Shown one piece after another: positions 1 to 32,698 of a DNA stretch of 32,698 nucleotides (its first letter is position 1; each line of letters starts with the position of its first letter). The notes beneath the pieces were generated by a model, which saw only the letters and a program-made list of their open reading frames with translations, made no database searches and was not told the origin of the DNA. The stretch comes from a virus. The stretch is taken from positions 1 to 32,698 of the IMG/VR virus record IMGVR_UViG_3300030419_004102. One strand, given 5' to 3'. Position numbers and translations under genes: made by a program.

Positions 1-87
1 AAAGATGTTGCCGCTTTTGTGGAAACCTCGCTAGAGCCTGCTAAAAATGAATTGAAAGCCATTACTGGTATAGAGTGGAAATTTTAA
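1..87 (+). CDS. C-terminal end of holin-like protein (continues from 32426)
   Basis: The window opens in frame 1 with 28 sense codons and a TAA at 85-87, one base before the endolysin ATG. The fragment ends in ITGIEWKF and has no start of its own. The gene at 32426 leaves the right end of the window after exactly 91 codons, so the two pieces are in frame with each other. If the molecule is circular they form one 119-residue protein with two hydrophobic segments near its N-terminus. Seen: the open frame and phase match. Inferred: the join. If the window is only a slice of a longer genome, this is the tail of an unknown gene. Confidence 0.7.
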   Translation, partial: KDVAAFVETSLEPAKNELKAITGIEWKF

Positions 88-468
88 ATGCCTAAGTTTT
101 CTAAAAAGTCGCAGGATAGACTTAACACAACAGATCAAAGGTTGATTGACCTTTTCACAGAGGTTGTTAAGCATTTCGATTGTACTATACTCGAAGGGTT
201 AAGGACTGAAGAAAGACAAAAGAAATTAGTTGCCGAAGGTAAAAGCAAGACAATGAAATCGAAGCATTTGCTAGGCAAAGCTGTAGATGTTGCGCCTTAC
301 CCTATTGATTGGCAAGACAGAGAACGTTTTACATATTTTGCGGGTTTTGTGTTAGGGATAGCCTCGCAGAAAGGCTTAAACATTCGCTGGGGTGGCGACT
401 GGGACCAAGACAAAGATTTAAAAGACAATAAATTTGACGATTTGCCTCACTTCGAATTACGGGACTAA
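88..468 (+). CDS. Endolysin, M15 family L-alanyl-D-glutamate/D,D-peptidase
   Basis: This 126-residue protein is a compact zinc peptidase that would cut peptide cross-bridges of peptidoglycan at the end of infection. It carries the M15 signature: S58-x-H60 followed by G63-x-A-x-D67 (zinc ligands H60 and D67), a WGGDW block at 101-105, and D118-x-x-H121, matching the catalytic acid and third zinc ligand in phage T5-type endolysins. There is no signal peptide and no separate wall-binding domain, so export needs a holin. Holin-like genes lie on both sides. The start is the only ATG that keeps the whole domain; the Shine-Dalgarno upstream is weak, so coupling to the preceding gene, which stops immediately before it, is likely. 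Confidence 0.92.
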   Translation: MPKFSKKSQDRLNTTDQRLIDLFTEVVKHFDCTILEGLRTEERQKKLVAEGKSKTMKSKHLLGKAVDVAPYPIDWQDRERFTYFAGFVLGIASQKGLNIRWGGDWDQDKDLKDNKFDDLPHFELRD

Positions 469-469
469 T

Positions 470-721
470 ATGACTGGCGAAATTTTGGAACTAGTAGAAA
501 CTTTAGGAATTGCTGGCGGTCTAGCTGTCGGCTGTGGCTATCTTCTTTTTAAGGTGATTAAACACCAGCAAGAACGTACTGATAAGCGCATAGAAGAGCT
601 TTACAGCATTATTGTTAAACTCATTGATAAATCGAACAAAATCGAAGATAATATAATCGAACTTAAAAGCTCTACAGGGGCTATTGTAGATTTTCTAAAA
701 AATGGTAAGGGGCGTAAATAA
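470..721 (+). CDS. BhlA/holin-like membrane protein
   Basis: I use the ATG at 470, one base after the endolysin stop, giving 83 residues; a longer reading from an ATG at 434 would overlap the endolysin and has no ribosome site. Residues about 8-27 form a single hydrophobic segment rich in Gly and Leu, followed by a long charged amphipathic helix (QQERTDKRIEELY onward) and a basic end. One N-terminal membrane span plus a coiled-coil tail is the layout of BhlA/UviB-type holins and of XhlA-like proteins. Its place next to the endolysin supports a lysis role. It could instead be an antiholin or a spanin-like accessory protein. The family call is from layout, not from a decisive motif. Confidence 0.65.
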   Translation: MTGEILELVETLGIAGGLAVGCGYLLFKVIKHQQERTDKRIEELYSIIVKLIDKSNKIEDNIIELKSSTGAIVDFLKNGKGRK

Positions 722-930
722 TGAGCGAGAAAAAATCACCTGCTAAAAAAGCACCAGTTAAGAAACAAAGCAAAAAATCATTTAGTGAAGAACTAGAAAG
801 TTTAATAAAAGAAGCACAGGGAATCTTTGAAAAAGATGGGCAAGATTTTAATTGGCTTGATTTTATACATGCTTTAAAAGAAGCTCAACGCATTGCGTCA
901 AATAAAAGGCTATACAGAACCTCAAAATAA
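721..930 (+). CDS. Small lysine-rich protein, function unknown
   Basis: The 69-residue product starts at an ATG overlapping the previous stop (TAATG), so translation is probably coupled. Residues 4-20 are a Lys/Pro/Ala tract (SPAKKAPVKK and following) like the tails of histone H1-type or nucleoid proteins, then comes an acidic helical segment (FSEELESLIKEAQ) and a short basic end. The tract could bind nucleic acid, but no folded DNA-binding domain is visible. It closes the lysis-side gene block before the intergenic region leading to the replication genes. I do not recognise a family. Confidence 0.7.
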   Translation: MSEKKSPAKKAPVKKQSKKSFSEELESLIKEAQGIFEKDGQDFNWLDFIHALKEAQRIASNKRLYRTSK

Positions 931-989
931 TATTTTCATTTTTTAGTATTTTATATTATATACATGCAATAATATAAGGAGCTAAACAA
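931..989 (+). promoter_or_regulatory. AT-rich intergenic leader before PrimPol gene
   Basis: Fifty-nine almost pure A/T bases separate the lysis side from the replication gene. TATTAT at 954-959 and the overlapping TATATA at 957-962 resemble a -10 box, but no convincing -35 stands at the right distance (TTTTCA at 933-938 is the best). The end holds the extended ribosome site AAGGAGCTAA shared with other early genes. A promoter is expected here from gene layout, but the sequence support is weak. Confidence 0.35.
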
Positions 990-2969
990 ATGGAAGCAAT
1001 CGAATTATTGGAGCACGGGCTGTCTGTGTTTCCACTTCAAAACCAAAGCAAGTTCCCACCTAAAGGGTTGGCTTGGACTAAATATCAATCAGAATATATA
1101 ACAGAAGAATTTATCGAAACACACAAGGGTAATTTTGGAATTGCCACAGGTGAATTGTCTGGCATTACTGTTGTTGATGCTGATACAATTGAGGCTATAA
1201 GATGGATAGATGCTAACTTACCGCCTACACCATACAAAGTACATACCCAAGATGGCATTCACTATTATTACAAATATAATGGTGAAACCAACCAAAGAAT
1301 GAGTTACCTGCCGCCTAAAGATACAAAAGAAGGTAAAATTGATATTAGGGGTCAAGGTGGTTATGTAGTGGCCGAGGGTTCGTTTAATGAAAACGGATTT
1401 TTGTATAAGTCGGACGTTGATGCAGGCTTTACTGGTTTTGATGATTTACCCAAGCTAAGACCAGATACAGCAAAGCCAAAGTTTAAATCAAGTGCTACAT
1501 TAGAAGTGCTAAAAGGGAATGTCAGCCAAGGCAATCGCAACAACCTTTTATCAACTGTAATATATAGGCTTGCAATAAATGATTTTAAATATTCAGAAAG
1601 TCTTGCAATCGCAAATGCTTTAAATGCTCAACAACCAAAACCACTAAGTTCAATTGAAGTTTACAAACTTGTTGAGGGCAAATATAAATTAAAGGCTCAG
1701 GGCAAACTACAGAAATATATTGAGGTTGAAGATTTAAGCGAAATACTAAAAAAAGATGTTAGTGCTGATGGGTATAAAATACCAGAGCCAGAAGGCCTAT
1801 TGCTAGATTTAAAAAATTATATTCTTTGCAATAGCTTTTTATTACAACCTGCTTTTGCCTTAGCCTCTGGGCTTGGCATTGTCTCAGCACTAGCGGGTAA
1901 CATTTGGAAGTTTGACGGAATAGCACCTAATGTTTATTTATTCTCAATCGGAAAATCTGGAACAGGCAAAAATGCACCGATGAGATTTATTAAAAGCATT
2001 ATAGCTGGCAAGCTCAATCGTCCGTCATTGGTCGGTGCAGGAAAATATGCAAGCTCTGTTTCAATCATTGAAGATTTACCCAACAATAGGGAGCGAATTG
2101 ACGTAATAGACGAAGCATCAGCTCAATTCGAGATGGCAACTAAATTCGGTGCAGGGTCATTTCAAAGTGCTATTATTGAAACATTAAATGAATTGTACAC
2201 ATCAAGCCTTACAAAATTCGCTGGGGAGCGGTCTCGCACTTATGGGATTACTGGGGGCTGTTGGAATCCTTACGTAAGCATTTATGCAACAACTACCCCT
2301 GAGGGATTCAAAAGTTTTTTTAGCCGTAGTTTAATTGCCAAAGGAATTGGTGGTAGGTTAAGCATTTTTATAGGTGATGACCAACCTACAATGAACACAT
2401 CGGATAACGATAAAAAATTCAAGGGAAAAGATGCCTTGGCTCATTTAGCAGGGATGCGACCAATAATGAGGGAAGACATGCCCCTGCCTGCTGAAATGCC
2501 GATAGAAGATAATGCAAAGGCTTATTGGAATGACTACAAGCGCAACAGGGTTGAGTATGTATTTAGCTTAAGTGACGGTTTAGAAAGGACAATACATGCA
2601 AGGGAAGTAGAGCAAGCAAATAAATTCACACAATTGCATGCATTAGGAAGAAACCCAAAAAACCCAATAATTAACATTATTGATATTGACTTCGGGTGTA
2701 AATTGGCAGAATATTGTTTAAGGAGTCTTAACGATATCCTAAAGGATAACATCTCGCAAAACAAGCATGAAGCAATGCTAAAAGAAGTTATCGCAAAAAT
2801 AAAGGAGCTGAAAAGCCCTAATAAAGAAGAGCTTCAAAAAGCACTAATGCATATAAGGTTGCGAGAGTTGGAAGAATGCTTAACTACATTAACCGACACT
2901 AAAGAGGTTTTTGCAGTCAGGACGGGCAACGAAATAAAATATTGCCATTCGTCTACAATAGCAATTTAA
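990..2969 (+). CDS. Bifunctional primase-polymerase / helicase
   Basis: This 659-residue protein is the core replication enzyme. Residues 1-140 match the PrimPol (AEP) fold: a GLSVFPL strand, KGLAW, an IATG-x-x-SGI-x-VVDAD motif with metal-binding D63 and D65, H91 in GIHYYY, and D118 in KIDIRGQGGYVV. Residues about 170-232 look like a primase C-terminal (PriCT-type) helical domain. From about 270 there is a P-loop ATPase of the DUF3987/phage helicase type with Walker A GKSGTGKN (321-328) and a Walker B-like IDVIDE (370-375). It should lay primers and unwind DNA. No replicative DNA polymerase is recognised elsewhere in the window, so a host polymerase or the AEP domain itself must extend. The start follows a strong AAGGAGCTAA site. 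Confidence 0.88.
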   Translation: MEAIELLEHGLSVFPLQNQSKFPPKGLAWTKYQSEYITEEFIETHKGNFGIATGELSGITVVDADTIEAIRWIDANLPPTPYKVHTQDGIHYYYKYNGETNQRMSYLPPKDTKEGKIDIRGQGGYVVAEGSFNENGFLYKSDVDAGFTGFDDLPKLRPDTAKPKFKSSATLEVLKGNVSQGNRNNLLSTVIYRLAINDFKYSESLAIANALNAQQPKPLSSIEVYKLVEGKYKLKAQGKLQKYIEVEDLSEILKKDVSADGYKIPEPEGLLLDLKNYILCNSFLLQPAFALASGLGIVSALAGNIWKFDGIAPNVYLFSIGKSGTGKNAPMRFIKSIIAGKLNRPSLVGAGKYASSVSIIEDLPNNRERIDVIDEASAQFEMATKFGAGSFQSAIIETLNELYTSSLTKFAGERSRTYGITGGCWNPYVSIYATTTPEGFKSFFSRSLIAKGIGGRLSIFIGDDQPTMNTSDNDKKFKGKDALAHLAGMRPIMREDMPLPAEMPIEDNAKAYWNDYKRNRVEYVFSLSDGLERTIHAREVEQANKFTQLHALGRNPKNPIINIIDIDFGCKLAEYCLRSLNDILKDNISQNKHEAMLKEVIAKIKELKSPNKEELQKALMHIRLRELEECLTTLTDTKEVFAVRTGNEIKYCHSSTIAI

Positions 2970-3003
2970 TTCCCCGCACACATACCCCCTTCAAACCCTC
3001 GGC

Positions 3004-3033
3004 AGGGCTAGTGTAAAAACTAGCCCTTTTTTT
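3004..3033 (+). terminator. Rho-independent terminator after PrimPol-helicase
   Basis: An 8-bp perfect stem AGGGCTAG (3004-3011) / CTAGCCCT (3020-3027) with an 8-base loop is followed by seven T (3027-3033). It lies 35 bases after the stop codon. This is the clearest intrinsic terminator of the early region and ends the transcript entering from the left. Confidence 0.9.
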
Positions 3034-3266
3034 GTCTAAATTTATTATTTTGACTAAATATAAAATATATGGTATTGCTTAAAGCATAAGCTATCGCTTA
3101 TACTTCTTAAAGCTTTTCAGCTTTCAACCCCGTAGGGGTTTTAATCTTCAAATCTAATTTCTTAGCAGAAAAAGCAATACCATAAGATTGCAAATAAACT
3201 AATACCCCTCTTTTTTTCTGTTTTAAAAATAAATAATAAAATATTATAAAAAATGAATAAAAATAC
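3034..3266. other. Gene-free AT-rich stretch with nested inverted repeats
   Basis: No credible gene lies between the terminator and the promoter at 3267. A 13-bp perfect inverted repeat (TATGGTATTGCTT at 3068-3080, its complement at 3172-3184) closes a segment holding three hairpins: ATAAGC/GCTTAT (3086-3091, 3096-3101; loop TATC), AAAGC/GCTTT (3109-3113, 3120-3124) and AACCCC/GGGGTT (3126-3131, 3135-3140; loop GTA, then TTTT). CTTAAAGC also repeats directly at 3078 and 3106. It could be a structured RNA, a replication origin or an operator cluster. The pairing is seen; the function is unknown. Confidence 0.55.
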
Positions 3267-3295
3267 TTTACTATGTTTAATGGGCTTGTTATAAC
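3267..3295 (+). promoter_or_regulatory. Sigma70-type promoter, early operon copy 1
   Basis: TTTACT (3267-3272) and TATAAC (3290-3295) are separated by exactly 17 bases, giving a start near 3302. The block AAAAATACT before and around the -35, GTTTA in the spacer, the TATAAC box and the downstream leader are repeated almost unchanged at 7581-7650. Two matching copies in front of separate genes make this better supported than a single box match. The leader contains a small hairpin (3309-3312 with 3318-3321) just before the ribosome site. Confidence 0.7.
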
Positions 3296-3332
3296 TATAC
3301 TTGTCAAGGCGAGGAAATCGCAAGGAGCTAAG

Positions 3333-3506
3333 ATGAAAACAATCACTTATAAAATAACAGCATTAACTTATGAAGAGCAAAAAGAAACTGTATTTACAAA
3401 GACAGTTCAAGAAGGCGTTGATATTAAGCTTAAGGTTGGTGATAAGTATTACGGAGCTACTATTACAAAGATCACAGAAGAAAAGCCTTTTATTAAAGTA
3501 TCATAA
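3333..3506 (+). CDS. Small hypothetical protein, early region
   Basis: I start at the ATG at 3333 because it sits 5 bases behind AAGGAG; an ATG at 3273 lies inside the promoter. The 57-residue product starts MKTITYKITAL and looks like a small beta-rich protein with several alternating strands (for example YYGATITKI). There is no membrane segment and no known motif. It is the first gene after the early promoter and the structured region, a position where phages often carry host-takeover or anti-defence proteins, but nothing in the sequence shows that role. Confidence 0.75.
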   Translation: MKTITYKITALTYEEQKETVFTKTVQEGVDIKLKVGDKYYGATITKITEEKPFIKVS

Positions 3507-3528
3507 TAAACAAGACAAGGAGCTAAAT

Positions 3529-3804
3529 ATGTACAAAGGAAATCATGTAAAAAAAGCTAGATGTTATCAATTTAGTTATTTAACTCAAGAAAAGTTAAAT
3601 AGCAAAAATGCAAAAGAGCTTATAGGCCTTTTGCAACAATCAGAGTCGCACGGTTTTAATATGGGTATGGCTCTAATGGACCATACTAAAGATTGTGACG
3701 TTACTTGGGAAGAGGTGGGCAAGATTAGAGTCCAAATCGTAAAAACTCTTTGGAAAAACTTCCCAAGAGAAGCCAAGAGAAGAGGGCTAAAAAAGTTTAA
3801 CTAA
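3529..3804 (+). CDS. Hypothetical protein, basic C-terminus
   Basis: The start at 3529 follows AAGGAGCTAA by the usual distance; the open frame extends further up but without a ribosome site. The 91-residue product is helical, with two cysteines (in KKARCYQF and KDCDVTW) and a strongly basic end (REAKRRGLKKF). It is co-transcribed with the 57-residue gene and followed by a short terminator-like hairpin. I do not recognise a family; a small regulator or nucleic-acid binder would fit the charge, but this is a guess. Confidence 0.75.
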   Translation: MYKGNHVKKARCYQFSYLTQEKLNSKNAKELIGLLQQSESHGFNMGMALMDHTKDCDVTWEEVGKIRVQIVKTLWKNFPREAKRRGLKKFN

Positions 3805-3810
3805 CAAATC

Positions 3811-3832
3811 AAGGCCCCGAAAGGGGCTTTTT
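3811..3832 (+). terminator. Short GAAA-loop hairpin terminator
   Basis: Pairing of 3811-3818 with 3823-3830 (GGCCCC core, GAAA tetraloop, one G-T wobble) runs into five T. It lies 7 bases after a stop codon and 28 bases before the next ATG. The core, including the preceding AATCA, is nearly identical to the hairpin at 7857-7872, which lacks the T run. It is probably a partial terminator or attenuator. Confidence 0.65.
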
Positions 3833-3859
3833 CTTAAAAAAAACAACAAGGAGCTAATC

Positions 3860-4585
3860 ATGTTATATCATTCAAACTCAAAACTAATTACATTTGGCGA
3901 AGCCACAGCAATCGATTTGCCAGAGGCAACAAAGAGTTATCAGCCTGTTAGCAACAGGTATCTTATTAATGCTGTAACAGACAGCATTGAAGGGCACGGG
4001 CTAATACTAGACACAATGGAGCTGGCTTGCTCGACTGATGGCCAAAAGTTATTTGGCTGCGCCAAAATAAAGCATGAAAACGAAGAACTAGCCCCTGCTA
4101 TTTGTTTCAGAAATAGCTATGACAAAAGCATGTCGGTAGGGCTTGCAAGCGGAGCTAAAGTATTTGTTTGTGACAATCTACAAATTCAAGGCTCAAGCTT
4201 TACGAAGCTAAGAAAGCATACCACTAATGTTATGGATGATGTTGAATGGCTAGTAAAAGAAGCTGTTGCATCGATAGTGCCTGATTTTGAAAAAGAGTTA
4301 CAAACAATCGAAGATATGGAGTTTAGGTATATAACTTTAGAGCAAGGCTATCAATTCCTTGGGCTTCTTAGAGGTTTAGACATCTTAAATTCTAAGTGCT
4401 TTAACATCGCATTAAAAGAGTGGAAAAAACCACAGCACGAATGCTTTCCTAGCAACAACCTTTGGAGCTTGTATAATGCTTGCACCGAAGGGTTAAAAGG
4501 ATCAAATGCAGCTTACGCTTTACAAGCAATGGTTAAATTTGACAGAGTATTTAAAAAGGACATTCTAAGGCTAAAAGTTGCATAA
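3860..4585 (+). CDS. DUF932 family phage protein
   Basis: The 241-residue product matches the DUF932 phage/plasmid family: an opening strand region with EGHGLILDTME, FRNSYDKS at 83-90, KVFVCDN at 100-106 and RKHT at 118-121, the usual place of the conserved N-x-x..H block, followed by a helical C-terminal half. DUF932 proteins are widespread beside replication and recombination genes in phages and plasmids, and their biochemical role is not established. The start follows AAGGAGCTAA. It is flanked by two hairpins, so it may be its own expression unit. There is no metal-binding or nuclease motif that I would trust. Confidence 0.8.
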   Translation: MLYHSNSKLITFGEATAIDLPEATKSYQPVSNRYLINAVTDSIEGHGLILDTMELACSTDGQKLFGCAKIKHENEELAPAICFRNSYDKSMSVGLASGAKVFVCDNLQIQGSSFTKLRKHTTNVMDDVEWLVKEAVASIVPDFEKELQTIEDMEFRYITLEQGYQFLGLLRGLDILNSKCFNIALKEWKKPQHECFPSNNLWSLYNACTEGLKGSNAAYALQAMVKFDRVFKKDILRLKVA

Positions 4586-4619
4586 AGTTCTTTAAAATAA
4601 TAAAAAATACGGTTATATA

Positions 4620-4644
4620 CTAAAGGGCCTTTAGTGCCCTTTAG
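4620..4644 (+). promoter_or_regulatory. 9-bp hairpin abutting the ribosome-binding site
   Basis: CTAAAGGGC (4620-4628) pairs perfectly with GCCCTTTAG (4636-4644) around a 7-base loop. The last paired base is the first G of the AGGAG ribosome site (4643-4647) of the next gene, so folding would partly mask it. There is no T run, so it is not a standard terminator. TATATACT directly upstream looks like a -10 box, but transcripts from it would start inside the stem. Confidence 0.55.
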
Positions 4645-4653
4645 GAGCAAGAA

Positions 4654-4836
4654 ATGAAAGTTTACTTAAATAATGAAACAATGTCTGCTGAATGGATGGA
4701 AAAAAATTTAGAAGACGACGACATATATCTAAAAAAACCCAAAGATAAAGATTTTAAAATTTTCGTGCAGTCGGTGACAAATTCAAATAACCATTGGAAA
4801 GACTCAAGCGGCAACAGAATACAAATAGAATTATGA
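4654..4836 (+). CDS. Small hypothetical acidic protein
   Basis: The 60-residue product starts behind AGGAGC with 6 bases spacing. It is mixed-charge with an acidic stretch (EKNLEDDDIY) and a C-terminal half rich in Asn, Ser and Lys. There is no membrane segment and no known motif. Its translation is probably controlled by the hairpin that touches its ribosome site. It precedes the HTH gene by only 12 bases, so the two are expressed together. Confidence 0.7.
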   Translation: MKVYLNNETMSAEWMEKNLEDDDIYLKKPKDKDFKIFVQSVTNSNNHWKDSSGNRIQIEL

Positions 4837-4848
4837 GGAGGTGAAAAA

Positions 4849-5067
4849 ATGAAGCAGTACTATAGTGCAACAGAAATGGCTAATATTTTTGGTGTATCAA
4901 AAATGACACTTTATAACTGGTACAACAAGTCAGAAAAAGACTTACCACCAGTTATAAAAAATTCTGGGAAGTGGCTATTCCCAATAAAAGAATATGAGCA
5001 ATGGAAAGCTATACAGCTTTCCAAACAGACGAGCATTGCCGAAGCTGCGGCAAAATACACAAAATAA
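4849..5067 (+). CDS. Helix-turn-helix DNA-binding protein, excisionase-like
   Basis: This 72-residue protein opens with an HTH of the MerR/excisionase (HTH_17) kind: Y5-SATEMANIFGVS-KMTLYNWY (about residues 4-25), then a wing with PPVIKNSGKWLFPIKEYEQW that reads like the second strand pair of excisionase-type winged helices. It should bind DNA and may control early transcription or act at the replication start. The ribosome site GGAGGTGA is the most canonical in the early region and lacks the CTAA extension of its neighbours. No integrase accompanies it, so an excision role is unlikely. It could also be a small-terminase-like HTH, but a separate candidate for that exists at 10588. Confidence 0.78.
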   Translation: MKQYYSATEMANIFGVSKMTLYNWYNKSEKDLPPVIKNSGKWLFPIKEYEQWKAIQLSKQTSIAEAAAKYTK

Positions 5068-5082
5068 AAAGGAGCATATAAA

Positions 5083-6000
5083 ATGTACAAAACAACAAAG
5101 GAGCTAAATAGCAGACAAGTTGAGCTACTTGTCTACGGGGGAGCAGGAGTCGGGAAAACTTCACTTGTATCCACAATACCAGATGATGATGAAAATATCC
5201 TCATTATCGATTTTGACAACGGAACTTTTACCCTCAGGGACAAAGACATAGCCGTTGCCCAACCAACAAGCATTAAAGAAGCATTTTCTCTTTTTATGGA
5301 TTTGCAAAAGAACAACAACTTCAATTGGGTTGTTGTGGATGCATTGAGCGAAATGTCTAGCATGTTTTTGTCGGAATTAAAGCAAAAGCACAGGGACTCT
5401 AGGCAGGCTTATATGGAGATGGGTGATCTAATCAAGCAAGCCGTTTCAATGTTAAGGGGTTTGAAGTGTAATAAATATTTTATTACTCATCAAGACCAGA
5501 TTCAAGACGATGCAGGTTGCTTGCTTTACAGTCCATCGTTGGAAGGTAATGCGCTAAAGCAAAAGCTTCCGCAGTTTTTTGATATCGTAGCTTGCTACAG
5601 GATATTCAAAAAAGAGGACGGTAGCGTAACGAGGGCGCTACAAACCTCAAGCGAGGCTGATCAAAGGTTTGTCTGCAAGGATAGGTCACAAGCATTAGAT
5701 GCTTACGAGAAGCCGAACATTAAAGCAATTTGGGATAAGATATACCCAGAATTTACTGAAAATTTTACAGAAGGGAATTCTACTGAAGACCCTGCAGTAA
5801 AATTAATACAAGAGGTATTCACAGGTGCAGAGGTTGAAGAATATTATGCACCAACAGCTGTGCCAGTTGGAACTGCAGAATTGCACTTAAATGGCAAAGT
5901 TTTCCAAGGTACGGTTACCGAAAGCGAATTCATTTTTAAGAATGGAAAAAGCAGACCGCTTTCTGAATGCCCAGACGAAGCAAAATTTTTCATGGTATAA
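5083..6000 (+). CDS. RecA-like ATPase, Sak4 / AAA_24 recombinase
   Basis: The 305-residue protein has the phage AAA_24 layout: Walker A GGAGVGKT at 19-26, IIDFDNG near 41-47 and Walker B WVVVD at 82-86, with a core of about 230 residues and a variable tail. Proteins of this type next to an ssDNA-binding protein are Sak4-like single-strand annealing or Rad51-like recombinases. The next gene is such an ssDNA-binding protein, and a YqaJ exonuclease follows at 8225, so a complete recombination set is present. Residues after about 235 are acidic and then carry a small strand-rich end with no known motif. Some AAA_24 proteins have other roles; the context supports recombination. Confidence 0.82.
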   Translation: MYKTTKELNSRQVELLVYGGAGVGKTSLVSTIPDDDENILIIDFDNGTFTLRDKDIAVAQPTSIKEAFSLFMDLQKNNNFNWVVVDALSEMSSMFLSELKQKHRDSRQAYMEMGDLIKQAVSMLRGLKCNKYFITHQDQIQDDAGCLLYSPSLEGNALKQKLPQFFDIVACYRIFKKEDGSVTRALQTSSEADQRFVCKDRSQALDAYEKPNIKAIWDKIYPEFTENFTEGNSTEDPAVKLIQEVFTGAEVEEYYAPTAVPVGTAELHLNGKVFQGTVTESEFIFKNGKSRPLSECPDEAKFFMV

Positions 6001-6018
6001 AAACAAGGAGCAAAAAAC

Positions 6019-6426
6019 ATGAACTTTTTAGGATTCAGCCCAAACGATTATATGACAAACAACGAAGAGCGAAGCTTTGCCCCTATTCCAAGGGGCAAGT
6101 ATAATGCCGAGATAACAGAAATTGGTGATTACACTAGCAAGGCAGGCAACCAAATGATTAAAGCTGTCTTTGATATTGTAGGACCTTCACACATTGGCAG
6201 GAAGTTGTTTGAATATTTCAACGTACATAACGAAGGTAAAGGTGGGGAAATTGCCAAGCAAAGACTAACCGCTTTGTTAAAGGCTAGTAACTCATTAAAT
6301 GCTAAAGGATTTGAGCAGATAAAAACAAAAAAGCTTAAGCTTATGGTGATCGTTGAGGACGACAGGAACAGGGTCGTTGCTTTCGAGCCTGCTACAGAAG
6401 AAAAGCATGACGAGACTCCGTGGTAG
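6019..6426 (+). CDS. DUF669-type single-stranded DNA-binding protein
   Basis: This 135-residue protein fits DUF669: an opening NFLGFSP segment, IPRGKYNAEITEI strand, MIKAVFDIVGP, a GRKLFEYFNV strand and a helical AKQRLTALLKA region. Its end is acidic and closes with DETPW, recalling the acidic hydrophobic tip by which bacterial SSB recruits partners. It follows the Sak4-like ATPase by 18 bases and almost certainly works with it on ssDNA during replication and recombination. The start has an AAGGAG site. The tail analogy with SSB is inference; the domain call is firm. Confidence 0.82.
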   Translation: MNFLGFSPNDYMTNNEERSFAPIPRGKYNAEITEIGDYTSKAGNQMIKAVFDIVGPSHIGRKLFEYFNVHNEGKGGEIAKQRLTALLKASNSLNAKGFEQIKTKKLKLMVIVEDDRNRVVAFEPATEEKHDETPW

Positions 6427-6428
6427 TT

Positions 6429-6641
6429 ATGATGGATTATGTATTTTCAAAAGATCACGACAGAAGAACATCCATTAAACATACTGCCGAGCTCTTGTTG
6501 GCTGGACTACTTAGCAACCCAAATTTAAAAGAAATCTACGAAGAGATTGCAGACGGTGAATCATTAGAAGAGCTTGCTGTAATTCGTGCCATAAGATTGC
6601 AGGAAAAATTGGGTGAAAAAATGGACAGGCGAAGAAAATAG
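6429..6641 (+). CDS. Small hypothetical helical protein
   Basis: The reading is 70 residues from the ATG at 6429; a second ATG follows at 6432 and a GTG lies at 6420, inside the end of the previous gene. No clear ribosome site decides between them, so coupling to the ssDNA-binding gene is likely. The product is helical and charged with an acidic middle (EIYEEIADGESLEEL) and a basic end (KMDRRRK). No family is recognised. It closes this block before the hairpin at 6657. Confidence 0.6.
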   Translation: MMDYVFSKDHDRRTSIKHTAELLLAGLLSNPNLKEIYEEIADGESLEELAVIRAIRLQEKLGEKMDRRRK

Positions 6642-6656
6642 TATATAAAAAAGAAA

Positions 6657-6677
6657 AGGGCCGCTTAGTGCGGCCCT
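6657..6677 (+). promoter_or_regulatory. 8-bp GC-rich hairpin without T run
   Basis: AGGGCCGC (6657-6664) pairs perfectly with GCGGCCCT (6670-6677), loop TTAGT. It lies between a stop codon and the 40-residue gene at 6709. Its loop matches the end of the 4620 hairpin loop. Without a T run it is more likely an RNA stabiliser, processing site or protein-binding element than a terminator. Confidence 0.5.
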
Positions 6678-6708
6678 GACAGACGAACATACACAGGGAG
6701 CTAAACCA

Positions 6709-6831
6709 ATGCATATTATACAAGACCATACCATATTAACAAGTGTTGAAGCAATAGTGCTTTTTATATCTTGCTGGACTCTAATAGAACTCGCTTATTG
6801 GCTTGGTGATCTAAACGAGGACCAAAATTAA
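6709..6831 (+). CDS. 40-residue single-span membrane protein
   Basis: An ATG 4 bases behind GGGAGCTAA, the shared early ribosome motif, opens a 40-codon frame ending TAA at 6829-6831, which overlaps the next ATG. Residues about 12-32 (from SVEAIVLFI to AYWL) form one hydrophobic helix, flanked by short charged ends and an acidic tail GDLNEDQN. The strong ribosome site and the TAATG overlap with a nuclease gene argue that it is real. Small inner-membrane peptides in early phage regions can act on host membrane functions or superinfection, but its role is unknown. Confidence 0.7.
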   Translation: MHIIQDHTILTSVEAIVLFISCWTLIELAYWLGDLNEDQN

Positions 6832-7274
6832 TGCGCCCTATCTATGAAACAAAAGCAGATTTAAAAAATGAAAATGTAGCAAGGCGATATATTCGTTCTC
6901 TTGGGTTTGAACCTGCTAAGCTTTTGGTACGGCATGAAATTGATTTTGCCATATGTAAAAAAGGTGCCATTATTAGCTTACTTGAATTTAAAAGAAGAAA
7001 GTGCAAGGCAAATAGGTATAAAACCTTAATGATACATAAAAAAAAGCACAATGCTGCGTTGCGTTATAAAGAAACCTTAAATTTAGATACAATACTTTTA
7101 ATACAGTACAATGATTCTTTGAGAACTTGTGTTCTTAATAAGGTGGACTTTACTTTAGGGCATGGGGGCAGGTTCGATAGAAATGACCCAGAAGATTACG
7201 AAGAAATGATCTTTATAAAAAAAGAAGATTTAAAAAAGGTTGTTATTAATGAGTGGAAAACGGAGCAGAGATAA
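6831..7274 (+). CDS. PD-(D/E)XK-type nuclease
   Basis: The 147-residue product has the restriction-endonuclease-like core: a helix with E14, the strand HEIDFAIC carrying D38, a turn, and the strand ISLLEFKRRK carrying E52-x-K54, followed by a basic segment and a strand TILLIQY. D38, E52 and K54 are the expected metal and catalytic residues. Length and position in the recombination region fit a Holliday-junction-type or structure-specific nuclease. The gene overlaps both neighbours, TAATG at its start and 26 bases at its end, so it is translated as part of a tight cassette. The exact family and substrate are uncertain. Confidence 0.7.
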   Translation: MRPIYETKADLKNENVARRYIRSLGFEPAKLLVRHEIDFAICKKGAIISLLEFKRRKCKANRYKTLMIHKKKHNAALRYKETLNLDTILLIQYNDSLRTCVLNKVDFTLGHGGRFDRNDPEDYEEMIFIKKEDLKKVVINEWKTEQR

Positions 7275-7572
7275 GGGTGCAAGGTTTGAAAGGTCTTGTG
7301 CAGAGTTTTTTAAAAGGTGGTACCCAAAAGCCAAAAGAGGGGTTGGGCAAAGTCAGTCTGGGGACAATGGTGCTGATGTTGAAGGAACGGACTACTGGAT
7401 AGAAGCGAAAGTAGGTTCTAGACCTAATATCCAAGGTGCTTATGACCAAGCCTTTGAAGCCACAGATGGCAGACCAATTTTAGTATTTTCAAAGAAAGAC
7501 AGAAACAAAGTGCTAGTCACTATGGACGCTGATACTTTTACAAATCTAATCGATATAATAAAAAATAAATAA
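7249..7572 (+). CDS. Small PD-(D/E)XK endonuclease, Holliday-junction resolvase-like
   Basis: Start at the ATG at 7249 (107 residues); it lies within the end of the previous gene, with AAAGG 8-10 bases upstream. The protein has the compact resolvase plan: basic N-terminus with E14 in GARFERS, G41-A-D43-V-E, and the strand DYWIEAKVG carrying E52-x-K54, then helix and strand (RPILVFSKKD). These are the metal ligands and lysine of Hjc-like and VRR-type nucleases. It probably cuts branched DNA before packaging. Having a second PD-(D/E)XK gene immediately upstream suggests divided roles. Its end abuts the AT-rich promoter at 7589. Confidence 0.78.
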   Translation: MSGKRSRDKGARFERSCAEFFKRWYPKAKRGVGQSQSGDNGADVEGTDYWIEAKVGSRPNIQGAYDQAFEATDGRPILVFSKKDRNKVLVTMDADTFTNLIDIIKNK

Positions 7573-7588
7573 AAATATTAAAAAATAC

Positions 7589-7617
7589 TGTACATTGTTT
7601 ATGCTCTTAGGTATAAC
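7589..7617 (+). promoter_or_regulatory. Sigma70-type promoter, early operon copy 2
   Basis: TGTACA (7589-7594) and TATAAC (7612-7617) are separated by 17 bases. AAAAATACT, the GTTTA block, TATAAC, then GAGGCGA and AAGGAGCTAA occur in the same order and nearly the same spacing as at 3261-3331. A small GGC-GAAA-GCC hairpin (7629-7638) sits just before the ribosome site, like the different but equally placed stem of copy 1. Confidence 0.7.
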
Positions 7618-7650
7618 TTACTTATTGAGGCGAAAGCCAAGGAGCTAAAC

Positions 7651-7848
7651 ATGAAAGCAGGACAAGCAGCAGCAATAATCAGAAAAGCGATTAAGAAAAC
7701 AGGCCATAACCCAAAAAATAAAGTATGGGTAAGCAATGGAGTTGTTAACGTAGATATTCATAGATGGTTAGATGAAAATGATCTCTGGGATGTTGAGGAC
7801 GCAATCAACGATTTACCAGATGGCGAATACGATTTAGATATAAATTAA
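7651..7848 (+). CDS. Small hypothetical acidic protein
   Basis: The 65-residue product is the first gene after the second early promoter and has a strong AAGGAGCTAA site. It has a basic N-terminal half (AIIRKAIKKTGHNPKNK) and a strongly acidic second half with an aromatic helix (RWLDENDLWDVEDAI) ending in YDLDIN. There is no membrane segment. The charge split and placement directly behind an early promoter resemble small takeover or inhibitor proteins, but I recognise no family. Confidence 0.72.
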   Translation: MKAGQAAAIIRKAIKKTGHNPKNKVWVSNGVVNVDIHRWLDENDLWDVEDAINDLPDGEYDLDIN

Positions 7849-7856
7849 ACAATCAG

Positions 7857-7872
7857 GGCCCCGATAGGGGCC
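7857..7872 (+). promoter_or_regulatory. GGCCCC hairpin with GATA loop
   Basis: GGCCCC (7857-7862) pairs with GGGGCC (7867-7872) around GATA. With its left flank AATCA it matches the 3811 hairpin at about 18 of 20 bases, but it is not followed by T. It lies between the 65-residue gene and the gene at 7893, so it may set relative expression. Together with 3811 it is a dispersed repeat. Confidence 0.5.
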
Positions 7873-7892
7873 ATAAGCAGGGAGCCATAACA

Positions 7893-8201
7893 ATGAAGAT
7901 CAAAGATATTAAATACGAAGCAAAAGTTGCAAGACGAATTCACACAGAAAAAATAGACGGATTAAGGAATAAGGCAAGCATGATTTGCCAAGGACCAAAT
8001 CATACTAAAGAAGATTTTGACGAAATTTATGATCAAGTTTTGATCGAAAGCTACAATCAGCTAGAAGCCGCTTATGTTTGCGCTTTTGAGAGAGCTGCTA
8101 AGGCTGCAACAGAATTAGCAGAACACATGAAAGCAGTAAATTCTTTGAAAAAAGAACTTGCAGGCAGTACTCTTTTAAGAATGATCGAGCTACATAAATA
8201 A
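7893..8201 (+). CDS. Hypothetical helical protein
   Basis: The 102-residue product is almost entirely helical and mixed-charge, starting MKIKDIKYEAKV. It has two cysteines (SMICQG and YVCAF) and a long amphipathic helix through LEAAYVCAFERAAKAATEL that could dimerise. The start follows GGGAGCC. It precedes the YqaJ nuclease by 23 bases in the same unit. No catalytic motif is visible and no family is recognised. Confidence 0.72.
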   Translation: MKIKDIKYEAKVARRIHTEKIDGLRNKASMICQGPNHTKEDFDEIYDQVLIESYNQLEAAYVCAFERAAKAATELAEHMKAVNSLKKELAGSTLLRMIELHK

Positions 8202-8224
8202 CCATATAAAAAGGAGCTAATAAA

Positions 8225-9151
8225 ATGGAAAGGCAGGGATACATAGGCGCAAGTGATGTGCCTACAATTTTAGGGCTAAATCTTTTCAAAACCAAGGTTG
8301 AACTTTGGGAAGAAAAAACAGGATTGGTAAAAGATTCTTTTGCAGGGAATCTTGCTACTGATTTAGGGCATGAATTTGAACCCAATGTAGCTAATAGAGC
8401 GATAGAAGAGCTCAAAGCTATAATAAGTGATAATATATTGCTGATTGACCCAGAAGACCAACAGGTAACATGCGAAGAGTTCCCTATATTAAAGGCAAGG
8501 CCAGATAGGTACGTAGTGTGCAAGAATTGGCCAGAAGATGACCTTACATATATATTAGAATGTAAAGTTGCATTTAGTGAAGGAAGCCGAAAGAAATGGC
8601 AGGCAGGTGTGCCAGAAGCTTATTACTGGCAAGTGCAGACTCAATTATTGTGCAATGCGTTAGATGAGGCTTATATTGCGGCTCTTACAGAAGGACCAGA
8701 CTTTTTTGTCTATAAGATCAAGGCTGACTATTCAGCCCAGCAAAGGATATTGGAAGAGTGCAAGCTTTTCTGGGATTGTGTCGAGTCAAAAACAAAACCA
8801 ATCATTGATAAAATAGACGATAAAGAAAAGGAATACCTAACCGAGGACGAAGATGCTGATTTTGCTATCGGCAGGTATCTTGAGCTTAAGGCAGAGGTAG
8901 ATATTAGAACCTCTGAAATGGACCAAATAAAAGGCGACCTTGGCACTTTCATTCAAAATGCTAGTGGCTATAAGCATAACGGCAAAAGTGCCGTTTGGGT
9001 TCATAAAAAACCAACATTAGCCTTTAATAGTGCAGAAGCAGAAAAATATTTGCGAGAAGTTTATAACGGAAATATTACTGAAGATTTTTACAAAGAAAAG
9101 CGAGGGTTTTCTTATGTTCGAATTTCTGATAAAAATACTAAAAAGCTTTAA
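8225..9151 (+). CDS. YqaJ-type viral recombinase exonuclease
   Basis: This 308-residue protein is a lambda-exonuclease-like nuclease. Its N-terminus has the YqaJ signature GASDVPTILGLN (8-19) and GHEFEP (48-53) with E50. The active site is D94 in KARPDRY and E112-C-K114 in YILECKVA, followed by YYWQVQTQ (133-140), the conserved block of this fold. It would chew one strand of double-stranded ends so that the Sak4-like protein and the ssDNA-binding protein can pair the exposed strand. The C-terminal third is acidic and helical and less conserved. The start follows AAGGAGCTAA, the last early gene carrying that motif. Confidence 0.88.
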   Translation: MERQGYIGASDVPTILGLNLFKTKVELWEEKTGLVKDSFAGNLATDLGHEFEPNVANRAIEELKAIISDNILLIDPEDQQVTCEEFPILKARPDRYVVCKNWPEDDLTYILECKVAFSEGSRKKWQAGVPEAYYWQVQTQLLCNALDEAYIAALTEGPDFFVYKIKADYSAQQRILEECKLFWDCVESKTKPIIDKIDDKEKEYLTEDEDADFAIGRYLELKAEVDIRTSEMDQIKGDLGTFIQNASGYKHNGKSAVWVHKKPTLAFNSAEAEKYLREVYNGNITEDFYKEKRGFSYVRISDKNTKKL

Positions 9152-9275
9152 ACCTGATATAAAAAAACATAGAAACAGAACAATTTGTTTGTGTCAATAC
9201 ATAAGCACGCTTCCAATTGACGAGCAGGTTGCTATTTTAAAATTCTTAAAAAGAAAAGTGAGAAACAATGCTTAA
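9114..9275 (+). CDS. Small hypothetical basic protein overlapping yqaJ end
   Basis: The open frame extends upstream inside the YqaJ gene, but only the ATG at 9114 has a ribosome site (GAGGG, 7 bases away). This gives 53 residues, overlapping the YqaJ gene by 38 bases and the ParB-like gene by 8. It is basic (SFKPDIKKHRNRT) with a helix LPIDEQVAILKFLKRK and two cysteines in ICLCQY. The function is unknown. Overlap at both ends argues for a real, coupled gene. Confidence 0.62.
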   Translation: MFEFLIKILKSFKPDIKKHRNRTICLCQYISTLPIDEQVAILKFLKRKVRNNA

Positions 9276-9867
9276 AAATATTTCAAAAATAAAGCCCAAT
9301 CCTGACAACCCTCGAATAATTGAGGGGCATAAATTTAAACTACTTGTAAAAAGCATTCGGGATTTTCCTGAAATGTTGGAACTTCGTCCGATTGTAGTCG
9401 ATGAAAATATGCAGGTTTTAGGTGGTAATATGCGCCTAAAAGCCTGCAAAGAAGCGGGTTTAAAAAAGGTGCCAATCTCTATCGCTGAAGGTTTAAGCGA
9501 AGAGCAGAAAAAAGAATTTATCATTAAGGACAATGTAGGCTTTGGCGAGTGGGATTGGGAAATGCTAAATGCTGGATGGGATACTAAGAGCATCGGTGAG
9601 TGGGGGCTTGACTTACCTGTAATTAATGAAAAGCTTGAAGTTGAGCAAGGTTTAAAACCTGAAATAGAAGTCACACAAGAAGTATTGGAAGAACACAATT
9701 ACGTTGTTTTTACTTTTGACAACACTCTTGATTGGCAGGTTGTAAAAGAGTTTTTTAATATTGGTACTGTTATAAAGCCTAACTTTACAGAAACATATAA
9801 GCAAACTGGTGTTGGTCGGGTGAAGTCTGGACAAGAGCTTATAGAACTAATAAATCGGAGCAATTAA
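9268..9867 (+). CDS. ParB-like (ParB/sulfiredoxin fold) domain protein
   Basis: Residues 1-95 match the phage ParB N-terminal domain: ISKIKPNPDNPR (5-16), ELRPIVVDE (38-46), LGGNMR (51-56) and KKVPISIAEG. GGNMR is the conserved phosphate/nucleotide-contacting motif of this fold. In phages such domains are often fused to DNA methyltransferases or sit beside base-modifying enzymes; here the 199-residue protein has no methyltransferase motifs after the domain, only an uncharacterised part with YVVFTFDN. The next gene is a putative DNA glycosyltransferase. Nuclease, CTP-binding or kinase-like activities have been described or proposed for different ParB-fold proteins, so the activity cannot be set from sequence. 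Confidence 0.8.
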   Translation: MLKNISKIKPNPDNPRIIEGHKFKLLVKSIRDFPEMLELRPIVVDENMQVLGGNMRLKACKEAGLKKVPISIAEGLSEEQKKEFIIKDNVGFGEWDWEMLNAGWDTKSIGEWGLDLPVINEKLEVEQGLKPEIEVTQEVLEEHNYVVFTFDNTLDWQVVKEFFNIGTVIKPNFTETYKQTGVGRVKSGQELIELINRSN

Positions 9868-9869
9868 TA

Positions 9870-10586
9870 ATGAGCTTTAAGATATACATACCATCTAAAG
9901 GTAGGGTCGGTAAGGTTACAAGCCATAAACTGTTTAAAGACAGCATTATAGTGTGCCCAAAAGCAGAAGTGGATGGCTACAAGAAGCATCATAAGAACGT
10001 AATGGGTGTGCCAGATAATATTAAAGGAATAACCAAGACTAGGAACTGGATACTTAACAACATAGACGATGAATGGCATATACAGGTTGACGATGATGCT
10101 AAGAGCTTTCACACTTATGAAAAAGGAAAGTTAAAAACTTTTATAGACCCAGACAGAATACACAATATATTAGACAACCAATTTCATTTGTGTGATGGTT
10201 GGGGGCTTAAAGTCTGGGGCTTGTCTTTAGCCGCTGATTATAAGTTTTACAGGGAGTTTGCGCCATTTTCAACGCAAAGCGTTATAGGAGCCAACATAAT
10301 TGGAATTATAAAAAATCCGTTAAGGTTTGACGAAAGGCTAAAGGTTAAAGAAGATTACGATTACTCAATGCAACATATAGCTGAATATGGTGGTGCTTTA
10401 AGGTGTATGAAATATGGCATAGATGTTGTCCACTTAACTAATGCTGGTGGATGCGTGGCATATAGAACTAAAGAGGTTGAGCTAGATGCTTACGATGTTT
10501 TATTGAGAAAATGGGGCAACAAAATAGTAAAGATGCAAAATAACAAAAACTTTGTTAAAATGAAATCACCACGAAAAGGGATTTAA
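9870..10586 (+). CDS. Glycosyltransferase of TET/JBP-associated (TAGT) type
   Basis: The 238-residue product has a GT-A plan: N-terminal KIYIPSKGR (4-12), a strand SIIVCP, KGITKTRNWIL (52-62), the metal-binding WHIQVDDDAKSF with D74-D75-D76, and a second acidic block LKVKEDYDYS in the second half, then a strand IDVVHL and an Asn/Gly-rich loop. This order resembles the glycosyltransferases described with TET/JBP dioxygenases and modified DNA in phages. It could add sugar to a modified base or to a protein. No base hydroxylase or hydroxymethylase is recognised in the window, so the acceptor is unknown. It follows the ParB-like gene by 2 bases and precedes the terminase genes. Confidence 0.72.
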   Translation: MSFKIYIPSKGRVGKVTSHKLFKDSIIVCPKAEVDGYKKHHKNVMGVPDNIKGITKTRNWILNNIDDEWHIQVDDDAKSFHTYEKGKLKTFIDPDRIHNILDNQFHLCDGWGLKVWGLSLAADYKFYREFAPFSTQSVIGANIIGIIKNPLRFDERLKVKEDYDYSMQHIAEYGGALRCMKYGIDVVHLTNAGGCVAYRTKEVELDAYDVLLRKWGNKIVKMQNNKNFVKMKSPRKGI

Positions 10587-10587
10587 G

Positions 10588-10944
10588 TTGAACAAAACTG
10601 AACACAAAAAAAAGGAGCTGCTAAAGGCGCTAGAAAAGTCTTTAGGTGTGGTTACAACTGCAGTCAAGCAAGTTGGTATTGGAAGAGGCACTTTTTATTT
10701 GTGGCTGAAGCAAGACCCTGAGTTTAAAAAAGCGGTTGGAGACATTGAAGGGGTTGCTTTAGATTTTGTCGAGAGTCAACTGCATAGGCAAATAAGAGAT
10801 GGTAGTACAGCCGCTACTATCTTTTATTTAAAAACTAAGGGCAAATCTAGGGGTTACATTGAACGGCAAGAAATAGTCGGCGTAAAAGATCAGCCAGTTG
10901 AGATTAACGTAATTATAGGAGCAGACAAAGATGGGGATAACTAA
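10588..10944 (+). CDS. terS: Small terminase subunit (DNA packaging, HTH)
   Basis: The reading starts at TTG at 10588, one base after the preceding stop and 7 bases behind AAAAGGG; no ATG or GTG would keep the N-terminal HTH. The 118-residue protein has a helix-turn-helix in KSLGVVTTAVKQVGI and RGTFYLWLKQDPEF, followed by helices and the block TIFYLKTKGKSRGYIER, which is typical of phage small terminases and related packaging proteins. It would recognise phage DNA and load the large subunit two genes later. The short C-terminus is strand-rich and acidic. Confidence 0.8.
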   Translation: MNKTEHKKKELLKALEKSLGVVTTAVKQVGIGRGTFYLWLKQDPEFKKAVGDIEGVALDFVESQLHRQIRDGSTAATIFYLKTKGKSRGYIERQEIVGVKDQPVEINVIIGADKDGDN

Positions 10945-11158
10945 GCAGTTAATGATGGAAGAGGCTGACAAGCCTTTTGTTACTCAGACCTTAAGAGACT
11001 ATATAAACAGACCTAAGCTTTCTGACGTTGGTATTTTAAACTTAATTGCATCAGGCAGTTATAAGGCTTACAATTGCGATTCGTGTAATGGGTTAATGCC
11101 CGACCCAGACTTATCTGGCAGAGAAGTAACTGTCTGCTCCGATTGCTACCCAGATTGA
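10931..11158 (+). CDS. Small zinc-ribbon-like protein between terminase genes
   Basis: This 75-residue protein starts at an ATG 8 bases behind AGGAG and overlaps the small-terminase gene by 14 bases. Its C-terminus has two C-x-x-C pairs, NCDSCNG and VCSDCYPD, about 17 residues apart, which would bind one zinc ion as in zinc-ribbon or DksA/TraR-like fingers. The N-terminal half is helical (LMMEEADKPF, TLRDYINR). Its stop overlaps the probable TTG start of the large terminase. It may be a packaging cofactor or a transcription-related finger; I cannot tell which. Confidence 0.72.
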   Translation: MGITKQLMMEEADKPFVTQTLRDYINRPKLSDVGILNLIASGSYKAYNCDSCNGLMPDPDLSGREVTVCSDCYPD

Positions 11159-12324
11159 AAGTTAATTTACATCAACTAACCGCTACCAAGCCTCAAGTTG
11201 GGTTTTGGTCTAGCGATTCTAAATATCGTGCCTTTATTGGTGGGATCGGATCAGGGAAAACTTTTGCAGGGGCTATTGAAGTTTTAAGACAGCCTGCTAA
11301 ATCTGTTGGGGCTATTTTAGCTCCAACCTATTCAATGCTTAAAGATGCTACTTACAAAACAGTTGTAGACATCTGCGAAGATGCGAACATCATAAAGTCT
11401 TTAAATAGATCAGACATGACGCTAGAGCTTATCAATGGCTCATTAATTCTTTTTAGGACAGCTGATAACCCCGATAGGTTAAGAGGGCCAAACCTTGGTT
11501 GGTTTTGGTTGGACGAAGCAGGGATGATGAAGCCAGATGTATGGCTGATTATGCTTGGTCGTATCAGGCTAACACCAAGCAGGGCATGGGTTACTACAAC
11601 ACCGAAAGGTTTAAATTGGCTTTATGATTCATTTGTGAAGAATAAGACAAACAACCATCAATTGATTCAAAGCAGAACATCTGACAACACTTATTTGCCT
11701 GCGGATTTTATTGAGTCGGTAGCTGGACAATACACCACTCAATTTGCCAAGCAAGAGCTTGAGGGCGAGTTCATAGAAGACGATAGCAATCTCATTAAGC
11801 GAGAGTGGTGGAGATATTATAAAGAACTGCCAAAAGTTAAGCGATGGGTTTGGTCGTGGGATACCGCTTTTGAGGCAAACACAAGTGCTGACTATAGTGT
11901 TGGAACACTATGGGCTGAATGCGATAATGGTTATTATTTAACATATTTATACAGAAATAAACTAGAATTCCCTGATCTTAAAAAAACAGTAATAAATTTG
12001 TACCGAAAGCATCCATCTTCTATTATACTGATTGAGCAAAAAGCTTCTGGACATTCTCTATTACAGGAACTAAGAAGAGGTTCAGCTTTGCCCCTTAAGC
12101 CTATTAAGGTTGATAGGGATAAGATAACAAGAGTTAATGCTTGCTTGCCTTCTATCGAGTCGGGCAACGTTTATTTGCCTAGTGATGCAGACTGGCTTGT
12201 TGATTTTATAGACGAGTGCTCTATGTTTCCTAGCGGGAGAATGCATGACGATCAAGTTGATAGCATGACTCAGGCTTTAAATTATATGCGAGAAGCTACA
12301 AGCTACTCAATAGGATTTGTTTAA
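11155..12324 (+). CDS. terL: Large terminase subunit, ATPase/nuclease
   Basis: The motor and nuclease of DNA packaging. I favour the TTG at 11155, whose last two bases overlap the previous TGA (TTGA), giving 389 residues; a TTG at 11143 would add four. Neither has a ribosome site, so coupling is likely. Walker A GGIGSGKT is at 29-36, Walker B WFWLDEA at 116-122, the coupling TTTPKG at 147-152. The RNase H-like nuclease has D236 in WSWDTAFE, E294 in LIEQKASG and D365-D366-x-x-D369 in HDDQVDS. At this length it is a compact but complete TerL of the Terminase_6 type. Headful-type packaging would suit the lack of terminal repeats, but the class is not proven. Confidence 0.93.
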   Translation: MKVNLHQLTATKPQVGFWSSDSKYRAFIGGIGSGKTFAGAIEVLRQPAKSVGAILAPTYSMLKDATYKTVVDICEDANIIKSLNRSDMTLELINGSLILFRTADNPDRLRGPNLGWFWLDEAGMMKPDVWLIMLGRIRLTPSRAWVTTTPKGLNWLYDSFVKNKTNNHQLIQSRTSDNTYLPADFIESVAGQYTTQFAKQELEGEFIEDDSNLIKREWWRYYKELPKVKRWVWSWDTAFEANTSADYSVGTLWAECDNGYYLTYLYRNKLEFPDLKKTVINLYRKHPSSIILIEQKASGHSLLQELRRGSALPLKPIKVDRDKITRVNACLPSIESGNVYLPSDADWLVDFIDECSMFPSGRMHDDQVDSMTQALNYMREATSYSIGFV

Positions 12325-14316
12325 ATGGGCTTTACAGATTTGTTTAAGAGAAGGACACCACAAGCGGAAATGTTAAAGCCTGTACCTAAAAAATCCTTCT
12401 TTGCAACTATAGCAAATCAGTTATATGGCTCTACAGATAATTATCAAGGGGTAGCTCAAGAGGGGTACGCAAAGAATCCGTATATATTTTCTTGTGTGGA
12501 TCAAAGGGCTGCTAACCTTGCCGCACTTCCTGTTGAGGTTGTAAGTGGCGAACGTGTTATAGAAAATGCGCCAATAATAAGCCTTTTTAAAAATGCTATT
12601 TATAACAACGAAAACATTTCTCTTTATGATTTTTTTTATTTTACTTCTTGCTTCTTAGACCTTGCAGGCGAAGTTTATTTCTGGGGTGACAGCAAAGATA
12701 ACCCTACAGAAATAATATTGCTAAACCCTGCTGATGTAGAGATAAAAAACATTAACAACAAAGTGCAATATATGATTGGCAAAAAGACGGTCAATCAAGA
12801 GAGCGAGTTTTTTCTTTGCATAAAATCATTTAACCCAAATGATCGATACCGAGGGCTTGCTCCATCTAGTGCAGCTGCTTTAAGCTTGGACACAAATAAT
12901 GCAGGACGTAAGTATAATGCAAGCCTTATGCAAAAGCATACTAAGGTAAGTGCAATACTTAAAGGGAATGCAGGAGAGATTCCTGCAGAGATGCGTGACC
13001 AGTTTAGGAATGAATTTAAGGCTAGAGTAGGTGGCCCAACTAATGCAGGTGATGTTCTTTTTATGAGTGGGGACATTGATTATATAGAGGGGCAAATGAA
13101 GCCAGTTGACATGGATTGGCTAAACGCTATGGACTTGTCAGGTAAAGAGATTGCAATGGCATTCAAGGTGCCTCTTGAGCTCTTGGGTATAGGCAAGGCT
13201 ACTTATGAGAATGTAAAAGAGGCGAAGCTAGGGTTTATGCAACAAGTTGTTGTCCCTCAGATGCAAAGAATATTAATAGCCTTTGAGAAAGCACTACTAA
13301 ATGAGAATGAAAAGCTAGTGATTAATCTTGATGAAGTGGAAGTAATACAAAAGTTTAGACAGGAAGCTAAAAGGCAAGAGTATACAGCAAAGGCTGAGTT
13401 TTCAACGAGTCTTTATCAATCGGGTATTATTACCCAGAATGAGGCAAGGGAAGCACTAGGGCTAGATAGTTTGGCAGGTGGTGATATCGTCTTGCCTTCT
13501 TTGCCTATTGTTTCAGATGTAAAGAGTATGAAAACAATAACTTCATTTGCTGAAATGAGAAGGATTACAGAAAGAGCCAGAGAACGTGAAAGTTTAAAGC
13601 TGTCAAAAAAATTAGCGACCGAGTTTAGAAAGCAAGAGAAGGAAGTGCTCAAAGCCTTAGATGATTCTAGGGGCGATCTAGGGTTGTTTAAAACACTTAT
13701 AGCTAATGGTGCATTAGATAGAATAGAAGGGCTAACCGACCTGCTAATTGATGGTAAGTTAGGGATTATTCAAAGGGTAGGGCTAGAGCAGTTAAAAGAG
13801 CTTAAAAAAGCCTTCCCTAGTATGAATACAAAACAATTAGACGAGTTTGATATATATACCGAAGCTGTTTCCAATTGGGTCTATACTCAGACAGCAAAGG
13901 ATGTCACAGGCATCGACCAAACAACTGAAAATCAAATAGCTAACGCTGTACAAGAGGGCATCGACTTAGGGCAGGGAGTTGATGAGATTGCAGACAGTAT
14001 TCAGCAAGCATTCAAGCAGAACATTACCTCTGTGAGGGCTATGGTAATAGCCAGAACCGAAACAGCCCCTGCTATGAACTTTGGGATAGTAGAGGCAGGC
14101 AAGCAAGCAGGGGTGCCTTTGCAAAAGGTTTGGTTAGCGTATGGGGATAGTAGGACAAGAGAATCACACAGGCTAATGAATGGCAAAGCTATTGATATGG
14201 ATGATGTGTTTAAAATAGGGGTAAACAAATTAGCATTTCCTGCTGATAGGTCATTTAATGCCGCACCTAGTGAAACAATACAATGTCGCTGTACCATAGG
14301 CTATAAGGAGATTTAA
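12325..14316 (+). CDS. Portal protein fused to MuF-like head morphogenesis domain
   Basis: Starts directly after the terminase stop. Residues 1-395 are an HK97-type portal: KNPYIFSCVDQRAANLAALPVEV, LNPADVEI, YRGLAPSSAA and MAFKVPLELLGIG are its usual landmarks. Residues about 400-570 form a charged helical linker, and from 576 the SPP1 gp7/Mu gpF-like domain follows with ARTETAPAMN, a YGDSRTRESHRLMNGK block, FPADRS and the closing ETIQCRCT. MuF domains usually sit on a separate gene after the portal; here they are one 663-residue chain. The protein would form the portal ring with the MuF part reaching into the procapsid. The next gene starts 2 bases later. Confidence 0.9.
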   Translation: MGFTDLFKRRTPQAEMLKPVPKKSFFATIANQLYGSTDNYQGVAQEGYAKNPYIFSCVDQRAANLAALPVEVVSGERVIENAPIISLFKNAIYNNENISLYDFFYFTSCFLDLAGEVYFWGDSKDNPTEIILLNPADVEIKNINNKVQYMIGKKTVNQESEFFLCIKSFNPNDRYRGLAPSSAAALSLDTNNAGRKYNASLMQKHTKVSAILKGNAGEIPAEMRDQFRNEFKARVGGPTNAGDVLFMSGDIDYIEGQMKPVDMDWLNAMDLSGKEIAMAFKVPLELLGIGKATYENVKEAKLGFMQQVVVPQMQRILIAFEKALLNENEKLVINLDEVEVIQKFRQEAKRQEYTAKAEFSTSLYQSGIITQNEAREALGLDSLAGGDIVLPSLPIVSDVKSMKTITSFAEMRRITERARERESLKLSKKLATEFRKQEKEVLKALDDSRGDLGLFKTLIANGALDRIEGLTDLLIDGKLGIIQRVGLEQLKELKKAFPSMNTKQLDEFDIYTEAVSNWVYTQTAKDVTGIDQTTENQIANAVQEGIDLGQGVDEIADSIQQAFKQNITSVRAMVIARTETAPAMNFGIVEAGKQAGVPLQKVWLAYGDSRTRESHRLMNGKAIDMDDVFKIGVNKLAFPADRSFNAAPSETIQCRCTIGYKEI

Positions 14317-14318
14317 GC

Positions 14319-14888
14319 ATGGAAAGGTTAACAAAAGATTTTGAATTAAAAGCAAGTGCAGATTTTTTAGAGACTGGAGTTTTTGAGGGTTATGCCTCTA
14401 TTTTTGATAATGTCGACAGGGTTGGCGACTTAGTTGAAAAAGGAGCTTTTGAAAAGACTATAAAAGACAATAATGGAATCATTAAACTGCAGTACAACCA
14501 TAAGGACACGATTGGCATTGCTACAGTTGAAGAGGACGACAAAGGGCTAAAAGTAAAGGCAGCAATAAACCTTGAGGTGCAAAGGGGTCGTGAAGTGCAC
14601 AGCTTAATTAAGCAGGGTGCTATTGAAAAGATGAGCTTTGCCTACGATGTTATTGACGAAGAAAAAGCCGTAAAAAATGGCAAACAGATTTTTAGGCTAA
14701 AAGAGCTTAAGCTATATGAAGTTTCTGCGGTCGATTTTCCTGCTAATGAAGCAACGGAGATAACCGCAGTCAAAGCAGACAGACAGAGGCGGTCGGTCGA
14801 CGAAGTGGCTGATCCCCTTGCTGGGATTGATCCGCTTGCAGGTCTGCGTAAATACATAAAGTCATTAAGGAGGAACGAAAATGACTGA
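14319..14888 (+). CDS. HK97-type prohead protease
   Basis: The 189-residue protein matches the U35 prohead protease family: FEGYASIFDNVDRVGD near the N-terminus, catalytic H61 in LQYNHKD, S106 in EKMSFAYDV and the strand LYEVSAVDFPANE. It would cleave the capsid N-terminal scaffold and itself during maturation. The C-terminal tail is Lys/Arg-rich with a DPLAG repeat (DPLAGIDPLAGL). Its end overlaps the capsid gene by 8 bases, and a strong GGAGG site for the capsid lies inside it. Confidence 0.9.
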   Translation: MERLTKDFELKASADFLETGVFEGYASIFDNVDRVGDLVEKGAFEKTIKDNNGIIKLQYNHKDTIGIATVEEDDKGLKVKAAINLEVQRGREVHSLIKQGAIEKMSFAYDVIDEEKAVKNGKQIFRLKELKLYEVSAVDFPANEATEITAVKADRQRRSVDEVADPLAGIDPLAGLRKYIKSLRRNEND

Positions 14889-16080
14889 TATTAAACAACT
14901 TGTCGATGAGCAGGGCCGTCTATGGGAAGAAGCCAAAGCGGTTAATGAAAAACACATTAAGGAAAATCAGGCTTTTAAATCTGATTTTACTAGCAAATGG
15001 GAACGGATGAACAACCGTCTAGATGAGCTAGACGAAGGCCTTAAAAAGGCTGTTGCTATTTCTAAAAGACCACAGCTTTCAGAAGAGGATGCAAACAACC
15101 CTGTAATTGAATACAAAAATCTATTTATTGAGTATTTGCAAAAAGGCAGAGCTAATTTTGCACCTGAGAAAAAAGCAAGAATGGGCGAGTTAGCTCCACA
15201 ATGCTTTAAGGCTGATATTCTATCACTAACAAACGCAGCTGGTGGTTATGCTGTACCTGAAAATCTATTTCCTGAAATTCAAAGAAACCTTTTAGAAGTT
15301 AGCCCTCTTCGCCAATTCGCAAGAGTTGTTAATATTTCTGGAAATGCATTGAAGGTAAATACAGCAACAACAGCAAGTGCTGTCTGGGAAGCTGAAGGTG
15401 ACTTTCCTGCTGCTGGTGATAAGTACAACCCTACTTTTTCTCAAGCGACCATTACGCCACAAGTGCTTAATGGCTGGGTTAAAGTTTCGAGAGAAGCAAT
15501 TGTAGACATTCCAAACATTGAGTCTTTTGTAATGGGAGCCCTTGGCGATGCTGTAGCACAAGCCGAAGGCGAGGCTTTTATTAAGGGTGATGGTTCTGCT
15601 TCTTATGGTTCAATTACTGGTATCAATCAAGAGTCAGGACTAAATAACAAAACAGCGGCTAGTGCAACAGCTGTAACAATCGATGAGCTTTTAGACCTTC
15701 AATTAGCCCAAACTAAGCAGCAATACCAAGGCCGCTCTGTTTGGACTTTTAATAGATCAACTCTGCAAGCTTTACGTCAACTTAAGGATGCAAACAACCA
15801 ATACATCTGGATGGCAGGAATGCAAGCAATTGAAGGTGCTTCTGCTACTCTTCTTGGCAATCCTTATTTTATCTCTAACGACCTCGATAACTTAGCTACT
15901 GGTAAGAAGCCAATTTTCTTTGGTGATTTTGGCCAAGCTTGTTTGGTTGTTGATAGATTAGGACTGACTATGGATCGATTAATTGAAAAGGACTATCCTT
16001 ACATTGATATGATCCTTAGCAAGCGTGTTAGCTTTGCGGTAATTAAAAAAGAGGCTCTTGGTCATATTACAATGGCTTAA
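14881..16080 (+). CDS. Major capsid protein, HK97 fold
   Basis: The 399-residue protein has the full HK97 capsid plan. Residues 1-60 are a charged coiled coil (delta/scaffold domain), residues 60-115 a linker expected to be cut by the protease just upstream, then the mature shell begins near TNAAGGYAVPE with the N-arm and LLEVSPLRQFARV. WVKVSREAIVD, EGEAFIKGDG, the P-domain helix and the closing KRVSFAVIKKEA are typical. The exact cleavage site cannot be read. Expression is favoured by AAGGAGGAACG and by a strong terminator directly after the gene, fitting its need for high abundance. Confidence 0.94.
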   Translation: MTDIKQLVDEQGRLWEEAKAVNEKHIKENQAFKSDFTSKWERMNNRLDELDEGLKKAVAISKRPQLSEEDANNPVIEYKNLFIEYLQKGRANFAPEKKARMGELAPQCFKADILSLTNAAGGYAVPENLFPEIQRNLLEVSPLRQFARVVNISGNALKVNTATTASAVWEAEGDFPAAGDKYNPTFSQATITPQVLNGWVKVSREAIVDIPNIESFVMGALGDAVAQAEGEAFIKGDGSASYGSITGINQESGLNNKTAASATAVTIDELLDLQLAQTKQQYQGRSVWTFNRSTLQALRQLKDANNQYIWMAGMQAIEGASATLLGNPYFISNDLDNLATGKKPIFFGDFGQACLVVDRLGLTMDRLIEKDYPYIDMILSKRVSFAVIKKEALGHITMA

Positions 16081-16097
16081 CCGAGTCATTGGTTAAG

Positions 16098-16139
16098 GAG
16101 CGCACCTAACCTGCACAAGTTGGGTGTGCTCTCTTTTTT
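16098..16139 (+). terminator. Strong Rho-independent terminator after capsid gene
   Basis: A 13-bp stem (16098-16110 with 16119-16131, two G-T wobbles) with an 8-base loop runs into T-C and six T. It lies 17 bases after the capsid stop. It would cap head-gene transcripts and lower, but not abolish, tail-gene expression, since no clear promoter follows. Confidence 0.9.
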
Positions 16140-16151
16140 AGGGGCAATTTT

Positions 16152-16775
16152 ATGGCTACACAATTAGTAAGCAAATCGGATTTAAAAACTTATTTAAATT
16201 TTTCTGGATCAGGTGAGGACACCTTACTTGAAGAAATAATCGAGCACGTTTCTGCTGAAGTAGAAGCTTATTGCGATCGTTTGTTTGCCGCTCAAGTTGA
16301 TAGAATAGAATACCCTACTGGGGGTAGCGAGTTACTAAGCTTAAAATTATTCCCCATAACATCGGTTGCGACTATACACGAAGATGCCGAGAGAGAATTT
16401 GGCTCAGGAACATTGATTGACTCAAGCAATTACTATGTCGGTGGTGATTATGCAGAGCGTGGCATTGTTATTAAGTCAAATACTTGGCGCAGGGAACTTT
16501 CTGGGGTTGATCGCACGACTTTCTGGTTAAAGGGTGCAAATGTTGTTAAAGTTAAATACTCAGGTGGTTATACAGTAACAAGTGGTGTTGCTGGTGTCGA
16601 TTCTAATTTGAAAAAGGCTGTAATAAAGCAATGTGCTTATTTATGGGACAGACGCATGAACTTAGGTACAACCTCGGCAAGTGGTGGAGATGGGAGTGCG
16701 AGCTTTGTTGGTGCATATGATTTTCTACCTAATGTTAAAAGAGCTTTACAACCCTACAGGAGATTAAACGTATGA
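16152..16775 (+). CDS. Head-tail connector, gp6-like adaptor
   Basis: The 207-residue protein resembles HK97 gp6/SPP1 gp15 connectors: an N-terminal helical segment (SKSDLKTYLNFSGSGEDTLLEEII), AEVEAYCDRLF, then a strand-rich middle with LKLFPITSVATI and VVKVKYSGGYTV, and a terminal helix VIKQCAYLWDRR. It would dock on the portal. Its C-terminal part before PYRRLNV is Gly/Ser-rich. The start has AGGGG 8 bases upstream, right behind the capsid terminator, and its end overlaps the next gene (ATGA). Confidence 0.85.
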   Translation: MATQLVSKSDLKTYLNFSGSGEDTLLEEIIEHVSAEVEAYCDRLFAAQVDRIEYPTGGSELLSLKLFPITSVATIHEDAEREFGSGTLIDSSNYYVGGDYAERGIVIKSNTWRRELSGVDRTTFWLKGANVVKVKYSGGYTVTSGVAGVDSNLKKAVIKQCAYLWDRRMNLGTTSASGGDGSASFVGAYDFLPNVKRALQPYRRLNV

Positions 16776-16957
16776 AAATTAAAATCTTAAAAAATGTTAA
16801 GGTGAACCTTGATGGATACAAAACTTCCTTAGAGCAAGGATCAAATTACGACCTTGAAGATAGCCAAGCAGAATATTTAATTCGCAATGGATTTGCAGAA
16901 AAAGATAAAGCAAAAAAAGAAAAGAAAAAAGAAGAGCCAAAGGAACCTGCTGAATAA
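16772..16957 (+). CDS. Small phage structural or accessory protein
   Basis: The 61-residue product has a short strand-rich body (MKIKILKNVKVNLDGY, and SQAEYLIRNGFAE) and ends in a Lys/Glu tail (KKEKKKEEPKEPAE). Small proteins of this shape often lie between connector genes in siphoviruses; their role is unclear, possibly head completion. The ATGA overlap at the start and TAATG overlap at the end place it firmly in the structural operon. Confidence 0.75.
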   Translation: MKIKILKNVKVNLDGYKTSLEQGSNYDLEDSQAEYLIRNGFAEKDKAKKEKKKEEPKEPAE

Positions 16958-17451
16958 TGAGTGACAATGCACCTGTTGAAATAGTAGCACGATACGGAGC
17001 GAAAACAGGGACCTTTGCAGATATTGTAAGGACTTATGCTGATGTATTGCACGAAGATGTAGGCGATGCTGTAAAAGAGGCTGTAATACGTGCAACTGTT
17101 CGTGCATTTAATAGGGCAAAAGAAACAAAGTTAGGAGCGAAGCGAACTTGGATGACCGAAGCCAGAAGGAAGGGCGGTGCGACATCAAAAAGTGATTTAG
17201 GGAGAACTAGTGCAGATGGCTATGTGCCTGTTGACACAGGAAACTTATGGCGGTCTATCAGAAAAAGTATTAGAGGGTTGCGATCAAATATCGGATTCAA
17301 TACAAGAGGGTTAGTTTTTTCTGATGTAAAATATGCTCCGTTTCAAGAAGGAAAACGAGGCTTTTTTGCAGCAGCTGAAAAAGTGGCTGAAGACGAGTTT
17401 GAAAAAGTTTTTAGAGATGCAATAAGACGAGCAAATAACAGGACTAAATAA
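16957..17451 (+). CDS. HK97 gp10-like neck / tail completion protein
   Basis: The 164-residue protein has the gp10 family pattern: a first helical half rich in Ala and Arg, then the signature VPVDTGNLWRSI near residues 90-101, a strand NIGFNTRGLVFSDV, and YAPFQEGKRGFFAAA, which is the conserved aromatic block. It joins head and tail. TAATG overlaps on both sides indicate coupled translation. The many Arg/Lys residues in KRTWMTEARRKGG suit contact with DNA or the portal side. Confidence 0.84.
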   Translation: MSDNAPVEIVARYGAKTGTFADIVRTYADVLHEDVGDAVKEAVIRATVRAFNRAKETKLGAKRTWMTEARRKGGATSKSDLGRTSADGYVPVDTGNLWRSIRKSIRGLRSNIGFNTRGLVFSDVKYAPFQEGKRGFFAAAEKVAEDEFEKVFRDAIRRANNRTK

Positions 17452-17939
17452 TGGCAAGCATTCGTGAACAAATAATGCAATTATTTAAAGCAAAGCTTGA
17501 GACTGTAACGACTTCAAATGGGTACAACACAGATTTTAGTGCTGTTTACCGTGTAAAAACTACACCGCTAAATCAATGTTCGACTCCAGTTATGTTTATA
17601 AATGAAGAAAGGCAGACCGTAGATACCTCGGGCAACCTTGTTAATATGGGGCTGTGCTCATGCTCTTTGCCTGTAACAGTTGAATGTTGGATCAAAGACG
17701 ACTCTACAGAAAAAGGCACTCAAGTGAATTCGCTTGTTGAAGACGTTGTAAAAGCAGTTTATACTAATCCACAATGGGAAAATAGCGGTGGCACTAAACT
17801 CGCAGTTGATACCATATGGCGTGGAGACGAACCACTACTTGAATTTAGTAGCACTAAAGGCTTTAGCTATATTGGTGTTGTTATTGTTTTTGAGATTTTA
17901 TACCGGCATAAGGTCGGGGATTTAACCGCTTTAGCTTAA
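17451..17939 (+). CDS. Tail terminator-like protein
   Basis: The 162-residue product fits tail terminator proteins (lambda gpU / DUF3168-like) by position, length and pattern: an N-terminal helix IREQIMQLFKAKL, a strand TPVMFINEERQTVD, a long strand CSCSLPVTVECWIKD, a helix VEDVVKAVYT, and terminal strands GVVIVFEILYRHK. It would stop tail-tube growth and attach to the neck. Three clustered cysteines lie in the middle strand. The call rests mainly on gene order between gp10-like and tube genes. Confidence 0.72.
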   Translation: MASIREQIMQLFKAKLETVTTSNGYNTDFSAVYRVKTTPLNQCSTPVMFINEERQTVDTSGNLVNMGLCSCSLPVTVECWIKDDSTEKGTQVNSLVEDVVKAVYTNPQWENSGGTKLAVDTIWRGDEPLLEFSSTKGFSYIGVVIVFEILYRHKVGDLTALA

Positions 17940-17955
17940 TAAGGAGAATAAGAAA

Positions 17956-19161
17956 ATGGCTAATCCAGTTGCACAACTCACAAGGAGAACTGTTATACTT
18001 GCTAAGTCGGAAGGCTCCGACAAGACAGCTACAGGCAGTCCATCTAAGACAGTTATTGATGTTACAGGGGGCGGTCTTGGAAGCTCACAAGAGCTTGCTG
18101 GCACTCCTGCGGTTTTTGGTAACCAATCTACATACGACACCTCAACAACAATTGAAACTGCTATTATAAAGAGCCATACAGCTACCACTTTAACATTAGC
18201 TAATGAGTTATCTTTTACGCCTAGTAGTGGAAATTACATCAAGCTAGATGCTTACGGTACTGACCCTACTCCTACAGTAGCGGCTAACCCGATTTTGACT
18301 ATGGACCCAAGCATCACAATTAATGGTGAAGTCTTAGAAAGGAATGCTGTAAGATATCAAGGTGCGCCATTGCCTCACCAAATAGGAAATAGAAGCGTAG
18401 AGCTTAGTTTTAGCTGTGAGCTAAAAGGTAATGGCAAGACAGGAACTGTAGCAGATGTACCTGAGATTGACCCACTTTTAAAAGCATGCGGATTTAAAAG
18501 AACTCTATCCACAAATGATCGAGTCTATGTGCCAGACTCTACCTCTTACGATAGCTGTACAATTTACATGTACCTTGACCAGATGGTTTACAAAATTGTC
18601 GGGTGCATTGGCAATGTTAATTTCAAGTTAGAGCAAGGCCAATATGGTGTTGCTGAGTTCACATTTTCAGGTAAATACGTAGACTTGGCAGACGGTGCGC
18701 CAGACGTAAATGGAAGTTGGGGCTATTCTACTGAAATGCCGCCAATTTTAAATAGTGCTGCTTTAACTCTTGACTCAGACACCTCGGTTTCAGCATCAAC
18801 TTTCGAGCTAGATATGGGCAACGAGGTTGTTGATTTAAAGAACATGAGCAATTCAGCAAGCCCAGAAAGGTTTTTCTTGGCTTCAAGAAAGCCAGTCGGA
18901 TCGCTTAACCCACAGCAAGTGGTTACAAGCGATTATAATTTCCACAATAAATGGGCGCAAAGCACAGCAATTAGTGCCATAAAGTGTACCTTAGGTAGCA
19001 CCGCAGGTAACAAATTAGAGTTTGATCTTGGAAGTGTTACACGACTAAGCTCAATAGCCCCAGCTGACGATGCGGGATTAAGGCGTTTTGACATTGGTTT
19101 TCAATGTGCTTCCGCTGTTAATTCTGATAGTGATGTGCAATTAAAATTCTTAGGTGGTTAA
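17956..19161 (+). CDS. Major tail tube protein
   Basis: The 401-residue protein sits between the terminator-like gene and the chaperones, the fixed place of the tube protein, and is strand-rich throughout with few helices, ending in SDSDVQLKFLGG. Residues about 35-95 contain an added Ser/Thr/Gly-rich beta segment (TTIETAIIKSHTATTLTL), so the tube may carry a decorating domain. RSVELSFSCELKG and QYGVAEFTFSGKY are typical tube strands. It has a good ribosome site (AAGGAG). The length is above that of many tube proteins, consistent with extra domains. Confidence 0.8.
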   Translation: MANPVAQLTRRTVILAKSEGSDKTATGSPSKTVIDVTGGGLGSSQELAGTPAVFGNQSTYDTSTTIETAIIKSHTATTLTLANELSFTPSSGNYIKLDAYGTDPTPTVAANPILTMDPSITINGEVLERNAVRYQGAPLPHQIGNRSVELSFSCELKGNGKTGTVADVPEIDPLLKACGFKRTLSTNDRVYVPDSTSYDSCTIYMYLDQMVYKIVGCIGNVNFKLEQGQYGVAEFTFSGKYVDLADGAPDVNGSWGYSTEMPPILNSAALTLDSDTSVSASTFELDMGNEVVDLKNMSNSASPERFFLASRKPVGSLNPQQVVTSDYNFHNKWAQSTAISAIKCTLGSTAGNKLEFDLGSVTRLSSIAPADDAGLRRFDIGFQCASAVNSDSDVQLKFLGG

Positions 19162-19167
19162 TAAAAT

Positions 19168-19575
19168 ATGAATGCAGACGATTATAAAAAACAAGGAACT
19201 AAAATAATTGATTTACCAAGCGGAATTAAAGCGAGGGTGCGGCAAGTAAAAGTAATGCCGTATTTAATAAGTGGCCAATTGCCAAATGTTTTTGCTTTGG
19301 ACACAGGAGAAATAAAAAACCCAGAGCTTGAAAGCGTTAGCCTATTGCTTACAAATATTCTTTGTGAGTCGGTTCACTCTTTAATTTTTGAAGATTCAGA
19401 GCTTAAGCTTGTAAATAAACCAATGCATGAATGTTCTAAAAATGAATTAAGCTATATTGACACCTTAACTAACGAGGATGCTACAGCATTGTTTCAAAAT
19501 GCTTTTACAGACCTTGCCCCTGCCGACGGGGGTGCAGGGCATCTAAAAACATTTCGTGCATCAAGCGGAGAATAG
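19168..19575 (+). CDS. Tail assembly chaperone (gpG-like)
   Basis: The 135-residue protein occupies the place of lambda gpG, between tube and tape measure. It opens with strands (IIDLPSGIKARVRQVKV) and is then helical, ending in a Gly/Ala-rich linker and FRASSGE. A second frame, 29 bases open before this stop, continues as an 85-codon reading with the look of the gpT part. The pair probably makes a short and a frameshifted long chaperone that load the tape measure. Confidence 0.78.
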   Translation: MNADDYKKQGTKIIDLPSGIKARVRQVKVMPYLISGQLPNVFALDTGEIKNPELESVSLLLTNILCESVHSLIFEDSELKLVNKPMHECSKNELSYIDTLTNEDATALFQNAFTDLAPADGGAGHLKTFRASSGE

Positions 19576-19813
19576 CTATATAATACATGAATTTTGTTGT
19601 GACTATGGAATTTTGCCCCACGAAATTTTGCATATGGGTGTTTTAGATTTTAGTTTTTCTTTTCAGTTATGGCAGACTGCAAGAGAATACAAAATTGACC
19701 AAAAAGAAAAAAATAACAGAAAATCATCAAAAAGTGGTAGAATTGTACGACCAGAAACAAAGAACGGAACCGTCGAGGTTCTTAGAGAATCTTCAAAAGT
19801 TTTAAGGTGGTAA
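19556..19813 (+). CDS. Tail assembly chaperone extension (gpT-like, frameshift)
   Basis: This reading is in the +1 (equivalently -2) frame relative to the gpG-like gene and is open from 19547, ending 2 bases before the tape measure gene. As a separate gene it could start at GTG 19556 (85 residues), but no good ribosome site supports that. A P-site slip at TTT-C (19552-19555, Phe codon TTT to TTC) would give a 214-residue fusion. The peptide contains YGILPHEILHM, the recognisable gpT-type pattern, and ends basic. Either a programmed frameshift or a weakly coupled gene; the first is favoured by gene order and precedent. Confidence 0.75.
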   Translation: MHQAENSYIIHEFCCDYGILPHEILHMGVLDFSFSFQLWQTAREYKIDQKEKNNRKSSKSGRIVRPETKNGTVEVLRESSKVLRW

Positions 19814-19814
19814 A

Positions 19815-21971
19815 ATGGCTAACACAATGGAACTTGTCGTTAAGGCAACTGACAAGGCATCTGGCCCACTAAATAAAGTCGGGAAAAGTACAGATAATTT
19901 AGGAAAAACTGCAAAAAGCTCAACCATAAACTTCAAAGCTATGGGAGCCGCAGTAGCCGCAACAGCGGCTGTCATTGGTGTTAAAGCTGTCAAAGATTTT
20001 GCCGCATTTGAAAAGAAGATGCGAGAAGTCAGCACCCTTACACAAATGAACGAAGCAACCTTTCAAAGGCTATCGGGACAAGTCGAAAACTTAGCGACAA
20101 CAATGGGGGTAGATGCAACCGAAGCGGCAGGAGCCCTTTACCAAGCAATTTCTGCTGGTGTGCCAGAGCAAAATGCTTTATCTTTTTTAGAGGTTGCATC
20201 AAAAGCTGCAATTGGCGGTATTACTGATACTGAAACAGCAGTAGATGGTTTAACTACAATATTAAATGCTTTTAAAATTCCTGCCTCTGACACTCAAAAA
20301 GTCGCTGATGCAATGTTCGCTACTGTCAAAATGGGAAAAACTACTTTTGAACAATTATCGAGGTCAATGTTTAATGCAGGACCGATAGCCGCCGCTTTAG
20401 GGGTTGATTTTCGTGACGTATTAGGTGCTACAGCTTCATTAACAAAGCAGGGTACTCCTACAAGTGTTGCTATGACTCAGATAAGGGCGGCATTAACAGC
20501 CCTATCCGCTCCAAGTAAAGATTTAAAAGATGTTTTTGCACAGTTAAATGTTTCTGGATTTGATGAGTTACTTAAAAAAGAGGGTAGCCTTGTTAAGGTT
20601 TTTGGTGCTCTAAGAAAGGCAACTGGAGACAATAAAGAGCAACTGCAAAAAATGTTTGGGTCGGTTGAAGCTGTTGCCGCAATTTTAGGAACAACTGGTG
20701 CAAATGCTCAAATGGCGGCGGGTGATTTAAAAGCTGTTACAGAATCAGCAGGTGCTGCTACAGAAGCATTTAACACAATGGAAAAGAGCACAGATAGAAG
20801 CCTGAAAAAAATCAATGCTTTTATTGATGACATGAGCAGGGCATTAGGTTCAACATTAATTCCTATAGTGGAAACTTTAGTCGACAAAATTAATGACCTT
20901 AGAGGGGTCATTGAAGGTAAAACAAAAAATGAATTAGAAGAAGCCTTAGATAAAACAATCGAAAAATTAAATGCAAATGTTAACGCTCAGGAAAGGCTAA
21001 GAAAGAAAATAGATGCTGCTAAAAATTCAGAAAGTGAATTAATGAAAGTTTCGCTTTCTTCATACAATGCAAGGATGGCAAGTTTAAAAGAAGAGAATAA
21101 ATTACTTCAAGCTAGAAGCGAAAAAATAACAGCATCTTTAGATGCTCAAGACGGCTATATAAAATCTGCTAACAGTAGAAATAAAAAAATCGAAGAGGGT
21201 GCAAAAAAAGCAGGGCAAGCTGAAGCGGATGAAGCTCAAAAAACTCAACAAAGAGAAGACAAGAAAAATGAGCGTTGGTGGGAGCAATATCACTTAAGGC
21301 AAAAAATGCGGCAAGAAGATGCTGACAGAGCATTAGAGGAAGCAGAAGCAGAAGATGCTAGAGAAGAGGCAGAATTTGAAGCAGGGCAAGAAGCCTTAAG
21401 GCAAGAAGCAGCAACAGAAGATGCCCAATACGAAGACATGAAGGCACGGCAAAAAAAGTTTCTCGCAGAAAAGGAAGCGGAAGAAAAAAGAAGCACAGAT
21501 TTTCAACTTGGCTTAATGGGCGATATGTCAAAAGTGGGGATGGCGTTTGCTAAAAAGAATAGCGCAGCTCATAAAGCTTTTGCAATTGCTGGGGTAATAA
21601 CAAGTGCCGCTCGTGCATCAATGGCTGCTTTCGAGCCACCACCAACTGGATACGGCCCTATGCTTGCACCTTTTAAAGTTGCAATGATCGCAGCAATGGG
21701 GGCGGCTCAAATTGCAAAAATATCTAAAGCTAAAGCATTTCATTCTGGGGGTTTAGTTACTGGCAATGGTGAGGTTCCTGCTGTGTTAGAATCTGGCGAG
21801 TTTGTTGTTAGAAAAGAAGCTGTTTCTGCTTTAGGTGAGGACAGCTTGCAGGCTATTAATGAGGGCAATAGCAATGTAAGTGTTGTAAATTTCTTTGATA
21901 CTGATTCACTTGACGAGTATTTAAGCAGTTACAAAGGTAAGCAGGCAATAATTAATGCCATAGATATTTAA
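19815..21971 (+). CDS. Tape measure protein
   Basis: The 718-residue protein sets tail length. Residues 1-330 match the TP901-type tape measure core: KATDKASGPLNKVGKS at the N-terminus, a hydrophobic Ala/Val helix near 43-60, FEKKMREVSTLTQ, GVDATEAAGALYQAISAG and MFNAGPIAAALGVDFRD. Residues 370-560 are highly charged coiled coil (Glu/Lys/Gln). Near 595-640 a Ala-rich hydrophobic region is followed by FHSGGLVTGNGEVPAVLESGE, common at tape measure ends. No lysozyme or peptidase domain is seen. At about 1.5 angstrom per residue the tail would be near 110 nm; this is an estimate. Confidence 0.92.
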   Translation: MANTMELVVKATDKASGPLNKVGKSTDNLGKTAKSSTINFKAMGAAVAATAAVIGVKAVKDFAAFEKKMREVSTLTQMNEATFQRLSGQVENLATTMGVDATEAAGALYQAISAGVPEQNALSFLEVASKAAIGGITDTETAVDGLTTILNAFKIPASDTQKVADAMFATVKMGKTTFEQLSRSMFNAGPIAAALGVDFRDVLGATASLTKQGTPTSVAMTQIRAALTALSAPSKDLKDVFAQLNVSGFDELLKKEGSLVKVFGALRKATGDNKEQLQKMFGSVEAVAAILGTTGANAQMAAGDLKAVTESAGAATEAFNTMEKSTDRSLKKINAFIDDMSRALGSTLIPIVETLVDKINDLRGVIEGKTKNELEEALDKTIEKLNANVNAQERLRKKIDAAKNSESELMKVSLSSYNARMASLKEENKLLQARSEKITASLDAQDGYIKSANSRNKKIEEGAKKAGQAEADEAQKTQQREDKKNERWWEQYHLRQKMRQEDADRALEEAEAEDAREEAEFEAGQEALRQEAATEDAQYEDMKARQKKFLAEKEAEEKRSTDFQLGLMGDMSKVGMAFAKKNSAAHKAFAIAGVITSAARASMAAFEPPPTGYGPMLAPFKVAMIAAMGAAQIAKISKAKAFHSGGLVTGNGEVPAVLESGEFVVRKEAVSALGEDSLQAINEGNSNVSVVNFFDTDSLDEYLSSYKGKQAIINAIDI

Positions 21972-21973
21972 AA

Positions 21974-22546
21974 ATGAGTACTTTACCAGCTAATGCAACA
22001 TTATTTTTATCACCATTGCAAGATGGTTATTCGCAAATTTATATTAGACAAACTGAGGTTTTTCGGTCTGTAAATGGCACAGAAAGCAGAAGGCAACTGC
22101 TAGATGACACTTTGATTGGTGTTAACGCTAAATTTAAAACTTATAATAGACAGCAAACTCAAATGATGGATTCAATTATTTATTTTGCAAAAACAAATAA
22201 CGACATTATGTGGGTTCCTTTGTGGTTTAGCAAAACAACTTTAGCGTCTGCAGCTAGTACATCAAGTGCGGACATAGTTGTTGGCGATGCTACCTTAGAG
22301 GGTTTTGCTAATGGGGCTTCGCTTATGATGTCTGTACCTAGTGGAATGAACCCGACTAGCGAAAAAGCTGTTATAAGTTCAATAAGTTCAAACACTATTA
22401 CATTGACGGGTACACCTTCTTTTCCTTTTCCTGCAAATTCTGTTGTGGTTCCTTTGCGTGAAATGAAAATAGATACAGTTTCTAAAAGCTCTGGGGCTAG
22501 GCCACAGCACTTTGAATATTCAGTAAGTGCTACAGAGGTCACGTAA
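21974..22546 (+). CDS. Distal tail protein, first copy
   Basis: The 190-residue product follows the tape measure and is strand-rich. It contains DIMWVPLWF near residues 77-85, a motif also found in the next gene as VFWVPSW, and then an inserted beta domain (VISSISSNTITLTG, FPANSVVVPL). Position and motif suggest a lambda gpM/distal-tail-type ring protein. It is the probable paralogue of the next gene. No catalytic motif is present. The stop overlaps the next ATG (TAATG). Confidence 0.7.
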   Translation: MSTLPANATLFLSPLQDGYSQIYIRQTEVFRSVNGTESRRQLLDDTLIGVNAKFKTYNRQQTQMMDSIIYFAKTNNDIMWVPLWFSKTTLASAASTSSADIVVGDATLEGFANGASLMMSVPSGMNPTSEKAVISSISSNTITLTGTPSFPFPANSVVVPLREMKIDTVSKSSGARPQHFEYSVSATEVT

Positions 22547-23196
22547 TGGCTGAGATATATACAACGACATACAAAAGCAAAACTGTATTTATGCTTTTTG
22601 ATGATGCAGGGAAAATAGTCTTACCTAATAACATCGTGCGTAAATCAGTTACAGGCAACTCTTTTGGTGTCGGCAAGTCTTGGCAAAAAAGAGATTTTAG
22701 CAAGTTTGATCTTGTAGAAACTCACCTAGATATTGAGTATCTGGTCACAAGTGATAGTGAAAAAAATGCCCTTGTTTCGTTTTTTTCTAGTACCGCTATT
22801 GGCAGATTAAATGTTTTTTGGGTTCCTTCTTGGATTAATAATTACACACCAATAACAGATGCTGGTGGCACAGGCATTTATGTTAACGATGGCTACCACT
22901 CTGAAATTATGGACTACCCAAACACAGGGATAAAGTACAGACATCTAGTCACATTTCAAGATGATTATACAAGCACACCGCAGTTTTCAGAATTAACTGA
23001 TGCTTATACTTACCCCAACGACGGATTTGAAGTTTTGACCGTTACTCCTTGGACACACTACAGAATTGATGGCATAATTATGAATCTTTTTTACTGTAGA
23101 CTAGGCTCAGATAGCTTAAGGGTTTCTTTTGCAGGACCAAATAGATACCGCATTAATTTTTCTTGTAAAGAGTTGCAACGGGAGACACCGACCTAA
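22546..23196 (+). CDS. Distal tail protein, second copy
   Basis: The 216-residue protein has an N-terminal strand pair (TTTYKSKTVFMLFDD), a middle LNVFWVPSWINNYTPI, and a closing YRINFSCKEL. The FWVPSW motif and order match the preceding gene, suggesting a duplicated distal-tail ring that links tube to tip. In lambda-like and GTA-like tails this slot holds DUF2460/gpM-type proteins. Both ends overlap neighbours by TAATG, so expression is locked to the tip protein. Confidence 0.72.
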   Translation: MAEIYTTTYKSKTVFMLFDDAGKIVLPNNIVRKSVTGNSFGVGKSWQKRDFSKFDLVETHLDIEYLVTSDSEKNALVSFFSSTAIGRLNVFWVPSWINNYTPITDAGGTGIYVNDGYHSEIMDYPNTGIKYRHLVTFQDDYTSTPQFSELTDAYTYPNDGFEVLTVTPWTHYRIDGIIMNLFYCRLGSDSLRVSFAGPNRYRINFSCKELQRETPT

Positions 23197-26100
23197 TGGC
23201 AAACCTATACGAATTTACAGCTTTTGGCACAACTTACAGGTATACCTCAAGCATTACAGATAAGACCCACGGTGGAAATACTTTTACAGCAATACCTATC
23301 AGTCGTGGAGAAATAGTTTTTGAAATGGCAGAGCAGCATGTAAAAATTGTGATGCCAAAGACTAGTGAGCCAGCTACAAAGTTAATTGATGAAAATATCA
23401 ACAATGCGGTTAGTTTAAAAATAATGAATACAAGCGGTGCCGTTCTTTTTAGGGGCAGTCTTGTTTCGTGCAATGTTGGAGTTGATAAAGATCGGATAAG
23501 TTTAAAATTTAGCCCTGATTTTTTAAGTAACAATTCAGAGATACCAACAAGGACTTATACCAGAAACTGTAACTACACTTTATACGAGGGTTACAATGGA
23601 AGTAGCGAGGCTGCTAGTCCTAGATGCCCAAGAAACAGAAAAGATTCAAGCCTAAACCCATTGTTAACTGAAACCAGAACTACTTGGACATTTTCAAATG
23701 GGAATAAAACACTTGCAAAAACCGCAACAGACGCAGATTTTAATATAGGCACAACCGACTATGTGCAGGGGCAAGTTGTAGTCGAAAACTCAAGTGCAGT
23801 TTATAGTTCAAGCATTATAATTTCGCATAGTGTTGTCGACAATGGTGGTGGCAGTTATACAGCTACATTTAATTTGCTATACCCTTTATCTTTAAAAGAT
23901 GGATCAGACGTTCTTTTCTTTTACAAAGGGTGCGATAAAAAAATAGCTACATGCTCAAGTAAATTTGGCATTGATGATCACTTCGGTGGGTTCCCAGAAA
24001 TGCCAGAAGCACATTTGCTACAAAAATCAGGCTACAAAGGCTCGGCTATAGGTTATACAGTAACAACTGACCCCAAAACGGGAAGGAAAGTGCGAGAAGT
24101 TGCTGGAGATGATTCTGAGCTAGGGTATGTTTATGATGGGGTAATACCAATTGCTTTTGGCTCCAATTGGGTTACTCCTCAAACCGTTTGGCTTGGGCCA
24201 GAGCATTTGAAAAATATGGAGCTTTTTGAATACAACGGAGTCAAAACCCATACTGGAAATATTGGCGAAGATACAAGGCCTATAGAAGGGGTAACTGGCT
24301 TTTCTGCCAAGTGGGTAAATAATGGGCATGCTCACCACCATTTTCAATCGTTTGCACAAGTTATTTGCGAGGTTATAACAAAACTAAAAGGCTACCGAAT
24401 TAATGGAATACCTTTTACAAGCACAGCAGAATTAGCCGCTGCTACAGATGGTAAAGAACTTGCTACAGCTTTCCCGATTAGCTCAACAAATACTTATTTT
24501 GCTATACCTTTGGATGTAACGTCAGAAGACCGTTTTAAATATGTAGTTAACAAAGAGCAAATTGATAGTGTTTTACAAAATAGAATAGCTGTTGCGAATT
24601 GGTATCAAGAGCCTAACGTACAAACAATTGAAGATAGATATACACCCTCATATGCTTGTGCTCATTTTGGTGGGCAAACTAGCATTGATCCATTTATTGA
24701 TAACTTAGTTGAAGGATCACAAATACAAAAAAAGAGATGGATTAAAGGAGTTGCTTATATTGTGTTTCGGCACAATGGAATGCACGGGCCTTGGGTTGGT
24801 GCAAATGATGACATAACAAGTATTAATGCATTATCAGGTGGTGCTTATACAAATTTCTGGCTATCAAGGATGGGTGCTTATATCGGCAGGAATGTTGAAA
24901 AATTGCCAGATATTGAATATTATATCGAGCATATGCCTGATTTGCCTAGTCCTTATAATGATGCTGCTAAATCAAGCATTGACGATGCTGCGAATCCTAT
25001 CTGCATAATTTATTGGATTTTATCAAACAACCTTGGCATATCTGACTCGGATATAGATTTAGCAGGGTTTGATACTGCTAGAGATACTGTGCATGCAGAA
25101 AACCTTGGCGTTAATATAATGTTAACAAAAAGAGTAAAAACTATTAGTTTTTTAAATAAGATTTTAGCTGTTATTGATGGGGCATTAATTTGGAAGACTG
25201 TTGGCGGTTCCTATAAATGGTCTATTAACCTTGCAAGGACTTCTGACTCAGTTTCAAAGACAATAACAATTAGTAATGCTAGTAACATTTCTTTTGAGCG
25301 AATGGGATGGGATAAAGTTTTTACTGGAGTGCAAATAACTTATAGACCCGCAGGCAAAACAGATGATGAAAAAATAACTCACATGAATGAGTCAGCAAGG
25401 GAGCTTGTTGGAATAACAAAAATTAAAAAGGTAGATTTAGCAGGGGTTTCTACAGAGAACACAGTACGTGCTGTATTAAGCCGAGAGTTTAGCAGGTGGA
25501 CTAGGCCTTTAAGCACCTTAAGCTTTGATTATTATGACAATGAAAATGAGCTTTACCCCAATGACTTAATTACACTAGACCTCACAGATACAGGAATCAC
25601 TTATGACATAAACGAAAATTTTCGTGTGGTGTCAGTAAGCGGTTTAAGTGAAGCATCTAACAAAAGGCGAGTTAAGTGCATCCAAGATTATGTTATTTCG
25701 TATACAACAGAAGTTTTTATGCCTGCCCCTGCTCCTTATGGGCTTACTGTTCCATCGATCGCAATCGCTGATTTGACGCATACGCAAATCAATGAAGGAT
25801 GGCAAGAGTTATCATACCCTAATACAGCAGTTACGGCTGTAGCCCAATGGCCAGCAAGTGGACAAGTTTATAATGTTCATGCAATGAATATCTACAAAGA
25901 AAGCACCTCACAAGTTCCTGCCACAATTACTGTTGGCGAGTGGTATTATGGAGAACTGACCGCTAATGTCACAGGTAAAGATTCTGGAATAGATGTTACG
26001 AGTACAGGCATTACATTTAAAGTTGATGACTCAAAAGTAATAAATGATTTTACAGGAAGGACAGACCAGTTTTTTGGTTTTCCTAGAGTTGCAATTATTG

Positions 26101-26993
26101 GCAATAATATGGATGAAGTTTTGACCTTTAACAAAATAGTTAAAACAAGCACCGCTGGTGGCTATTCTTTTTATAGAATTACAGACATCGTTCGCAACGT
26201 TTTTGGGGTGACAAATTCTACTAATTTAATAACAGGACAGAAAGCTACTATACATTCTACTGAAACAATTTGGATTGGATTGGCAACAAGTGCACCGCAA
26301 CTTCCTGTTATACCAACAAGGCAAACTGGCAGAAGACCTAATACAGGGTACTCTAATACTGTTGCTGATCGAAGTTATATTTCTGCGGGTCTAGATCAAA
26401 AAGCACTTGTGGATTTTTATGCTAGAAATAATTTTGTAAAGTCTAAAAAGGTTGCTGTAGAAATGCAACCAGATTGGCAAAGTTGCACCCCTTATCCTGT
26501 AAACACATTAGAGCAATTTGCCGACACTACAGGAAGTGCTTCAAATGCAGTTGTAAATTTTAGATTCCATCCCACTTGCCCTAAGCAAGGCCCTACCTTT
26601 CGTGCACCCGATTCTGTAACCCCTGCTCTGGGTGATTTATCTGGTATAAGTTGGGAGCTAAAATTTAAGGATGGAACAAACAATGCTGATGTTGGAACCT
26701 TAATAGCAGATTTAAGAAAAGGGTTCACTTTCCCAAAACCTGCCAATAATAATGTGGCATTCACCGCTGCAAATTGTAGTATAAGGCAGGTGCTAGATGA
26801 GCATTCAATACCAAAGACAGGCGGCACTAATTTTTACAAAGTAGGGCCAGATGCATATTTTGGCTCTATTGAAATTGTTTTAAATCTAGACCTTAATACG
26901 CTAGATATTGCTGACCTAAGAATAGAAGTGCGGAGCATTAATACTTTAGGTTATAAAAGCGAAGCAAGAACAGTCACCTTAGATATGCCTTAA
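23196..26993 (+). CDS. Tail tip hub with N-terminal gpL/DUF2163-like Fe-S-type domain
   Basis: This 1265-residue protein combines two usually separate parts. Residues 1-280 resemble DUF2163/BR0599 and lambda gpL: YEFTAFGTTYRYTS at the start, four cysteines C125, C144, C246 and C253, and HFGGFPEMPEAHL after the last one. Lambda gpL holds an iron-sulfur cluster with four cysteines, two of them also 7 residues apart. From about 300 a hub/attachment-protein-like part follows (VIPIAFGSNWVTPQTVWLGP), with strand-rich modules to the end. Residues 850-1265 look like fibronectin-type or receptor-facing domains. It probably forms the tail tip and leads to the fibres. The fusion is seen; the cluster is inferred. 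Confidence 0.85.
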   Translation: MANLYEFTAFGTTYRYTSSITDKTHGGNTFTAIPISRGEIVFEMAEQHVKIVMPKTSEPATKLIDENINNAVSLKIMNTSGAVLFRGSLVSCNVGVDKDRISLKFSPDFLSNNSEIPTRTYTRNCNYTLYEGYNGSSEAASPRCPRNRKDSSLNPLLTETRTTWTFSNGNKTLAKTATDADFNIGTTDYVQGQVVVENSSAVYSSSIIISHSVVDNGGGSYTATFNLLYPLSLKDGSDVLFFYKGCDKKIATCSSKFGIDDHFGGFPEMPEAHLLQKSGYKGSAIGYTVTTDPKTGRKVREVAGDDSELGYVYDGVIPIAFGSNWVTPQTVWLGPEHLKNMELFEYNGVKTHTGNIGEDTRPIEGVTGFSAKWVNNGHAHHHFQSFAQVICEVITKLKGYRINGIPFTSTAELAAATDGKELATAFPISSTNTYFAIPLDVTSEDRFKYVVNKEQIDSVLQNRIAVANWYQEPNVQTIEDRYTPSYACAHFGGQTSIDPFIDNLVEGSQIQKKRWIKGVAYIVFRHNGMHGPWVGANDDITSINALSGGAYTNFWLSRMGAYIGRNVEKLPDIEYYIEHMPDLPSPYNDAAKSSIDDAANPICIIYWILSNNLGISDSDIDLAGFDTARDTVHAENLGVNIMLTKRVKTISFLNKILAVIDGALIWKTVGGSYKWSINLARTSDSVSKTITISNASNISFERMGWDKVFTGVQITYRPAGKTDDEKITHMNESARELVGITKIKKVDLAGVSTENTVRAVLSREFSRWTRPLSTLSFDYYDNENELYPNDLITLDLTDTGITYDINENFRVVSVSGLSEASNKRRVKCIQDYVISYTTEVFMPAPAPYGLTVPSIAIADLTHTQINEGWQELSYPNTAVTAVAQWPASGQVYNVHAMNIYKESTSQVPATITVGEWYYGELTANVTGKDSGIDVTSTGITFKVDDSKVINDFTGRTDQFFGFPRVAIIGNNMDEVLTFNKIVKTSTAGGYSFYRITDIVRNVFGVTNSTNLITGQKATIHSTETIWIGLATSAPQLPVIPTRQTGRRPNTGYSNTVADRSYISAGLDQKALVDFYARNNFVKSKKVAVEMQPDWQSCTPYPVNTLEQFADTTGSASNAVVNFRFHPTCPKQGPTFRAPDSVTPALGDLSGISWELKFKDGTNNADVGTLIADLRKGFTFPKPANNNVAFTAANCSIRQVLDEHSIPKTGGTNFYKVGPDAYFGSIEIVLNLDLNTLDIADLRIEVRSINTLGYKSEARTVTLDMP

Positions 26994-27008
26994 AAGGAGC
27001 GAAAACCA

Positions 27009-27437
27009 ATGGCTACATTAGATTCAAATTTTCAAACTATTGAGCTTGGCGATGTTGCTTGGTACTCAAAAATCAATGCTAATACATATTATCTTAATCA
27101 TTATCAAGAGGTAACAGCAGATTACACTTGCGACACAGGAGATGCAGCAGGAATAAAAGACTACATCATTGGAGTTGATACAACTGGCGGAGCCGTAACT
27201 GTAAAATTGCCTAAGTTACTTGATAATTCAGTTACAAATGGTGGCAGAGTTTTGCATATTCTGAAAATAAAAGGCAGTAGCAATGTTACAATCGAAACTG
27301 ACTCTGGAGCAACAAGCAGGGATAGTTTTAACGGTGGCACCACCACTACAGAAGTGCTTACGCAAGTTGGTGGCCGTTGCACAGTAATTTCTGCAGGTTC
27401 AGCAAAGGGGTGGTTTGGAGTTCATGTTGACAATTAA
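27009..27437 (+). CDS. Fibre-cluster protein with NWF-like module
   Basis: The 142-residue product is strand-rich. After an N-terminal stretch (LDSNFQTIELGDVAWY) it holds a module of about 100 residues with DYIIGVDTTGGAVTVKLP, GGRVLHILKIKG and a closing GWFGVHVDN, similar to modules in the genes at 27909 and 29503. It probably attaches to or decorates the tail tip. An AAGGAGC site lies 12 bases after the hub gene. No enzyme motif is visible. Confidence 0.72.
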   Translation: MATLDSNFQTIELGDVAWYSKINANTYYLNHYQEVTADYTCDTGDAAGIKDYIIGVDTTGGAVTVKLPKLLDNSVTNGGRVLHILKIKGSSNVTIETDSGATSRDSFNGGTTTTEVLTQVGGRCTVISAGSAKGWFGVHVDN

Positions 27438-27517
27438 TATTTAATCATTGCCTTTATTCATAATTTAAGCGAAAATAGGGTGCTTACTCAAAATAACAAA
27501 AACAAGGAGTATAACAG
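27438..27517 (+). promoter_or_regulatory. 80-base gap before fibre cluster
   Basis: This is the longest gap in the tail region apart from that after the capsid gene. CATAAT and TTGCCT boxes occur, but not at convincing spacing, so a promoter is only possible. No hairpin or T run is seen. The end holds AAGGAGTATAAC before the next ATG. Confidence 0.25.
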
Positions 27518-27898
27518 ATGCCAACTGTACAAACAACAAGTGCTGAAGGGTCACGCTTTCTTACAGCTTATTCCGTTTCTAAATCAACCGCTTGGGAAAA
27601 TTCAAAAGTGGTAGCATCCTCAAATGCTATTTTATATTCAGCCGCCCTTTCCAATAAGGGTGGTACTAATTTATACCTAATGGTTTTTGATGCTGCATCA
27701 TTACCAGCAAATGGAACAGTACCAACAATGCCACCTCTGTTAGTTGGTACTACAGATACAAGAAGCATTTCAAATCTGCCGTTGCCCGACAAATTCGACA
27801 ATGGTATCGTTGTTGCCGCTTCAACTACTCAGCAAAATTTAACGGTAGATACGAATTCAAATAGTTTTTTTTACGTACAATATCAAGACATTTCATAA
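27518..27898 (+). CDS. Hypothetical structural protein in fibre cluster
   Basis: The 126-residue product is Ser/Thr/Asn-rich and strand-rich, with a pattern of NAILYSAALSNKGGTNLYLMVFD and IVVAASTTQQNLTV. It is a beta-sandwich candidate. Such small proteins in fibre clusters can be capsid or tail decorations. It has a strong AAGGAG site and its own upstream gap, unlike its neighbours. I do not recognise a family. Confidence 0.7.
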   Translation: MPTVQTTSAEGSRFLTAYSVSKSTAWENSKVVASSNAILYSAALSNKGGTNLYLMVFDAASLPANGTVPTMPPLLVGTTDTRSISNLPLPDKFDNGIVVAASTTQQNLTVDTNSNSFFYVQYQDIS

Positions 27899-27908
27899 GG
27901 GGTGAATA

Positions 27909-29315
27909 ATGCCTTTTTTTAGCGAATCACAGGCCCTCGGAACGGGGTCCAGTCCTTGGTCGGTCAATGGGAATGACCTTTACCCAGATTCAACAAGTTA
28001 CATTGTAGGAATTGGAAACAGCAATCCAGATACAGCTTTGCATATTACTGACTCTTCAAACCCTCAACTAAAGCTGGACAATGGTTCACAGAGCTACACT
28101 TTTAAAGCTATTTCAAATGCTGTGCAGGTTACGACTGCTTTTGATTTTTCTTCAGGGACTGCTATATCGAGAATGAACGGAAAAGAGGTTTTTTGGGCAA
28201 GTGATACCTCTGGCTTAATCTCGATCGGTTTTGACACCGATTTTACAGACTTGCTTTTTAATATGAGCGGAACTGTTTCTTTTGGCTATGGCTCTGCTCA
28301 AACAGGAGCGAAGCTTCATGTAAAAGATAGCTCTAATCCTCAGTTGTTACTTGATGATGGCACCTCAACTTGTTCGTTTACTTATGCTGACAACTCTTCA
28401 GCAGGCTATTTATTAGCAAATACAAGATTGCGCCTTGATGCTAATGATAACCACTTGATGTTTTTCGATACTGATGGCGGCTCTAATGATGTTGGATCAG
28501 TATTAACTTATAGTGAAGTTGCAACAAATCAATCAAAGCTACGTTTTCATATGAATGGGGCTAGTTTTGATGGGAACTATATAGAGCTTCAAGGTGGAAG
28601 CAATACCCGTATTCAGATTAATAAACAAGAGGGCGCTAATACAGTTGATGGCTTTGTCGGAATAGGCGGTTCTGGGACTGAATTCCAACTGGGGACAGGA
28701 ACCGCTGATTCTACAAAAATATACACGGGCAATTCCGCAGTTGCTGAGTTTACGTCTACAGGAAAGCTAATCTTAACTGAGGACACGGCTGGGGGAGCAA
28801 CTCAGCTTGAGCTGAAGAATGGAGCAGGAGATACAGCAAGTTTCGCTCAAAACTCAACAAATCAATCTTTAGATATTACAACGAGTGATTTTGATCTCAA
28901 TCTGTATTCTACAAACGCAAGCGGAAACGTTAGCTTTTGCAAAGCAGATGGCACAAGGGTTGTTAGGTACTTCAACACAAACGCAAGATTTCTTATACAA
29001 GCGGGCCTTGCTATTGACACAATTGCTGTAAGTGCCGCTAGTACTACTATTGCAAATTCTGATCCTCGAATTGTTTACCTTTGCGATACCTCATCAAATG
29101 CGGTGACTATTAATTTACCAGCCGCTTCTGATAGCTCAGGGCGGATATTGTATTTTAAAGATAAAGGCGGTAATGCAGGGACAGCCGCAAGGGCAATAAC
29201 TATAGACCCGAATGCGTCAGAAACCATTGACGGAGCGGCAACTTTAGACATTAACACCGACTATGGCTCAGTTACTATTATTTGTGACGGAAGCAATTGG
29301 TTCGCATTGACCTAA
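27909..29315 (+). CDS. Tail fibre protein with repeated LHxxDSSNPQL segments
   Basis: The 468-residue protein has two copies of a segment, ALHITDSSNPQLKLDNG near residues 40-56 and KLHVKDSSNPQLLLDDG near 135-151, a pattern seen in trimeric phage fibres that often end in an intramolecular chaperone. Here the C-terminus (about 374-468) is instead the module IVYLCDTSSNAVTINLP, ETIDG, SVTIICDGSNWF, shared with 29503 and loosely with 27009. There is no S74-type chaperone motif. It is the probable receptor-contacting fibre or its shaft. Confidence 0.8.
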   Translation: MPFFSESQALGTGSSPWSVNGNDLYPDSTSYIVGIGNSNPDTALHITDSSNPQLKLDNGSQSYTFKAISNAVQVTTAFDFSSGTAISRMNGKEVFWASDTSGLISIGFDTDFTDLLFNMSGTVSFGYGSAQTGAKLHVKDSSNPQLLLDDGTSTCSFTYADNSSAGYLLANTRLRLDANDNHLMFFDTDGGSNDVGSVLTYSEVATNQSKLRFHMNGASFDGNYIELQGGSNTRIQINKQEGANTVDGFVGIGGSGTEFQLGTGTADSTKIYTGNSAVAEFTSTGKLILTEDTAGGATQLELKNGAGDTASFAQNSTNQSLDITTSDFDLNLYSTNASGNVSFCKADGTRVVRYFNTNARFLIQAGLAIDTIAVSAASTTIANSDPRIVYLCDTSSNAVTINLPAASDSSGRILYFKDKGGNAGTAARAITIDPNASETIDGAATLDINTDYGSVTIICDGSNWFALT

Positions 29316-29329
29316 AAGGAGTTTTAAAA

Positions 29330-29503
29330 ATGGCATTTAAAAAAGGCAAAAAAGAAAACATCTTAGTTGAAAGCAAAACAACTGAAGATGAATATCGTAT
29401 TGAAGATTTGAAATCAAAAAAAGCATATCTTGAAACCGAGCTTGCGAGAATTGATGGGTTGATCGCAGAGGCTGAGAAGCTAGGGGTTAAGGAGCTTCAT
29501 TAA
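29330..29503 (+). CDS. Small coiled-coil protein in fibre cluster
   Basis: I start at the ATG at 29330 behind AAAGGAG, giving 57 residues; the open frame extends upstream without a site. A basic start (AFKKGKKENI) is followed by a heptad-like helix (IEDLKSKKAYLETELARIDGLIAEAEKL). It may be a fibre assembly chaperone or connector, by position between two fibre genes and its TAATG overlap with the next. No family is recognised. Confidence 0.75.
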   Translation: MAFKKGKKENILVESKTTEDEYRIEDLKSKKAYLETELARIDGLIAEAEKLGVKELH

Positions 29504-30537
29504 TGGCGGGATACACTCTAAAGGACGGATCAGGAAACCCCCTGCCTGTTGCAGGGGAAGGGACGACTTCTCAATCAGGGGCAAGTTATACTTATTCTCC
29601 TAGCGATGGGAATATAGTACTTTGCACGAACTCTGCAGCACAGACCATAACATTACCTGCCGCTGCCAATGCAGCGAACAAGGCGGTCACTTTTTGCGAT
29701 GGAAATGCAGGCTGGTCGGACAATGCAACGATCATCCTACCAAATGGCTCTGAAACCATCGATGGTGGAAGCTCGGTCACCTGTGATACTAACAATGGGC
29801 AAGTGACCCTTGTTTCAAATGGAACCAACTGGTTTGTTGCAAGTGGCAACTATAGAGCATACACAAGGGCAAGTAGTCTGACCTTTGATGGCACGGACGA
29901 TTATGTCGAACTGGGCGATACAAATACCTTGCTAGGAAATTTTTCAATTTCTGCTTGGATACGCCCCACAAGCGTTACAGGAGCTTATCAAACTCCAGTA
30001 GGGAAAAGAGTTTCAGCGGCTGGAGCCTGTAATTATGAAATTGCAATTGATACTAGCTCTGCAAAGTTCGCTTGGTATAGTGCCAACGGCTCTGCAAGTG
30101 ATTATGTGCAAAGCTCACAGGTTCTTGCTAATGATACATGGTACAACCTTATAGTGACTATCAGCGGCACGACCTTAAATATGTATGCCAATGGCTCTAA
30201 TGTCAAAAGTGGGCACACTTTGAGTAATGCAATTGTGGCAAATAGTGCAAGCCTTGCCTTTGGTAGAGCTGGGGCTTATACAGCTGAATACTTCCCCGGT
30301 CAAATCTTGCAAGTCGCTATGTGGGATACCACTTTAAGTGCTGGCAATGTCACAAGCCTTTACAACTCAGGAACTCCTATCGACCCAAGGAGAATTGAGA
30401 GCGATAATATTGTCGGTTGTTGGTTGATGGGTGATGGCCCAGAAGCCGAAAAAGGAACGACTGTTTATGATGTTGCAACCTCAAACAATAACGCTGAATT
30501 TAAAAATGGGACTGCTTTTAGCAGTACTGTACCTTAA
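29503..30537 (+). CDS. Fibre protein with LamG-like lectin domain
   Basis: The 344-residue protein has three parts. Residues 1-15 (MAGYTLKDGSGNPLP) match the start of the beta-helix protein at 31080. Residues about 25-112 carry the shared module (IVLCTNSAAQTITLP, SETIDGG, NGTNWFVAS). From about 118 a LamG/concanavalin-like jelly roll begins: SLTFDGTDDYVELGD, FSISAWIRP, DTWYNLIVTISG, LNMYANGS and LQVAMWDTTLS. Such domains bind sugars, so this is a likely receptor-binding protein for a surface polysaccharide. No hydrolase residues are seen. Confidence 0.85.
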   Translation: MAGYTLKDGSGNPLPVAGEGTTSQSGASYTYSPSDGNIVLCTNSAAQTITLPAAANAANKAVTFCDGNAGWSDNATIILPNGSETIDGGSSVTCDTNNGQVTLVSNGTNWFVASGNYRAYTRASSLTFDGTDDYVELGDTNTLLGNFSISAWIRPTSVTGAYQTPVGKRVSAAGACNYEIAIDTSSAKFAWYSANGSASDYVQSSQVLANDTWYNLIVTISGTTLNMYANGSNVKSGHTLSNAIVANSASLAFGRAGAYTAEYFPGQILQVAMWDTTLSAGNVTSLYNSGTPIDPRRIESDNIVGCWLMGDGPEAEKGTTVYDVATSNNNAEFKNGTAFSSTVP

Positions 30538-30546
30538 GGGCATTAA

Positions 30547-30762
30547 ATGAAATATGTAATACTACAAAAAAACGAAGTCACTCAAGAGATGATAGATCAT
30601 TGCCTTGAAACTAATTTTGACAGTTTAAGGGTGTCATCAAATGACAACACTATTTTAAAGTACAATGGTCAGCAACCTTCTTGCTTGAGCGGCAGGACTG
30701 AGCTTGATGCTGTGCAGATAAAAGACGAACTTAAAAAAGATGAATGGGGAGTAACTTTATAA
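30547..30762 (+). CDS. Small hypothetical protein in fibre cluster
   Basis: The 71-residue product (MKYVILQKNEV) has a strand-helix pattern with ITQ-like helix QEMIDHCLETNF and an acidic end. It lies 9 bases after the LamG-type gene, and its stop overlaps the next ATG (TAATG). Its function is unknown; small genes here often assist fibre folding. Confidence 0.7.
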   Translation: MKYVILQKNEVTQEMIDHCLETNFDSLRVSSNDNTILKYNGQQPSCLSGRTELDAVQIKDELKKDEWGVTL

Positions 30763-30920
30763 TGAAAGAAAATATAGAACAACATCTTGTTAATTTAAAA
30801 AAACAACTGGAAGAGCAGAGAAATAACCTGATGATTACACAAGGCGCAATTCTTTTTGCCGAACGTTTATTAAAAGAAGCTGAAGAGGTTGAGGAAGATG
30901 GCGCAGAAGATAAAATTTGA
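30762..30920 (+). CDS. 52-residue coiled-coil protein
   Basis: An ATG overlapping the previous stop opens 52 codons ending TGA at 30918-30920. The product is one long amphipathic helix (NLKKQLEEQRNN, then AILFAERLLKEAEE) with an acidic end. Small genes of this kind commonly sit beside phage fibre genes. The overlap with both neighbours (1 base and 23 bases) supports it. The role is unknown; it could be a fibre chaperone. Confidence 0.72.
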   Translation: MKENIEQHLVNLKKQLEEQRNNLMITQGAILFAERLLKEAEEVEEDGAEDKI

Positions 30921-31077
30921 AAATCCGATTCCTGAAGGTGGTGAATACCTTTTTGCTGAGACAATAGAAAAAACAGCAGAAGGCTCGGAGTTTAATTATA
31001 TTGGCAAAAATGAAGATAATGAAATTGTTTTTAAAATCTTGGGCTCCAACTTAGATATTGCTATAGAGGAGGCCTAA
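30898..31077 (+). CDS. Small hypothetical protein before beta-helix fibre
   Basis: I start at the ATG at 30898, preceded by AGAGGTTGAGGA, giving 59 residues. The product (MAQKIKFENPIP) is strand-rich and acidic with EYLFAETIEKTAEGSEFNYIGK. It overlaps the previous gene by 23 bases and ends 2 bases before the beta-helix gene. The function is unknown. Confidence 0.7.
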   Translation: MAQKIKFENPIPEGGEYLFAETIEKTAEGSEFNYIGKNEDNEIVFKILGSNLDIAIEEA

Positions 31078-31079
31078 TA

Positions 31080-32063
31080 ATGCCCGGTTTTAATTTAAAT
31101 GACGCTTCGGGAAATGTACTTGTTACAGGTGATGCAGTCATTGACAGCCCTACTTTATACATTGATGATACTAACGGGAATGATGCAAATTCTGGCTCTG
31201 CGGCTGGCGCTGGAAATGCTCTTAAAACATTAGCAGCCGCTGTCACTAAAATATCGAATGCAACAGTCAAAGGCACGGTCACCATCAACGTGGCGGCAGG
31301 AACGTACTACGCTTGCACTTTTGATCTTGATAACCAAAATGTTGATGAAATTAAAATCCTTGGCGCAGGATCGGGAACAACAATTTTATCAGGAGCGGCA
31401 AACTCAGGAGCGGCTACAACTGCGGCACAAGATTACATTATAAAAGTTACAGAATGTACACTTAATGAATTAAAAATTAAAGACGTAAAAATTCAATATG
31501 CACAAGAGGCAAACGTCTATTTAAGAAATATTAGCGGCAGAGTTAGTTTAGAAGACTGCGTTATCGGTGAATGCCAATCAAGTGCTACCACTTCATTCCA
31601 ATTTGTTAATGGGTGCGTTGTTGCTGACACAATTGGTGAATTGGAGATTGATGGTTGCACGATTGAGAACTCGCAATCTCATTGCGTAGTAGCTAACAGA
31701 TCAAGAGTTCAAATGAGCAACACCGCATCAACCTTGCAATTTCCTTCAAATGGTGCTGATACAAAAGGTCATTGTTTGACATTAATGAGGGAATCATACC
31801 TTGAGATAAATGTTGACGGCTGTGTTTTTAAAGGAAATGGTGCAAATGGTGCAGGATATGATGCTTACGGACTATGGATTATTTTCTATTCTAACGTGAT
31901 TATGTGGACAGGTGCATCGGGTTGCACTTTAATCAACTTAAAAGAGGGCCGAAGATCGCAACACGGAAGCCAACTGGTTTTGGCCAATGCTAGCGGTATA
32001 ACGTACACAGATTGTGAAACCAACATTACTCAGCTTTCAGATTCCAGAACTATAGACCCGTAA
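31080..32063 (+). CDS. Right-handed beta-helix tail spike / receptor-binding protein
   Basis: The 327-residue protein begins MPGFNLNDASGNVL, like the LamG-type fibre. Then TLYIDDTNGNDANSGS and NALKTLAAAVTKI, TVTINVAAGTYY form the entry of a pectate-lyase-like beta helix. The rest repeats short strands with Asn/Gly/Cys turns (VSLEDCVIGE, ELEIDGCTIENS, YLEINVDGCVFKGNG). Such folds recognise or cut surface polysaccharides. No sure catalytic triad can be assigned from sequence. It is the last fibre gene before the lysis cassette, and its stop overlaps the next ATG. Confidence 0.82.
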   Translation: MPGFNLNDASGNVLVTGDAVIDSPTLYIDDTNGNDANSGSAAGAGNALKTLAAAVTKISNATVKGTVTINVAAGTYYACTFDLDNQNVDEIKILGAGSGTTILSGAANSGAATTAAQDYIIKVTECTLNELKIKDVKIQYAQEANVYLRNISGRVSLEDCVIGECQSSATTSFQFVNGCVVADTIGELEIDGCTIENSQSHCVVANRSRVQMSNTASTLQFPSNGADTKGHCLTLMRESYLEINVDGCVFKGNGANGAGYDAYGLWIIFYSNVIMWTGASGCTLINLKEGRRSQHGSQLVLANASGITYTDCETNITQLSDSRTIDP

Positions 32064-32317
32064 TGAAATTTTTTCAGGATAATCTAACCGCTATCTGTTC
32101 AGCAGCTATTATTGGAATGTTTTCATTTATAGTAACGGTTAATAGTGATGTTGCCGTTTTAAAAGGTGAGGCAGGAAGCCGAAAAGAGGCCGATAGTATG
32201 ATCTTAAAAGAGATTCGCTTTGTAAAAGTTAACCAGTTAAAAATGGACGAAAAAATAACAGATACTAGAGAACGTGTTATTCGACTTGAAAGCTTAAAAA
32301 GTAGCATAGTGAAATAG
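32063..32317 (+). CDS. Membrane protein with coiled-coil tail, lysis cassette
   Basis: The 84-residue product has one hydrophobic span near residues 9-28 (TAICSAAIIGMFSFIVTV) followed by a charged helical region with heptads (EIRFVKVNQLKMDEKI, RVIRLESLKS). This is the plan of XhlA-like or holin-accessory proteins and, less likely, of an inner-membrane spanin. It lies directly before two other membrane proteins and, across the window junction, the endolysin. TAATG overlap with the fibre gene. Confidence 0.7.
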   Translation: MKFFQDNLTAICSAAIIGMFSFIVTVNSDVAVLKGEAGSRKEADSMILKEIRFVKVNQLKMDEKITDTRERVIRLESLKSSIVK

Positions 32318-32325
32318 GCCGATGC

Positions 32326-32424
32326 TTGGGTTATTTTCTTGCATTCATTTTGGCCATTTTAGCACTTTTTTATGTTTCGATACCAATTTGGCTGTGGCTT
32401 AAAAAATGGTTAGAACGGAGATAA
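32326..32424 (+). CDS. 32-residue single-span membrane peptide, TTG start
   Basis: No ATG fits; TTG at 32326, 7 bases after AGG, opens 32 codons ending TAA at 32422-32424, one base before the next gene. The peptide is almost all membrane span (YFLAFILAILALFYVSIPIW) with a basic end KKWLERR. That composition in a third frame, filling exactly the gap between two lysis genes, is unlikely by chance. It could be a pinholin, antiholin or regulator. The start codon is uncertain. Confidence 0.5.
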   Translation: MGYFLAFILAILALFYVSIPIWLWLKKWLERR

Positions 32425-32425
32425 A

Positions 32426-32698
32426 ATGAAAGAAGAAACTAAAAAGAAACTTTTTAACAAAAAAAATCTTGCCGCATTAGTCACATTGCTGTGTGGCCTT
32501 GCTGCTGCGTTAGGACTAGACATTGACGAAAGTATTCAGAAGACTATTGTTGAGGTTGGAGCGGGCTTGCTTGGTGGTGGAGTTGCGGGCTTTGCAGGGG
32601 CTAAAAAAGTTATTGCAAAAAATCTTAACGAAAATAAATTAATTTTAGAGGCAGGAGGCAAAGCAGTTGATGGTGTCTTGTCTGAGATATCAGCTAAG
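32426..32698 (+). CDS. Holin-like protein, N-terminal part (runs off window, resumes at 1)
   Basis: The ATG at 32426 opens 91 codons with no stop before the end of the window. It has a Lys-rich start, a hydrophobic span near 14-31 (NLAALVTLLCGLAAALGL) and a second Gly/Ala-rich span near 43-60 (VEVGAGLLGGGVAGFAGA), then a charged helical part. Two spans in a small protein before an endolysin is the plan of class II holins. The C-terminus is supplied by bases 1-87 if the molecule is circular. The ribosome site is CGGAG, 5 bases upstream. Confidence 0.72.
   Translation, partial: MKEETKKKLFNKKNLAALVTLLCGLAAALGLDIDESIQKTIVEVGAGLLGGGVAGFAGAKKVIAKNLNENKLILEAGGKAVDGVLSEISAK

Follow-up and report, generated by a model that had tools for sequence, protein, structure and literature searches.

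Can a phage attach sugar to its DNA when it carries no recognised enzyme that prepares a base for this sugar? Two neighbouring genes in an IMG/VR virus record (IMGVR_UViG_3300030419_004102, positions 1-32,698) raise this question. We analysed the record over its whole length of 32,698 bases and refer to it as the window. The first gene encodes a ParB-like protein and the second a glycosyltransferase (Table 1). An earlier note on this DNA had described them as a candidate DNA-modification pair. Both reading frames lie exactly where that note had placed them, and its family calls hold: the Pfam matches are above the Pfam cut-off and the structure models have a ParB/Noc/Srx and a GT-A fold. The two proteins are thus members of the ParB/Srx superfamily and of the TAGT family (PF20691).

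Table 1. Position of the gene pair, the ParB tail and the neighbouring terminase genes in the window, with the evidence for each.
Feature	Position	Strand	Evidence
ParB/Srx-fold protein (putative adapter), 199 aa	9268..9867	+	PF02195 (ParB_N) E 9.7e-7; ParB/Noc/Srx fold; tail alignment; tail-effector association
C-terminal tail of ParB, residues 128-199	9649..9864	+	alignment; tail HMM test
TAGT-family GT-A glycosyltransferase, 238 aa	9870..10586	+	PF20691 E 4.8e-14; phrog_842 E 1.4e-24; alignments; GT-A fold
Terminase small subunit (TerS)	10588..10944	+	phrog_4044 E 4.4e-7; 65% identity to TerS of the L006 phage
Terminase large subunit (TerL), context	11143..12324	+	phrog_2 E 1.2e-46

Only two bases separate the ParB gene from the TAGT gene, and both lie in one operon with TerS. 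The TerS reading frame begins with a TTG start directly past the TAGT stop codon and is followed by TerL. The PHROG matches to TerS and TerL bear out the placement of the pair just before the packaging genes. For close pairs of sequences, dN/dS is about 0.02-0.07 in the ParB as well as in the TAGT gene (strong purifying selection). Hence, both proteins are in use.

The glycosyltransferase matches PF20691 over the whole domain (53.2 bits against a cut-off of 27.5), and its PHROG family is annotated as 'beta-glucosyl-HMC-alpha-glucosyltransferase'. In alignments that mix TET-linked and TET-less family members, R12, R58, DDD 74-76, D162 and G194 are invariant. The catalytic motifs are intact in members from bacterial and archaeal viruses. 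A sequence search of the PDB with the window TAGT gave no match. An AlphaFold model built from 19 sequences (pLDDT 65, pTM 0.69) has a GT-A fold; the model is of moderate quality, and its nearest PDB folds are GT2 enzymes, for example the teichoic-acid glycosyltransferases TarS and TarP (TM ~0.5). In a published comparison, phage TAGTs too are sister to GT2 (PMC13216743), and the nearest folds therefore do not tell a DNA acceptor from a protein or LPS acceptor.

The ParB protein consists of an N-domain (residues ~1-118) and an effector-specific tail (~128-199). It also matches phrog_498, 'DNA methyltransferase' (E 3.4e-24), and this match lies in the ParB part. In a structure model built from 35 sequences (pLDDT 74), the N-domain is mostly above 90 and the tail is poorly modelled. 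Foldseek finds ParB, Noc and KorB first, followed by sulfiredoxin and serine kinase. A role in partitioning (ParABS) can be rejected: only the N-domain matches, there are no HTH or C-terminal partition domains, the ParB/RepB/Spo0J models score far below the NCBIfam cut-offs, and Pfam and PHROG recognise no ParA-like gene among the window ORFs scanned. The pair is not a known defence system either, since the sole PADLOC match is to the ParB part of a methyltransferase model.

What would prepare a base for the sugar? The earlier note had recognised no hydroxylase, hydroxymethylase or methyltransferase in this DNA, and every family search that we made agrees. Most window ORFs were scanned with Pfam and PHROG, and no hydroxylase or methyltransferase family was found. 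The scans showed only primase-polymerase, Sak4-like, YqaJ/RecE-like, RusA-like, PDDEXK, terminase and structural genes, and many small ORFs have no family assignment. Alpha- and beta-GT models had no match in the Pfam scans of the window ORFs. A six-frame search of the window and of a second phage record, L006, for Tet_JBP (PF12851), C5-methyltransferase (PF00145), thymidylate synthase (PF00303) and N6_N4_Mtase (PF01555) was empty. PF00303, the family of dCMP hydroxymethylase and thymidylate synthase, had no match in the window and seven related records. Of 26 further records, 25 lack Tet_JBP (the exception is Nonlabens phage P12024L, our TET-linked control), and this family was not found in the cultured examples phi jlb1, Javan291, Gina, HHTV-2, c5, NTR1 and E. 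coli 613R10. In the TAGT tree, where several branches are long and unsure, TET association and ParB association each change several times. Hence, the TET-less state is not the property of one odd lineage.

The L006 record shows which genes accompany the pair. It comprises 33,524 bases and has a 123-base direct terminal repeat, so the phage is apparently complete. Clear matches to the window are limited to ParB (66%), TAGT (78%) and TerS (65%). Beyond these, there is a partial TerL match of 23% identity and a weak partial match (25%) of one ORF in the tail region; by this comparison, the two phages are otherwise unrelated. Hence, the three genes travel between phages as a cassette, and no candidate for preparing a base goes along. 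The window TerS is 57-67% identical among many such cassettes (L005-L032); their TerLs are either unrelated to each other or share 20-28% identity. TerS therefore moves with the modification genes and not with its large subunit. ParB-TAGT is a mobile late cassette.

The cassette is widespread. Where their records extend far enough upstream, the relatives of the window TAGT are almost all immediately preceded by a ParB. A profile search widened the set of relatives to about 25-45% identity. We compared 71 distinct loci with a TET-less TAGT. In 62 of them, including two with a ParB-methyltransferase fusion, a ParB homologue lies at most 3.5 kb from the TAGT; a TerL-like gene is present in 50 of the 71 and a TerS-like gene in 30. 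The pair occurs in Lactobacillus phi jlb1, L. delbrueckii c5, Streptococcus Javan291, Microbacterium Gina, Porphyromonas 005b, haloarchaeal HHTV-2 and lambdoid phages of E. coli, as well as in uncultured phages. A scan of a genome collection for named bacterial hosts of the pair returned two MAG contigs only.

In E. coli, the pair belongs to the intact Rac-type prophage, where it lies between trkG and TerS (ON470590.1 20971-22645, L203, before TerS/TerL). About one in six complete E. coli genomes (885 of 5,426) holds at least 80% of it. Among the matches listed, K-12-type and BL21 records retain only 189-212 bases of ynaK, which adjoin ydaY in the K-12 types. This remnant is consistent with loss of the TAGT and structural genes through an internal deletion in Rac.

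Some loci carry more than one TAGT: four consecutive TAGTs after a ParB (L174 3312-7127), two after a ParB (L167 1817-3866), and two ParB-TAGT pairs in tandem (L134 1767-4720). Such arrays suggest additions of several sugars. UDP-glucose dehydrogenase-like and/or NAD-epimerase-like genes adjoin the TAGT in L003 (8561-9361), L175, L179, L185 and L187, and a UDP-glucose dehydrogenase or sugar epimerase adjoins it in Gina. This suggests a dedicated sugar donor in Gina and some uncultured loci, possibly a uronic acid.

Does the position of the pair tell us about its function? A search with the window ParB found N-domains that are mostly 55-69% identical, largely in the same slot before the terminase genes and with differing effectors. 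The effector can be a fused DPPY amino-methyltransferase (N6_N4_Mtase), a C5-methyltransferase, Mom, a DpdA-like protein with QueD, an ABC-ATPase-GNAT protein, an FkbM-type methyltransferase with TET/JBP, a TAGT with TET/JBP (L169-L183) or a TAGT alone. Judged by these neighbourhoods, the window pair belongs to an exchangeable ParB-effector slot for DNA modification in phages, usually near TerS/TerL. The DNA-modification role suggested at the outset gains support, as the slot is filled elsewhere by methyltransferase, Mom, DpdA or TET genes.

Three observations on these genes deserve a remark of their own. The ABC-ATPase/GNAT partner of ParB (phrog_11143) occurs in L056 (5471-6541), L055 (3530-4611) and Leptospira phage LE3 (L191 3992-5092, annotated as GNAT only); it is a candidate for an undescribed modification enzyme. 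In L077 (1430-2885), an FkbM-type methyltransferase and TET/JBP come after ParB and there is no TAGT; these genes may carry out O-methylation of an oxidised base. The protein of L049 (6283-7077) matches phrog_6059, named 'queuine tRNA-ribosyltransferase', as opposed to TET/JBP in Pfam (PF12851, E 5.4e-10); from this match, the PHROG name looks wrong.

Which part of ParB varies with the effector? In standalone ParBs, it is the C-terminal tail. An alignment of 35 window-type ParBs shows invariant tail positions F150, N152, D155, W156, G181, G183, R184 and G188. An HMM built from this tail matches 43 of 53 ParBs beside TET-less TAGTs (the remaining 10 lack this tail) and not one of the 62 ParBs that stand next to another effector; away from the training loci, it matches 21 of 30 ParBs beside TET-less TAGTs. 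By tail, a ParB and its nearest neighbour agree in effector class in 79 of 82 cases, compared to 57 of 82 by N-domain. When the ParBs of TET-less TAGTs are excluded, the numbers are 28 of 30 and 12 of 30, respectively. Because the sequences are related and the loci were collected with the window's own proteins, all these counts describe an association and not independent events. The L022 ParB has a divergent N-domain and the same tail as the window type. E. coli, phi jlb1, c5, HHTV-2 and NTR1 have in common a longer, different tail beside a longer TAGT subtype.

Across the loci compared, the tail of standalone ParBs thus tracks the partner effector. A natural reading of this association is docking of the cognate enzyme by the tail, which would replace the covalent fusion seen with methyltransferases. 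No natural ParB-TAGT fusion protein was found among the loci collected. In Nocardia phage NTR1, orf1 (L199 3-845, 5' of the TAGT) has no Pfam ParB match, yet its long C-terminal tail is that of the ParBs of E. coli, phi jlb1 and HHTV-2. By its alignment, the tail persists where the N-domain has been replaced or has become unrecognisable.

From sequence comparisons, we infer that the window TAGT glycosylates a DNA base, and we consider it probable that the pair is a late DNA-glycosylation module. The ParB N-domain probably binds a nucleotide and DNA, as in ParB/Noc. The tail would dock the cognate TAGT, and ParB would thereby bring the enzyme to viral DNA late in infection, after replication and shortly before packaging. 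The TAGT, whose DDD motif is intact, would then take a sugar from a nucleotide-sugar of the host and attach it to the phage DNA, with no recognised precursor enzyme involved. This sugar would mask the phage DNA from restriction.

Which base would accept the sugar? The simplest answer is a canonical base, since this is what the other single-enzyme effectors of the slot (the methyltransferases and Mom) act on. We tentatively propose that ParB-TAGT glycosylates a canonical base directly, for example at the exocyclic amine of cytosine, adenine or guanine, without prior hydroxylation, and that phage ParBs are general adapters whose tails select among DNA-modifying effectors. To our knowledge, direct enzymatic glycosylation of an unmodified base has no precedent. 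The TAGT family itself argues against a canonical acceptor: it includes T6 enzymes that need pre-glucosylated hmC and TET-linked enzymes that need an oxidised base.

Alternatively, the TAGT may add its sugar to a base that was first hydroxylated or otherwise prepared by an unrecognised enzyme, encoded by the host or by a phage gene of unknown family. The earlier note had already considered such an enzyme among the small genes, and the many window ORFs without a family leave room for it. Characterised TAGTs do act downstream of another enzyme, as in T6 on glucosyl-hmC (PMC13216743), and TET/JBP stands beside the TAGT in P12024L and in the ParB-TAGT-TET cassettes. However, unrelated phages such as the window phage and L006 have only ParB, TAGT and TerS in common, and no other DNA-modification gene is common to the 71 TET-less TAGT loci, which apart from ParB and TAGT share only terminase and structural genes or small clade-specific sets. 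Tet_JBP is also absent from dozens of records, cultured phages included. Finally, we know of no hydroxylated DNA bases in E. coli, L. gasseri, Microbacterium or Haloarcula, which counts against a prepared base in these hosts. Hence, we regard a hidden preparing enzyme as unlikely.

The acceptor might also not be DNA. The TAGT could act on a cell-surface polymer or on a protein, be it ParB, terminase, capsid or a host factor; in that case, the pair would tune packaging or host takeover. The teichoic-acid and other GT2 enzymes among the closest solved folds fit this idea, and so does the tight linkage of the pair to TerS, which moves along. GREB1, a mammalian protein, is a TAGT relative; its acceptor is presumably a protein, and this kinship suggests that the TAGT fold can serve other acceptors. 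Nevertheless, the same ParB and the same slot are otherwise occupied by DNA-modification genes, and TET-linked TAGTs, which can have the ParB-TAGT arrangement too, keep identical catalytic residues. We therefore think a protein or polymer acceptor quite improbable. Very improbably, the pair leaves virion DNA without appreciable modification and either is silent in most hosts or acts on nothing but competing DNA or a site of packaging. Linkage to TerS and, circumstantially, the late position speak for this reading; strong purifying selection and catalytic motifs that are intact across bacterial and archaeal viruses speak against it.

A late glycosylation module would join two puzzles, the solitary TAGTs (PMC13216743) and the ParB domains beside phage DNA-modification enzymes (PMC12783734). 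In the loci compared here, solitary TAGTs of the window kind are usually paired with a ParB. If DNA is the substrate, then a widespread modification of E. coli phage DNA has gone unnoticed. If a canonical base is glycosylated directly, then haloarchaeal and bacterial viruses, along with about one in six E. coli genomes, would carry a DNA base modification of a new type. The question is tractable, because cultured viruses of lactic-acid bacteria, Microbacterium and haloarchaea have the pair, as do intact Rac-type prophages of E. coli; the K-12 and BL21 records listed, with their ParB remnant only, could serve as clean hosts. The mobility and wide occurrence of the pair, the exchange of effectors in the slot and the link between tail and effector go beyond the earlier note. 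A literature search for ParB together with a glycosyltransferase or ynaK gave nothing direct. Iyer et al. 2013, reportedly the paper that defined the TAGTs, may already mention ParB neighbours.

How does the pair compare to known systems? The closest are the TET/JBP-TAGT operons (P12024L gp26-gp27; L169-L183), which have the TAGT family, the catalytic residues and the phage setting in common with the window. Some of them also have a ParB directly upstream, but its tail differs from the window type, and the TET/JBP dioxygenase is absent from the window and from every ParB-TAGT-only record searched. The T6-type beta-glucosyl-HMC-alpha-glucosyltransferase belongs to the same Pfam/PHROG family and has a GT-A fold; it acts on glucosyl-hmC and adds a second glucose (PMC13216743). 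T6, however, makes hmC at the nucleotide level and adds alpha-glucose first, while the window has no thymidylate-synthase-family gene. Since TET/JBP and dCMP hydroxymethylase were searched for and not found, the window pair stands outside both the TET/JBP-TAGT and the T-even glucosyl-hmC systems. Solitary TAGTs occur in 288 of 753 phage genomes and were flagged as potential novel transferases in a 2026 paper (PMC13216743).

On the ParB side, the ParB-DNA methyltransferase fusions (phrog_498 type) have an N-domain 55-69% identical to that of the window and sit in the same slot before TerS/TerL, but their effector is a fused amino-methyltransferase instead of a separate TAGT, and they have no tail. 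CmoX, which makes 5-carboxymethylcytosine, is a phage DNA-modifying enzyme that also stands beside a ParB_N protein, whose role was stated as unknown (PMC12783734). Unlike the TAGT, CmoX is a carboxymethyltransferase with a dedicated cofactor gene (CmoA), and the main text of that paper mentions no glycosyltransferase. DpdB of the bacterial Dpd systems is a ParB-like ATPase that takes part in Dpd modification (PMC12839542) and, like the window ParB, is the partner of a DNA-base-modifying enzyme. Yet the enzyme that DpdB serves is a transglycosylase, and its setting is a defence cluster, whereas the partner of the window ParB is a GT-A enzyme in the late operon of a phage.
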